A DNA stretch of 49,302 bases from NCBI GenBank assembly GCA_945864225.1, contig CAMBAL010000011.1, forward strand, positions 1 to 49,302, written 5' to 3'. This DNA is from an uncultured Blautia sp. (GTDB taxonomy: Bacteria; Bacillota; Clostridia; Lachnospirales; Lachnospiraceae). A program made the translations under genes and the position numbers. Below the pieces are notes generated by a model, which was not told where the DNA came from, made no database searches, and saw nothing but the letters and a program-made list of their open reading frames with translations. This document shows, one piece after another, positions 1-49,302 of the stretch (position 1 is the first letter of the stretch; each line of letters opens with the position of its first letter).

Positions 1-1041
1 CATGATTTGATTATATATAAAAGCAATCATACAAAATCAACATCTTATATAAAAATAATAACAGCTGATTGGAATAAATATTATGTACCATACAATCAAT
101 TCATTTCTAAACCTATAAAACAGTTTACTAAGGTTGAATTAGATATATGGGCACATGATATGATCCAAAAGTATGATTTGACTAAAAAGCAATACTACAA
201 TATGGCTGTTATTTTGCGCCAGGAACTTGATTATGCAGTTGAAATGGGTATGATACAAACTAACGTATTTAATGAGGTGAAGATTAGCAGCAAGGTATTC
301 CGTAAGGTAAAAAAGAAAGACGGAGTAACGCAAGTGTATATGACGGACGAAATACCAAGAATGGTAAAAGAAATGCTGAGAAGATTTTATAATGATCCAT
401 CTAACACTGCTCCGCTTGCTGTTTTACTTGATTTTGAAATAGGAGTAAGGATCGGAGAGCTTGTAGCTATCAAAAAAAGTGATATATCACCTGATCGTAG
501 TTATATTCATATCCAGAGACAAAGTGTCAGACAATTTGAGTATACTGATTCAACATGCACAAAAATGAAATTTTCAAAATTTGACGTTGTTGATTATACG
601 AAAACTGACGAAAGTGACAGAAATGTATACTTAACAGAAGTAGCAAAAAAGATAATAAATATAGTACTGATGATTAATGAGAAGTATGGTTATAAATGCG
701 ATGATTACTTATTTGTAAAAGGTAATCACATGTTGAGCCATTATTCAGTTCAGGCAAGAGTACTTAGAGGATGCGAAAGTATAGGTATTATTACAAAATC
801 AATGCATAAAATCAGAAAGACTTATATTTCTTCTTTAATTGACAGCGGATTAAATATTGACGAAATAAGAAGGCAGGCAGGTCATTCTGATGAAAGAACT
901 ACCTATAGTAATTATTGTTTCAACAGATTAACATCAAAAGAAACCGGAGAAATAATTGAGAGTGCGTTGAATTATGACGATTCTTATGATAGTCTTGGAG
1001 TAATCACGAGTAATCAAAATGAATTGATAAAAATCTGCTGA
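1..1041 (+). CDS. Tyrosine recombinase / phage-type integrase, 5' end open
   Basis: Site-specific recombinase of the lambda-integrase family. Counting from a TTG at position 7, the catalytic set is visible: R148 in GVRIGE, H267-x-x-R270 in MHKIRK, H293 in AGHSDERTT and a likely nucleophile Y303. An N-terminal SAM-like DNA-binding region precedes the catalytic domain. The frame stays open to the first base, so the start may lie outside the window and TTG may not be the true start. The gene is clearly richer in A/T than the housekeeping genes to its right, a sign of transfer. Its stop lies 35 bp before a 27-bp copy of the tRNA-Leu 3' end, the usual place for the integrase of a tRNA-targeted element. 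The family is certain; the type of element is unknown because the rest is off the contig. Confidence 0.88.
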   Translation, partial: HDLIIYKSNHTKSTSYIKIITADWNKYYVPYNQFISKPIKQFTKVELDIWAHDMIQKYDLTKKQYYNMAVILRQELDYAVEMGMIQTNVFNEVKISSKVFRKVKKKDGVTQVYMTDEIPRMVKEMLRRFYNDPSNTAPLAVLLDFEIGVRIGELVAIKKSDISPDRSYIHIQRQSVRQFEYTDSTCTKMKFSKFDVVDYTKTDESDRNVYLTEVAKKIINIVLMINEKYGYKCDDYLFVKGNHMLSHYSVQARVLRGCESIGIITKSMHKIRKTYISSLIDSGLNIDEIRRQAGHSDERTTYSNYCFNRLTSKETGEIIESALNYDDSYDSLGVITSNQNELIKIC

Positions 1042-1076
1042 AAACATTGATTTTACTGAGAAACCTGGGATTTGAC

Positions 1077-1103
1077 TGTGGGTTCAAGTCCCATCTTCCG
1101 CAT
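1077..1103 (+). repeat. Attachment-site copy of the tRNA-Leu 3' end
   Basis: These 27 bases are identical to 1368-1394, which is the T arm, 3' acceptor strand and discriminator base of the tRNA-Leu gene downstream. There is no tRNA 5' half here. With the integrase directly upstream and a native-looking terminator directly downstream, this fits one end (attL/attR) of an element integrated in the 3' end of a tRNA-Leu gene. The intact tRNA copy would be at the other end of the element, left of the window. Confidence 0.75.
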
Positions 1104-1107
1104 GATG

Positions 1108-1139
1108 AAGACCTGTATCTGAAAGGATACAGGTCTTTT
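1108..1139 (+). terminator. Intrinsic terminator after the attachment site
   Basis: A 12-bp stem (AAGACCTGTATC / GATACAGGTCTT) with a 6-nt loop runs into TTTT. Its place right after the tRNA 3'-end copy suggests it was the terminator of the tRNA-Leu gene that received the insertion. Confidence 0.8.
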
Positions 1140-1237
1140 GTGTTACTATGGCATGTTTGAAAAAGCGTTCCCGTACAGCGAAAAAACGTGTATTTTCACG
1201 AATTGAGTATTTTTTTGAAAAAATTAAAAAAAAGCTG

Positions 1238-1266
1238 TTGACTTTAATCGGAGTATCTGGTATATT
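1238..1266 (+). promoter_or_regulatory. Sigma-A promoter of tRNA-Leu
   Basis: TTGACT and TATATT are separated by exactly 17 bp. The tRNA 5' end begins about 42 bp after the -10 box. Confidence 0.75.
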
Positions 1267-1308
1267 AATTGAGTCGCGAGGAATGAGGTATTCCATGAAA
1301 TGCGATAT

Positions 1309-1393
1309 GCGGAAGTGTCGGAACTGGCAGACGAGCAAGACTAAGGATCTTGTGAGCATTGCGCTCGTGTGGGTTCAAGTCCCATCTTCCGCA
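1309..1393 (+). tRNA. tRNA-Leu (anticodon AAG)
   Basis: This is an 85-nt class II tRNA. The acceptor stem is GCGGAAG/CTTCCGC with A73. The anticodon stem CAAGA/TCTTG encloses loop CTAAGGA, giving anticodon AAG with G37. There is a long variable arm (GAGC/GCTC) and a T arm with TTCAAGT. A34 implies conversion to inosine by TadA or a related deaminase. The 3' CCA is not encoded. Short open frames running across this gene are not real. Confidence 0.92.
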
Positions 1394-1510
1394 TTTTTTG
1401 TACCCAAAAACGAAGAAATTTGAGATGCTGATTTCCACGGAACCCCATGGTACGTTGAAATTAGTACATCGATGAATACAGTCGGGGAGTTTTCTTGTAT
1501 GCAGGTAAAG

Positions 1511-1565
1511 AAGAGTATTGAACTAAGTCAGTAAATATTTATTGGTTTAGCTTAGTACTCTTTTT
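1511..1565 (+). terminator. Long stem-loop terminator between tRNA-Leu and dgt
   Basis: AAGAGTA and CTAAG on the left arm pair with CTTAG and TACTCTT on the right. The inner CAGTAAAT/ATTTATTG also pairs, and the hairpin runs into TTTTT. The remainder of 1394-1690 holds only AT-rich sequence and the dgt promoter; I see no gene in it. Confidence 0.65.
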
Positions 1566-1637
1566 CGTTACGGTGAAAAAGAATTGTGTCAAATAAAAAA
1601 ATAAAAATAAAAAAGGAATTTGTGGTTTGTTGTAGAA

Positions 1638-1643
1638 TATAAT
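1638..1643 (+). promoter_or_regulatory. dgt: Probable -10 box for dgt
   Basis: A perfect TATAAT lies 48 bp upstream of the chosen dgt start. No good -35 hexamer is seen at 16-18 bp, so the assignment is moderate. Confidence 0.45.
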
Positions 1644-1690
1644 TAATAAGAGGTATTTTGTCAGTCTGTGGGAACATGGAGGGAATGCTT

Positions 1691-2698
1691 ATGAACATCA
1701 GGGAAAGCATGGAACAGAGAGAACTGGAACTGTTGAGCCCGTATGCTGCGCACAGCGGACATTCCAGAGGAAGGGAGCGTCCGGAAGAGGAATGTGATGT
1801 CCGTACCGTTTACCAGAGAGACCGGGATCGTATTCTGCACAGCAAGGCATTCCGGCGGCTGAAAGATAAGACCCAGGTATTTCTGGCACCGCAGGGAGAT
1901 CATTACAGAAACCGTCTTACCCATACCCTGGAAGTATCCCAGATTGCGCGAACGATTGCAAAGGCTCTCCGGCTGAATGAGGATCTGGTAGAGGCGATCG
2001 CGCTGGGACATGATCTGGGACATACTCCCTTCGGTCATGCAGGTGAGCGCGCGCTGGATCAGGTCAATCCGGACGGATTTGCCCATTTCCGTCAGAGTGT
2101 CCGGGTAGTAGAGGTTCTGGAGAAGAACGGGGAGGGGCTGAATCTGACGTGGGAAACACGAGATGGGATTCTGAATCATGGAACCAGTGCCCATCCGGCG
2201 ACTCTGGAAGGCCAGATTGTCCGTCTTTCTGACAAAATCGCCTATATTCATCATGATATGGATGATGCTCAGCGTGCGGGGATTCTTTCAGAAGACGATA
2301 TTCCCGTTACCCTGCGCATGCTTCTGGGGTATACCACCAGAGAAAGACTGAATACATTTGTTCACGATATTATCGAAAACAGCTTTGAGAAAGACCGGAT
2401 CGCCATGTCCGGTGAGATTCAGGAAGCGATGATGGATCTTCGCTCCCTGATGTTCCGGAACGTTTATGAAAGTCCGATGGCGAAAAGGGAAGAAAAAAAG
2501 GCTGTTGATATGCTGAAGAGATTATATGAATATTATATAGAGCACCCGGATGCCATGTCCAGAGAATACCGGGATTTGATACACCGTGGAGAGAAAAAAT
2601 CCCAGGTTGTCTGCGATTATCTTTCCGGTATGACAGATCAGTATTCCATGGAAAAATTCCGGGAAATATACATACCCCATTCATGGGAAGTTTATTGA
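1691..2698 (+). CDS. dgt: Deoxyguanosinetriphosphate triphosphohydrolase-like protein (HD superfamily)
   Basis: Predicted cytosolic metal-dependent dNTP triphosphohydrolase, which cuts dGTP (or other dNTPs) to deoxynucleoside and triphosphate. The HD-domain ligands are visible in NRLTHTLEV, then GHDLGHTPFGHAGE, and a later SDKIAYIHHD segment. The length of 335 residues fits the short Gram-positive dGTPase-like class. I chose the ATG of MNIRES because GGAGGG lies 7 bp before it; the upstream TTG and two ATGs in the same frame have no proper ribosome site. It opens the dgt-dnaG-rpoD run, and dnaG begins 18 bp after its stop. The family is sure; the preferred nucleotide is not known. Confidence 0.93.
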   Translation: MNIRESMEQRELELLSPYAAHSGHSRGRERPEEECDVRTVYQRDRDRILHSKAFRRLKDKTQVFLAPQGDHYRNRLTHTLEVSQIARTIAKALRLNEDLVEAIALGHDLGHTPFGHAGERALDQVNPDGFAHFRQSVRVVEVLEKNGEGLNLTWETRDGILNHGTSAHPATLEGQIVRLSDKIAYIHHDMDDAQRAGILSEDDIPVTLRMLLGYTTRERLNTFVHDIIENSFEKDRIAMSGEIQEAMMDLRSLMFRNVYESPMAKREEKKAVDMLKRLYEYYIEHPDAMSREYRDLIHRGEKKSQVVCDYLSGMTDQYSMEKFREIYIPHSWEVY

Positions 2699-2716
2699 AC
2701 GATAAGGAGGATATAT

Positions 2717-4513
2717 ATGCGGTATTCGGACGATATCATTGAAGATGTCCGTATGAAAAATGATATTGTAGATGTAATATCCCAATATGTCAAGCTGACC
2801 AGGAAAGGAAGCTCTTATTTCGGACTTTGTCCTTTCCATAATGAAAAAACGCCTTCTTTTTCTGTGACACCATCCAAGCAGATGTATTATTGCTTTGGAT
2901 GCGGTGCCGGGGGCAATGTTTATACATTCATTATGGAATACGAGAATCTTTCCTTCGGAGAAGCGGTGAAGCATCTGGCGGACAGAGCCGGAGTGGAACT
3001 GCCGAAAATCGAATATTCCAGAGAAGCCAGAGAGAAGGCAGAGCGCAGAGCGGCCCTGCTGGAGATCAACAAGCAGGCGGCACAGTATTTTTATTATCAG
3101 CTTCGAAGAGAAAACGGTGCAAGAGCCTACCAGTATCTGACTGACCGCGGTCTCAGTAATGAGACCATCCGGAAATTCGGTCTGGGATATTCGGACAAGT
3201 ACAGTGATGATTTGTACAAATATTTAAAAGGAAAAAATTACAGCGATGATCTTTTGCGGGAATCTGGTCTTTTTAATGTGGATGAACGCCATGGAATGTA
3301 TGATAAATTCTGGAATCGTGTGATTTTTCCAATCATGGATGTCAATAATCGTGTCATCGGATTCGGAGGACGTGTCATGGGCGATGCCAAGCCCAAGTAC
3401 CTGAATTCTCCGGAGACGAAAATTTTTGATAAAAGCCGGAACCTTTACGGGCTGAATATTGCAAGGACCACAAGAAAAAATTATCTGATCCTGTGTGAAG
3501 GATACATGGATGTGATTTCCATGCATCAGGCGGGATTTACCAATGCGGTGGCGTCCCTTGGAACAGCACTGACCTCAGGTCATGCCAGCCTTCTGAAAAG
3601 GTACACGCAGGAAGTTCTGCTTCTTTACGACAGTGATGAGGCAGGGATCCGGGCAGCGCTCCGGGCAATCCCGATTCTGCGGGAAGCCGGAGTCAATTCC
3701 AGGGTTGTCAGTCTGAAACCGTACAAAGATCCGGATGAATTCATCAAGAATCTTGGTGCAGAGGCGTTTGAGGAACGCCTGGGACAGGCAATGGACAGTT
3801 TTATGTTCCGTGTCAGCATCGCAGAAGGAGAATTCCCGATGGAAGAACCGCAGGGACAGAACCGTTTCTTTGAACGATGCGCGCAGATGCTGCTGGAACT
3901 GAACGACGAACTGGAACGGAATCTCTATATCGAAGCCATTGTAAAAAAATACAGAGGCCGGTATGGAATCAGCAGCGAGGATCTTCGCAAAAGGGTGAAT
4001 ACGCTGGCAATCAAAGGCACACCTGCCGAGCAGCGTATACAGCCAAAAAGTTCAGGAGAGATGAAGAAAAAAAAGGAATCTGCAGGAGAAAAAGCCCAGA
4101 AACTGATGCTTACCTGGCTGGTAACGTATCCGGGAATTTTCGACACTGTGGAAAAATATCTGTCTCCTTCCGACTTTGTGGTCCCCCTTTACCGCCAGGT
4201 GGCAGAAATGCTTTATGAACAGAAGGCGAACGGCGAGGTGAATCCGGCAAGACTGCTCAATGCTTTTCCGGACAGTGAGGAGCAGAGAGAAGTGGCATCC
4301 CTGTTCAATGCGACGATCCATCTGGAGTCTGAACAGGAACAGAACCGGGCTTTTGCAGATACGCTTCTGCGGATCAAGGAGGAAAGCCTGGCCGAGCGCA
4401 ACCGTACCTGGGACCCGACAGATATGAATGGTCTGCAGGAACTGGTAAAAGCCAAAAAAGAGCTGGAAGAGCTCGGGCGAAAAAGACAGCAGCTGCATAT
4501 TTCTTTTGAATAA
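2717..4513 (+). CDS. dnaG: DNA primase
   Basis: Makes RNA primers at the replication fork together with the DnaB helicase. The CHC2 zinc finger is intact (C38, H41, C59, C62). The RNA-polymerase core follows, then the Toprim domain with E261 in CEGYMD and the acidic pair in LLYDSDEAG. The C-terminal 150 residues form the helicase-binding region. Its 598 residues match Gram-positive DnaG. AAGGAGGA lies 6 bp before the ATG. It is followed 35 bp later by rpoD, the conserved dnaG-rpoD arrangement of the macromolecular synthesis operon; rpsU is not present here. Confidence 0.97.
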
Positions 4514-4548
4514 GGCTAAACTATAGAATATGGAGGTACAAAGCACCT

Positions 4549-5673
4549 ATGGAAATGAATATGGGCAAATTCAGTGAAAAACTGGTAGAACTTCTGGAGC
4601 TTGCAAGAAAGAAAAAAAATGTATTGGAATCTGATGAAGTCAGTGACTTTTTTAAAGATCAGCCGCTGAACGTGGATCAGATGGGAAAAGTACTGGATTT
4701 TCTGGAAGCCAGCGGAGTGGATGTCCTTCGTACCACGGAGAATGTGGATGATCTGATCCTGGATGAAGATATTGATCTGGACAAGCTGGACGAAGAAGAA
4801 GAAATTGATATGGAAAAGATCGACCTTTCTGTTCCGGAAGGCGTCAGCATTGAAGATCCTGTCCGTATGTATCTGAAAGAAATCGGTAAGGTTCCGCTTC
4901 TTTCCGCAGATGAAGAGATCAAGCTTGCGCAGAGAATGGAACAGGGCGATGAAAGTGCCAAAAAACGTCTTGCAGAGGCCAATCTCCGTCTTGTTGTCAG
5001 CATCGCAAAACGCTATGTGGGCAGAGGGATGCTGTTTCTTGATCTGATTCAGGAAGGCAATCTGGGTCTTATCAAAGCTGTGGAAAAATTTGATTACCGC
5101 AAGGGATATAAATTCAGTACCTATGCTACCTGGTGGATCCGTCAGGCGATTACCAGAGCGATTGCAGATCAGGCCAGAACGATCCGTATTCCTGTGCATA
5201 TGGTAGAAACCATCAATAAGCTGATCCGTGTTTCCCGTCAGCTTCTTCAGGAGCTTGGCCGTGAACCTTCTCCGGAGGAAATTGCAAGAGAGATGGATAT
5301 GTCGGAAGCGCGTGTTCGTGAAATCCTGAAAATCGCGCAGGAGCCGGTTTCTCTGGAAACTCCGATCGGAGAGGAAGAAGACAGCCATCTGGGTGATTTT
5401 ATTCAGGATGATAATGTTCCGGTTCCGGCAGATGCCGCAGCGTTCAGTCTTCTCAAAGAACAGCTGAATGAAGTTCTCAGTACACTTACCGAGCGTGAAC
5501 AGAAAGTGCTCCGCCTGCGTTTCGGCCTGGATGACGGACGTGCCCGTACTCTGGAGGAAGTAGGCAAGGAGTTTAATGTAACAAGAGAACGTATCCGTCA
5601 GATTGAAGCCAAGGCTCTGCGCAAACTGCGTCATCCGAGCCGCAGCAGAAAACTGAGAGATTATCTGGATTAA
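4549..5673 (+). CDS. rpoD: RNA polymerase primary sigma factor (sigma-70/sigma-A)
   Basis: The housekeeping sigma factor. Region 1.1 covers about residues 1-95 and has a strongly acidic stretch near 65-90. Region 1.2 begins at [11 protein letters not shown]. Regions 2.1-2.4 include [12 protein letters not shown], the core-binding [10 protein letters not shown] and the -10-recognising [10 protein letters not shown]. Region 3 follows, and region 4.2 ends with [19 protein letters not shown]. At 374 residues it has the size of a firmicute SigA. GGAGGT lies 11 bp before the chosen ATG; a second ATG 9 bp further in (MGKFSEK) is also possible. The TTGACA/TATAAT-like promoters seen in this window match its expected specificity. 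Confidence 0.97.
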
Positions 5674-5685
5674 GGAGCATGTACG

Positions 5686-6393
5686 ATGCAATTATCCTTA
5701 AGATTGTCTGCGATTGCTGCTATGGTGACGGAAGGAAACCGGCTGGCAGATGTGGGGTGTGATCATGGATATCTGCCGGTATATCTGGTTTTGAATCATA
5801 AGATTCCCGGAGCCATTGCCATGGATGTGCGCAAAGGTCCTCTGTCCAGAGCACGGGAACATCTGTTGGAGTATGGCCTCGGGAACTACATAGAAACCCG
5901 CCTTTCTGATGGACTGGAAGCACTGAAACCAGGGGAATGTGAGACTCTGGTGATTGCCGGAATGGGAGGACCTCTGATGGAAAAAATCCTCACAGAAGGA
6001 GCGGAAGTCAGGGAAAGCTTTCAGGAACTGATTCTCCAGCCGCAGTCAGATATCGGACATTTTCGGCATTTTATCAGAGAAAACGGATGGGAGATCGTCA
6101 AAGAGGACATCATACTGGAAGAGGGGAAATTTTACCCTATGATGAAGGCTGTGAAGTCTTTGGAGAAAGAACTGCCGCCGTATACTGCAGCAGAAGAGTG
6201 GTTCGGAAAACTCCTGCTTGAACAGAGGCATCCGGTTCTGAAACAATATCTGGAAAGAGAGCTTCGGCTGCGGGAGGAGATTCTGGACAGACTTTTGCAG
6301 GCACCCTCTGAGACTGCTGCCAGACGAATGAAAGAGATACAGGAGGAAAAGCAGCTGGTTTTGGCTGCTCTTGAGCGATATGAAAGTGAATGA
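5686..6393 (+). CDS. trmK: tRNA (adenine(22)-N1)-methyltransferase
   Basis: A SAM-dependent methyltransferase that makes m1A22 in tRNA. The Rossmann SAM-binding motif is LADVGCDHGYLP near residue 20. AMDVRKGPL follows, then the family-typical VIAGMGGPLM near residue 90. The C-terminal 70 residues are helical and charged, as in the TrmK coiled-coil tail. It begins 12 bp after rpoD with a weak GGAG site and overlaps the next gene, so it is probably cotranscribed with rpoD and nif3. The rpoD-trmK-nif3 order is common in Firmicutes. Confidence 0.93.
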   Translation: MQLSLRLSAIAAMVTEGNRLADVGCDHGYLPVYLVLNHKIPGAIAMDVRKGPLSRAREHLLEYGLGNYIETRLSDGLEALKPGECETLVIAGMGGPLMEKILTEGAEVRESFQELILQPQSDIGHFRHFIRENGWEIVKEDIILEEGKFYPMMKAVKSLEKELPPYTAAEEWFGKLLLEQRHPVLKQYLERELRLREEILDRLLQAPSETAARRMKEIQEEKQLVLAALERYESE

Positions 6394-7168
6394 AGTAATC
6401 TCCTGGCTGGAAAGCCAGTATCCGGCTGTTTTTGCGGAAGACTGGGATAATGTGGGATTTCTCGTGGGTGATGATAAAAAAGAAGTGCACCACGTGTTCC
6501 TTGCACTGGATCTGACAGAAGGAACTCTGGAGCAGGCAATCCATGCGGGAGCGGATATGATCGTGACGCATCATCCCATGATTTTTGGAGGAATGAAGCG
6601 GATCAACAATCATGATTTTATCGGAAGAAAAGTGCTGTCACTGATTCAGAACGGAATTCAGTATTATGCCATGCATACCAATTATGATATTCTGGGAATG
6701 GCAGATCTGAGTGCAGATCTTCTGGAGCTTCAGGAACGGTCGGTTCTTTCTGTGACCGGGGAACGGGATGGAAAGAAGGAAGGAATCGGACGTGTGGGGA
6801 AACTTTCTCACAGAATGACCCTGGAAGAATGTGCCGGATTGGTAAAAAGAGCCTTTTCTCTTCCGGATGTAAAAGTATATGGAAATCTTACAGCAGAAGT
6901 AGAGCGTGCGGCCATCTGTACCGGAAGCGGCAAGAGTCTGATGAAGGATGTTCTTGCATCCGGTGCACAGGTGTATGTGACCGGTGATATTGATCATCAT
7001 ACAGCTCTGGATGCGTTAGATCAGGGAGTGTGTCTGATTGATGCCGGGCATTATGGTACCGAATATATTTTTATGGAAGCCATGAAACAGAGATTTCAGG
7101 AAAAATTTCCGGAGCTTCAGATTTCCTGTGCGAAAGTGCAGCAGCCGTATACGCTGATCATAGAATAA
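6380..7168 (+). CDS. Nif3-like dinuclear metal-centre protein
   Basis: Member of the Nif3/YqfO family, annotated as GTP cyclohydrolase I type 2 homologue; the physiological role in Firmicutes is unsettled. Likely metal ligands are the HH of VTHHPMIFGG, the H of MHTNYD, and the H/E of DAGHYGTEY near the C-terminus. At 262 residues it is the short form, without the inserted PII-like domain of some homologues. I chose the ATG of MKVNEVISW, the conserved family start, over a TTG three codons earlier; neither has a clear ribosome site. The start lies inside trmK, so translation is probably coupled. Confidence 0.88.
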   Translation: MKVNEVISWLESQYPAVFAEDWDNVGFLVGDDKKEVHHVFLALDLTEGTLEQAIHAGADMIVTHHPMIFGGMKRINNHDFIGRKVLSLIQNGIQYYAMHTNYDILGMADLSADLLELQERSVLSVTGERDGKKEGIGRVGKLSHRMTLEECAGLVKRAFSLPDVKVYGNLTAEVERAAICTGSGKSLMKDVLASGAQVYVTGDIDHHTALDALDQGVCLIDAGHYGTEYIFMEAMKQRFQEKFPELQISCAKVQQPYTLIIE

Positions 7169-7218
7169 AATAACAGCATAGATTTCCGCAGGAGAATCTG
7201 TAAGAAGGAGGGAACTGC

Positions 7219-8886
7219 ATGGAAGAAAAAATGTGTAAAGTAATTGTGGATGGTGAAACCAGAGAATACCCGAAGGGAATCAGTTACGCAGAAATTGCGG
7301 AAGATTTTCAGAAGAGAAAAGATGATCCGATCATTCTGGTTATGGCTGACGGGAAGCTTCGTGAACTGCATAAATTGCTGAAAAAAGACGAAAACCTGAC
7401 GTTTCTGACTACCGGAGATCCTATTGGAAATAAGACTTACCGGAGAACCGCCTGTCTGGTTCTTCTCAAAGCAATCGGTGATGTGAGGGGCAAAGATACT
7501 GTGGATAAAGTTGCCATCCATTATTCTGTGGGTTCCGGATTCTATTTTACGATAGCCGGCAGCAGGAAGCCGGATCAGAAATTTGTGGATCAGGTGAAGG
7601 CACGGATGCATGAGATCGTGGATGCACAGATGCCCATCCTCAAGCGTTCTGTCAGTACAGATGATGCGATACGCCTGTTTCATGAGAACAAAATGTATGG
7701 TAAGGAAAAGTTATTCCGTTATCGTATGGGATCCAGCGTAAATCTGTATAGTCTTGGAGACTATGAAGATTATTTTTATGGATATATGGCAAATCATACC
7801 GGTTATATCCGATACTTTGATCTGAAGTTATATGATGAGGGATTTGTACTGGAGCTTCCCGAATACGGTGCTCCGGATGTGATTCCGCCATTCTGTCCGG
7901 AAGAAAAAATCTTTCAGGTGCAGAAAGAATCTCAGGAATGGATCGAAAAAATGGATATTTCCTGTGTGGGTGATCTGAATGACCGTATCACCAGGGAGGG
8001 AATCCGAAATATTCTTCTTGTGCAGGAGGCTTTGCAGGAAGCGAAAATCTCTAGAATTGCAGAGCATATTGCAGAAGCAGGAAATAAAAAATTTGTCATG
8101 ATCGCAGGACCGTCATCTTCCGGAAAAACAACTTTTTCACACAGACTTTCCATTCAGCTGACTGCTCATGGCATGAAACCGCATCCCATCGCAGTGGATA
8201 ATTATTTTGTGGACAGAGAAAAAACTCCGTTGGATGAGTTCGGAGAGAAAAATTATGAATGTCTGGAAGCCATTGACGTGGAGCAGTTTAATAAAGATAT
8301 GCTTGGACTGATGCGGGGTGAGCGTGTGGAACTTCCGGTGTACAATTTTAAGACAGGTCACCGTGAATATAAAGGCGATTATCTTCAGCTTGGTCCGGAT
8401 GATATTCTGGTCATTGAGGGAATTCATGGACTGAATGACCGGCTGAGCTATGCTCTTCCAAAAGAAAGCAAATACAAAATTTATATCAGTGCACTGACCC
8501 AGCTGAATATTGATGAGCACAACCGAATTCCCACTACGGATGGGCGACTGATCCGGAGAATTGTCCGTGATGCGAGAACAAGAGGGACGGCTGCGAAAGA
8601 TACCATTGCGAGATGGCCATCTGTGCGCAGGGGTGAGGAAGAGAATATTTTTCCGTTCCAGGAGGATGCGGATGCCATGTTTAATTCTGCTCTGGTGTAT
8701 GAGCTTGCCTGCCTGAAAGTATATGCAGAGCCGCTTCTGTTCGGGATTGACAGGAATGCACCGGAATATCTGGAGGCCAAGAGACTTCTGAAGTTCCTGG
8801 ATTATTTTGTACCTGTACCAAGCGAGGACATTCCTCATAATTCTATTTTGCGGGAATTTGTGGGCGGAAGCTGTTTTGATGTATAA
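7219..8886 (+). CDS. TGS-domain nucleoside (uridine-type) kinase
   Basis: Predicted cytosolic kinase of the uridine kinase/phosphoribulokinase P-loop family. A ThrRS-like module precedes it: a TGS-type domain at about residues 5-65, then a second ThrRS-like domain with the H-x-x-x-H-like segment VAIHYSVGSGF. The kinase domain starts near residue 290 with P-loop GPSSSGKTTF (G297 on) and continues through AVDNYFVDR and VIEGIHGLND. GGAGGG lies 6 bp before the ATG. This long fused form is widespread in Clostridia and is usually annotated as nucleoside kinase. The substrate is not proven; uridine/cytidine is the default guess. Confidence 0.88.
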   Translation: MEEKMCKVIVDGETREYPKGISYAEIAEDFQKRKDDPIILVMADGKLRELHKLLKKDENLTFLTTGDPIGNKTYRRTACLVLLKAIGDVRGKDTVDKVAIHYSVGSGFYFTIAGSRKPDQKFVDQVKARMHEIVDAQMPILKRSVSTDDAIRLFHENKMYGKEKLFRYRMGSSVNLYSLGDYEDYFYGYMANHTGYIRYFDLKLYDEGFVLELPEYGAPDVIPPFCPEEKIFQVQKESQEWIEKMDISCVGDLNDRITREGIRNILLVQEALQEAKISRIAEHIAEAGNKKFVMIAGPSSSGKTTFSHRLSIQLTAHGMKPHPIAVDNYFVDREKTPLDEFGEKNYECLEAIDVEQFNKDMLGLMRGERVELPVYNFKTGHREYKGDYLQLGPDDILVIEGIHGLNDRLSYALPKESKYKIYISALTQLNIDEHNRIPTTDGRLIRRIVRDARTRGTAAKDTIARWPSVRRGEEENIFPFQEDADAMFNSALVYELACLKVYAEPLLFGIDRNAPEYLEAKRLLKFLDYFVPVPSEDIPHNSILREFVGGSCFDV

Positions 8887-9005
8887 AGAAGAGAAAGGAT
8901 ATAAGCAGTAAGAAATATTTACAACAGGCGTTACTGTTTACTCTGTTCTCAGTAATCAACAGGATGATGCAGATTGTAGATGAACAGGTGTATACAGATT
9001 ATAGA

Positions 9006-9065
9006 TGCACAGGCGAAATATGTTGACAATTTGTGTGAATCATAATAAAATAACATTTGCGCAAG
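9006..9065 (+). repeat. Direct repeat copy 1: rnpB promoter and first bases of rnpB
   Basis: The first 39 bases are identical to 14224-14262. After a 3-bp gap the similarity continues over another 20 bp, which includes the first bases of rnpB. The two copies bracket rnpB and the four-gene kinase block. Confidence 0.85.
9023..9051 (+). promoter_or_regulatory. rnpB: Promoter of rnpB
   Basis: TTGACA and TAAAAT are spaced by exactly 17 bp, and the RNA starts 8 bp after the -10 box. The 170 bp upstream, after the nucleoside kinase gene, holds no gene that I can see. Confidence 0.8.
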
Positions 9066-9413
9066 TCGGCCAGGTGATCGCGGCTGTACAGACGAAAGGG
9101 TACAGACGAGGAAAGTCCGGGCTTCGCAGGGCAGGATGCCGGATAACGTCCGGTGGAGGTGACTCCCAGACCAGTGCAACAGAAATAAACCGCCTTCTTT
9201 TAGAAGGTAAGGGTGGAAAGGCAGTGTAAGAGACTACCGCCTTTCTGGTAACAGAAAGGGCACATGTAAACTCCATTCGAAGCAAGACCGAGAAGAAAGC
9301 AATACGGCTGCCCGTCGTGCTTTCAGGTGGGTCGCTTGAGCCTCCCGGTGACGGAAGGCCTAGATAGATGATCACCCAATGACATAACCCGGCTTATCGG
9401 TTGGCTTGTGCAG
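9059..9413 (+). ncRNA. rnpB: RNase P RNA (class A-like)
   Basis: The catalytic RNA that trims tRNA 5' leaders. The ends pair as helix P1 (GCGCAAGTCGGCC with GGTTGGCTTGTGC). The conserved core blocks are present: GAGGAAAGTCCGGGCT near the 5' side, the ACAGAAA-type segment and GTAAACTCC in the middle, and CATAACCCGGCTTA near the 3' end. The length of about 355 nt fits a bacterial P RNA. It has its own promoter and terminator. The exact 3' end is estimated. The RNase P regulator RnpM (YlxR) is encoded in the same window in the nusA-infB operon. Confidence 0.95.
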
Positions 9414-9476
9414 TAAAAGTAAATAACCGGATATGTATGATGAGAAATCATCAGATAAGACAGAAACAACGTATTG

Positions 9477-9524
9477 CGGCTGCCTTATTCATTCGAAGTG
9501 AATGGATAGGGCAGCCGTTTTTTT
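9477..9524 (+). terminator. Terminator between rnpB and the convergent kinase gene
   Basis: A long hairpin has CGGCTGCC pairing with GGCAGCCG, with TTATTCATTC against GTGAATGGATAG inside, followed by seven T. It ends the rnpB transcript. The convergent kinase mRNA from the right reads into the same hairpin, with a run of A on that side. Confidence 0.9.
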
Positions 9525-9564
9525 ATCGTATTGGAAACTTTGTTTTCAGCGAATTCTTTTGGCT

Positions 9565-11496
9565 TTAAGACTCGTTTATTCTCAGAAGTACGACAGAATC
9601 AAAGGTATCACCCAGATCCTGCCACTGGTAAGTACCATCGTACTTCCCGCAGATTTCTTCGATGATGGAAAGTCCGAGACCGTGGTTTTGCGTATCGTCT
9701 TTTGTGGTATTATGAGAAAACGGAGTGTCCGGGTTTTTGGAATTTTCCATATGGAATGTGAGAAATTCCTTATTCTTGTATAAAGAAAGCCTGATAAAGG
9801 GATCCGGGCTGGCAGAATGAAGGCATGCTTCTATTCCGTTATCCAGCAGATTGAAGATGATGCTGCTCAGATCTGCGGCAGGAATCGGACAGTTTTCCGG
9901 GAGAAGGATTTTATAATCTGTCCGGATATGTTCTTTTGCTGCAAGTCTTTTCTTTCCATCAAGAATGGCATTGAGGAGATTGTCCTGACAGCAGGGGTGG
10001 TAGCGTTCCTGCTGGAATTTGCTGATGGTTTCTTTAAGGTATGCATCAGCTTCGTCATAGTTTCCACTGGCCAGGAGGGACTGAAACATTTCAATCCGGT
10101 TCTGCATATTTTGTTGAATATTCAGGGATTCTTTCCTGCGTTCAGACAGCATGGCAGAGTGTTCTTCACGAAGTTCTGCCTGTTTTTTTACTGCCGCAAT
10201 TTCCATGTCCGTATGAACTGAATCCAGAACCTTCATGATAAGGATATACATCTGAATCAGAATTACCATGGAAAAGAAACCAAGAAGGATCAGGGACTGG
10301 AAGGCTTTTTGGAAAAAAAACGAAAAAACATCCAGAAACCAGACGAACTGCATGCATGCCATGGATATAAAAAACAGGTATTTGTTGTAACTGAGCTGAA
10401 GGAGAGGACGTTTTCGGGGAACGGTACGCTTTTGTTCTCTTTTTGCCAGGTATTTCTTCAGGATTGCTTTGCATTTGTTTTGTACAGTGATTTCAGTCTC
10501 TGCATCTGTATCTATATCTGTGCGAAGCTTAGGTTCTGAAGCTGCATCAGTTTCCTCCTGTATAAAAGAATCAGTATGAGTTAAGGAATCTGAATGCGTG
10601 TCAGAGCCAGAGTTGCCTGTGCTCGTATTGACTGCAGGCGAAAGTGCCATGGAGCAGCAATAGGATCCCGCTTCTTTGTATTTTTTCATATCCATCAGAT
10701 AGGAGAGGGACAGAAGATGATTTTCCACATCGTGGTTCCATTTGCGCAGAGCCTGGTATCCTTTTTCCAGTTCCTGGGAGAAGGAGAGCTGATCTTTCAT
10801 CAGCTGAAGCTGCTGCCTTTTTTTGTTTGCAATTCGTTCCTGAGCCTGGATATTCTGCAGGCCTCTGTAGAATAAAGGATAGGAGAACACACAGAAGCTC
10901 CAGTACAGCACCACAAGAAACGGGAAAAAAACGGATTCTGTCTGGTGCAGCAGCATGGCCTGTCCGAAAATCGGGAAAAATACAGGTAAAAGAAGCTGAA
11001 GAACAGTTCTAGTGTTTAAATAGGAAAAACAGCGTTTTAATAAGGCAACCTCTTTTTGTACCCAGAAAATGCCGATCACAGTATCAAGGATGGAGATACA
11101 GATGACATCCGGCAGGTCAGAAAGACGGTACATCAGTGTGGAATTCAGTGAGGAAGCGGACCAGAGATGCCGGATCAGGACCAATAAATTCGCGGAAACA
11201 AGCTCCACAACTGTGACTGTGATAGCAAAGATAAAATAGCAGGCAAGTTTTTTCAGGAATTTTTCCTGGAAAAAAAAGAAAATAACGCTGATGAACAAAA
11301 TCTGTATGGAGATGGTGCCCAGAAGGACGCTGCGGGTTTTCAGAACCATGGTGATGGGAACAAATATAAAGTACAGGAGGAGTATAGTGCCCATGGGATA
11401 TTTCAGAAACTTTTTCGGCGTGAGGATGCTGCAGAAACAATAGGCAGCAGACCAGCAAATGTAGGGAAGGATAAGAAAATATACGTAAGAATCCAT
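9565..11496 (-). CDS. Membrane histidine kinase, fused double-module form (AgrC-like/GHKL)
   Basis: A 643-residue sensor kinase with an unusual order of parts. Residues 1-210 hold about six membrane segments. A coiled-coil and phosphoacceptor helix follow, with H255 in RKWNHDVENHLLSL. Then comes a Ser/Thr/Asp/Glu-rich linker (284-367) and a second membrane block (about 370-425). A second, degenerate dimerisation helix lacks the histidine (QQNMQNRIEMFQSLL). The ATPase comes last, with N-box NLLDNGIEAC and G-box NHGLGLSIIEE. Residues 1-283 match the upstream sensor half and 368-643 match the upstream ATPase half, so this is a fused version of that pair. MDSYVY is the chosen start because it aligns with MNSYVY of the paralogue; AGGAG lies 10 bp before it. 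The ligand is unknown. Confidence 0.85.
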   Translation of the reverse strand: MDSYVYFLILPYICWSAAYCFCSILTPKKFLKYPMGTILLLYFIFVPITMVLKTRSVLLGTISIQILFISVIFFFFQEKFLKKLACYFIFAITVTVVELVSANLLVLIRHLWSASSLNSTLMYRLSDLPDVICISILDTVIGIFWVQKEVALLKRCFSYLNTRTVLQLLLPVFFPIFGQAMLLHQTESVFFPFLVVLYWSFCVFSYPLFYRGLQNIQAQERIANKKRQQLQLMKDQLSFSQELEKGYQALRKWNHDVENHLLSLSYLMDMKKYKEAGSYCCSMALSPAVNTSTGNSGSDTHSDSLTHTDSFIQEETDAASEPKLRTDIDTDAETEITVQNKCKAILKKYLAKREQKRTVPRKRPLLQLSYNKYLFFISMACMQFVWFLDVFSFFFQKAFQSLILLGFFSMVILIQMYILIMKVLDSVHTDMEIAAVKKQAELREEHSAMLSERRKESLNIQQNMQNRIEMFQSLLASGNYDEADAYLKETISKFQQERYHPCCQDNLLNAILDGKKRLAAKEHIRTDYKILLPENCPIPAADLSSIIFNLLDNGIEACLHSASPDPFIRLSLYKNKEFLTFHMENSKNPDTPFSHNTTKDDTQNHGLGLSIIEEICGKYDGTYQWQDLGDTFDSVVLLRINES

Positions 11497-11522
11497 AGTT
11501 CGTTTACTCCTTTTTTTAATAG

Positions 11523-12350
11523 TCAATAGCGCATCAGAGCGACGGAATCAAAGGTGTCGCCAAGATCCTGACATTGGAAGGTGCCGTCATACTGACCGCA
11601 GATTTCCTCAATAATGGAAAGCCCCAGACCATGATTCTGCGGGTCGTTTTTTGTAGTTTCCCAGGTAAAGACATCCTGAGGATTTTTGGTGTTGCACATG
11701 TGGAGAGTCAGAAATTCTTTATTTTTACAGATGGAAAAGGAAATATAAGGCTCCGGACACCGGGAGTTTAAGCATGCTTCGATGCCGTTATCCAGCAGAT
11801 TAAAAATGACACTGCTTAGATCTGTGACGGAAATCCCATATTCCTCCGGGAGCAGGATCTCATATTCTACCTGAATGTGATGCCTGGAAGCGATTTTACG
11901 TTTCCCTTCCAGAATGGCATTCAGAAGATTATCCTGACAGCAGGGACGGAAACGCTTTTCCTGGAACTGGCTGAGTGTTACATTCAGACAGGCTTTTGCT
12001 CTGTCATAATCACCGCTGTCCAGCAGAGATTGAAACATATTCAGTCTTTCTGTCATGTTCTTTTGGATTGCCTTTGTTTCACTGCGATGTTCAGACAGGA
12101 TGATGGACTGATTCTCATGTAATTCCAGCTGTTTTTGGACAGAAGCAAGTTCTGCGTCAGTACGGGAATCGTTCAGCACCTGCATGATGATACTGTATAA
12201 CTGGATGATGATCAGCAGAGTACTCAGTCCAAGAAGGAAAAGCGGCTGGATCACATTTTCTGAAAACTTCGGAAAAATGTCCAGAAAATAGCATAACTGG
12301 GCAAGAAATACACATATGAAAAACATGTATTTATGATATTTGCGATTCAT
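11523..12350 (-). CDS. GHKL ATPase half of a split histidine kinase
   Basis: A 275-residue protein with two membrane helices (about residues 8-28 and 33-58), a coiled coil, a degenerate dimerisation helix and a GHKL ATP-binding domain. The N-box is NLLDNGIEAC (N184, D187) and the G-box is NHGLGLSIIEE (G241, G243). The usual RHDxxNHL is replaced by KNMTERLN, so there is no phosphoacceptor histidine. It starts inside the end of the sensor-half gene: GGAGGT sits 6 bp before the chosen ATG, and the partner's stop follows 20 bp later, so translation is coupled. It probably works only in complex with the sensor half, which carries the histidine. It is about as long as the matching part of the fused paralogue, so it is not a truncated remnant. 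Confidence 0.83.
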   Translation of the reverse strand: MNRKYHKYMFFICVFLAQLCYFLDIFPKFSENVIQPLFLLGLSTLLIIIQLYSIIMQVLNDSRTDAELASVQKQLELHENQSIILSEHRSETKAIQKNMTERLNMFQSLLDSGDYDRAKACLNVTLSQFQEKRFRPCCQDNLLNAILEGKRKIASRHHIQVEYEILLPEEYGISVTDLSSVIFNLLDNGIEACLNSRCPEPYISFSICKNKEFLTLHMCNTKNPQDVFTWETTKNDPQNHGLGLSIIEEICGQYDGTFQCQDLGDTFDSVALMRY

Positions 12351-13263
12351 AATGACCTCCATGAGGATTAGCGTATCTTTCGAAATGGGTATTGCCTGAC
12401 GTGTTTTCTGTATTTATGGAATGGCAGTAAGAAGCTGCCTGTTCATATTTCTCCATTTCCATCAGATAGGAGAGGGACAGAAGGTGATTTTCCACATCAT
12501 GGTTCCATTTGCGCAGAGCCTGATATTCTTTTTCCATTTCTCTGGATAAGGATAATTGTTCTTTCATTAACTGGAGCTGATGCTGTCTGAAAATGGCGGC
12601 TTCTTCCTGCGTCTGAATGACATGGATACCCTTTCGGAAAACAGGATATGAAATCAGGCAGAGAATCCAGTAGGCTGCAGCCAGAGCAGGAAATAACGAA
12701 TACTCTGTCAGACTGATAATCACCTGCTGGGCAATGATCGGAAGATATACGGGATACAGAAGCTGAAGGAAGGTTTTCAGATGAAGATAAGAAAAACATC
12801 GTTTCAGCAGAGCCGATTCTTTTTGAAAACAGAGAACTCCGATGCAGATGTCCGCAAGAGAGACACACAGGATATCCGCAGTGTCGGTAACAAAATATAT
12901 TTCATTGAATGCAATAGGAACTTCCGCCCACAGGGGCCGGATCAAGACCAGAATATTGCAGGCAAGAATCTCTACCAGGGTAAGTGAAATTGCGTAAATA
13001 AAATAACAGGCCAGTTTTCGGGAAACTGTGCCGCAGTAAAAAATAAATACAATCCCAAGAAATAAAAGCTGTATGGAAATTGTTCCAATAGTCACATTCT
13101 GTGTTTTTAAAAGCATGACAGCCGGGACACTGACCATCAATAGCAGAAAAACTGTGAGTATGGGATGATTCAGGAATCTTCTGGGTTTGAGGACACTGCA
13201 GAAAAAATAGGATGCAGACCAGCAAATATAGGGAAGAATCAGTATATATACGTAAGAATTCAT
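12331..13263 (-). CDS. Sensor/phosphoacceptor half of a split histidine kinase
   Basis: A 310-residue membrane protein with about six membrane helices over residues 1-208, as in AgrC-like peptide sensors. A coiled coil (about 218-248) and a phosphoacceptor helix with H255 in RKWNHDVENHLLSL follow. It ends soon after and has no ATPase domain. AAGGAG lies 6 bp before the ATG. The start is conserved with the fused paralogue downstream (MNSYVYILILPYICW versus MDSYVYFLILPYICW). The ATPase domain is supplied by the next, overlapping gene. No AgrB or AgrD-like gene is seen nearby, so the signal is unknown. Confidence 0.83.
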   Translation of the reverse strand: MNSYVYILILPYICWSASYFFCSVLKPRRFLNHPILTVFLLLMVSVPAVMLLKTQNVTIGTISIQLLFLGIVFIFYCGTVSRKLACYFIYAISLTLVEILACNILVLIRPLWAEVPIAFNEIYFVTDTADILCVSLADICIGVLCFQKESALLKRCFSYLHLKTFLQLLYPVYLPIIAQQVIISLTEYSLFPALAAAYWILCLISYPVFRKGIHVIQTQEEAAIFRQHQLQLMKEQLSLSREMEKEYQALRKWNHDVENHLLSLSYLMEMEKYEQAASYCHSINTENTSGNTHFERYANPHGGHYESQIS

Positions 13264-13332
13264 GAAATCTCCTTCCTGGCACAGTGAAAAAACAGCAGAT
13301 GATCAGCCGGTTATTTATAATAACAGCAATGG

Positions 13333-14043
13333 TTATTTCTGCATGATCATCATGGCAAATGCTTTCTTTACATCCTCGTAATAAGTCCGTCCCACAGGGA
13401 TGCTGCTGCCGTCTGCGAATGTGATATCTTTCCTCGTAAGAGAAGCGGCAGAGCGAAGGTTTACGGCAAAACTTCTGTGGCAGAGACAAAATGCAGAGGG
13501 AAGCTGCAGCAGCAGTTCTGAAAGTTTTTCGCGTGCGGAATATATTTCTGTCCGGGTATGAATTTCCGTGATTCTCATTATGCGTTCCATATAAAGAATT
13601 TCACTCTGAGGAATCTGGATTTTCCTGGCGCCGATGGAAAAATGCAGATATTGACCACGAAGTTTATCCAGATTCTTTATTGCGGTATGCAGCGCTTTTG
13701 GAAGATACTGCTGTATCTGATCCTTTGCGACAAAATAAATATGTTTTGCTTCATAAACTGCGGATGCATACTGGAGATACTGACTGATAAAGATAATCTG
13801 GGAATCAGGGTTCATCCGGTTGATCTTTTCTGCCAGGGAAATACCGGAAAGGGAATTCGGGCCTAATTCGATGTCCGTCATGATAATGTCATAAGGGCAG
13901 GAATTACCTCTGAGCGAATCCAGGAATTCAGTGCCGGTCGGGAAGGTGGAAACTTCGTATTCTGTATGAAAAAACTGATCTGTCAGGTTCTTTATGATCT
14001 GTGTATGTATGATATCATCTTCGCATATGGCGATTTTGAACAT
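13333..14043 (-). CDS. LytTR-family response regulator (AgrA-like)
   Basis: A 236-residue transcription regulator. The receiver domain has acidic residues D9-D10, the phosphoacceptor D57 in MTDIELG, S87 and K107 (FVAKD). From about residue 130 there is a LytTR DNA-binding domain with ILYMERIMRITEIHT and FCLCHRSFAVNL. The MFKIAICEDD start is set by AAGGAG 7 bp upstream; a much longer open frame upstream of it is not needed. First gene of the minus-strand kinase block; the sensor-half gene starts 69 bp after its stop. It is the likely output of both kinases. Confidence 0.92.
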   Translation of the reverse strand: MFKIAICEDDIIHTQIIKNLTDQFFHTEYEVSTFPTGTEFLDSLRGNSCPYDIIMTDIELGPNSLSGISLAEKINRMNPDSQIIFISQYLQYASAVYEAKHIYFVAKDQIQQYLPKALHTAIKNLDKLRGQYLHFSIGARKIQIPQSEILYMERIMRITEIHTRTEIYSAREKLSELLLQLPSAFCLCHRSFAVNLRSAASLTRKDITFADGSSIPVGRTYYEDVKKAFAMMIMQK

Positions 14044-14092
14044 AGGATACTCCTTGTCTGTGTGGTAAAATTGCATAAATGCATTATGTTCT

Positions 14093-14121
14093 ATTTTATT
14101 AGGTATTATCTGAAAAAACAA
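14093..14121 (-). promoter_or_regulatory. Possible promoter of the kinase block
   Basis: On the minus strand, TTGTTT and TAAAAT are spaced by 17 bp, with the -10 box 49 bp before the response-regulator start. The fit is moderate, in AT-rich sequence. The 14044-14384 gap otherwise holds the second rnpB-promoter copy and no gene that I can support. Confidence 0.4.
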
Positions 14122-14223
14122 GTGAAAAACAAAAATTAATTGTTCAGGATTACTATAAAAGAGGCGAAAGGATGATTTCAGTATCAGATATGATGCATTT
14201 GGTGCCTGTTTTTGCGCGTTTGG

Positions 14224-14281
14224 TGCACAGGCGAAATATGTTGACAATTTGTGTGAATCATAAAATAACACCTGTGCAAGT
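14224..14281 (+). repeat. Direct repeat copy 2: duplicated rnpB promoter without rnpB
   Basis: 39 bases are identical to 9006-9044, then a 3-bp deletion, then further similarity ending with bases matching the rnpB 5' end (GTGCAAGT). The TTGACA (14241-14246) is kept, but the deletion shortens the spacer to the TAAAAT from 17 to 14 bp, so promoter activity is doubtful. No RNase P RNA body follows. Confidence 0.85.
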
Positions 14282-14384
14282 TTTCTCATATTACAGAAAA
14301 TGCTTTGCATTTTTCTTTGACAAAAATATAAAAAATAATTTCCGGGATGTTGTATGATGGAAGCGCAGAAAGGAGTGTAAGTGT

Positions 14385-14711
14385 ATGAGCAGCAAACGAT
14401 TTAATGATTTTTATTCAGCGTACCATTTTCTCACATGTCATGCAATTTTTGAGGGAGAGTATACCAGACATTTATATGTGGAGGTTGTCAAAGTGGATCC
14501 GGTTACGAAATGTATAGAATCTGATACTCACCGGAATACTGAGACAAATGTATGGTTTGAGACAGGACCGGCAGGGTGTCACGATCTGGATCTGGACTGC
14601 GGAGGTGCTACTTACGAAGAGGCAACCATAAAACTGGCAAATCTGATATTTGAAAAATATGGTACAGAACAGGCAGAGCCAAAGCCCTGGGTGTGCGAAG
14701 TGATCCTGTAA
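14385..14711 (+). CDS. Small protein of unknown function (108 aa)
   Basis: I do not recognise the family. It is a soluble, mildly acidic protein without a signal peptide or membrane helix. It has two Trp (positions about 57 and 102) and three scattered Cys, and a pattern of short beta-like segments then a helix (ATYEEATIKLANLIFEKYG). AAGGAGTG lies upstream of the ATG. It stands alone between the kinase block and the secreted-protein gene. The ribosome site and length support it as real. Confidence 0.65.
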   Translation: MSSKRFNDFYSAYHFLTCHAIFEGEYTRHLYVEVVKVDPVTKCIESDTHRNTETNVWFETGPAGCHDLDLDCGGATYEEATIKLANLIFEKYGTEQAEPKPWVCEVIL

Positions 14712-14877
14712 AGATTGATTTGATCTGCTGTGAATAAAGCAAATGAAATGGCAGATTGTTCCAAAACGTGTAAGAGAACAGGAAAAATCTTATAAAAAAC
14801 AGGAGAACAGAGCTTACAGAAAATATTGGCAAATATGGTATCATAACATTAAAAAACGGTCAAATGGAGGGATGATG

Positions 14878-16227
14878 ATGGAAAAGACAAAGGAACGGAA
14901 AAACACATGGTACTGCGCCGTATTAGCGGTGCTGATGGCAGTCATGCTTATAATGCCTTACAGAACGGTCCATGCGGCAGGGACGAATTTATCCAATGCA
15001 ACTGCCGTTAAGGTAGGCAGTACTGTAAAAAACAGTATGAAAAAAGGCAGCCATTATTATAAGTTCAGTATTACCGGCAACAGCATCGTATATTTTTATC
15101 TGAAAACAGGCGGGCACAGCCAGCATCTTGCTTTTTCTGTAAGGGACAGCAAGGGAGATCTCGTAGGAGGATATAATTTATATCAGACTTCAGTTTCTAA
15201 TAACAGGGACTGCCAGGCCAAGAGTAAATATCTGGGATTGAACAAAGGAACTTATTATGTGCAGATTCAGAATGCTTCCACCAAACAGTATTCGTATTCA
15301 TTTTCGACCAAACTGAGTCAGAGTACGGTTGGAACAACGAAAATTGCGGGTTACAGCAATAATTATCTGAGTTCTGCGCTTCCGGTTGCCGTTGGAAACC
15401 GGCTTTACAGTGTTTCCTACAGTAGTGGAAAGGTTTGCCATTATTACCGCTTTTCCCTGAGTGCTACGACCAAAGTGAAATTCCAGGCACAGGCGCTGGA
15501 TTCCGGGAATGGTATTTCCTGCTATCTGTACAATTCCAAAGGCGGCAAGCTTACTAATATTGTGACTTCTGTGAAAAAAGGAACAGCGAAGAGTTCTACT
15601 CTGACACTGACGAAGGGAACGTACTATATCGGCATCTACAGTTCCAATTATTACGGAAGATATATTGTCCAGACTTCGAAAATTGCAGCAGCGAAATCTG
15701 CACAGACAATTACGGCTTCCAGCGTAAAGAAATACATGGGAGATCAGGCATTTTCCATCGGCGCAAAACTAACCAAAGGGAATGGTACCTTAAGTTATGC
15801 TTCCAGCAACTCCTCTGTGGCTGTGATTTCCAGTAAAGGTACCGTCACACTGAAGGGCGTTGGAAAGACAACAATCACGATTACTGCTTCTGAGACATCC
15901 ACTTACAAAAAGACCTCGAAACAGGTTACAGTAACTGTATATCCAAAGGCCACTTCCATTACCAGTCTGACTGTTCCGGCTACAGGGAAAATGACGGTCA
16001 GATGGAACAAAGTCAGCGGAAGTACCGGATATCATGTGCAGTATTGTGAAAGTGCAGGCTTTACAAATCCGAAAGCCTATTATGCAGCATCGACAGTAAG
16101 CGGAGTGAAATTCTCCAATCTTACAAAAGGAAAAACCTATTATGTGAGGGTACGCACATACAAAACGGTTTCTAATGTGAGATATTATTCTAAATGGTGT
16201 ACCGTGAAGAAGATTGTTATGAAATAA
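14878..16227 (+). CDS. Secreted protein with PPC-like, bacterial Ig-like and FN3-like domains
   Basis: A 449-residue exported protein. The signal peptide (basic N-terminus, hydrophobic about 11-27) probably ends near TVHAAG at 30-35. Two related beta domains follow (about 36-150 and 158-275), each with a KGTYYVQIQ/KGTYYIGIY strand, like bacterial pre-peptidase C-terminal domains. Then come a BIG2-type Ig domain (about 280-357; SVAVISSKGTVTLKGVG) and an FN3-like domain to the C-terminus (TYYVRVRTY). No protease, LPXTG or membrane anchor is seen, so it is probably released or loosely wall-bound. Of three successive ATGs I chose the last, 6 bp after GGAGGG. The function is likely adhesion or polymer binding by domain type only. 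Confidence 0.8.
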   Translation: MEKTKERKNTWYCAVLAVLMAVMLIMPYRTVHAAGTNLSNATAVKVGSTVKNSMKKGSHYYKFSITGNSIVYFYLKTGGHSQHLAFSVRDSKGDLVGGYNLYQTSVSNNRDCQAKSKYLGLNKGTYYVQIQNASTKQYSYSFSTKLSQSTVGTTKIAGYSNNYLSSALPVAVGNRLYSVSYSSGKVCHYYRFSLSATTKVKFQAQALDSGNGISCYLYNSKGGKLTNIVTSVKKGTAKSSTLTLTKGTYYIGIYSSNYYGRYIVQTSKIAAAKSAQTITASSVKKYMGDQAFSIGAKLTKGNGTLSYASSNSSVAVISSKGTVTLKGVGKTTITITASETSTYKKTSKQVTVTVYPKATSITSLTVPATGKMTVRWNKVSGSTGYHVQYCESAGFTNPKAYYAASTVSGVKFSNLTKGKTYYVRVRTYKTVSNVRYYSKWCTVKKIVMK

Positions 16228-16246
16228 AATAAGTCCATAAACCAAA

Positions 16247-16300
16247 CACCCCGACAGGCTGAGAAGAATTCCTCCTTCAGACCTGCCGGGGCGTTTTGTT
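16247..16300. terminator. Bidirectional terminator between the secreted-protein gene and pyrI
   Basis: CCCCGACAGG pairs with CCTGCCGGGG, with further pairing inside (CTGAG/CTTCAG), followed by TTTTGTTTT on the plus strand. It separates two convergent genes. Confidence 0.8.
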
Positions 16301-16738
16301 TTATTTATTACGCTTTCCTCTGTATTTCTCTTCACAATATTTGCAGCGGTAAACTTCCTTCTCAGGGTCAGCCAGAATGAAAATGTGATCCAGTCCCTGC
16401 TCAATGGAAGTGATGCAGCGAGGGTTTTTGCATTTGATTACATTGACGATCTGTTTGGGCAGTTTCAGCTCTTTTTTCTCAACGATCTTTTCATCTTTGA
16501 TGATATTGACGGTGATATTGTGATCGATGAAGCCAAGAATGTCCAGATCCAGTTTTTCAATAGGGCATTCTACTTTGATGATGTCTTTTTTGCCCATTTT
16601 GTTGCTGCGTGCATTTTTGATAATGGCTACGGTACAGTCCAGTTTGTCAAGCTGCAGGTCGTGATAGATGGTCATAGCCTTGCCTGCCTTGATGTGATCC
16701 AGAACATAACCTTCGCGAAGTGCTCCAACATTTAACAT
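16301..16738 (-). CDS. pyrI: Aspartate carbamoyltransferase regulatory subunit
   Basis: The allosteric chain of ATCase, which binds nucleotide effectors and pairs with PyrB. The N-terminal effector domain (about residues 1-95) is followed by a zinc domain with four Cys: CKNPRC and CKYC. Its 145 residues are normal for the family. It starts 7 bp inside the end of pyrB, so the two are translated together, and it is last in the operon before a shared terminator. Confidence 0.95.
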
Positions 16739-17655
16739 GATACATCCACCTCCAGTAATGTAAGAATCAGTGCCATACGTACATAAACACCATACTGTGC
16801 CTGTTTGAAATATGCGGCTCTCGGGTCGGAATCCACCTCTACTGCAATCTCATTGACACGGGGCAACGGGTGAAGGATGAACATATCTTCTTTGGCGAGT
16901 TCCATTTTTTGTGTATCCAGGATGTAGAAATCTTTCATGCGCACATAATCTTCTTCGTTGAAGAAACGTTCTTTCTGTACGCGTGTCATGTACAGGATAT
17001 CCAGATCCGGCATAGCATCTTCCAGACGTTCCACTTCTACAAAATCGATATTGTGACGATTCAGAACATCTTCGCGGATGTAGCTTGGGATACGGAGCTC
17101 TTCCGGGGAGATCAGGATAAATTTCACATTCTCGTAGCGCACCAGTGCCTCGATCAGAGAGTGAACCGTACGGCCGAATTTCAGGTCTCCGCACAGACCG
17201 ATCGTAAGGTTGTCAAGACGGCCTTTCAGAGAGCGGATCGTAAGTAAATCAGTTAATGTCTGGGTGGGATGCTGGTGACCGCCGTCACCGGCGTTGATAA
17301 CAGGAATAGAAGATGCCATGGATGCAACTAACGGAGCACCTTCCTTGGGATGACGCATAGCGCAGATATCTGCATAGCAGGATGTAACACGAATCGTATC
17401 AGCAACGCTTTCACCTTTGGCTGCGGAACTGGAATCAGCACTGGAAAAACCTAATACCTTACCGCCCAGATTCATCATTGCAGCTTCAAAACTGAGACGG
17501 GTACGGGTACTTGGCTCATAGAACAGAGTGGCAAGACGTTTATCGTCACAGGTGTGAGCGTATTTCTTCGGGTTCTTTTCGATATCGTTGGCCAGATCCA
17601 GAAGCTTGTCAAGCTCTTCCACGGAAAAGTCCAACGGGCTCATTAAGTGTCTCAT
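16732..17655 (-). CDS. pyrB: Aspartate carbamoyltransferase catalytic subunit
   Basis: Joins carbamoyl phosphate and aspartate in the committed step of pyrimidine synthesis. The carbamoyl-phosphate site is [13 protein letters not shown]. The 80s-loop segment [18 protein letters not shown] and the aspartate-domain HPLPRVNEI are also present. I chose the ATG of MRHLMSP, 5 bp after GGAGGT, giving 307 residues; an in-frame ATG 17 codons earlier has no ribosome site. The catalytic chain needs PyrI for allostery, and pyrI overlaps its 3' end. No other pyr gene is in the window. Confidence 0.96.
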
Positions 17656-17744
17656 ATCATACCTCCATTTTCTGACAGCGACGATCTGCACGGGGCAGAT
17701 GTACATGTGTGGGATGAAAAAATACTTAAATTCCCTTGTTCTTC

Positions 17745-17773
17745 ATCATATAATAACCAGGGCTTTTTTTCAA
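17745..17773 (-). promoter_or_regulatory. pyrB: Promoter of pyrBI
   Basis: On the minus strand, TTGAAA and TATGAT are spaced by 17 bp. The -35 box overlaps the stop codon of the upstream membrane-protein gene. The leader of about 80 nt to pyrB contains a small ATCTGC/GCAGAT hairpin, but I see no complete attenuator. Confidence 0.7.
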
Positions 17774-18156
17774 GATGATTTTGTAAGTATTTTCTCAAAA
17801 AGGAGGCCTGTCAGAAACCAGAGAGGAGCATAATCAAGGCGTATGATTCCTTTGATCTGCAGGGGTGTTTCGCTGTAGTCCCAGGGGCATATACCGAAGT
17901 GCTTCAGAACGGAACCGCTGAAGAATTCTGCAAAATAAATTCCGGCAGTATAAATACAACCCCTCAGTACGGCCGGAAGGGAAGAAATTTTCTGATAGAC
18001 CGGTTTGATCAGCGCCGCACAGCCATAAATGGGAAACATCAGAAGTGATGTCTGCCCGGTCATGGTTGCTTCACCGCGTATAAGCGAATGGAGGCCTGTC
18101 CAGAATACTTCCAGACAAAGACCGACAGAGCCGCAAAGCAGGAAATTATGTTTCAT
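17770..18156 (-). CDS. CmpB-family (putative ABC permease) small membrane protein
   Basis: A 128-residue protein with four hydrophobic segments. It opens with MKHNFLLCGSVGLCLEVFWTG, then FPIYGCAALIKPVY, a middle GIYFAEFFSGSVLKHFGICPWDYS and a final YAPLWFLTGLLFEKIL. This pattern fits the ABC_trans_CmpB family of small membrane proteins, whose real role is unknown despite the permease label; no ATPase gene is near. AAAGGTGG lies 9 bp before the ATG. It is divergent from folC and its stop overlaps the pyrB promoter. Confidence 0.75.
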   Translation of the reverse strand: MKHNFLLCGSVGLCLEVFWTGLHSLIRGEATMTGQTSLLMFPIYGCAALIKPVYQKISSLPAVLRGCIYTAGIYFAEFFSGSVLKHFGICPWDYSETPLQIKGIIRLDYAPLWFLTGLLFEKILTKSS

Positions 18157-18207
18157 GGACTGTTACCACCTTTGCATGATTTTAGCCTTATTTTATTATT
18201 GCCCACC

Positions 18208-18236
18208 TTGAAAAAATCATTCACGAATGCTATTAT
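18208..18236 (+). promoter_or_regulatory. folC: Promoter of folC-pheA
   Basis: TTGAAA and TATTAT are spaced by exactly 17 bp. Transcription would start near 18243, which leaves a 100-nt leader and rules out the longest open frame for folC. Confidence 0.7.
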
Positions 18237-18343
18237 TTAGGAGAAATAAATATCGCAGCAGTTCAGCTGTTATGGACGGGCAGATGCCCGGTGCCGTAAG
18301 TGTTATGGACGGCTGCAAATCTATCGTTAACAGGAGCAGACAA

Positions 18344-19639
18344 ATGGACTATCAGCAAAGCCGGGCATATATCAGGGATGCCGAACAGTATGGAAGCGTT
18401 CTTGGCCTAGCCAATATGAAAGAACTTATGAGCCGCCTGGGTAATCCTCAGGACGACTCCAGATATATTCACATCGCCGGAACCAATGGAAAAGGTTCTG
18501 TCATTGCTTATCTTTATACCGTGCTTACAGAAGCCGGTTATCATGTGGGAAGATATATTTCGCCGACGATTTATTCTTACAGGGAAAGAATGGAAGCTGG
18601 CGGAAGGAAAGTCAGCCGTGATAAATTTGCCGGTTACATAACCAGAATTTCCAATGTAATTAACGAAATGACTGCGGAGGGGCTGCCGCATCCGACTCCT
18701 TTTGAAATCGAAACAGCCGCAGCTTTTCTTTTTTTTCAGGAAGAAAAGTGTGATCTGGTTCTTCTGGAGGTGGGAATGGGCGGTGATATGGACGCCACAA
18801 ATATTATCAAAGCCCCGCTTCTTGCAGTGATTGTGTCTATAAGTCCGGATCATCAGGGCTTTCTCGGAAATACCCTGAGCGAGATCGCGGAGAAAAAAGC
18901 AGGTATCATCAAACATGGATGTGAGGCTGTGACAGTCGTGCAGCAGCCGGAAGTCAGAAAGGTGCTGACTGATACCTGCAATCGCGAAAAGGTGCCGCTG
19001 CATATCGCAGACAGGAACGAAGCCAGAGTTGTGGAAGCAGATTGTTTTGGCCAGAAGTTCTGCTATCAGGAGGAAACTTATGAGATATCTCTTGCAGGTG
19101 CCTATCAGACGGAAAATGCAGTTCTTGCACTGAAGACGCTGGAACTTCTAGAAAACCGCGGTCTTCCGACCACCATTGCCCAGAGAAAGCAGGGGCTGAA
19201 ACATACCTGCTGGGGAGGCCGTTTTACTGTACTCGGGAAAGAGCCGTTGTTTATTGTGGATGGAGCGCATAATCCGGGGGCAGCGGATATGCTGGCGGCT
19301 TCCATCAGGCGTTATTTTGCGGGACGGAATATTTATTATATCATGGGGGTATTCCGTGACAAAGATTACAGGACCGTGATTGAGAAAACACATTCTTATG
19401 CCGGAAAGATCCTGACGATTCAGACTCCGGACAATCCACGGGCACTTCCGGCTGAGGAGCTGGCAGAAACTGTGAAGGAGTATCATTCGGATGTGGAGGC
19501 AATGAAAAGCATTTCCGCAGCTGTTGACCGGGTTTATGAACTGGCAGCGCCGGAGGATGTGATTCTTGCATTTGGTTCTCTGTCATTTATCGGAGAACTG
19601 ACAAAAATCGTACAGAATAAAGAGAGGATAAAATCATGA
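18344..19639 (+). CDS. folC: Folylpolyglutamate synthase / dihydrofolate synthase
   Basis: Mur-ligase-type ATP enzyme that adds glutamate to folates. The ATP loop is HIAGTNGKGSV. Further family motifs are LLEVGMGGDMDATN, ISPDHQGFLGNT, and the C-terminal domain start FIVDGAHNPGA. I start at MDYQQSRAY, 7 bp after AGGAG; 39 extra upstream codons encode no conserved sequence and lie partly before the predicted transcription start. With this start it has 431 residues, normal for FolC. It overlaps pheA by 4 bp (ATGA), so the two are coupled. Whether it also makes dihydrofolate cannot be told from sequence. Confidence 0.93.
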   Translation: MDYQQSRAYIRDAEQYGSVLGLANMKELMSRLGNPQDDSRYIHIAGTNGKGSVIAYLYTVLTEAGYHVGRYISPTIYSYRERMEAGGRKVSRDKFAGYITRISNVINEMTAEGLPHPTPFEIETAAAFLFFQEEKCDLVLLEVGMGGDMDATNIIKAPLLAVIVSISPDHQGFLGNTLSEIAEKKAGIIKHGCEAVTVVQQPEVRKVLTDTCNREKVPLHIADRNEARVVEADCFGQKFCYQEETYEISLAGAYQTENAVLALKTLELLENRGLPTTIAQRKQGLKHTCWGGRFTVLGKEPLFIVDGAHNPGAADMLAASIRRYFAGRNIYYIMGVFRDKDYRTVIEKTHSYAGKILTIQTPDNPRALPAEELAETVKEYHSDVEAMKSISAAVDRVYELAAPEDVILAFGSLSFIGELTKIVQNKERIKS

Positions 19640-20781
19640 TAGATTTACTGGACTGCCGGAGAGAAATCGATGAAATTGATAACGAGATTATCCGGCTCTT
19701 CGAGAAACGTATGAAAGTCTGTGAGGATGTAGCGGAATATAAGATCGCTACCGGCAAAAAAGTGCTGGATCCGGAACGGGAACATTCCAAGATTCAGGCG
19801 CTGCGCGAAAAGGCACACGGAGATTTTAATGCCCTTGGAGCCCAGGAACTTTTTCAGCAGATCATGGCGATCAGCCGCAAACGCCAGTATCAGCTTCTCA
19901 CAGAGCATGGTGTGGAAGAAGAAAAAGATTACGAAATGGTGGATGAACTTCCTCTGGAAAATGTCAGCGTGGTCTTTCAGGGCGTGGAAGGCGCTTACAG
20001 CTACGCTGCCATGCGTGCCTATTTTGAAGGAAAGATCAACAGCTACCATGTAAAAACCTGGCGGGATGCCATGGAAGAGGTGGCAGGCGGAAGAGCAGAT
20101 TATGCAGTGCTTCCGATTGAAAATTCCACGGCGGGGATTGTGGCGGATATTTATGATCTTCTGACAGAATACCAGCTTTATATTGTGGGGGAACAGCCTG
20201 TCCGTGTGGATCATGTACTGCTGGGATTGCCGGGGGCATCTCTGGATGATGTCAAAAAAGTGTACTCCCATCCGCAGGGGCTTGCCCAGTGCAGCAAATT
20301 CCTGGAGGAACATCCGCAGTGGGAAAAGGTGAAAGAAATCAATACTGCCGGTGCTGCCAAGAAGGTGCAGGAGGAGCAGGATAAGACTCATGCAGCCATT
20401 GCCAGCAGAGAAGCCGGAAAGGTGTTCGGGCTTCAGGTGCTTGCAGAAAATATCTGTCATAACGGGCAGAATGTGACGAGATTTATCATTGTCAGCAGAA
20501 ATCCGGTTTATGTAAAAAAAGCCAATAAAATCAGTGTCTGCTTTGAGCTGCTTCATTCCAGCGGAACTCTTTACAATATGCTTTCTCATATTATTTATAA
20601 TGGATTGAATATGACAAAAATAGAGTCACGCCCGATTCCGGGGAAAAACTGGGAATACCGTTTCTTTGTGGATTTTGAAGGAAATCTGGAGGAAAGCGCG
20701 GTAAAGAATGCACTGCGCGGACTTCAGGCAGAAGCCAACCGCATGCGTGTGCTTGGCTGCTATGCAGTGACGATGGAATAG
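19636..20781 (+). CDS. pheA: Bifunctional chorismate mutase / prephenate dehydratase
   Basis: Converts chorismate to prephenate and then phenylpyruvate for phenylalanine synthesis. The AroQ-type mutase domain spans about residues 1-90 (LLDCRREIDEIDNEIIRLFEKR; catalytic R and K in EYKIATGKKV). The dehydratase domain spans about 108-285, with ENSTAGIVADIYDLL and the signature TRF in NVTRFIIV. A C-terminal ACT domain with the Phe-binding motif ESRPIPGKNW follows, so feedback inhibition by Phe is expected. It is coupled to folC through ATGA. Confidence 0.96.
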   Translation: MIDLLDCRREIDEIDNEIIRLFEKRMKVCEDVAEYKIATGKKVLDPEREHSKIQALREKAHGDFNALGAQELFQQIMAISRKRQYQLLTEHGVEEEKDYEMVDELPLENVSVVFQGVEGAYSYAAMRAYFEGKINSYHVKTWRDAMEEVAGGRADYAVLPIENSTAGIVADIYDLLTEYQLYIVGEQPVRVDHVLLGLPGASLDDVKKVYSHPQGLAQCSKFLEEHPQWEKVKEINTAGAAKKVQEEQDKTHAAIASREAGKVFGLQVLAENICHNGQNVTRFIIVSRNPVYVKKANKISVCFELLHSSGTLYNMLSHIIYNGLNMTKIESRPIPGKNWEYRFFVDFEGNLEESAVKNALRGLQAEANRMRVLGCYAVTME

Positions 20782-20917
20782 AGCGTAGGAAACATTGCAG
20801 AACAAGCTGCGGAGAAAGAATAGAAATACAAGAAAAATATATTGTGATAAAAACATCCTGCAGATGCAGAATGAGATTACAATGCGAAAAAGCATGAAAT
20901 ACGAGGAGAATGAAAAA

Positions 20918-22225
20918 ATGGTTAGGATTCAGGAATGTGTACTCTACCGTGATTTTCAGCACGGAGAGATTCTGGAGAAAATGACAGCTCTGATGAATGC
21001 CTGTGAGAGTGGTCAGGAACAGTTAAAAGAACAGGAAAATACGTTTTTTGAGTGTATGAACGGTCTGGTGGAAATGGCAGGTTCCTACGGATTTTCCGGG
21101 AATCTGTGGCACAATTATCTGACGTTCCTTCTGGTCAATCACGAAAATGCCTTCAGTACGGCGAGTGAAATCAGGGGAGCAGTGGAAGGCAGTATCAATG
21201 AGCTTGCAAGAAATGATTTTGCAATCTTTAAAGAACTGTATGATTTTGATCTGGAAAAGCTTGGAAGTGTGTTTGGAACTGCATGCTGTAAGGTCATCTG
21301 CGACTATCAGAATGTCAATGGCAACAGCAAGATGTTCAATTCCAGAATCCGTGACAGAATCTGCAGTATGAGCAGAACACTGGCTGCTGCAGAGACAACG
21401 GAAGAATTTATGGAAGACATGGTGCAGTTTTACAAGGATTTTGGTGTAGGCAAGCTGGGACTGCACAAGGCGTTCCGCATTGCACATGATGACAATGGAA
21501 AAGTAGTCATCGAACCGATTACCAGGATTGCTCATGTGCAGCTGGATGATCTGGTGGGCTATGAGATTCCGAAGAAGAAACTCATTGAGAATACCGAAGC
21601 ATTTGTCAGGGGAAGAAAATCCAACAACTGTCTGTTGTTTGGAGATGCCGGCACCGGCAAATCATCCAGTATTAAGGGAATCCTGAACCGTTACTATGAC
21701 GAGGGACTCCGTATTATTGAAGTTTATAAGCATCAGTTCCAGGATCTGAATGATGTGATCGCTCAGATCAAGAACCGGAATTATAAGTTTATTATTTATA
21801 TGGACGATCTGTCCTTTGAAGAATTTGAAATCGAATACAAATATCTGAAAGCAGTAATTGAGGGCGGTCTGGAGAAAAAACCGGACAATATTCTGATTTA
21901 TGCCACGAGCAACCGGCGCCATCTGGTACGCGAGCGTTCCAGTGATAAGCTGGAGATTATGGATGATGACGATCTGCATTCTTCCGATACCGTGCAGGAG
22001 AAGCTTTCCCTGGTATACCGTTTTGGCGTTCGTATCTATTTCGGTGCTCCGAACAAAAAAGAATTCCAGAATATCGTCAGAGTTCTGGCACAGCGTTACG
22101 GAATTACCATGCCGGAAGAACAGCTCATGCTGGAAGCCAACAAATGGGAATTGTCCCACGGCGGCCTGACCGGAAGAACAGCGCAGCAGTTTATTGATTA
22201 TCTGCTTGGAACAGTGGAAAATTAA
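20918..22225 (+). CDS. DUF815-family P-loop ATPase
   Basis: An AAA-like ATPase of unknown role. The Walker A motif is GDAGTGKSSS, Walker B-like is FIIYMDDLSFEEFE, and a sensor-1-like YATSNRRHL follows. The N-terminal half is helical and without known motifs. I chose the ATG of MVRIQECVLY, 9 bp after GAGGAG; in-frame upstream ATGs have weaker sites, so the N-terminus is uncertain by up to 18 residues. It is directly followed by ppx and ppk on the same strand, which suggests a link to polyphosphate or starvation physiology, but that is inference from position only. Confidence 0.82.
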   Translation: MVRIQECVLYRDFQHGEILEKMTALMNACESGQEQLKEQENTFFECMNGLVEMAGSYGFSGNLWHNYLTFLLVNHENAFSTASEIRGAVEGSINELARNDFAIFKELYDFDLEKLGSVFGTACCKVICDYQNVNGNSKMFNSRIRDRICSMSRTLAAAETTEEFMEDMVQFYKDFGVGKLGLHKAFRIAHDDNGKVVIEPITRIAHVQLDDLVGYEIPKKKLIENTEAFVRGRKSNNCLLFGDAGTGKSSSIKGILNRYYDEGLRIIEVYKHQFQDLNDVIAQIKNRNYKFIIYMDDLSFEEFEIEYKYLKAVIEGGLEKKPDNILIYATSNRRHLVRERSSDKLEIMDDDDLHSSDTVQEKLSLVYRFGVRIYFGAPNKKEFQNIVRVLAQRYGITMPEEQLMLEANKWELSHGGLTGRTAQQFIDYLLGTVEN

Positions 22226-22263
22226 TGCGGTAACAGGGAACCGCTGAAGAAGGAGATGGGGAT

Positions 22264-23802
22264 ATGGCAGTGACAACTTTTGCAGCAATTGATGTGGGGT
22301 CATACGAAACCAGTATGAAAATCTTTGAATTTTCGAGAAAGGCGGGATTCAAAGAACTGAACTACGTAAGATATCGTCTGGAATTGGGAAGGGGTTCTTA
22401 TACGGGTGGTCGTCTGGATGTCAATATGGTGGATGAGCTGTGCGAGATTCTGCAGGATTTCAAAAAGATGATGAAGGAGTTCGGTGTGGAGGAATACCGG
22501 GCATGCGCAACCAGTGCATTTCGCGAATTGAAAAATCCAATCCTGATCATTGAGCAGATTTATCAGAGAACAGGCGTAAGAATTGAAGTATTAAGTAATG
22601 CGGAGCAGCATTTCCTGGGGTACAAATCAATCGCAGCCATTGAAACCGGATTTAAGAAAATGATCCAGAAAGGAACCGCCATTCTGGATGTGGGCGGCGG
22701 CAGCCTGCAGGTCTCTCTGTTTGACAAGGATGCGCTGGTGACCACGCAGAGTTTGAAAATGGGAAGTCTTCGTATCCGTGAACGTCTGAAAGAGCTTGGC
22801 AAGCAGAATATCCATTATGACCAGCTGATTGAAGAATTTATCCGAAATGACCTGACTGCCTTTCAGCGGCTGCATCTGAAAGACCGGGATATCAAAAATG
22901 TGATTCTCATGGGAGATCTTCTGACAGACACGATCTTCAAAGAAGAACTGGACGATCATATTATTACCAGAGCGGAATTTATCAACCGTTATCAGAATAC
23001 GGTAGATAAGACGGAAGAAGTTCTGGCGGAAGAACTTGGGATGGATGAAGAATATGCCTCCCTTGTCATTCCAACGATGGTCATCTGTAAGAATTTCCTG
23101 GATATTTTCAATGCGGAGTCCATCTGGGTTCCCGGAGTTTCCCTTCTTGACGGGCTTGCCTATGATTTTGGCGAGAAGAAGAAATTCATTAAGAGTGTTC
23201 ACAATTTTGAGAATGATATTCTGGTGGCTTCCAGAAATATTGCAAAGCGCTATTCCAGCGGAAAGAATCATATTCAGGGAACGACAGATCTGGCACTGAC
23301 TATTTTTGACAGCATGAAGAAGGTGCATGGCATGGGCTCCAGAGAACGGCTGCTTCTCCAGATTGCCGTACAGCTTCATGACTGCGGAAAATACATCAGT
23401 CTCGGAGATGTGGCAGAGTGTTCCTACCGGATCATTATGGCAACAGAAATAATCGGGCTTTCCACGGAGGAGAGACAGATCATTGCCAATGCGGTGCGGT
23501 ATAATACGACAGAATTTGTATATTATGATGAAAGGAACGATGATGGTTCCGGCCTTGACAGGAAACGTTATCTTCTTGTGGCAAAACTGACGGCAATTCT
23601 CCGTCTGGCCAATGCGATGGACAGAAGCCATTATCAGAAAGTACAGGGGCTGCGCGCAGTTCTGAAAGACAGAGAACTGCAGCTGATCATCGATTCCAAT
23701 CGTGATATTTCTCTGGAATTGGGACTGCTGAAAGATAAGGTCAAGTTCTTTGAGGAAGTATTTGGTATCCGTCTGGTTCTCAGACGCAAGAGAAAAATGT
23801 AG
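22264..23802 (+). CDS. ppx: Ppx/GppA-type phosphatase with C-terminal HD domain
   Basis: Predicted exopolyphosphatase, which releases phosphate from polyphosphate ends. The ASKHA-fold N-terminal half has AAIDVGSYETSMKI and the second phosphate loop LDVGGGSLQVSLF. A catalytic-type Glu lies in the CATSAFRELKNP region. The C-terminal HD domain (H372-D373 in LHDCGKYISLGD) is typical of the 500-residue form. AAGGAGATG lies upstream of the start. It is next to ppk, which makes the polymer; this pairing supports a polyphosphate role over pppGpp hydrolysis, though GppA activity cannot be excluded. Confidence 0.87.
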   Translation: MAVTTFAAIDVGSYETSMKIFEFSRKAGFKELNYVRYRLELGRGSYTGGRLDVNMVDELCEILQDFKKMMKEFGVEEYRACATSAFRELKNPILIIEQIYQRTGVRIEVLSNAEQHFLGYKSIAAIETGFKKMIQKGTAILDVGGGSLQVSLFDKDALVTTQSLKMGSLRIRERLKELGKQNIHYDQLIEEFIRNDLTAFQRLHLKDRDIKNVILMGDLLTDTIFKEELDDHIITRAEFINRYQNTVDKTEEVLAEELGMDEEYASLVIPTMVICKNFLDIFNAESIWVPGVSLLDGLAYDFGEKKKFIKSVHNFENDILVASRNIAKRYSSGKNHIQGTTDLALTIFDSMKKVHGMGSRERLLLQIAVQLHDCGKYISLGDVAECSYRIIMATEIIGLSTEERQIIANAVRYNTTEFVYYDERNDDGSGLDRKRYLLVAKLTAILRLANAMDRSHYQKVQGLRAVLKDRELQLIIDSNRDISLELGLLKDKVKFFEEVFGIRLVLRRKRKM

Positions 23803-23813
23803 AGGTGGGTGCA

Positions 23814-25976
23814 ATGATGGATCTGAAAAATTTTGAAAAACCGGAATATTTTGTAAACAGAGAGTTGAGCTGGCTGAAGTTTGATGAAAGGGTTCTGAGT
23901 GAAGCAAAGGATAAAAGTCTTCCACTGTTTGACAGGCTGAAATTTTTAAGTATTACTTCTTCCAATCTGGATGAATTTTATATGGTGCGTGTGGCGTCTC
24001 TGAAAGATCAGGTGCATGCCGGATATGAAAAAACGGACATTGCCGGACTGACACCGAAGGAACAGCTGAAAGAAATCAGCGCCCAGACCCATGAACTGGT
24101 GCATACACAGTATAATACGCTGACCCGTTCTCTCCTCCCTCTTCTGGAAAAAGCAGGATTACATATGATTCTGGAGCATGAGGAGCTTACGGATGATCAG
24201 AAAGAGTATGTGGACCGCTATTTTGAGGATAATGTTTATCCGGTATTGACTCCTATGGCGATGGATTCTTCCAGACCGTTCCCGCTGATCCGGAATAAGA
24301 CATTGAATATCGGAGCACTGATTTCGAAAAAAGACCGCAAAAAAGACAAAGAAGTACTGGAATTTGCCACGGTGCAGGTTCCCTCCGTGCTGCCGCGTGT
24401 GATTGAGATCCCGTCCGGCAAAGAGGGTGTGAGAGCAGTGATCATGCTGGAGGAGATTATCGAGAGAAATATCGGTAAACTGTTTTTGAGCAATGATGTG
24501 GTATGTGCCCATCCGTACCGTATTATGAGAAATGCGGATCTGAGTATTGACGAGGATGAAGCAGAGGATCTTCTGGTAGAAATCCAGAAGCAGCTGAAAA
24601 AGCGTCAGTGGGGAGAAGTGATCCGTCTGGAAGTGGAAGACAAGATGGATAAACGTCTTCTGAAAATACTGAAAACAGAATTTGAAATTAAAAATGAAGA
24701 TATCTTTTCCATCAGCGGTCCGCTGGATCTGACGATGCTGATGAAGGTTTACGGACTGGACGGCTTTGATGAGTACAAGACGCCGAAATATGTACCTGCT
24801 CCTGTGCCGGCTTTTCAGAATGACAAGGATATTTTCCAGGTTATCCGTGAGGGAGATGTATTTTTGCATCACCCGTATATGAGCTTTGATCCTGTTGTGA
24901 ATTTTGTGCGTCAGGCTGCAAAAGATCCGGATGTTCTGGCTATCAAACAGACGCTGTATCGTGTCAGCGGCAATTCTCCGATCATTGCGGCACTTGCACA
25001 GGCTGCCGAGAACGGCAAGCAGGTTTCCGTTCTGGTGGAGTTGAAAGCGCGCTTCGATGAGGAGCACAATATCGTCTGGGCGAAAATGCTGGAAAAAGCG
25101 GGCTGTCATGTTATTTACGGTCTTGTGGGATTGAAGACACACAGCAAGATTACCCTGGTGGTCAGAAGAGAGGAAACCGGAATCCGCAGATATGTGCATA
25201 TGGCGACCGGTAACTATAATGATTCCACTGCCAAACTTTATACAGACTGTGGCGTGTTCAGCTGCGACGAACGTTTCGGAGAAGATGCAACAGCCGTATT
25301 TAATATGCTTTCCGGTTATTCGGAACCGAAGCGATGGAACAAACTGATCGTGGCTCCAATCTGGATGAAGAATCGTTTCCTGAAGCTGATCGAGAGAGAA
25401 GCGGAAAATGCGAAAAACGGGCTTCCGGCTTATATCCGTGCAAAGATGAATTCTCTCTGTGATCCGGTGATCATGTCAGCTTTGTATTATGCGTCCTCCT
25501 GCGGGGTACAGATCGATCTTCTGGTGCGCGGTATCTGCTGTCTGAAAGTGGGCATTCCTGGTGTCAGTGAGAATATCCATGTACGCTCCATTGTTGGGGA
25601 ATTTCTGGAACACAGCCGTATTTTCTGTTTCTGCAATGGCGGAAATGAAGAAGTTTATATGGGAAGTGCAGACTGGATGCCGCGTAATCTGGACCGCCGT
25701 GTGGAGATTGTCTTCCCTGTAGAAGACGAGTCGATTCGTGCGGAAGCCATCCATGTTCTGGATCTGGAATTTAAAGACAATGTTAAAGCACATATTCTTC
25801 AGCCGGATGGAACTTATGTGAAACTGGATAAGAGAGGAAAGGCGCTTGTCAATTCCCAGATGGAATTCTGCAGAGAAGCGCAGGAAAAAGCGGCCGGAAA
25901 TAAAAAGCAGAATAAAGAAAAGTCCAGAGTTTTCGTTCCGGCAGAACCGGCAGAGGATCCTGAGGAAGAGAAGTAA
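23814..25976 (+). CDS. ppk: Polyphosphate kinase 1
   Basis: Reversibly makes polyphosphate from ATP. The N-terminal domain starts NRELSWLKFDERVL. The two phospholipase-D-like C-terminal domains carry the histidines H443 in GLKTHSKI (the autophosphorylated one by analogy) and H600 in FLEHSRI. Other family motifs are LAIKQTLYRVSG and VHMATGNYNDSTA. The length of 720 residues fits PPK1. The start is chosen by GAGGTG 6 bp upstream; an ATG one codon later is equally possible. The C-terminus has a charged Lys/Glu-rich tail. It follows ppx within about 10 bp, so the two form one operon. Confidence 0.95.
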   Translation: MMDLKNFEKPEYFVNRELSWLKFDERVLSEAKDKSLPLFDRLKFLSITSSNLDEFYMVRVASLKDQVHAGYEKTDIAGLTPKEQLKEISAQTHELVHTQYNTLTRSLLPLLEKAGLHMILEHEELTDDQKEYVDRYFEDNVYPVLTPMAMDSSRPFPLIRNKTLNIGALISKKDRKKDKEVLEFATVQVPSVLPRVIEIPSGKEGVRAVIMLEEIIERNIGKLFLSNDVVCAHPYRIMRNADLSIDEDEAEDLLVEIQKQLKKRQWGEVIRLEVEDKMDKRLLKILKTEFEIKNEDIFSISGPLDLTMLMKVYGLDGFDEYKTPKYVPAPVPAFQNDKDIFQVIREGDVFLHHPYMSFDPVVNFVRQAAKDPDVLAIKQTLYRVSGNSPIIAALAQAAENGKQVSVLVELKARFDEEHNIVWAKMLEKAGCHVIYGLVGLKTHSKITLVVRREETGIRRYVHMATGNYNDSTAKLYTDCGVFSCDERFGEDATAVFNMLSGYSEPKRWNKLIVAPIWMKNRFLKLIEREAENAKNGLPAYIRAKMNSLCDPVIMSALYYASSCGVQIDLLVRGICCLKVGIPGVSENIHVRSIVGEFLEHSRIFCFCNGGNEEVYMGSADWMPRNLDRRVEIVFPVEDESIRAEAIHVLDLEFKDNVKAHILQPDGTYVKLDKRGKALVNSQMEFCREAQEKAAGNKKQNKEKSRVFVPAEPAEDPEEEK

Positions 25977-25988
25977 GCGTTTTACAGA

Positions 25989-26044
25989 CTGTACAGTACT
26001 TACGGGTGATATGCCCTGTGAAGTGCTGTGCAGTTTTATTTTAT
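25989..26044 (+). terminator. Terminator of ppk
   Basis: A 13-bp stem (CTGTACAGTACTT with AAGTGCTGTGCAG, two G-U pairs), extended inside by GGG/CCC, is followed by TTTTATTTTATC. A second hairpin follows at 26043-26077 (TATCATAGG/CCTATGATA). Its loop repeats the 12-nt AAGTGCTGTGCA from the first stem, so alternative pairing is possible. Confidence 0.7.
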
Positions 26045-26212
26045 CATAGGAAAGTGCTGTGCATTTGCCTATGATATAAAAAGCCCTTCGGGCAGGATTC
26101 TGGAGCAGACGAGTGAATGACAAGGATCGATTGATTTACAAAATTGACGATCAAAATGTATATATTCTTGCATGTCGTTATTATTATGGAGACAGATGAT
26201 ATTGTATATATA

Positions 26213-26254
26213 AAAAAGTGTAGCCTGCATTCAAAAAATGTAACTACACTTTTT
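26213..26254. terminator. Bidirectional hairpin before the tRNA-Glu genes
   Basis: An 11-bp stem (AAAAAGTGTAG / CTACACTTTTT) has A- and T-rich ends on both strands. The stretch 26078-26212 between the ppk terminator and this hairpin shows only a small GCCC-TTC-GGGC hairpin and no gene. Confidence 0.55.
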
Positions 26255-26270
26255 ATGTCCGAAAATAAGA

Positions 26271-26294
26271 AAAACCTTGAAAAATCAAGGTTTT
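26271..26294 (-). terminator. Terminator of the minus-strand tRNA-Glu
   Basis: On the minus strand, AAAACCTTGA pairs with TCAAGGTTTT, followed by T-rich sequence. It lies 17 bp after the tRNA 3' end. Confidence 0.7.
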
Positions 26295-26310
26295 CGTTGA
26301 ATATTCCTAG

Positions 26311-26382
26311 CAGCCAGTACGGGAATCGAACCCGTGTTTTCGCCGTGAGAGGGCGACGTCTTGACCCCTTGACCAACTGGCC
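26311..26382 (-). tRNA. tRNA-Glu (anticodon CTC), copy 1
   Basis: A 72-nt tRNA with acceptor GGCCAGT/ACTGGCT, discriminator G73, anticodon stem TCGCC/GGCGA around loop CTCTCAC (anticodon CTC), and T loop TTCGATT. It is identical base for base to the plus-strand copy at 26546-26617. CCA is not encoded. Confidence 0.95.
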
Positions 26383-26402
26383 ATGTCTTAACCGACTTGT
26401 TC

Positions 26403-26431
26403 AGTATACACCAGTTCTGAGAAATATGCAA
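26403..26431 (-). promoter_or_regulatory. Promoter of tRNA-Glu copy 1
   Basis: On the minus strand, TTGCAT and TATACT are spaced by 17 bp. The same hexamers serve the divergent copy. Confidence 0.75.
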
Positions 26432-26497
26432 GCACTTTTTTTTCTTTATCAAAATTTTTTTGTTTTATCAAAAATTCTTAAAAATATAAAAAAAGAC

Positions 26498-26525
26498 TTG
26501 CATTTTTCGTAAAGTAGTGTATACT
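26498..26525 (+). promoter_or_regulatory. Promoter of tRNA-Glu copy 2
   Basis: TTGCAT and TATACT are spaced by 16 bp, with the -10 box 20 bp before the tRNA. The upstream region resembles that of copy 1, so the inverted repeat reaches into the promoters with some divergence. Confidence 0.75.
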
Positions 26526-26545
26526 AAATAAGTCAGTTAAAACAA

Positions 26546-26617
26546 GGCCAGTTGGTCAAGGGGTCAAGACGTCGCCCTCTCACGGCGAAAACACGGGTTC
26601 GATTCCCGTACTGGCTG
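26546..26617 (+). tRNA. tRNA-Glu (anticodon CTC), copy 2
   Basis: Identical in all 72 bases to the minus-strand copy, with anticodon CTC read from loop CTCTCAC. The two genes point away from each other across a 163-bp AT-rich spacer that carries both promoters. Confidence 0.95.
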
Positions 26618-26630
26618 TTAGAAATGATAA

Positions 26631-26667
26631 AAACCAATCAAGCAGATACTTGATTGGTTTTTTTTTC
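26631..26667 (+). terminator. Terminator of tRNA-Glu copy 2
   Basis: AAACCAATCAAG pairs with CTTGATTGGTTT around a 6-nt loop and is followed by a run of T. The topoisomerase promoter starts immediately after. Confidence 0.9.
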
Positions 26668-26697
26668 TTGCCAAACAGGTAGAAAATGGGTTATCAT
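26668..26697 (+). promoter_or_regulatory. Possible promoter of the topoisomerase pair
   Basis: TTGCCA and TATCAT are spaced by 18 bp, about 90 bp before the B-subunit start. Confidence 0.45.
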
Positions 26698-26785
26698 AAT
26701 AGAACTGATGTTTACTATTAGAAAGATAGAAAAGTTCCGGACAACAGATATGTCCATAGGATTGAAAGAAAGGAAATGTAACAGC

Positions 26786-28711
26786 ATGGCAAAAAAGGAA
26801 ACTTATGATGCAGGCAGTATCTCTGTTCTGGAAGGTCTGGAGGCGGTCCGCAAGCGCCCCGGTATGTATATCGGAAGCGTGTCACGGAAAGGTCTGAATC
26901 ATTTGATATATGAAATTGTTGACAATGCAGTGGATGAACATCTGGCAGGGTACTGCGACCGGATCCATGTGGTTCTGGAGAAGGACGGTTCCTGTACCGT
27001 AGATGACAACGGCCGAGGAATTCCTGTGGACATGCATGAGAAAGGGGTTTCCGCAGAGCGGCTGGTTTTTACCACACTTCATGCGGGAGGCAAGTTTGAC
27101 AACTCTGCCTATAAGACCAGCGGAGGACTGCATGGAGTGGGTTCTTCTGTAGTAAATGCCCTTTCCACGTACCTGGATATCAAGATCAGCCGTGATGGAT
27201 ATATCCATCATGATTATTATGAACGGGGTGTACCGGCACTGGAACTGGAAGATGGTCTTCTGCCGAAGCTCGGCCGGACAAAAGCCACCGGAACCTGTAT
27301 CAATTTCCTGCCGGATCCGGAAATATTCGAAAAGACCCGTTTTTCCGCAACAGAGGTAAAAAGCAGGCTTCATGAAACGGCTTATCTGAATCCGGATCTG
27401 ACCATTCTGTTTGAAGATCTGAGAGGGGAAACACCGGAGAAAATCGAATACCATGAACCGGATGGAATCATTGGTTTTATCAAAGACCTGAATCAGAATA
27501 CGGAAGCACTTCATGAGCCTGTGTACTTTAAGGGAGAATCCGAAGGTATCCAGGTAGAAGTGGCTTTTCAGTTTACCAATGAATTTCGGGAAAATGTACT
27601 GGGATTCTGTAATAATATTTATAATGCAGAAGGTGGTACCCATCTGACCGGTTTCAAAACGACGTTCACAGCGGTTATGAATACCTATGCCAGAGAAATC
27701 GGAGTACTGAAGGAAAAAGATTCGAATTTTACAGGTGCAGATATCCGAAACGGTATGACAGCAGTTGTTTCTATCAAACATCCTACACCGCGGTTTGAGG
27801 GTCAGACCAAGACAAAGCTGGACAATCAGGATGCGGCCAAGGCTGCCGGCAAGGTAGTGGGAGAGCAGATGGTACTCTATTTTGACCGTAATCTGGAAAC
27901 GTTGAAAACCATTCTTTCCTGTGCGGAAAAAGCAGCAAAAATCCGGAAAACAGAGGAACGTGCAAAAACCAATCTTCTGACGAAGCAGAAATATTCCTTT
28001 GACTCCAATGGCAAGCTTGCCAACTGTGAGAAGAAAGATCCTTCTCAGTGTGAAATCTTTATCGTGGAGGGAGACTCTGCGGGAGGTTCCGCCAAGACTG
28101 CGAGAAACCGCAATTATCAGGCAATCCTTCCGATCAGGGGCAAGATCCTGAATGTTGAGAAAGCTTCCATAGATAAGATTCTCGCGAATGCGGAAATCAA
28201 GACGATGATCAATGCTTTTGGATGCGGATTTTCCGAGGGATACGGGAATGATTTTGACATATCCAAACTGCGCTATGATAAGATTGTGATCATGGCCGAT
28301 GCCGATGTGGACGGCGCGCATATTTCCACCCTTCTTCTGACGCTGTTTTACCGTTTCATGCCAGAGTTGATTTATGAGGGCCATGTGTATATCGCTATGC
28401 CTCCTCTTTACAAAGTTATGCCGAAGAAAGGCGCAGAAGAGTACCTTTATGATGATAAAGCACTGGAAAAATACCGTCGTACCCATAAGCCGGGCTCTTT
28501 TACCCTGCAGCGATACAAAGGTCTTGGAGAAATGGATGCGGAGCAGTTATGGGAGACGACACTGAATCCGGAGACCCGTATGATGAAGCGGGTGGAAATC
28601 GAAGATGCGCGTCTGGCTTCCAGCGTGACAGAAATTCTGATGGGAAGTGAGGTACCTCCAAGGAAGAATTTCATCTACGAGCATGCGAGAGACGCAGAAC
28701 TGGATATCTGA
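26786..28711 (+). CDS. parE: Type IIA topoisomerase subunit B (ParE/GyrB), probably topoisomerase IV
   Basis: ATPase subunit of a type IIA topoisomerase. The GHKL ATP site shows EIVDNAVDE, DNGRGIPVD and GLHGVGSSVVNALS. The transducer domain follows, then the Toprim domain with EGDSAGGSAK and the metal-binding DADVDGAH. The C-terminal PPLYKV...QRYKGLGEMD segment completes it. I start at MAKKETYDAG, the family start; the ribosome site (AAAGGAAA) is rather far, and an in-frame ATG 12 codons earlier exists. At 641 residues it matches short Gram-positive GyrB/ParE. Some motifs (QAILPIRGKILNVEKA) look GyrB-like. The ParE call rests on the partner subunit, which lacks a GyrA box. A canonical gyrBA pair would be expected near dnaA, outside the window. 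Confidence 0.72.
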   Translation: MAKKETYDAGSISVLEGLEAVRKRPGMYIGSVSRKGLNHLIYEIVDNAVDEHLAGYCDRIHVVLEKDGSCTVDDNGRGIPVDMHEKGVSAERLVFTTLHAGGKFDNSAYKTSGGLHGVGSSVVNALSTYLDIKISRDGYIHHDYYERGVPALELEDGLLPKLGRTKATGTCINFLPDPEIFEKTRFSATEVKSRLHETAYLNPDLTILFEDLRGETPEKIEYHEPDGIIGFIKDLNQNTEALHEPVYFKGESEGIQVEVAFQFTNEFRENVLGFCNNIYNAEGGTHLTGFKTTFTAVMNTYAREIGVLKEKDSNFTGADIRNGMTAVVSIKHPTPRFEGQTKTKLDNQDAAKAAGKVVGEQMVLYFDRNLETLKTILSCAEKAAKIRKTEERAKTNLLTKQKYSFDSNGKLANCEKKDPSQCEIFIVEGDSAGGSAKTARNRNYQAILPIRGKILNVEKASIDKILANAEIKTMINAFGCGFSEGYGNDFDISKLRYDKIVIMADADVDGAHISTLLLTLFYRFMPELIYEGHVYIAMPPLYKVMPKKGAEEYLYDDKALEKYRRTHKPGSFTLQRYKGLGEMDAEQLWETTLNPETRMMKRVEIEDARLASSVTEILMGSEVPPRKNFIYEHARDAELDI

Positions 28712-28760
28712 CAGTTATCTGTCCGAATGAAATGATGTATCAGGAACGGAAAGGAACAAT

Positions 28761-31007
28761 ATGGAAACAAAACAGGAAAATATCATCCGTACCGATTATG
28801 CGGAGGTCATGCAGAAATCCTATATTGACTATGCCATGAGCGTAATTATTTCCCGTGCTCTGCCGGATGTGCGGGACGGGCTGAAGCCGGTACAGAGAAG
28901 AACGTTATATGATATGTATGAGCTGGGCATCCGGTATGACCGCCCGTATCGTAAATGCGCCCGTATCGTAGGTGATACCATGGGTAAATATCATCCCCAC
29001 GGTGACAGCTCGATTTATGAAGCCCTTGTGGTCATGGCTCAGGATTTCAAAAAAGGAAAGACCTTGGTGGACGGGCACGGAAACTTTGGCTCCATTGAAG
29101 GAGATGGTGCCGCTGCCATGCGATATACAGAGGCACGTCTGGAGAAACTGACTCAGGAAGTATTTCTGGGAGATCTGGATAAAGATGTTGTAGATTTCAT
29201 GCCAAATTTTGATGAGACGGAGAAAGAACCGGTGGTTCTTCCTGTGCGGATTCCCAATATTCTGGTAAATGGTGCGGACGGAATTGCCGTTGGTATGGCG
29301 ACCAGTATTCCGCCTCACAATCTGGGGGAAGTCATCGATGCGGTCAAAGCATATATGAAAGACAGCAATATCAGTGTGAAAGGTCTGATGCGCTATATCA
29401 AGGGACCTGATTTTCCTACCGGCGGGATTGTGGTCAACAAAGATGACCTCAGAAATATTTACGAGACAGGTACCGGAAAGATCCGTCTCAGAGGCCGGGT
29501 GGAAGTGGAAAAATTAAAAGGCGGCAGACAGCAGCTGGTGATTACGGAAATTCCCTACACCATGCTTGGTGCCAATATCGGTAAATTCCTGAATGATGTG
29601 GCAGGTCTGGTGGAAACGAAAAAGACGACCGACATCGTGGATATTTCCAATCAGTCATCCAAAGAAGGAATCCGTATTGTACTGGAACTGAAAAAAGACA
29701 CAGATGTGGAAAACCTTACGAATATGCTGTATAAAAAGACCCGGCTGGAGGATACCTTCGGTGTCAACATGCTGGCTGTTGCGGACGGAAGGCCGGAAAC
29801 GCTGAGTCTGAAACAGATTATCGAACATCATGTGGACTTTTTGTTTGAAGTGACGACCAGAAAATACAAAACACTTCTCGCAAAGGAACTGGAAAAAAAG
29901 GAAATCCAGGAAGGCCTGATCAAAGCGTGTGATGTAATCGACCTGATCATCGAAATCCTTCGCGGCAGCAAGAACCGGGAACAGGTGAAGAGATGTCTGG
30001 TTGACGGAATTACGGAAGGAATCCGTTTCCGGACAAAAGCAAGCGAAAAAGCCGCAAAGAATCTGCGGTTTTCTGAACGTCAGGCCAATGCGATCCTGGA
30101 AATGCGTCTCTACAAGTTGATCGGACTGGAGATCGAGGCTCTTCAGGCAGAGTATAGGGAAACGGTAAAAAATATCAACCTTTATCAGGATATTCTGGAT
30201 AATTATGATTCCATGTCAGCCGTGATCATGAAGGAACTGGATGATATTAAAAAGGAATATAATACCAGACGCCGTACATCTGTGGAGAATGCAGAAGAAG
30301 CGGTTTACGAAGAGAAGAAGATGGAAGAAATGGAAGTCTGCTTCCTCATGGACCGTTTTGGTTATATGAAACTGATCGACAAGACAGCATATGAGAGAAA
30401 TAAGGAAGCTGTCCACGGGGAAAATAAATATGTTTTCACCTGTATGAATACGGATAAAATCTGTATGTTTACAGATACCGGAAAAATGCATACCATAAAA
30501 GTTGCAGATATCCCGCTGGTACGTTTCCGCGACAAGGGAACTCCTGCGGATAATCTCAGTAATTATGACAGTACGCAGGAGCAGATGATTTATGTGGGAC
30601 CGATGGCACAGGTCAGCCGGTCTTCCCTGCTGTTTGTGACAGAAAGCTCCATGTGCAAGATTGTAGAGGGCACAGAATTTGATGTGGCAAAACGTACCAT
30701 TGCCGCTACGAAACTGGGAGACGGTGACCGTCTGATCTTTGTGGGAAATGCAGATGAGATGGAGCATGTGGTGCTTCAGAGCCGGAACGGCTGTTTCCTG
30801 CGGTTCCTGAAAAACGAAGTTCCGGTGAAGAAAAAAGGCGCGGTCGGTGTACGCGGAATGAAACTTGCAGAAGGAGATCTTCTGGAACATGCATATCTTC
30901 TGGAAGGACATCAGGAGTACGCGATTACCTATCATGAGAAGCAGTATTCATTGAATAAAGTGAAACTGGCAAAACGTGATACCAAAGGAACAAAACCGCG
31001 CATTTAG
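28761..31007 (+). CDS. parC: Type IIA topoisomerase subunit A (ParC/GyrA), probably topoisomerase IV
   Basis: DNA cleavage subunit. The catalytic tyrosine is Y122 in AAMRYTEARL. The quinolone-resistance region reads HPHGDSSIYEAL, with S83 and E87 in the drug-sensitive state by family numbering. The C-terminal beta-pinwheel begins about residue 510. The position where gyrases carry the GyrA box (QRRGGKG) reads AYERNKEAVHGENKY, so there is no recognisable GyrA box. By established knowledge this box is needed for DNA wrapping and supercoiling, hence the topoisomerase IV call. Its 748 residues are shorter than most GyrA. It starts 50 bp after the B-subunit gene. Confidence 0.75.
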   Translation: METKQENIIRTDYAEVMQKSYIDYAMSVIISRALPDVRDGLKPVQRRTLYDMYELGIRYDRPYRKCARIVGDTMGKYHPHGDSSIYEALVVMAQDFKKGKTLVDGHGNFGSIEGDGAAAMRYTEARLEKLTQEVFLGDLDKDVVDFMPNFDETEKEPVVLPVRIPNILVNGADGIAVGMATSIPPHNLGEVIDAVKAYMKDSNISVKGLMRYIKGPDFPTGGIVVNKDDLRNIYETGTGKIRLRGRVEVEKLKGGRQQLVITEIPYTMLGANIGKFLNDVAGLVETKKTTDIVDISNQSSKEGIRIVLELKKDTDVENLTNMLYKKTRLEDTFGVNMLAVADGRPETLSLKQIIEHHVDFLFEVTTRKYKTLLAKELEKKEIQEGLIKACDVIDLIIEILRGSKNREQVKRCLVDGITEGIRFRTKASEKAAKNLRFSERQANAILEMRLYKLIGLEIEALQAEYRETVKNINLYQDILDNYDSMSAVIMKELDDIKKEYNTRRRTSVENAEEAVYEEKKMEEMEVCFLMDRFGYMKLIDKTAYERNKEAVHGENKYVFTCMNTDKICMFTDTGKMHTIKVADIPLVRFRDKGTPADNLSNYDSTQEQMIYVGPMAQVSRSSLLFVTESSMCKIVEGTEFDVAKRTIAATKLGDGDRLIFVGNADEMEHVVLQSRNGCFLRFLKNEVPVKKKGAVGVRGMKLAEGDLLEHAYLLEGHQEYAITYHEKQYSLNKVKLAKRDTKGTKPRI

Positions 31008-31025
31008 CACATCGAAAAAAATCCC

Positions 31026-31054
31026 TTGATTTTCTGAAATGATAGTGTTAGAAT
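31026..31054 (+). promoter_or_regulatory. Promoter of the rimP-nusA-infB operon
   Basis: TTGATT and TAGAAT are spaced by 17 bp. It lies between the topoisomerase A gene and the leader hairpin. Confidence 0.6.
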
Positions 31055-31082
31055 GTAGGAAACTGGATGATGGATAGCATGA

Positions 31083-31106
31083 GAGTGGGCTTCGGTCCAC
31101 TCTTTT
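31083..31106 (+). terminator. Leader hairpin / attenuator before rimP
   Basis: GAGTGGg and tCCACTC close a CUUCGG-type loop, followed by TTTT. It stands about 20 nt after the predicted transcription start and about 40 nt before rimP, so it lies inside the leader and could attenuate the operon. It could equally be the terminator of the topoisomerase genes. Confidence 0.65.
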
Positions 31107-31143
31107 ATGTGTAATCCGAAATTTTGAAAGGAAGGTGGGTATT

Positions 31144-31608
31144 ATGAGCAGGCGCGAAGAATACGAGCAGAGAGCAGAAGCCCTGCTGACTCCTATTGTG
31201 GACGCCAACGGATTTGAACTGGTGGATGTGGAATATGTCAAGGAAGCCGGAGAATGGTATCTCAGAGGCTACATTGATAAACCCGGCGGAATCACGGTAA
31301 ATGACTGTGAGACTGTCAGCCGCGCGTTCAGTGACAAACTGGATGAGGAAGATTTCATCGACGAAAGCTACATTATGGAGATCAGTTCTCCGGGACTTGA
31401 CAGACCTTTGAAGAAAGAGAAGGATTTTGTAAGAAGCATGGGAAAACTGATAGAGATCCGTACCTACCGTCCGATCGAAAAACAAAAGGAGTTCTGCGGA
31501 GTTCTGACCGCATATGATAGTAACAGTGTTACAATTGACGAGGACGGCACCGAGCGTACTTTTGACAAAAAAGAAATCGCACTGATCCGTCTGGCGATCG
31601 AGTTCTAG
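31144..31608 (+). CDS. rimP: Ribosome maturation factor RimP
   Basis: Needed for 30S subunit assembly. The N-terminal alpha/beta domain (ELVDVEYVKEAGEWYLRGYID) and the SSPGLDRPLKKEKDF motif are typical. A C-terminal Sm-like barrel ends the protein. I chose MSRREEYEQ; the in-frame GTG three codons earlier lies inside the GGAAGGTGGG ribosome site. It is the first gene of the conserved rimP-nusA-rnpM-ylxQ-infB operon; nusA begins about 30 bp later. Confidence 0.95.
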   Translation: MSRREEYEQRAEALLTPIVDANGFELVDVEYVKEAGEWYLRGYIDKPGGITVNDCETVSRAFSDKLDEEDFIDESYIMEISSPGLDRPLKKEKDFVRSMGKLIEIRTYRPIEKQKEFCGVLTAYDSNSVTIDEDGTERTFDKKEIALIRLAIEF

Positions 31609-31638
31609 TAATTGACAAATCAGGAGGAAAAGAGAAAA

Positions 31639-32886
31639 ATGAACAAAGAGTTGATGGATGCGCTGAACATTCTGGAAAAAGAAAAAAACATCAGCAAAGA
31701 TACTCTGCTTGGTGCGATTGAACAGTCTTTGCTCCAGGCCTGCAAGAATCATTTCGGAAAAGCGGACAATGTACATGTTGCCATTAATCCGGAAACCTGT
31801 GATTTTAAGGTCATGGCAGACAGAACCGTTGTGGAGTATGCAGAGGATCCGGCTCTGGAGATCTCGCTGGTGGATGCCCAGAAGATCAATACCAGTGCAG
31901 AAATCGGTGATACCGTTCAGGTAGAGATCCATTCCAGGGAATTCGGAAGAATTGCAACCCAGAATGCAAAAAATGTGATCCTGCAGAAAATCCGTGAGGA
32001 AGAACGCAAGGTACTGTATGATCAGTATTACGGACAGGAAAAAGAAGTTGTGACCGGTATCGTTCAGCGCGTGATGGGCAAGAATGTCAGCATTAATCTT
32101 GGAAAGGCTGATGCGATCCTCAGTGAGAACGAACAGGTAAAAGGAGAGGAATTCAAACCTACCGAACGTATCAAAGTTTATATTCTGGAAGTAAAGGATA
32201 CCCCGAAAGGACCGAGAATCCTGGTTTCCAGAACTCATCCTGGCCTGGTGAAACGCCTGTTTGAATCAGAAGTTGCAGAAGTACAGTCCGGTATCGTGGA
32301 AATCAAGAGTATTGCCAGAGAAGCAGGTTCCCGTACAAAGATCGCTGTATGGAGCAACAATCCTGATGTAGATCCGGTTGGAGCCTGTGTAGGTAAAAAC
32401 GGGGAGCGTGTCGGCGTGATCGTCAATGAGCTTCGCGGAGAAAAGATCGATATCGTCAACTGGGATGAAAACCCGGCCATTCTGATCGAAAATGCGTTAA
32501 GTCCGGCCAAAGTCATTGCGGTAATGGCAGATCCGGATGAGAAAACAGCACTGGTAGTCGTTCCGGATTATCAGCTTTCCCTTGCAATCGGTAAGGAAGG
32601 ACAGAATGCCCGTCTGGCAGCCCGTCTGACCGGATTTAAGATCGATATCAAGAGTGAGACCAAGGCAAGAGAAGCCGGCGATCTTTACGATTATGAGGAT
32701 GATGACGAGTACTACGAAGATGAGGAAGAATACGGAGAAGACGCAGAATATGCGGAAGAATCCGATGAAATAGCAGAAACAGGTGAAGAAACGTCAGACG
32801 ATGGGGCAGAAGATGCTGTAACTGAACAAGACAGTGAAGAAGCTCCGGAGGAAGAACGTGAGGAGGCAGCAGCGGAAGAAGAATGA
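31639..32886 (+). CDS. nusA: Transcription termination/antitermination protein NusA
   Basis: Binds RNA polymerase and nascent RNA to control pausing, termination and antitermination. The N-terminal polymerase-binding domain covers about residues 1-125, S1 about 130-200, and KH1/KH2 about 200-345 ([27 protein letters not shown] and [23 protein letters not shown]). The last 65 residues are an Asp/Glu-rich disordered tail with a [15 protein letters not shown] type sequence. I chose [15 protein letters not shown] lies 11 bp upstream. Its stop overlaps the rnpM start (ATGA). Confidence 0.96.
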
Positions 32887-33158
32887 AAACAAAAAGTAAG
32901 ATTCCCATGCGCCAGTGCACCGGCTGCAGGGAAATGAAAAGCAAAAAAGAAATGATCCGTGTTCTGAAAACTGCAGAGGATGAAATTATCCTGGATTCCA
33001 CCGGTAAGAAGAACGGTAGGGGAGCTTACCTGTGTTTTTCTATGGACTGCCTTGAAAAAGCAATCAAAAGTCATGGTCTGGAACGTTCGCTGAAAGCTTC
33101 GATTCCGGAGGAAGTTTATCAGAACCTGAAAAAGGAGTTTGAAGCGATTGAAAAATAA
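32883..33158 (+). CDS. rnpM: RNase P modulator RnpM (YlxR, DUF448)
   Basis: A 91-residue basic RNA-binding protein. The family signature is IPMRQCTGCREMKSKKEMIRV near the N-terminus, then GRGAYLC. The B. subtilis homologue YlxR has been shown to bind RNase P RNA and modulate it, hence the name RnpM. It overlaps nusA by 4 bp. rnpB, its presumed target, is in the same window. Confidence 0.93.
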   Translation: MKTKSKIPMRQCTGCREMKSKKEMIRVLKTAEDEIILDSTGKKNGRGAYLCFSMDCLEKAIKSHGLERSLKASIPEEVYQNLKKEFEAIEK

Positions 33159-33462
33159 TAAGGTTTTGTCACTGGTAGGCCTCGCAACAAAAGCCGGAAA
33201 GACGGTCAGCGGAGAATTTTCCACTGAGAAATCTGTCAAAACAGGAAAAGGCTTCCTAGTGCTGGTTGCCGACGATGCCTCCATGAATACGAAAAAGAAA
33301 TTTCGGAATATGTGTGAGTATTATGAAGTGCCGATCTATTTTTTTTCAGATAAAGAAGGTCTGGGAAAAGCCATGGGAAAAGAATTCCGTGCCAGCCTTG
33401 CTGTACAGGACGAGAATTTTGCGAAAGCAATCAGAAAGGAACTGGAGCAGGAGCAGGCATAA
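33148..33462 (+). CDS. ylxQ: L7Ae-family RNA-binding protein YlxQ
   Basis: A 104-residue kink-turn-binding protein of the L7Ae/L30e/S12e family: KVLSLVGLATKAGKTVSGEFS at the N-terminus and FLVLVADDASMNTKKKF in the middle. I chose TTG at MKNNKV because AAAGGAG lies 10 bp before it; an earlier TTG is too close to that site. The start lies inside rnpM, so translation is coupled. The role in ribosome biology is probable but not fixed. Confidence 0.87.
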   Translation: MKNNKVLSLVGLATKAGKTVSGEFSTEKSVKTGKGFLVLVADDASMNTKKKFRNMCEYYEVPIYFFSDKEGLGKAMGKEFRASLAVQDENFAKAIRKELEQEQA

Positions 33463-33474
33463 GGAGGTAGAGAA

Positions 33475-36400
33475 ATGGCTGGGATCAGAGTGCATGAGAT
33501 TGCCCGGCAGCTGGGCAGACAGAATAGAGAGGTCATGGAACTATTACAGAAACATGGGATCACTGTCAAAAGTCATATGACGATGGTGGATGAATCTCAT
33601 ATTACAATGCTGAAAGAAAAATTTGAAAAGATGGGAAAGGAGCATATTGCCAACGTGGATACTTCCAAAGAAGAAAAGATGGTAAACATGAAGCCGGAAG
33701 CTGAGAAAGCAGAGGCTCCTAAAAAGAAAAAAAATATTATTCGTGTATATCACGCTCAGAATGCAAGCGACGGAGGAAAGAACAGAACAAGAAAGCCGGG
33801 GGCTGAAAGAAAACCGTCTCAGAGACCGCAGGGAGCACCTGCACAGGGACAGAAAGCTCAGGGAACTGCTTCTCAGACACAGAAAAATCAGGCAGAAGCA
33901 CAGAGTCAGAAACCTCAGACTGCAGTAACTCAGAATCAGAAGCCTCAGACTGCAGTACCGCAGAGTCAGAAACCGCAGGCAGCAGCTGAAAAACCGCAGA
34001 AAGCTGCAGAAACCAGAACTCCCGCAGAGCAGCAGAATGCTTCCGCTGTACAGCCGAAGCCGGCAGCACCTGCAGCAGAGAAGCCGAAGACACCGGAGGT
34101 AAAAGCAGCAGAAACTGCAGTACCGTCAGCACAGAATGCTTCCAGACCGGCACAGCAGGCACCGGCAGGTACACGTCTTCAGCAGACGCGTACAAATAAC
34201 AGAGATAACCGGGAAGCGAGAGAACCGCGTGAGAACAGAGACAACCGGGATTTCCGCGAGAGACGCGACAATCGTGATAACCGCGCTCCAAGAGATGCAC
34301 GCAGCAATGACAGAAGACCGGGAGACCGGAACAGCCAGAATCGAAACGGCCAGGACCGTCCGCAGAGAAATAATGACGGTCAGAATCGTTCGTTCAGAAA
34401 CAATGATGGTCAGAATCGTTCCTTCCGACAGGGAGAGAACAATGGAAACCGCGGACCGAGACCACAGGGACGTCCGCAGGGCGCTCAGGAACGTTCAGAA
34501 GGAAGAAATGACAGCGGAAGATTCGGCGGCAGCCAGAACCGTCCGGGCCAGAACCGCGGCGGTCAGCGTCAGAACACCAGAAAGAATGATAATGAAGCAG
34601 TATTTGCTCCGGAGCTGACCAAAACATCCAAGGACAGCAAGAGAGAAAGAGACAGAGAAAACAAAAACAAGAAAAAAGATTTTGATAAAACCTCCAATAT
34701 GGGACACCGTCCGAATCAGAATGGCCGCAAGACCGGAGTGAAACTGCCGAAGGCATTGCAGAAACCGGTTCCTCAGCCAAAACAGGAGGAGAAGAAGCCG
34801 GAAGTAAAAGAAATTGTCCTTCCGGAGAAAATGACCATCCGTGAGCTTGCAGAAGCGATGAAAATGCAGCCGTCTGCAATTGTTAAGAAACTCTTCATGC
34901 AGGGTATTATGGTTACTGTGAACCATGAGATCGATTTTGAAAAAGCTCAGGAAATCGCACTGGAATATGACATCATTGCAGAACAGGAAGAAAAGGTGGA
35001 TGTAATCGAAGAGCTTCTGAAAGAAGACGAGGAAGATGAAGAAACAATGATTTCAAGACCGCCTGTAGTCTGCGTTATGGGACACGTTGACCATGGTAAG
35101 ACTTCCCTTCTGGATGCCATCCGTAATACCAATGTTACCAGAGGTGAGGCCGGCGGTATTACCCAGCACATCGGTGCTTATGTGGTAAATATCAACGGAC
35201 AGAAGATCACATTCCTGGATACACCAGGACATGAGGCATTTACTGCAATGCGTATGCGCGGTGCCAATGCGACAGATATCGCAGTACTTGTAGTTGCAGC
35301 GGATGATGGTGTTATGCCGCAGACGGTAGAAGCAATCAGCCATGCCAAAGCAGCAGGTGTGGAAATCATCGTTGCCATCAATAAGATCGATAAACCAAGT
35401 GCAAACATCGAACGTGTAAAACAGGAACTTTCCGAATATGAACTGATTCCGGAAGACTGGGGAGGAAGCACGGTATTTGTACCGGTATCTGCACATACCG
35501 GAGAAGGAATCGAGACTCTTCTGGAAATGATCCTTCTTACTGCTGAAGTTGCAGAACTGAAGGCAAACCCGGATCGTGCCGCAAGAGGTCTTGTCATCGA
35601 AGCTCAGCTTGATAAAGGAAAAGGTCCGGTTGCAACCATTCTGGTTCAGAAAGGTACTCTTCATGTGGGCGATTTCATTGCAGCAGGCGCATGCAGCGGT
35701 AAAGTACGTGCGATGATGGATGATAAGGGACGCCGTGTGAAAGAGGCAGGTCCGTCTACTCCGGTAGAGATTCTGGGTCTTGGCGATGTTCCGAATGCCG
35801 GTGAGATCATTATGTCCTTTGACAGTGACAAAGAGGCCAAGAACTTTGCAGGTGCATTCGTATCTGAGAATAAGAACCGTCTTCTGGAGGAAACCAAGGG
35901 CAAACTGTCTTTGGATAACCTGTTTGACCAGATTCAGGCCAGCGATCTGAAAGAACTTCCGATCATTGTAAAAGCGGATGTACAGGGTTCTGTGGAAGCA
36001 GTAAAACAGAGTCTTGTGAAGCTGTCCAATGAAGAAGTGGTTGTCAGAGTCATCCATGGAGGCGTTGGTGCCATCAATGAATCGGACGTTTCTCTGGCAG
36101 CAACCTCCAATGCGATCATTATTGGATTTAATGTACGTCCGGACGCAATGGCAAAACAGCTTGCAGAGCAGGAAGGCGTAGATCTGCGTCTGTACAAAGT
36201 CATTTATCAGGCAATCGAAGATGTGGAATCTGCAATGAAAGGTATGCTGGATCCGGTATTTGAAGAAAAAGTCATCGGTCATGCAGAAGTACGTCAGCTG
36301 TTTAAGGCATCCGGTGTGGGAACGATTGCAGGAAGTTATATTCTGGATGGTGTATTCCAGAGAAACTGCAAGGTTCGTATTTCCAGAGAAGGCGAACAGA

Positions 36401-36555
36401 TCTTTGAAGGTGAACTTGGCTCTTTGAAGAGATTCAAGGATGATGTGAAAGAAGTGAAGGCAGGCTATGAATGTGGTCTTGTATTTGCCGGATTTAATGA
36501 TGTAAAAGAAGAAGATAAGGTAGAAGCCTATATTATGGTAGAAGTACCAAGATAG
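33475..36555 (+). CDS. infB: Translation initiation factor IF-2
   Basis: A GTPase that brings initiator tRNA to the 30S subunit. A small N-terminal domain ([24 protein letters not shown]) is followed by a very long low-complexity region, about residues 85-440. It has Gln/Pro/Ala repeats of the QNQKPQTA type, then an Arg/Asn/Asp/Gly-rich stretch with RDNR units. A second IF2N domain precedes the G domain: G1 GHVDHGKT from residue 536, DTPGHEAF, and NKIDKP. Domains II, III and the fMet-tRNA-binding domain end the protein. 1026 residues is long for the family because of the linker. AAGGAGGT lies upstream. Confidence 0.97.
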
Positions 36556-36578
36556 AATACCGACAGGAGTGAGACTGA

Positions 36579-36977
36579 ATGAGAAAAAACAGCATTAAGA
36601 ATACGCGTATCAATGGAGAAGTTCAGAAAGAATTGAGTTCCATTATCCGCGGTGAGATTAAGGACCCGCGCATTCATCCCATGACTTCCGTTATGTCTGT
36701 GGAAGTGGCGCCGGATCTGAAAACATGCAAAGCTTATATCAGTGTTCTCGGCACCCAGGAAGCAAAGGAGAATACCATCCGGGGACTTTCCAGTGCAGAA
36801 GGTTATATCCGCCGTCAGCTCGCCAGAAATCTGAATCTGCGGAATACACCGGAAATTCGTTTTATTCTGGATGAATCGATTGAATATGGTGTGAATATGT
36901 CAAAACTCATAGATGATGTGAACAGAAAGGATGCGTCCGCAAAAGAAGCGGCCGAGGCAGAAGAGGAACAGGAATAA
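36579..36977 (+). CDS. rbfA: Ribosome-binding factor A
   Basis: A cold-shock 30S maturation factor with a KH-like fold. Family segments are ELSSIIRGEIKDPRI, VEVAPDLKTCKAYISVLG and PEIRFILDESIEYG. Residues after about 118 form an acidic Glu/Ala tail. It starts 23 bp after infB with a GGAG site. Confidence 0.95.
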   Translation: MRKNSIKNTRINGEVQKELSSIIRGEIKDPRIHPMTSVMSVEVAPDLKTCKAYISVLGTQEAKENTIRGLSSAEGYIRRQLARNLNLRNTPEIRFILDESIEYGVNMSKLIDDVNRKDASAKEAAEAEEEQE

Positions 36978-37033
36978 AATTTCCTGTTCTCCTGTCTGCA
37001 GCGCATCTGCTGCGGGAAGCATGGGAGGTAAGC

Positions 37034-37999
37034 ATGAATAATATTGCAGAAGTACTGGACCAGGTAAAGACGATGGGAATCGCAGGGCATATCCGTCCGG
37101 ATGGAGATTGTGTGGGGTCCTGCATGGCGCTGTATCTTTATGTGAAAGAGTATTATCCGGAAATTCAGGTGGATGTCTATCTGGATCATCCGAAACCGAT
37201 TTTTTCTCATATTGATTGCATGGATGAAATAAAAACAGAGACAGACGGAGAAAAAGAATATGATCTGTTTGTCACCTGTGATGTCAGCTCCAGAGATCGT
37301 CTTGCTCTCGCCGGAGAGTATTTTGAAAAGGCCAAAAAGACAGTCTGCATCGATCATCATATCAGCAACTCGGGATTTGCCCGGATCAATTATATCCGCG
37401 GAGAAATAAGCTCTGCGTGTGAAGTGCTTTATGGCCTTCTTGATTCGGAAAAGGTGAATCAGAGAGTGGCAGTTCCAATTTATACCGGTATGATTCACGA
37501 TACCGGTGTATTCCAGTATTCGTCAACCTCTCCGGAAACGATGAGAATTGCCGGACAGTTGATGAAAACGGGATTTAATTTCAGCAGGATCATTGATGAG
37601 TCCTTCTATGAAAAGACATATATTCAGAATCAGATTATGGGACGTGTGCTTGCAGAGAGCATTATGCTGCTGGACGGCAAATGTATTATCGGTTATCTCC
37701 GAAGAAGAGATCTGGATTTTTATGGTGTGGACGGCAAGGATCTTGATGGGATCGTCAGCCAGCTTCGTTTGACAAAGGGCGTGGAAGTGGCAATGTTCCT
37801 TTACGAGGTGGAGAGTCAGAAGTTCAAGGTGTCTCTGCGTTCCAACGGAAGAGTGGATGTGAGCAGGATCGCTGTCTATTTCGGAGGCGGCGGACATATG
37901 AGAGCTGCGGGAATCGATATGATGGGATCTCTGCATGACGTGATCAATAATATTACAGGCGAGATCGAGCGTCAGCTGCTCCTGTGCCGGGAGGTATGA
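37034..37999 (+). CDS. nrnA: DHH/DHHA1 phosphoesterase, NrnA-type oligoribonuclease / pAp phosphatase
   Basis: Degrades very short RNAs and dephosphorylates 3'-phosphoadenosine 5'-phosphate. The DHH domain has GHIRPDGDCVGS, the TCDVSSRDR acidic motif and the DHH triad in CIDHHISN. The C-terminal DHHA1 domain has the GGGGHMRAAG RNA-binding loop. Its 321 residues match Firmicute NrnA. GGGAGG lies 6 bp before the ATG. It ends at the truB start (TGATG). The NrnA position between rbfA and truB is conserved in Firmicutes. Confidence 0.93.
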   Translation: MNNIAEVLDQVKTMGIAGHIRPDGDCVGSCMALYLYVKEYYPEIQVDVYLDHPKPIFSHIDCMDEIKTETDGEKEYDLFVTCDVSSRDRLALAGEYFEKAKKTVCIDHHISNSGFARINYIRGEISSACEVLYGLLDSEKVNQRVAVPIYTGMIHDTGVFQYSSTSPETMRIAGQLMKTGFNFSRIIDESFYEKTYIQNQIMGRVLAESIMLLDGKCIIGYLRRRDLDFYGVDGKDLDGIVSQLRLTKGVEVAMFLYEVESQKFKVSLRSNGRVDVSRIAVYFGGGGHMRAAGIDMMGSLHDVINNITGEIERQLLLCREV

Positions 38000-38883
38000 T
38001 GGACGGAATACTGATCATCCGAAAGGAAAAAGGATATACATCTCATGATGTGGTGGCAAAGCTGAGAGGCATTCTTCATATGAAAAAAATCGGGCATACA
38101 GGTACGCTGGATCCGGATGCGGAAGGAGTTCTCCCGATAGCTCTGGGTAAAGCCACCAGACTCTGTGAGATGCTGACAGATAAGGAAAAAACCTATGAGG
38201 CACTTCTTCACCTGGGAATTGAAACAGATACGCAGGATATGACCGGGAAAGTTCTGGCTGAAAAAGAAGTCACGGCAACAGAAAAAGAGGTCCGGTCAGT
38301 GATGCAGTCTTTTCTGGGAGACCAGATGCAGGTTCCGCCCATGTATTCCGCACTGAAGGTAAACGGCAGAAAGCTTTACGAACTGGCAAGGGAAGGAAAA
38401 GAAATCAAACGGGAAGCCAGGCCGGTGCATTTTTTTGCGATTGAGATCAAAGAGATGCAGCTTCCCTTTGTCCGGTTTTCTGTCACCTGCAGTAAGGGAA
38501 CCTATATCCGTACGCTATGTCACGATATAGGCAGGGCGCTTGGATGCGGAGGATGTATGCAGGAGCTTGTCCGTACAGCATCGGGCAGATTTGCCATAGA
38601 GGAAAGTGTGACCCTTTCCCAGGTACAGGAAGCAGCAGAAAAGGGAACGGTATCGGAACTGGTAATCGGAATTGAAGAAATTCTGTCAGATTTTCCGAGA
38701 GTGTTATGTACGAAAGAGGGAGACCGTCTGCTTCTGAACGGAAATCCTCTTCATGAGGAACTTCTTCAGAGCGGTTATATGGACAGTCCGGTACGGATGT
38801 GTACTTCAGCAGGGGAATTTACAGGAATTTATCAGTGGGATTCCGGACGCAGAAAATACCTTCCCGTAAAAATGTTTCTTTGA
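37999..38883 (+). CDS. truB: tRNA pseudouridine(55) synthase
   Basis: Makes pseudouridine 55 in the T loop of tRNAs. The catalytic Asp is in GTLDPDAEGVLP. Other motifs are KKIGHTGTLD, PPMYSALKVNG and CSKGTYIRTL. I chose MDGILIIRK, whose ATG shares one base with the nrnA stop; GGAGGT lies just upstream. An ATG directly before it and an earlier GTG are alternatives. The C-terminal 70 residues form the smaller PUA-like part. Confidence 0.94.
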   Translation: MDGILIIRKEKGYTSHDVVAKLRGILHMKKIGHTGTLDPDAEGVLPIALGKATRLCEMLTDKEKTYEALLHLGIETDTQDMTGKVLAEKEVTATEKEVRSVMQSFLGDQMQVPPMYSALKVNGRKLYELAREGKEIKREARPVHFFAIEIKEMQLPFVRFSVTCSKGTYIRTLCHDIGRALGCGGCMQELVRTASGRFAIEESVTLSQVQEAAEKGTVSELVIGIEEILSDFPRVLCTKEGDRLLLNGNPLHEELLQSGYMDSPVRMCTSAGEFTGIYQWDSGRRKYLPVKMFL

Positions 38884-38893
38884 GGAGTTAAAA

Positions 38894-39811
38894 ATGGAAT
38901 ATGTAAGGATACACGGGGGATTTCCCCGGCTGTCCAACAGTGCAGTTACTTTGGGGAAATTTGACGGTATTCACCGCGGACATCAGAAACTGGTGGAAGA
39001 AATCCTGAAACAGAAAGAAAAGGGAGCACAGGCGGTTCTGTTTGCTTTTGTTTCCCCGGGACAGATGATTTTTACCTGTGAGGAACGGGCGGAATTTCTT
39101 GAAAGAATGGGAGTAGACGTTCTTCTGGAATGCCCGTTGGATGACAGGATGAAGCATATGAAGGCGGAAGCTTTTGTCCGTGAGGTTCTGGTGGGAGATC
39201 TTCAGGCATCCCATGTGGCTGTCGGGGAGGATTTTCGCTTTGGATATGAGCGGAAAGGAACGCCGAAACTGCTCAGGGAACTTGGACGTAAATATGGTTT
39301 TACCGTAAAAGTATTTCCAAAAGAGATGGAAGACAGCAGGAAAATCAGCAGCACTTATATCCGGGAAAAACTGAAAAAAGGCAGCATGGAGAAGGTTTCT
39401 TCGCTGCTTGGAAGGAATTTTTCGGTAAAGGGAATTGTGGAACATGGAAGAGGGCTGGGACATAAACTGCTGTTTCCGACCGTGAACCTTGTGCCGTCCG
39501 GGCAGAAGCTGATGCCGCCCAACGGGGTTTATATTACCCTCAGCAGATTTGGAGACAGAGTCTTCCAGGGGATTACAAATGTGGGATATAAGCCCACAGT
39601 CGGTGAAAAATTTCTTGGAGTGGAAACCTATCTATTTGACTGTGACGAGGATCTTTACGGGCAGGAATGTGTCGTTGAGTTCCTGAAATTCCAGCGCCCC
39701 GAGGAGAAATTCCCTTCGTTTGAGGCACTCCGGAATCAGATGAACAGAGATGCAGCCAGCGGAAGGAAGTACTTTGAAGAGAAAACAGGATACAAGCAAG
39801 GAGAAATTTAA
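38894..39811 (+). CDS. ribF: Bifunctional riboflavin kinase / FAD synthetase
   Basis: Turns riboflavin into FMN and FAD. The N-terminal nucleotidyltransferase has GKFDGIHRGHQKL and VGEDFRFGYERKG plus SSTYIREKL. The C-terminal flavokinase domain has GRGLGHKLLFPTVNL and NGVYIT. Its 305 residues are normal. GGAG lies upstream. Last gene of the conserved operon; the transporter gene follows 3 bp later, so readthrough is likely. Confidence 0.95.
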   Translation: MEYVRIHGGFPRLSNSAVTLGKFDGIHRGHQKLVEEILKQKEKGAQAVLFAFVSPGQMIFTCEERAEFLERMGVDVLLECPLDDRMKHMKAEAFVREVLVGDLQASHVAVGEDFRFGYERKGTPKLLRELGRKYGFTVKVFPKEMEDSRKISSTYIREKLKKGSMEKVSSLLGRNFSVKGIVEHGRGLGHKLLFPTVNLVPSGQKLMPPNGVYITLSRFGDRVFQGITNVGYKPTVGEKFLGVETYLFDCDEDLYGQECVVEFLKFQRPEEKFPSFEALRNQMNRDAASGRKYFEEKTGYKQGEI

Positions 39812-39814
39812 GGA

Positions 39815-41479
39815 ATGGCAGGGATAATTCTTGGATTAATGGGAGGCCTTGGCCTCTTTTTGTATGGTATGAAGCTTATGAGCGATGCCCTGGAAAAAGC
39901 TGCCGGTGCCAAAATGAGGAGCATTCTTGAGTTCTTCACGAAAACACCGCTTCGTGGAATACTGGTAGGTATCTTTTTTACCGCGGTCATCCAGTCCTCC
40001 AGTGCATCTACAGTTATGGTTGTCAGTTTTGTGAATTCCGGACTGATGAATCTGTATCAGGCAGCAGGTGTGATCATGGGTGCCAATATCGGTACTACGG
40101 TCACTTCACAGCTGATCTCATTTAACCTTTCGGCTTTTGCGCCGGCAATCGTTATGGCGGGGGTCATTCTGTCCATGTTCTGTAAGAAAAACAAAGTTCA
40201 GAGAATCGGTGAGGTTTTTCTGGGTTTTGGTATTTTGTTTATGGGACTTACATCAATGTCTTCGTCCATGTCGGTTTTGAGAGAGTCTCCGGAAGTAGTC
40301 GAGATCATGGGATCTCTCAGCAGTCATTTTGCGGCGCTTCTGGTGGGTATTATTGTGACAACAGTTCTTCAGAGCTCATCTGCAACGGTAGGTATCATTC
40401 TTCTGCTTGCACAGCAGGGACTGCTGGAAATCAATATCTGTCTCTTTATCATCATGGGATGCAACATCGGTTCCTGTGTATCGGCACTTCTTGCAGGTCT
40501 GAACGGCAAGCGGGATGCAAAGAGAGCGGCCCTGATCCATCTTCTGTTCAACCTGATCGGTACAGCTGTGATGTATGTGATCTTCTCCCTTGCCCTTGAT
40601 CCGATCGTTCATCTGATCAAGACCGTTTCCCATATGGATCCGGGCCGTGAGGTTGCGAATGCGCATACGATGATCAAGGTCGTAGAAGTACTGCTGCTGG
40701 CACCGTTTAATAAACAGATCGTGAAACTGACCGGGCTGATTGTCCGTGGAGATGATGCGAAGACCGGAGAAAATTTCGAACTTCAGTATATCGGAGAAAA
40801 ATCCGTATTTTCACCTACTACGGCAGTATTTGATGCAACAAGAGAAATGGAACGTATGGGACATATGGCGCTTGCGAATCTGGAACGTGCCATGAATGCT
40901 CTTATTACACTGGATGAAGACGATATCAGTGAAGTTTATCAGGTGGAAAAACAGATTGATTTTCTGAATCATGCCATTACGAATTATCTGGTAAAAATTA
41001 ACCAGACAACCCTTCCTGTGGATGATAAGCAGACCATTGGCGGTCTTTTCCATGTAGTCAATGATATTGAGCGAATCGGTGATCATGCGGAAAATATTGC
41101 AGATGCTGCGAAAAGCAGGCTGGAACGCAGCGTTGAATTCAGTGATCAGGCAAAACGGGAACTTTCCGGAATGCTGGATATGGTCATTAAGATCACTACC
41201 TATGCGCTGGATATGTTCTCCAATAATAATCAGGAACATATGCAGGAAATTCTGGATCTTGAGGATCAGGTGGATGATGCGGAGCGTATTCTTCAGGAAT
41301 CCCACATTCAGCGTCTGACACAGAATGAATGTACAGCAAGTGCCGGTATGATGTTTTCGGATATTATTTCCGGACTGGAACGTGTATCCGACCATGCGAC
41401 CAATATTGCTTTTTCCCTGATGGAAGATGATCCTGATGAACGCCGGAAGGAACAGAAAATGGCAGCAGCCGGAAAATAA
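39815..41479 (+). CDS. Na+/phosphate cotransporter with PhoU-like domain
   Basis: A 554-residue membrane transporter of the NptA/PNaS family. The N-terminal 300 residues have about eight or more membrane segments. They include the two inverted Na/Pi repeats marked by QSSSASTVMVVSFVNSGLM and QSSSATVGIILLLAQQG. Residues about 345-535 form two PhoU-like helical bundles (HMALANLERAMNAL, IERIGDHAENIAD, LERVSDHATNIAF). Phosphate uptake or sodium-coupled Pi exchange is expected from the family. It follows ribF without a gap and precedes the rpsO promoter. Confidence 0.9.
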   Translation: MAGIILGLMGGLGLFLYGMKLMSDALEKAAGAKMRSILEFFTKTPLRGILVGIFFTAVIQSSSASTVMVVSFVNSGLMNLYQAAGVIMGANIGTTVTSQLISFNLSAFAPAIVMAGVILSMFCKKNKVQRIGEVFLGFGILFMGLTSMSSSMSVLRESPEVVEIMGSLSSHFAALLVGIIVTTVLQSSSATVGIILLLAQQGLLEINICLFIIMGCNIGSCVSALLAGLNGKRDAKRAALIHLLFNLIGTAVMYVIFSLALDPIVHLIKTVSHMDPGREVANAHTMIKVVEVLLLAPFNKQIVKLTGLIVRGDDAKTGENFELQYIGEKSVFSPTTAVFDATREMERMGHMALANLERAMNALITLDEDDISEVYQVEKQIDFLNHAITNYLVKINQTTLPVDDKQTIGGLFHVVNDIERIGDHAENIADAAKSRLERSVEFSDQAKRELSGMLDMVIKITTYALDMFSNNNQEHMQEILDLEDQVDDAERILQESHIQRLTQNECTASAGMMFSDIISGLERVSDHATNIAFSLMEDDPDERRKEQKMAAAGK

Positions 41480-41501
41480 AAAGATAAAATAAAAAAAACA
41501 G

Positions 41502-41530
41502 TTTACACCCAAAAGGTTCTGTGATATACT
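41502..41530 (+). promoter_or_regulatory. rpsO: Promoter of rpsO
   Basis: TTTACA and TATACT are spaced by 17 bp. The leader of about 90 nt before rpsO may hold the usual S15 autoregulatory structure, but I cannot fold it with confidence. Confidence 0.75.
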
Positions 41531-41626
41531 AACCAAGGTTGTAATTCAGCCCATATTCAGAGACAGGAGACTCCGACCATTTCTTAATATGCGGCGTTTA
41601 TAAAAGAAAATAAGGAGGAAATCAAA

Positions 41627-41893
41627 ATGATTTCAAAAGAAAAGAAACAGGCAATTATGAAAGAATATGCAAGATGTGAAGGTGACACAGGTTCACCGGA
41701 AGTACAGGTTGCTGTTCTTACCGCAAGAATTCAGGAACTTACAGAGCATTTACAGACACACCACAAAGATCATCATTCCAGAAGAGGTCTTCTGAAAATG
41801 GTAGGTCAGAGACGTGGCCTGTTAGCTTACCTGAAGAAAACTGACATCGAAAGATACCGTGCACTGATTGAAAAGTTAGGCTTAAGAAAATAA
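41627..41893 (+). CDS. rpsO: 30S ribosomal protein S15
   Basis: An 88-residue primary 16S rRNA-binding protein. Family segments are [22 protein letters not shown] and [28 protein letters not shown] lies upstream of the ATG. A strong terminator follows, and pnp comes next, the common rpsO-pnp order. Confidence 0.97.
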
Positions 41894-41907
41894 TTGGTAT
41901 GCGGAAG

Positions 41908-41935
41908 GGGGCGGATTTCCATCCGCCCCATTTTT
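41908..41935 (+). terminator. Terminator of rpsO
   Basis: GGGGCGGAT pairs with ATCCGCCCC around TTCC and is followed by ATTTTT. Confidence 0.9.
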
Positions 41936-41942
41936 AGGTAAA

Positions 41943-42080
41943 GAAACCGGTAAGCAGGCAGAGAGAAACCTGTATACAGGAAGAGTCCGCTGCCGCCGGT
42001 AAAACGCATGGCAGAAGTAATTTCCGAGACTACTGAAAAGCCCGTCATTCCATTGTATGCGGCAGTTTTCAGAATGATGG
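41943..42080 (+). promoter_or_regulatory. Structured leader upstream of pnp
   Basis: Between the rpsO terminator and pnp lies a region rich in nested inverted repeats. ACCGG pairs with CCGGT at the outside, GGCAG with CTGCC inside, and CCTGTATACAGG forms a central palindrome. Further on, CTGAAAA pairs with TTTTCAG, close to a GTCATTC/GAATGAT pair. It could be a pnp autoregulatory structure or a small RNA. I cannot name a family. No clear promoter is seen. Confidence 0.45.
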
Positions 42081-42148
42081 TTTTTTCAGTTGTTTCGGAC
42101 TTCTGTGATACATGCTGATCAAGTAAAATACAGAAAAGGAGAAAAAAC

Positions 42149-44242
42149 ATGTACAAAAGTTATTCCATGGAATTAGCAGGAAGAACACTGACTGTTGATA
42201 TTGACCGTGTTGCAAAACAGGCCAATGGCGCAGCTCTGATGCATTATGGGGAAACCACTGTTTTATCAACAGCAACTGCATCCAAAGAGCCGAGAGAAGG
42301 CGTTGATTTCTTCCCGTTAAGTGTTGAATATGAAGAAAAAATGTATGCCGTAGGCAAAATCCCGGGAGGATTTAATAAGAGAGAAGGGAAAGCAAGCGAA
42401 CATGCGATCCTGACATCCCGTGTTATTGACCGTCCGATGCGTCCTCTGTTCCCGAAGGATTACAGAAATGATGTGACCCTGGTCAATATGGTAATGTCTG
42501 TAGATCCGGAGTGCAATCCGGAAATCCCGGCAATGCTCGGTTCTTCCATCGCAACCTGCATTTCCGACATTCCGTTTGATGGTCCATGCGCAACTACACA
42601 GGTTGGCATGATCGATGGTGAATTTGTCATCAACCCGACCATGGCTCAGAAGGATATCTCTGACCTGCAGCTTACCGTTGCCTCCACCAGAGAAAAAGTC
42701 ATCATGATCGAAGCCGGTGCAAATGAAATTCCGGAAGACAAGATGATCGAGGCAATTTACAAAGCGCATGAAGTCAACCAGGAGATCATTGCATTTATTG
42801 ATAAGATCGTTGCAGAGTGCGGCAAACCGAAGCATTCCTATGAGTCCTGTGCAGTTCCGGAAGAATTGTTTGAAGCAATAAAGAAAATCGTAACTCCGGA
42901 AGAGATGGAAGTTGCTGTTTTCTCTGATGACAAACAGACAAGAGAAGAAAATATCCGTAAAGTGACAGAAAAGCTTGCAGAAGCATTTGCTGACAATGAA
43001 GAGTGGCTGGCTGTTCTTCCGGATGCTGTTTATCAGTACCAGAAGAAGACTGTCCGTAAAATGATCCTGAAAGACCACAAGAGACCGGACGGACGTGCTA
43101 TCACACAGATTCGTCCTCTGGCAGCAGAAGTAGATATTATTCCGAGAGTTCATGGTTCTGCCATGTTTACCCGCGGTCAGACTCAGATCTGTACGGTGAC
43201 AACTCTGGCACCTCTTTCTGAGGCTCAGAAGCTGGATGGTCTTGATGAATTTGAGACTTCCAAGAGATACATGCATCATTACAATTTCCCGTCCTACTCC
43301 GTAGGAGAAACAAAACCGTCCAGAGGACCGGGACGTCGTGAAATCGGTCACGGAGCACTGGCTGAGAGGGCGCTGGTACCTGTTCTTCCGAGCGAGGAAG
43401 ATTTCCCGTATGCAATCCGTACCGTATCTGAGACATTTGAGTCCAACGGTTCCACTTCCCAGGCAAGTATCTGTGCATCTACCATGTCTCTGATGGCTGC
43501 AGGTGTTCCGATTAAGAAACCGGTTGCAGGTATTTCCTGTGGTCTTGTAACAGGGGACAGCGATGACGATTATATCGTACTGACCGATATCCAGGGACTG
43601 GAAGATTTCTTCGGAGATATGGACTTCAAGGTTGCAGGCACACATGACGGTATCACTGCGATCCAGATGGATATCAAAATCCACGGACTGACAAGACCGA
43701 TCGTAGAAGAAGCAATCAGAAGAACAAAAGAGGCAAGAGAATATATCCTGACAGAAGTTATGGAAAAATGTATTGCACAGCCTCGTGAAACAGTTGGAAA
43801 ACATGCACCGAAGATCATTCAGATCCAGATCGATCCTCAGAAGATCGGTGATGTAGTCGGACAGAGAGGAAAGACCATCAATACTATCATCGAGCGTACC
43901 GGTGTGAAAATCGATATTACAGATGACGGAGCAGTATCCATCTGCGGTGTTGATCAGAAGAGCATGGATGAGGCAGCACGCATGGTTCAGATCATTGCTA
44001 CAGATTTTGAAGCAGGTCAGATCTTTACCGGAAAAGTTGTCAGCATCAAAGAATTTGGTGCGTTTGTGGAATTTGCACCAGGAAAAGAGGGAATGGTTCA
44101 CATTTCCAAAATCTGTAAAGAAAGAATTAATCGTGTGGAAGATGTACTGACCCTTGGCGATAAAGTGAAGGTAGTATGCCTTGGCAAAGACAAGATGGGA
44201 AGAATCAGCTTCAGCATGAAGGATGTACCGGAAGAAGCATAA
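42149..44242 (+). CDS. pnp: Polynucleotide phosphorylase
   Basis: A 3'-5' phosphorolytic exoribonuclease of mRNA decay. There are two RNase PH-like domains (about residues 10-230 and 305-540, with TRGQTQICTVTTL and the metal site DIQGLEDFFGDMDFKVAGT). They are joined by a helical linker. KH (about 555-610, IGDVVGQRGKTINTII) and S1 (about 622-690, GKVVSIKEFGAFVEF) follow. 697 residues is typical. AAGGAG lies 7 bp before the ATG. It is followed by nrdG without a terminator. Confidence 0.97.
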   Translation: MYKSYSMELAGRTLTVDIDRVAKQANGAALMHYGETTVLSTATASKEPREGVDFFPLSVEYEEKMYAVGKIPGGFNKREGKASEHAILTSRVIDRPMRPLFPKDYRNDVTLVNMVMSVDPECNPEIPAMLGSSIATCISDIPFDGPCATTQVGMIDGEFVINPTMAQKDISDLQLTVASTREKVIMIEAGANEIPEDKMIEAIYKAHEVNQEIIAFIDKIVAECGKPKHSYESCAVPEELFEAIKKIVTPEEMEVAVFSDDKQTREENIRKVTEKLAEAFADNEEWLAVLPDAVYQYQKKTVRKMILKDHKRPDGRAITQIRPLAAEVDIIPRVHGSAMFTRGQTQICTVTTLAPLSEAQKLDGLDEFETSKRYMHHYNFPSYSVGETKPSRGPGRREIGHGALAERALVPVLPSEEDFPYAIRTVSETFESNGSTSQASICASTMSLMAAGVPIKKPVAGISCGLVTGDSDDDYIVLTDIQGLEDFFGDMDFKVAGTHDGITAIQMDIKIHGLTRPIVEEAIRRTKEAREYILTEVMEKCIAQPRETVGKHAPKIIQIQIDPQKIGDVVGQRGKTINTIIERTGVKIDITDDGAVSICGVDQKSMDEAARMVQIIATDFEAGQIFTGKVVSIKEFGAFVEFAPGKEGMVHISKICKERINRVEDVLTLGDKVKVVCLGKDKMGRISFSMKDVPEEA

Positions 44243-44244
44243 AA

Positions 44245-44736
44245 ATGAGATATCATAATATAACCAAGGACGATATGTTAAACGGGGATGGCCTTCGTGT
44301 GGTTCTGTGGGTTGCAGGCTGCTCACACTGCTGCAGAGAGTGTCAGAATCCGATCACATGGGATCCGAATGGAGGACTTCCTTTCACAGATGCAGAACGG
44401 AAAGAAATTTTCGATGAACTGGATAAGGATTATATCAGCGGAATCACTTTCTCAGGAGGGGATCCGCTGCATCCTTCCAATATCACGGAAGTGACAGCTC
44501 TGGCCAGAGAGATCCGGAGAAGATATCCGCAGAAAACGATCTGGCTGTACACCGGTTCTCTCTGGGAAGAAATCAACAACGAAGAAATCGTTCAATATCT
44601 GGATGTCTGCGTTGACGGAGAGTTCGAGATTGATAAGAAAGAACTCCTTCTGGAATGGAAAGGCTCCAGTAATCAGCGTGTGATCGATGTTCCCGCCACC
44701 CTTCGGGAAGGACATGTTGTTCTGCACGCCCATTAG
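44245..44736 (+). CDS. nrdG: Anaerobic ribonucleotide reductase activating protein
   Basis: Radical-SAM enzyme that installs the glycyl radical on NrdD. The cluster motif C-x3-C-x2-C is in GCSHCCRECQNPITW. SAM-binding sequence GITFSGGDPLHP follows. I chose MRYHNITKDDMLNGDG, the family start, 2 bp after the pnp stop; the ribosome site is weak, so coupling to pnp is likely. nrdD is not in the window, so it must be elsewhere. It supports an anaerobic host. Confidence 0.94.
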   Translation: MRYHNITKDDMLNGDGLRVVLWVAGCSHCCRECQNPITWDPNGGLPFTDAERKEIFDELDKDYISGITFSGGDPLHPSNITEVTALAREIRRRYPQKTIWLYTGSLWEEINNEEIVQYLDVCVDGEFEIDKKELLLEWKGSSNQRVIDVPATLREGHVVLHAH

Positions 44737-44744
44737 GAGGAACT

Positions 44745-45257
44745 ATGCAGAGAATCGCCAGATTTCATAAAGTAAGTGAAGAGAGATTTGCAGCAGACTG
44801 GAAAGATACCTTTCCGGATGCCTCTGAGGAAGAGATTGCGTCTGTTTATGAACGAATCCGTCTTCCGAGGAGAGCTACAGCAGGCAGTGCGGGCTATGAT
44901 TTTTTTTCACCTGCTGATTTTATCCTGAAACCGGGAGACACGGTGAAGATTCCCACGGGAATCCGTGTGGAAATGAATCCGGAATGGGTTCTGAAATGTT
45001 ATCCGAGAAGCGGACTTGGCTTCAAATACCGTCTGCAGCTGAATAATACAGTGGGAATCATTGACAGTGATTATTTTTATTCTGACAATGAAGGTCATAT
45101 TTTTGCCAAGATGACCAATGACAGCAAGGAAGAGAAAATAGTGACGATTCCGGCTGATACGGGTTTCATGCAGGGGATATTTGTGGAATACGGAATCACC
45201 GTAGATGATGATGTGACAGACACGCGCAACGGCGGGTTCGGCAGCACCACAAAATAA
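44745..45257 (+). CDS. dut: dUTP diphosphatase (dUTPase) family protein
   Basis: Cleaves dUTP to dUMP. The trimeric dUTPase motifs are visible: ATAGSAGYDF (1), PRSGLG (2), GIIDSDY (3) and the P-loop-like RNGGFGSTTK at the C-terminus (5). It carries an N-terminal extension of about 45 residues (helical, acidic) and a longer loop after motif 3 (YFYSDNEGHIFA). So it is larger, at 170 residues, than standard 145-residue forms. GGAGG lies 6 bp before the ATG. It sits 8 bp after nrdG; both serve deoxynucleotide supply. Confidence 0.9.
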   Translation: MQRIARFHKVSEERFAADWKDTFPDASEEEIASVYERIRLPRRATAGSAGYDFFSPADFILKPGDTVKIPTGIRVEMNPEWVLKCYPRSGLGFKYRLQLNNTVGIIDSDYFYSDNEGHIFAKMTNDSKEEKIVTIPADTGFMQGIFVEYGITVDDDVTDTRNGGFGSTTK

Positions 45258-45343
45258 TTATTAGAGCGTGAGAACAACGGAACAGATATTGCTGAACAGA
45301 GCAGACAGCAACTCACAGAGTTCCGCTGCTATATAAGAAAAAT

Positions 45344-45388
45344 ACAGGGCAGAGATTCCGGGAAAATTCCGGATTTCTGCCCTGTTTC
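45344..45388. terminator. Terminator between dut and the DUF1292 gene
   Basis: ACAGGGCAGA pairs with TCTGCCCTGT, with TTCCGG/TCCGGA inside; a short T tract follows. It lies between convergent genes. Confidence 0.75.
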
Positions 45389-45434
45389 TGTCTGAAAAAC
45401 TCTGAATCGAAAGGAAAGTGGATGCTTCAGCCTC

Positions 45435-45815
45435 TTACTCCAGAGGAGCACCTTCTGCCTCAGCCTGTCTTGCTTTTTCAACAATTTCGTCAAATGCATC
45501 AGCGGCTTTGGCATATTCCTCGTCGTCATCGATGTTGGACAGCATGGGATCGCCGTCTTCTGTGCGGGCAAATGCATAAAGATAAACTTCGCCTGCAGTA
45601 TTCTGGCCGTTCTCATCCAGGGGAAGGAGAGCAATATATTCCTTCGTGTCTACCGGATAAATGGTCAGGATAGCACATTCTACTTCTGTGTCATCTTCCA
45701 TGGTCAGGGTAATGGTGTGTGGTGTGCTGTCCCCGCATCCGCCGCAGGAAGCACAGTCACTGGATGTACATCCGCAGGAATCCCCGAAGGATGATTTGTT
45801 CATATCGTCACTCAT
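45435..45815 (-). CDS. DUF1292 protein with Cys-rich N-terminus
   Basis: A 126-residue acidic soluble protein. Residues about 12-30 hold a Cys/Gly cluster (GDSCGCTSSDCASCGGCGDS) with six Cys. The DUF1292 domain follows (TITLTMEDDTEVECAILTIYPVDTKEYIALLPLD) and ends in an acidic tail. The function of DUF1292 is unknown. The Cys cluster could bind zinc or an iron-sulfur cluster, or act in redox; this is a guess. GAGGA lies 7 bp before the ATG. It is a single-gene unit with its own promoter. Confidence 0.82.
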   Translation of the reverse strand: MSDDMNKSSFGDSCGCTSSDCASCGGCGDSTPHTITLTMEDDTEVECAILTIYPVDTKEYIALLPLDENGQNTAGEVYLYAFARTEDGDPMLSNIDDDEEYAKAADAFDEIVEKARQAEAEGAPLE

Positions 45816-45856
45816 AATCGTATCCTCGCTTTTTTTATTTTCGTAATGGTTGTTTT

Positions 45857-45885
45857 ATTGTAACAGAACATCTGGAAGATTGCAA
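45857..45885 (-). promoter_or_regulatory. Promoter of the DUF1292 gene
   Basis: On the minus strand, TTGCAA and TACAAT are spaced by 17 bp, with the -10 box about 40 bp before the start. Confidence 0.65.
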
Positions 45886-45945
45886 GAGCGGGGCGAACAG
45901 AATACGGGATTCAATATTTTTCTATGTTCATACGACAGAGTTCTG

Positions 45946-45954
45946 TGGTATAAT
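45946..45954 (+). promoter_or_regulatory. xth: Extended -10 promoter of xth
   Basis: TGGTATAAT, an extended -10 element, lies about 95 bp upstream of the start. The -35 region is weak. Confidence 0.55.
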
Positions 45955-46050
45955 AAATGTACTTTGATAAATAATGCGCAGAAAAATCTGTGTGTTTGAA
46001 CGGCAGAAATTTGCTGCCGGATCATTTTACGATTTATGAGGAGAAACAGT

Positions 46051-46803
46051 ATGAAATTTATTTCATGGAACGTCAACGGAATCCGTGCCTGCCTGACAAA
46101 GGGCTTTGAGGAGCGGTTTCAGGAACTGGATGCAGATGTTTTCTGTCTGCAGGAAACGAAGTGTCAGCAGGGGCAGGTGAAGCTTGATCTTCTCGGATAT
46201 CATCAGTACTGGAATTATGCCAACAGGAAGGGGTATTCCGGAACTGCTGTTTTTACGAAACAGGAACCGCTGTCCGTATTGTATGGAATCGGAATAGAGG
46301 AACATGATAAAGAAGGGCGGGTTATCACACTGGAGTTTGAAGAGTTTTATTTTGTGACGGTTTATACGCCAAATTCCCAGAGCGAATTGAAACGGCTTTC
46401 TTACCGCATGGACTGGGAGAGGGATTTTCTTGCTTATCTTCTCAGTCTTCAGGAGAAAAAACCGGTGATCTGCTGCGGAGATTTTAACGTGGCACATAAA
46501 GAAATCGACCTGAAAAATCCGGCTTCCAACCGGCATAATGCAGGATTTTCTGATGAGGAGAGAGCCTGCTTTACGAGAGTTCTGGAGAGCGGATTTATTG
46601 ATACGTTCCGGTATTTTTATCCGGATGCGGAAGGAATCTATTCCTGGTGGTCCTATCGGTTCCGTGCCAGAGAGAAGAATGCAGGTTGGAGAATTGACTA
46701 TTTTATCGTGTCTCCGGATCTGGAACAACGACTGGAAAGTGCGTCAATTCATACAGAGATTATGGGATCAGACCATTGTCCGGTGGAACTGGTTCTGAAG
46801 TAG
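46051..46803 (+). CDS. xth: Exodeoxyribonuclease III (AP endonuclease)
   Basis: Base-excision repair nuclease of the EEP family. Catalytic motifs are FISWNVNGIRA, LQETKCQ (metal Glu), YTPNSQ, CCGDFNVAHKEIDLKNP, and the terminal GSDHCPV with the catalytic Asp-His. 250 residues is normal. GAGGAG lies 7 bp before the chosen ATG; the ATG five codons upstream lies before that site. It stands alone with its own promoter. Confidence 0.96.
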   Translation: MKFISWNVNGIRACLTKGFEERFQELDADVFCLQETKCQQGQVKLDLLGYHQYWNYANRKGYSGTAVFTKQEPLSVLYGIGIEEHDKEGRVITLEFEEFYFVTVYTPNSQSELKRLSYRMDWERDFLAYLLSLQEKKPVICCGDFNVAHKEIDLKNPASNRHNAGFSDEERACFTRVLESGFIDTFRYFYPDAEGIYSWWSYRFRAREKNAGWRIDYFIVSPDLEQRLESASIHTEIMGSDHCPVELVLK

Positions 46804-46868
46804 GAGAGAGAACTCGTCCAGAACATTTTGCATAATATGACAGACTACACATGAGAAGGAGGTATTTT

Positions 46869-48722
46869 ATGGCAGTCCATAAAGTTCCCCGAATTGAAAA
46901 GGGATCCCCATTCATACTTGGCGCCAATAAAGTAGCCGCAGGCTATAATTTTGCAGTGGAAGTACCGGAAAAAACCGAAGCATCTCTGTTGCTTTATTAT
47001 AAAAAATCAAAAGAACCGACAGAAATCATTCCTTTTGCACAGGGAGCACGGACCGGATGTGTCAGTACCCTGTGTCTTGGCGGTTTTTCCCCGAAAGATT
47101 ACGAATACAATTTCTGCATGGACGGCAGGGTCGTACAGGATCCGTATGCCCATCATATTTCCGGAAGAGAACACTTCGGAGAAGAATGGAACAGAGAAGA
47201 GAAGCATAAGGTGCGCTGCGGATTTCTGCGCGAAGAATCGTATGACTGGGAGGAGGATGAGGCTCCGGAATATCCGTTTGATGATATGATCCTGTATAAA
47301 CTTCATGTCCGCGGTTTTACAAAACAGAGCAGATTGTCATCTAAGAAACGTGGAACGTTCAGCGGACTGGCGGAAATGATCCCATACCTGAAGGATCTTG
47401 GGATTAATGCGGTGGAACTGATGCCTGCTTATGAATTCATGGAAGTGTCTGTACCTGCAGAAAATGCAGGTCTGGTGTCTGCGAAAAAGGATGGGAAAAT
47501 CAACTTCTGGGGATACCTTCCCGGCTTTTATTTTGCACCGAAGCGTTCTTATTGTGCGACAGCCCGTCCGGAAAAAGAATTCCGGGATCTGGTGAAAGAA
47601 CTTCACAGAGCGGGAATTGCGTGTATAATGGAATTTTATTTTCCAAAAGAAGTCAATCCGATGATGGCTCTTCATGTTTTGCAGTTCTGGAAATTATATT
47701 ATCATGTGGATGGATTCCATATCCTGGGAGAGGGAGCTCCGGCCAACCTGATTCTGAAAGACGGGATTCTTGCCGGATCAAAACTGATGATGGAGCAGAT
47801 TCCTGTCTGGGATATTCCGGAAGAACATCTTCTTTCCGGGAAGTATCTTGCAGAATATCATGCCGGGTTTATGCAGGATATGCGCCGTTTCCTTAAAAGT
47901 GATGAAGATACGGTAACCGGAGCGGTAAATCGTATCAAAGAAAATTTCAATACACATACAGCGATTCATTATCTGGCATGTCAGGATGGCTTTACTCTGG
48001 CAGATGCGGTAAGCTATAATTACAAGCATAATGAAGAAAACGGAGAGAATAATACAGACGGAACCAGTTATAATTATTCATGGAACTGCGGATTTGAGGG
48101 GCCGTGCCGCAAGGCATCTGTCAGACAGATCAGGGAACGCCAGATGCGAAATGCCTTCCTGCTGCTGCTGTTGAGTCAGGGCGTGCCCATGATCTATGGA
48201 GGAGATGAAATTGCCAATTCTCAGGATGGCAATAACAATGCCTACTGTCAGGATAATCCTGTGGGATGGGTCGACTGGAAAGGACTGAAGAAAAATGAAA
48301 AACTTTTACAGTTTGTAAAAGATGCCATTGCTTTCCGCAAAAGCCATCCGGTACTGCATCAGCCGAAAGGACTGAAAGGCGTGGATTATCTTACCAGAGG
48401 ATTTCCGGACATTTCTTTTCACAGTGAGCGGGCATGGTACTGCAGTTATGAGAATACGTCCCGGCTTCTTGGAGTGATGCTCTGCGGTGCTTATGCCGCA
48501 AAGGAAAACGGTGAGCCGGATGATCTTGTCTACATTGCGTTTAATTTCCACGGGGAATCAAGAAGTATTGCACTTCCCAATCTTCCGGATGGAAAAAAAT
48601 GGAGAAAGGCTGTAGATACTTCCGGCTTTGAAGAAGAGGTATTTTTTGGAGAATCTGAAGAAACGTACACCAGAACAATGGAAATTTCGCCCCGCACGAT
48701 TGTCGTGCTGCTGGGCAGGTAG
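46869..48722 (+). CDS. GlgX/isoamylase-like GH13 protein, probably catalytically inactive
   Basis: A 617-residue relative of glycogen-debranching and isoamylase-type GH13 enzymes. A CBM48-like N-terminal domain spans about residues 1-130 (GYNFAVEVPEKTEASLLLYY). A (beta/alpha)8-like domain with YKLHVRGFT follows. The GlgX-type blocks SYNYKHNEENGENNTDG, SWNCGFEG and GVPMIYGGDEIANSQDGNNNAYCQDN are kept. By eye the catalytic residues are not: the nucleophile position in DGFRFD reads DGFHIL (L286), the region-I DVVYNH reads EFYFPK (E255), and HDGFT reads QDGFT (Q372). Only a possible acid Glu (E309) and D373 remain. The reading frame is intact with AAGGAGG before the ATG, so this is a maintained protein rather than a decayed gene. 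Confidence 0.85.
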   Translation: MAVHKVPRIEKGSPFILGANKVAAGYNFAVEVPEKTEASLLLYYKKSKEPTEIIPFAQGARTGCVSTLCLGGFSPKDYEYNFCMDGRVVQDPYAHHISGREHFGEEWNREEKHKVRCGFLREESYDWEEDEAPEYPFDDMILYKLHVRGFTKQSRLSSKKRGTFSGLAEMIPYLKDLGINAVELMPAYEFMEVSVPAENAGLVSAKKDGKINFWGYLPGFYFAPKRSYCATARPEKEFRDLVKELHRAGIACIMEFYFPKEVNPMMALHVLQFWKLYYHVDGFHILGEGAPANLILKDGILAGSKLMMEQIPVWDIPEEHLLSGKYLAEYHAGFMQDMRRFLKSDEDTVTGAVNRIKENFNTHTAIHYLACQDGFTLADAVSYNYKHNEENGENNTDGTSYNYSWNCGFEGPCRKASVRQIRERQMRNAFLLLLLSQGVPMIYGGDEIANSQDGNNNAYCQDNPVGWVDWKGLKKNEKLLQFVKDAIAFRKSHPVLHQPKGLKGVDYLTRGFPDISFHSERAWYCSYENTSRLLGVMLCGAYAAKENGEPDDLVYIAFNFHGESRSIALPNLPDGKKWRKAVDTSGFEEEVFFGESEETYTRTMEISPRTIVVLLGR

Positions 48723-48733
48723 GAGGCAGGGAG

Positions 48734-49258
48734 ATGCATCCATGGCTGCATTTTAAAACAATCACGAAACATAAACTGCTGGTGATGCGGTATTGTTTCC
48801 GCATCGGATTATATAAACAGGGGCTGCTTCACGATCTGTCCAAATATTCTCCGACAGAATTTCTGGTGGGCTGCAAATACTATCAGGGAACGAGAAGCCC
48901 CAACAATGCAGAAAGAGAAGATATCGGAGTTTCCATGTCCTGGCTGCATCACAAAGGCCGCAACCGTCATCATTTTGAATATTGGGTGGATTATTCACTG
49001 GACGGGGAACATGTGATCATGGGAGCAAAAATGCCGCGAAAGTATGTGGCTGAGATGATCATGGACCGGATCAGTGCTTCACGGACATATCTGGGAGAGG
49101 CTTATACCGATCAGGCGCCTCTGGCATATTTTCTCAAGAGCAAAGAAAAACTCTGGTTTATCCACCCGGAGACGAAGCGTGATCTGGAGGCCCTGCTTCG
49201 CATACTGGCGGATCACGGAGAGAAAAAAACTCTGCATTATATCCGACATGTGTATCTG
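48734..49258 (+). CDS. DUF5662 family protein, 3' end missing
   Basis: A conserved protein of unknown function. The visible 175 residues have a His/Trp/Tyr-rich pattern: MHPWLHFKTITKHKLLVMRYCF, GLLHDLSKYSPTEF, and the SWLHHKGRNRHHFEYW block with several possible metal-binding His and Asp. DUF5662 is my best family match. The genomic sequence ends at 49258. The reading frame continues into adapter sequence and reaches a false stop (the TAG in the index), giving the false tail SLIHISEPTRPY. GGAGG and GGGAG precede the ATG. It starts 11 bp after the GH13 gene, so the two are probably in one operon. Confidence 0.8.
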
Positions 49259-49302
49259 CTGTCTCTTATACACATCTCCGAGCCCACGAGACCGTACTAG
49301 AT
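49259..49302. other. Illumina Nextera adapter contamination
   Basis: CTGTCTCTTATACACATCT (Tn5 mosaic-end adapter), then CCGAGCCCACGAGAC (read-2 adapter), then CGTACTAG (the N702 i7 index) and AT, the start of the next fixed adapter part. These 44 bases are library construct, not genome. Confidence 0.98.

Follow-up and report, generated by a model that had tools for sequence, protein, structure and literature searches.

In an uncultured Blautia species, a LytTR response regulator gene is followed by two copies of what is probably an asymmetric histidine kinase, in which the ATPase of one module phosphorylates the histidine of the other; one copy is split over two proteins, and the other is fused into a single chain that would form a one-chain pseudo-dimer. 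Histidine kinases are usually described as symmetric homodimers. The genes lie in a window of 49,302 nucleotides (the whole stretch of DNA analysed), which is contig C11 of a 2.67-Mb draft genome that is 84% complete, and the fused form, and hence the reading of the fused chain, is known from this one genome. On the minus strand the genes are transcribed in the order LytTR regulator, split sensor half (S), split ATPase half (A) and fused gene, with a gap of 26 nt between A and the fused gene, and their spacing suggests that the four form one operon. The features of the locus are as follows.

9565..11496, minus strand: fused sensor-ATPase kinase, 643 aa (frame, upstream ribosome-binding site, matches to both split halves)
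10870..11490, minus strand: first membrane block of the fused gene, residues 3-209 (hydropathy; seven TM helices assumed from the AlphaFold model of S)
10633..10869, minus strand: signalling helix and DHp1 of the fused gene, residues 210-288 (Pfam SPOB_a below cut-off at residues 241-279; sensor-module alignment)
10732..10734, minus strand: H255 of the fused gene, predicted phospho-accepting His in WNHDVENH (codon CAC checked; invariant in 15/15 and 18/18 sensor modules)
10396..10647, minus strand: linker of the fused gene, 84 residues (284-367), acidic and Ser/Thr-rich, then basic (composition)
10210..10380, minus strand: second membrane block of the fused gene, residues 373-429, two TM helices (hydropathy)
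9997..10209, minus strand: His-less DHp2 of the fused gene, about residues 430-500 (homology of the S and A hairpins by profile comparison, E 6.6e-7; ATPase halves aligned with AgrC)
10111..10113, minus strand: Q462 of the fused gene, at the position of the phospho-accepting His (alignment with ATPase modules; codon check)
9583..9879, minus strand: GHKL ATPase domain of the fused gene (HATPase_c_5, residues 540-638; Pfam E 6e-19; NLLDN and NHGLGLS motifs intact)
11523..12350, minus strand: split ATPase half (A), 275 aa, two TM helices, His-less DHp and HATPase_c_5 (K97, 12060-12062, at the His position)
12331..13263, minus strand: split sensor half (S), 310 aa, seven TM helices and DHp, without an ATPase domain (H255 at 12499-12501)
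12331..12350, minus strand: overlap of the S and A reading frames, 20 nt (frame coordinates)
13333..14043, minus strand: response regulator with receiver and LytTR domains, 236 aa (Pfam; start and stop codons)

No NCBIfam model reached its cut-off for the four cassette proteins. About 60 bases at window positions 9006-9066 recur on the far side of the kinase genes at 14224-14281 (90-96%; no other match in the genome is better than E 0.013), and the copy at 9006-9066 holds a promoter-like TTGACA-17-TAAAAT (9023-9051) just ahead of the RNase P RNA (9062-9412). Because one copy includes this promoter-like site, a 45-base repeat considered as an operon signal was set aside. A udk-like gene adjoins rnpB in 17 of the 30 loci compared, the present one included; in no locus of this set was the gene at 14385 found less than 1.5 kb from rnpB.

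The fused gene runs from an ATG at 11494-11496 to a TAA at 9565-9567 without internal stops, so that the frame and coordinates of the original prediction, which was made from the DNA letters, are correct, with the gene on the minus strand. The ATG is preceded by an aaaaggag stretch (ribosome-binding site), and an alternative TTG 30 bases upstream would give a protein of 653 aa. The prediction had also described ends that match the two split halves across an 84-residue linker rich in Ser, Thr, Asp and Glu. This description is borne out: residues 1-301 are 53% identical to the split sensor half (E 6e-116) and residues 370-639 are 59% identical to the split ATPase half (E 2e-112; both are two-sequence E-values), and 32 of the 84 linker residues are S, T, D or E. 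Of these, 30 fall within the first 58 residues, and the last 26 residues hold 10 K/R; such a linker, acidic first and basic beside the second membrane block, agrees with a cytoplasmic location. The linker has no counterpart of similar length in the split pair, and codons 284-378 contain no in-frame ATG, GTG or TTG. The gene is derived from the split kinase but, as a single frame of 643 codons, is no longer split. Fused and split genes have 67% of bases in common in the aligned parts and differ mostly at silent sites in both the sensor part (pN 0.264, pS 0.68) and the ATPase part (pN 0.244, pS 0.739), with dS near saturation. A phage or plasmid origin was rejected for lack of matches, since the fused protein has no relative in viral contigs in a peptide-pattern search and the sensor half has no plasmid match at 1e-5.

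Along the fused chain, seven TM helices, a soluble part, two TM helices and a second soluble part follow one another, as seen by hydropathy and, for the first part, also in the AlphaFold model of S. This is the membrane-soluble-membrane-soluble order that had been proposed, and the active His and the ATPase likewise lie where they were expected, in the first soluble block (H255) and in the second (residues 540-638), respectively. Two His-helix regions had been announced as well; there are indeed two DHp-like regions, but only the first has the His, and the second has Q462 instead.

As for the split halves, A has a Pfam match to HATPase_c_5 (E 2.3e-18), much like the fused protein near its C terminus. 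S and the first part of the fused chain show no more than a SPOB_a hairpin below threshold, and S has no HATPase match up to E 1. By hydropathy, S has about seven hydrophobic segments and A has two. The AlphaFold model of S (15-row alignment; mean pLDDT 80.9, pTM 0.61) has seven TM helices, the last of which runs unbroken from residue 188 to 269 through H255 and is followed by a turn and a short helix (273-288); block-mean pLDDT is above 90 for residues 231-280. At 1.5 Å per helical residue, the C-terminal end of the S hairpin would lie an estimated 65 Å or so below the membrane, and a second membrane module in the same chain would therefore need a long tether. The hairpin of S (203-293) is homologous to that of A (53-140) by profile comparison (E 6.6e-7, probability 92%), and the single gap in this alignment, of three residues, is placed at the His, so that A lacks the His by this alignment too. 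In MAFFT alignments of the fused protein with both types of half (A3 to A6 and A8) the sensor-half rows were misplaced, and their position on the other hairpin in A3 to A5 was a sign of the hairpin homology tested later. Among solved structures, the closest relative of A is AgrC (6e52, E 5.5e-7); the sensor-half profile gave only an anion transporter (E 0.016), which was taken as a chance match.

Judged from aligned sequences, the two kinds of module are complementary, the sensor module keeping the His without an ATPase and the ATPase module lacking the His. An alignment of 15 sensor modules shows no variation at H255, D256, N259 and H260, and in a wider set of 18 (17 split and the fused one) H255, D256 and H260 are still invariant and HDxxN is present in 16, the two rows of genome G370 having D for N. 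This motif fits, by its sequence, the phosphatase motif named in the available part of PMC3591291. The ATPase modules, in alignments of 14 and of 16, have invariant N-box and G-box residues and lack the His. The position of the His was scanned with the ATPase-half profile (E 1e-8) in frames of at least 200 aa in the collected loci, leaving out 3'-open frames and frames with identical last 150 residues, which gave 67 rows, the last being DHp1 of the fused protein matched a second time. At this column the His is absent from 18 of 18 ATPase modules, where the 17 split halves have K, Q, T, I, V, E, A, F or N and the fused protein has Q, and it is present in 46 of 48 other kinase rows. The 46 include three short kinases of 250 to 293 aa and several close relatives, and because of the latter they are not independent; the two rows without a His are neighbours in genome G342. 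The column aligns without gaps to the H of the RHD in the AgrC chain 6e52_A, which we take to be the phosphorylated His of AgrC.

The halves also stay together in the genomes of relatives. Neighbouring genes for S, A and a LytTR regulator occur at 16 loci in 15 genomes, arranged in at least five ways: regulator-S-A (the present genome, G058, G038, G023, G001 and G004), regulator-A-S (G048 and G059), S-A-regulator (G053 and G344), regulator-S-regulator-A (a second locus of G048), A-S-regulator with further copies (G051 and G037), S-S-A-regulator (G755, and also G206, whose second S is shortened at the N terminus) and, in G370, S-A-S next to a convergent regulator. One search found 12 loci with a full-length S, and every one of them has A and the regulator too. 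Of 16 junctions read (one per genome), 11 have overlapping S and A frames, in S-A and A-S order alike; the overlap is ATGA (n=8), TAATG (n=1), 17 nt (n=1) or 20 nt (n=1). The frames do not overlap in G053, G037, G051, G370 and G284; starts were read by eye in this count, which includes G284 and leaves out the G048 locus in which a regulator separates the halves. A programmed frameshift that would fuse the products of the split pair was set aside on a reading by eye, which showed no canonical slippery heptamer; the two frames overlap by 20 nt in different phases. The cassette of G058 (same genus group, contig of 98,623 bases) is the same as that of Blautia wexlerae MSK.20.46, and locus L007 is identical, letter for letter, to part of L004. 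The linkage of S and A is not absolute, as at two loci (L079 and L080) the regulator is accompanied by a small His protein and no ATPase half lies nearby. These small proteins (L079:5321-5791 and L080:5177-5554, in G029 and G055) have 156 and 125 aa and a His hairpin, and their second part matches the His-less hairpin of the ATPase halves. Beside intact sensor halves, G051 has a sensor-half-like frame without the His block (L071:8692-9456), and the short sensor half of G206 (L066:5354-5848) keeps the His block; both frames are perhaps decaying.

Of 64 genomes of the genus, 12 have a match to the fused protein with E no higher than 1e-20, which in G031 is an ordinary kinase; the split pair occurs in 11 of the 64, the present genome included, and the fused gene in one. 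In a sample of the family, four of 397 genomes had a match to the S profile at 1e-15, the one in G378 being an ordinary kinase, and A matched 14 of 397 at 1e-18, mostly ordinary kinases by frame length, with one further split system (G370). A wider S profile matched 59 of 392 genomes of the order at 1e-10; most of the matches listed are frames of 400 to 500 codons, like ordinary kinases, and among five new places opened there was one new split system (G755). No second fused frame was found among the matches in these 64 genus, 397 family and 392 order genomes, which are overlapping sets, and since at most six candidates were scored per genome in the larger searches this absence is weak evidence. 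To that extent, the statement that no standard kinase class has this domain order holds. Three long frames were considered and rejected as second fused proteins: that of G380 (631 codons) encodes a 600-aa protein with one RHD and one ATPase after a long N-terminal part, and those of G129 (891 codons) and G532 (609 codons) each hold one kinase match.

Whether fusion or fission came first was to be decided by a phylogeny of both halves, and trees of both place split before fused. In each, the split and fused modules of the present genome group together as sisters (support for S, 99/98; for A, 98/97), followed by the two-regulator locus of G048 (85/88 and 87/83); all other systems in the trees are split, and the deep branches are without resolution. 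Because the fused form is seen in this genome only and is nested among split pairs, fusion should have followed duplication, and trees and parsimony together favour a split pair that was duplicated in tandem in this lineage, after which one copy was fused. The distances of S and A correlate over 16 systems (r 0.71; none of 5000 permutations as high), which co-inheritance of the cassette would produce in any case and which is thus not a proof of contact.

Other divisions of labour occur in the genomes compared. The opposite one is seen in G342 (L111:101-3951), where a 148-aa protein with two hydrophobic segments and a His in REIRHE adjoins two full-length His-less sensor kinases and a LytTR regulator. 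Read by eye and outside the control count, G212 has an S, a full-length kinase without H in that helix and an S again, and G284 has regulator, A and S. Two full-length kinases, both with the His, lie side by side in G381, a pair that may resemble the starting form. The series formed by G342, G212, G284 and G381 fits complementary loss after duplication. Two sensor halves accompany one ATPase partner and one regulator in L138 (G755), L110 (G370), L072 (G037) and L184 (G212), as if one engine served two receptors. In G251, a frame of 430 codons (L185:1839-3131), either a real fusion or an assembly error, has a start that we take by eye to be flagellin-like and ends in a GHKL ATPase domain; it adjoins a 165-aa His protein and a regulator. 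A one-chain kinase of G311 (L188:1035-2690) has about 100 repeat-rich residues inserted after the first helix of its DHp hairpin.

In the proposed model, the products of the operon would be one LytTR regulator and an asymmetric, complementary kinase of AgrC/FasC (HPK10) type that is present twice. In its split version, S would provide a seven-TM sensor and a DHp hairpin with the His, and A two TM helices, a His-less hairpin and the ATPase. The two hairpins would pair side by side into one four-helix bundle, the ATPase of A would phosphorylate the His of S, and the phosphate would pass from there to the regulator. In the fused copy, the linker would let the second module return to the membrane, and DHp1 and the His-less DHp2 would form an intramolecular pseudo-dimer. 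That the halves act together had been argued from the Rosetta-stone principle, and this view now draws further support from the complementary loss of His and ATPase, from the linkage and frame overlaps of the genes, from their correlated divergence and from the tested FasB/FasC pair as described in the available part of PMC12675982.

A further reading, offered tentatively, is that the two copies are versions of one switch sharing one regulator, the split pair giving a steep or bistable response, in which free S can act as a phosphatase, and the fused protein a graded one. It builds on theory in which, according to the accessible portion of PMC3591291, split and bifunctional kinases can be ultrasensitive and unsplit bifunctional kinases respond hyperbolically. 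The phosphatase activity of S is putative, and the picture of a graded twin beside a switch-like pair is speculation by analogy with that model; a fused chain would have no free S and should for this reason respond in a graded way. Within this two-version reading, and no more firmly than it, the fused gene may encode a natural single-chain pseudo-dimer, with one His and one ATPase in two unlike, tied modules.

It is possible, although unlikely, that the fused protein works between chains, either as a domain-swapped 2:2 assembly, in which the DHp1 of one chain pairs with the DHp2 of the other, or as a DHp1-DHp1 homodimer in which the ATPase reaches across on its linker. Ordinary DHp domains form homodimers, and a linker of 84 residues would permit swapping as well as folding back. 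Nevertheless, neither Fas partner homodimerised in the two-hybrid test as reported in the part of PMC12675982 available, and the His-less hairpin is kept in the 14 aligned ATPase modules, which suggests that it is the partner of a His hairpin, although neither point decides between pairing in cis and swapped pairing. We regard as rather improbable that the fused protein mainly pairs with the split halves, lending its ATPase to split S or damping the split system as a competitor: split and fused halves are 53 to 59% identical, their genes lie in one run with a single regulator and four genomes (G755, G370, G037 and G212) have two sensor halves per ATPase partner, but the fused gene has retained H255 as well as the ATPase motifs, which exceeds the needs of a mere donor or decoy, and a tethered partner at high local concentration should win. 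Finally, an assembly chimera or a decaying paralogue without function, which the occurrence of the fused form in one draft genome only would allow, is very improbable given the 643 codons without a stop, the ribosome-binding site, the intact motifs and a pN well below pS in both parts, and a chimera of the neighbouring genes could not supply most of the linker; the copies have only 67% of bases in common in the aligned parts.

The asymmetric kinase with an intramolecular pseudo-dimer would be of interest beyond this locus. A family that has fixed asymmetry, with His and ATPase on two proteins, and has once retied them is a natural experiment on why the dimer is needed, and in the fused protein, a kinase of one chain, the modules can be mutated one at a time. 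No published fused or single-chain pseudo-dimer kinase was found in a search of the open-licence literature. AgrC-type (HPK10) kinases combine a polytopic sensor with a LytTR regulator. Their hallmarks of a polytopic sensor, a DHp with HD and a HATPase_c_5 are found in S and A together and in the fused chain. However, such kinases have sensor, His and ATPase once per chain and in this order, whereas here these parts are divided over two chains in the split form, and in the fused form the membrane block and the hairpin are doubled in one chain.

Split kinases were defined by Amin et al. (2013), who counted 1556 proteins without HATPase among 42417 HisKA proteins (PMC3591291, as far as its available text goes). 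In the CheA3/CheA4 pair of Rhodobacter sphaeroides, described in the same text, the dimerisation and kinase domains are missing from CheA3, and CheA4 has no P1, the domain that is phosphorylated. As in the split pair, ATP binding and phospho-acceptance reside on two proteins that must meet, but the domains of these chemotaxis kinases are different; they are not membrane receptors whose partners each have a hairpin, and in the account available they are not fused. The matched split and fused pair of Blautia could test the prediction from this work that splitting a bifunctional kinase makes the response switch-like (PMC3591291, available portion).

The closest tested precedent for the halves, in the part of the report available, is FasB/FasC of group A Streptococcus (Baral et al., 2025; PMC12675982). 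There, FasC without its kinase domain (TM and DHp) functions and needs H246, plasmid-made FasB without its membrane domain (DHp and HATPase) functions as well, and in two-hybrid tests the two proteins interact with each other and not with themselves. The likeness to the split pair lies in one TM-DHp protein with an essential His and one DHp-HATPase protein acting as kinase, and the likeness to the whole cassette in a ComE-like LytTR regulator, FasA, and a single operon; in the window, regulator, S and A lie side by side at 11523-14043. The comparison is one of described features. FasB and FasC are, however, both full-length, their truncations being laboratory-made, whereas S and A, which do not each have TM, DHp and HATPase, naturally lack the dispensable parts. 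FasB also keeps His residues; the authors leave room for phosphorylation of its H284, and they assign the proposed phosphatase activity to FasB rather than to the partner with the His (PMC12675982, in the text available), whereas the ATPase modules here have no His at that position in 18 of 18 cases and a fused form exists. The Blautia cassettes suggest that the logic of FasB/FasC is not peculiar to one streptococcal system and that the family to which Blautia belongs has fixed it as a gene architecture, some genomes having two sensor halves per ATPase partner. By analogy with the Fas proteins, as the available report describes them, the Blautia group appears to have made a division of the FasB/FasC kind permanent.
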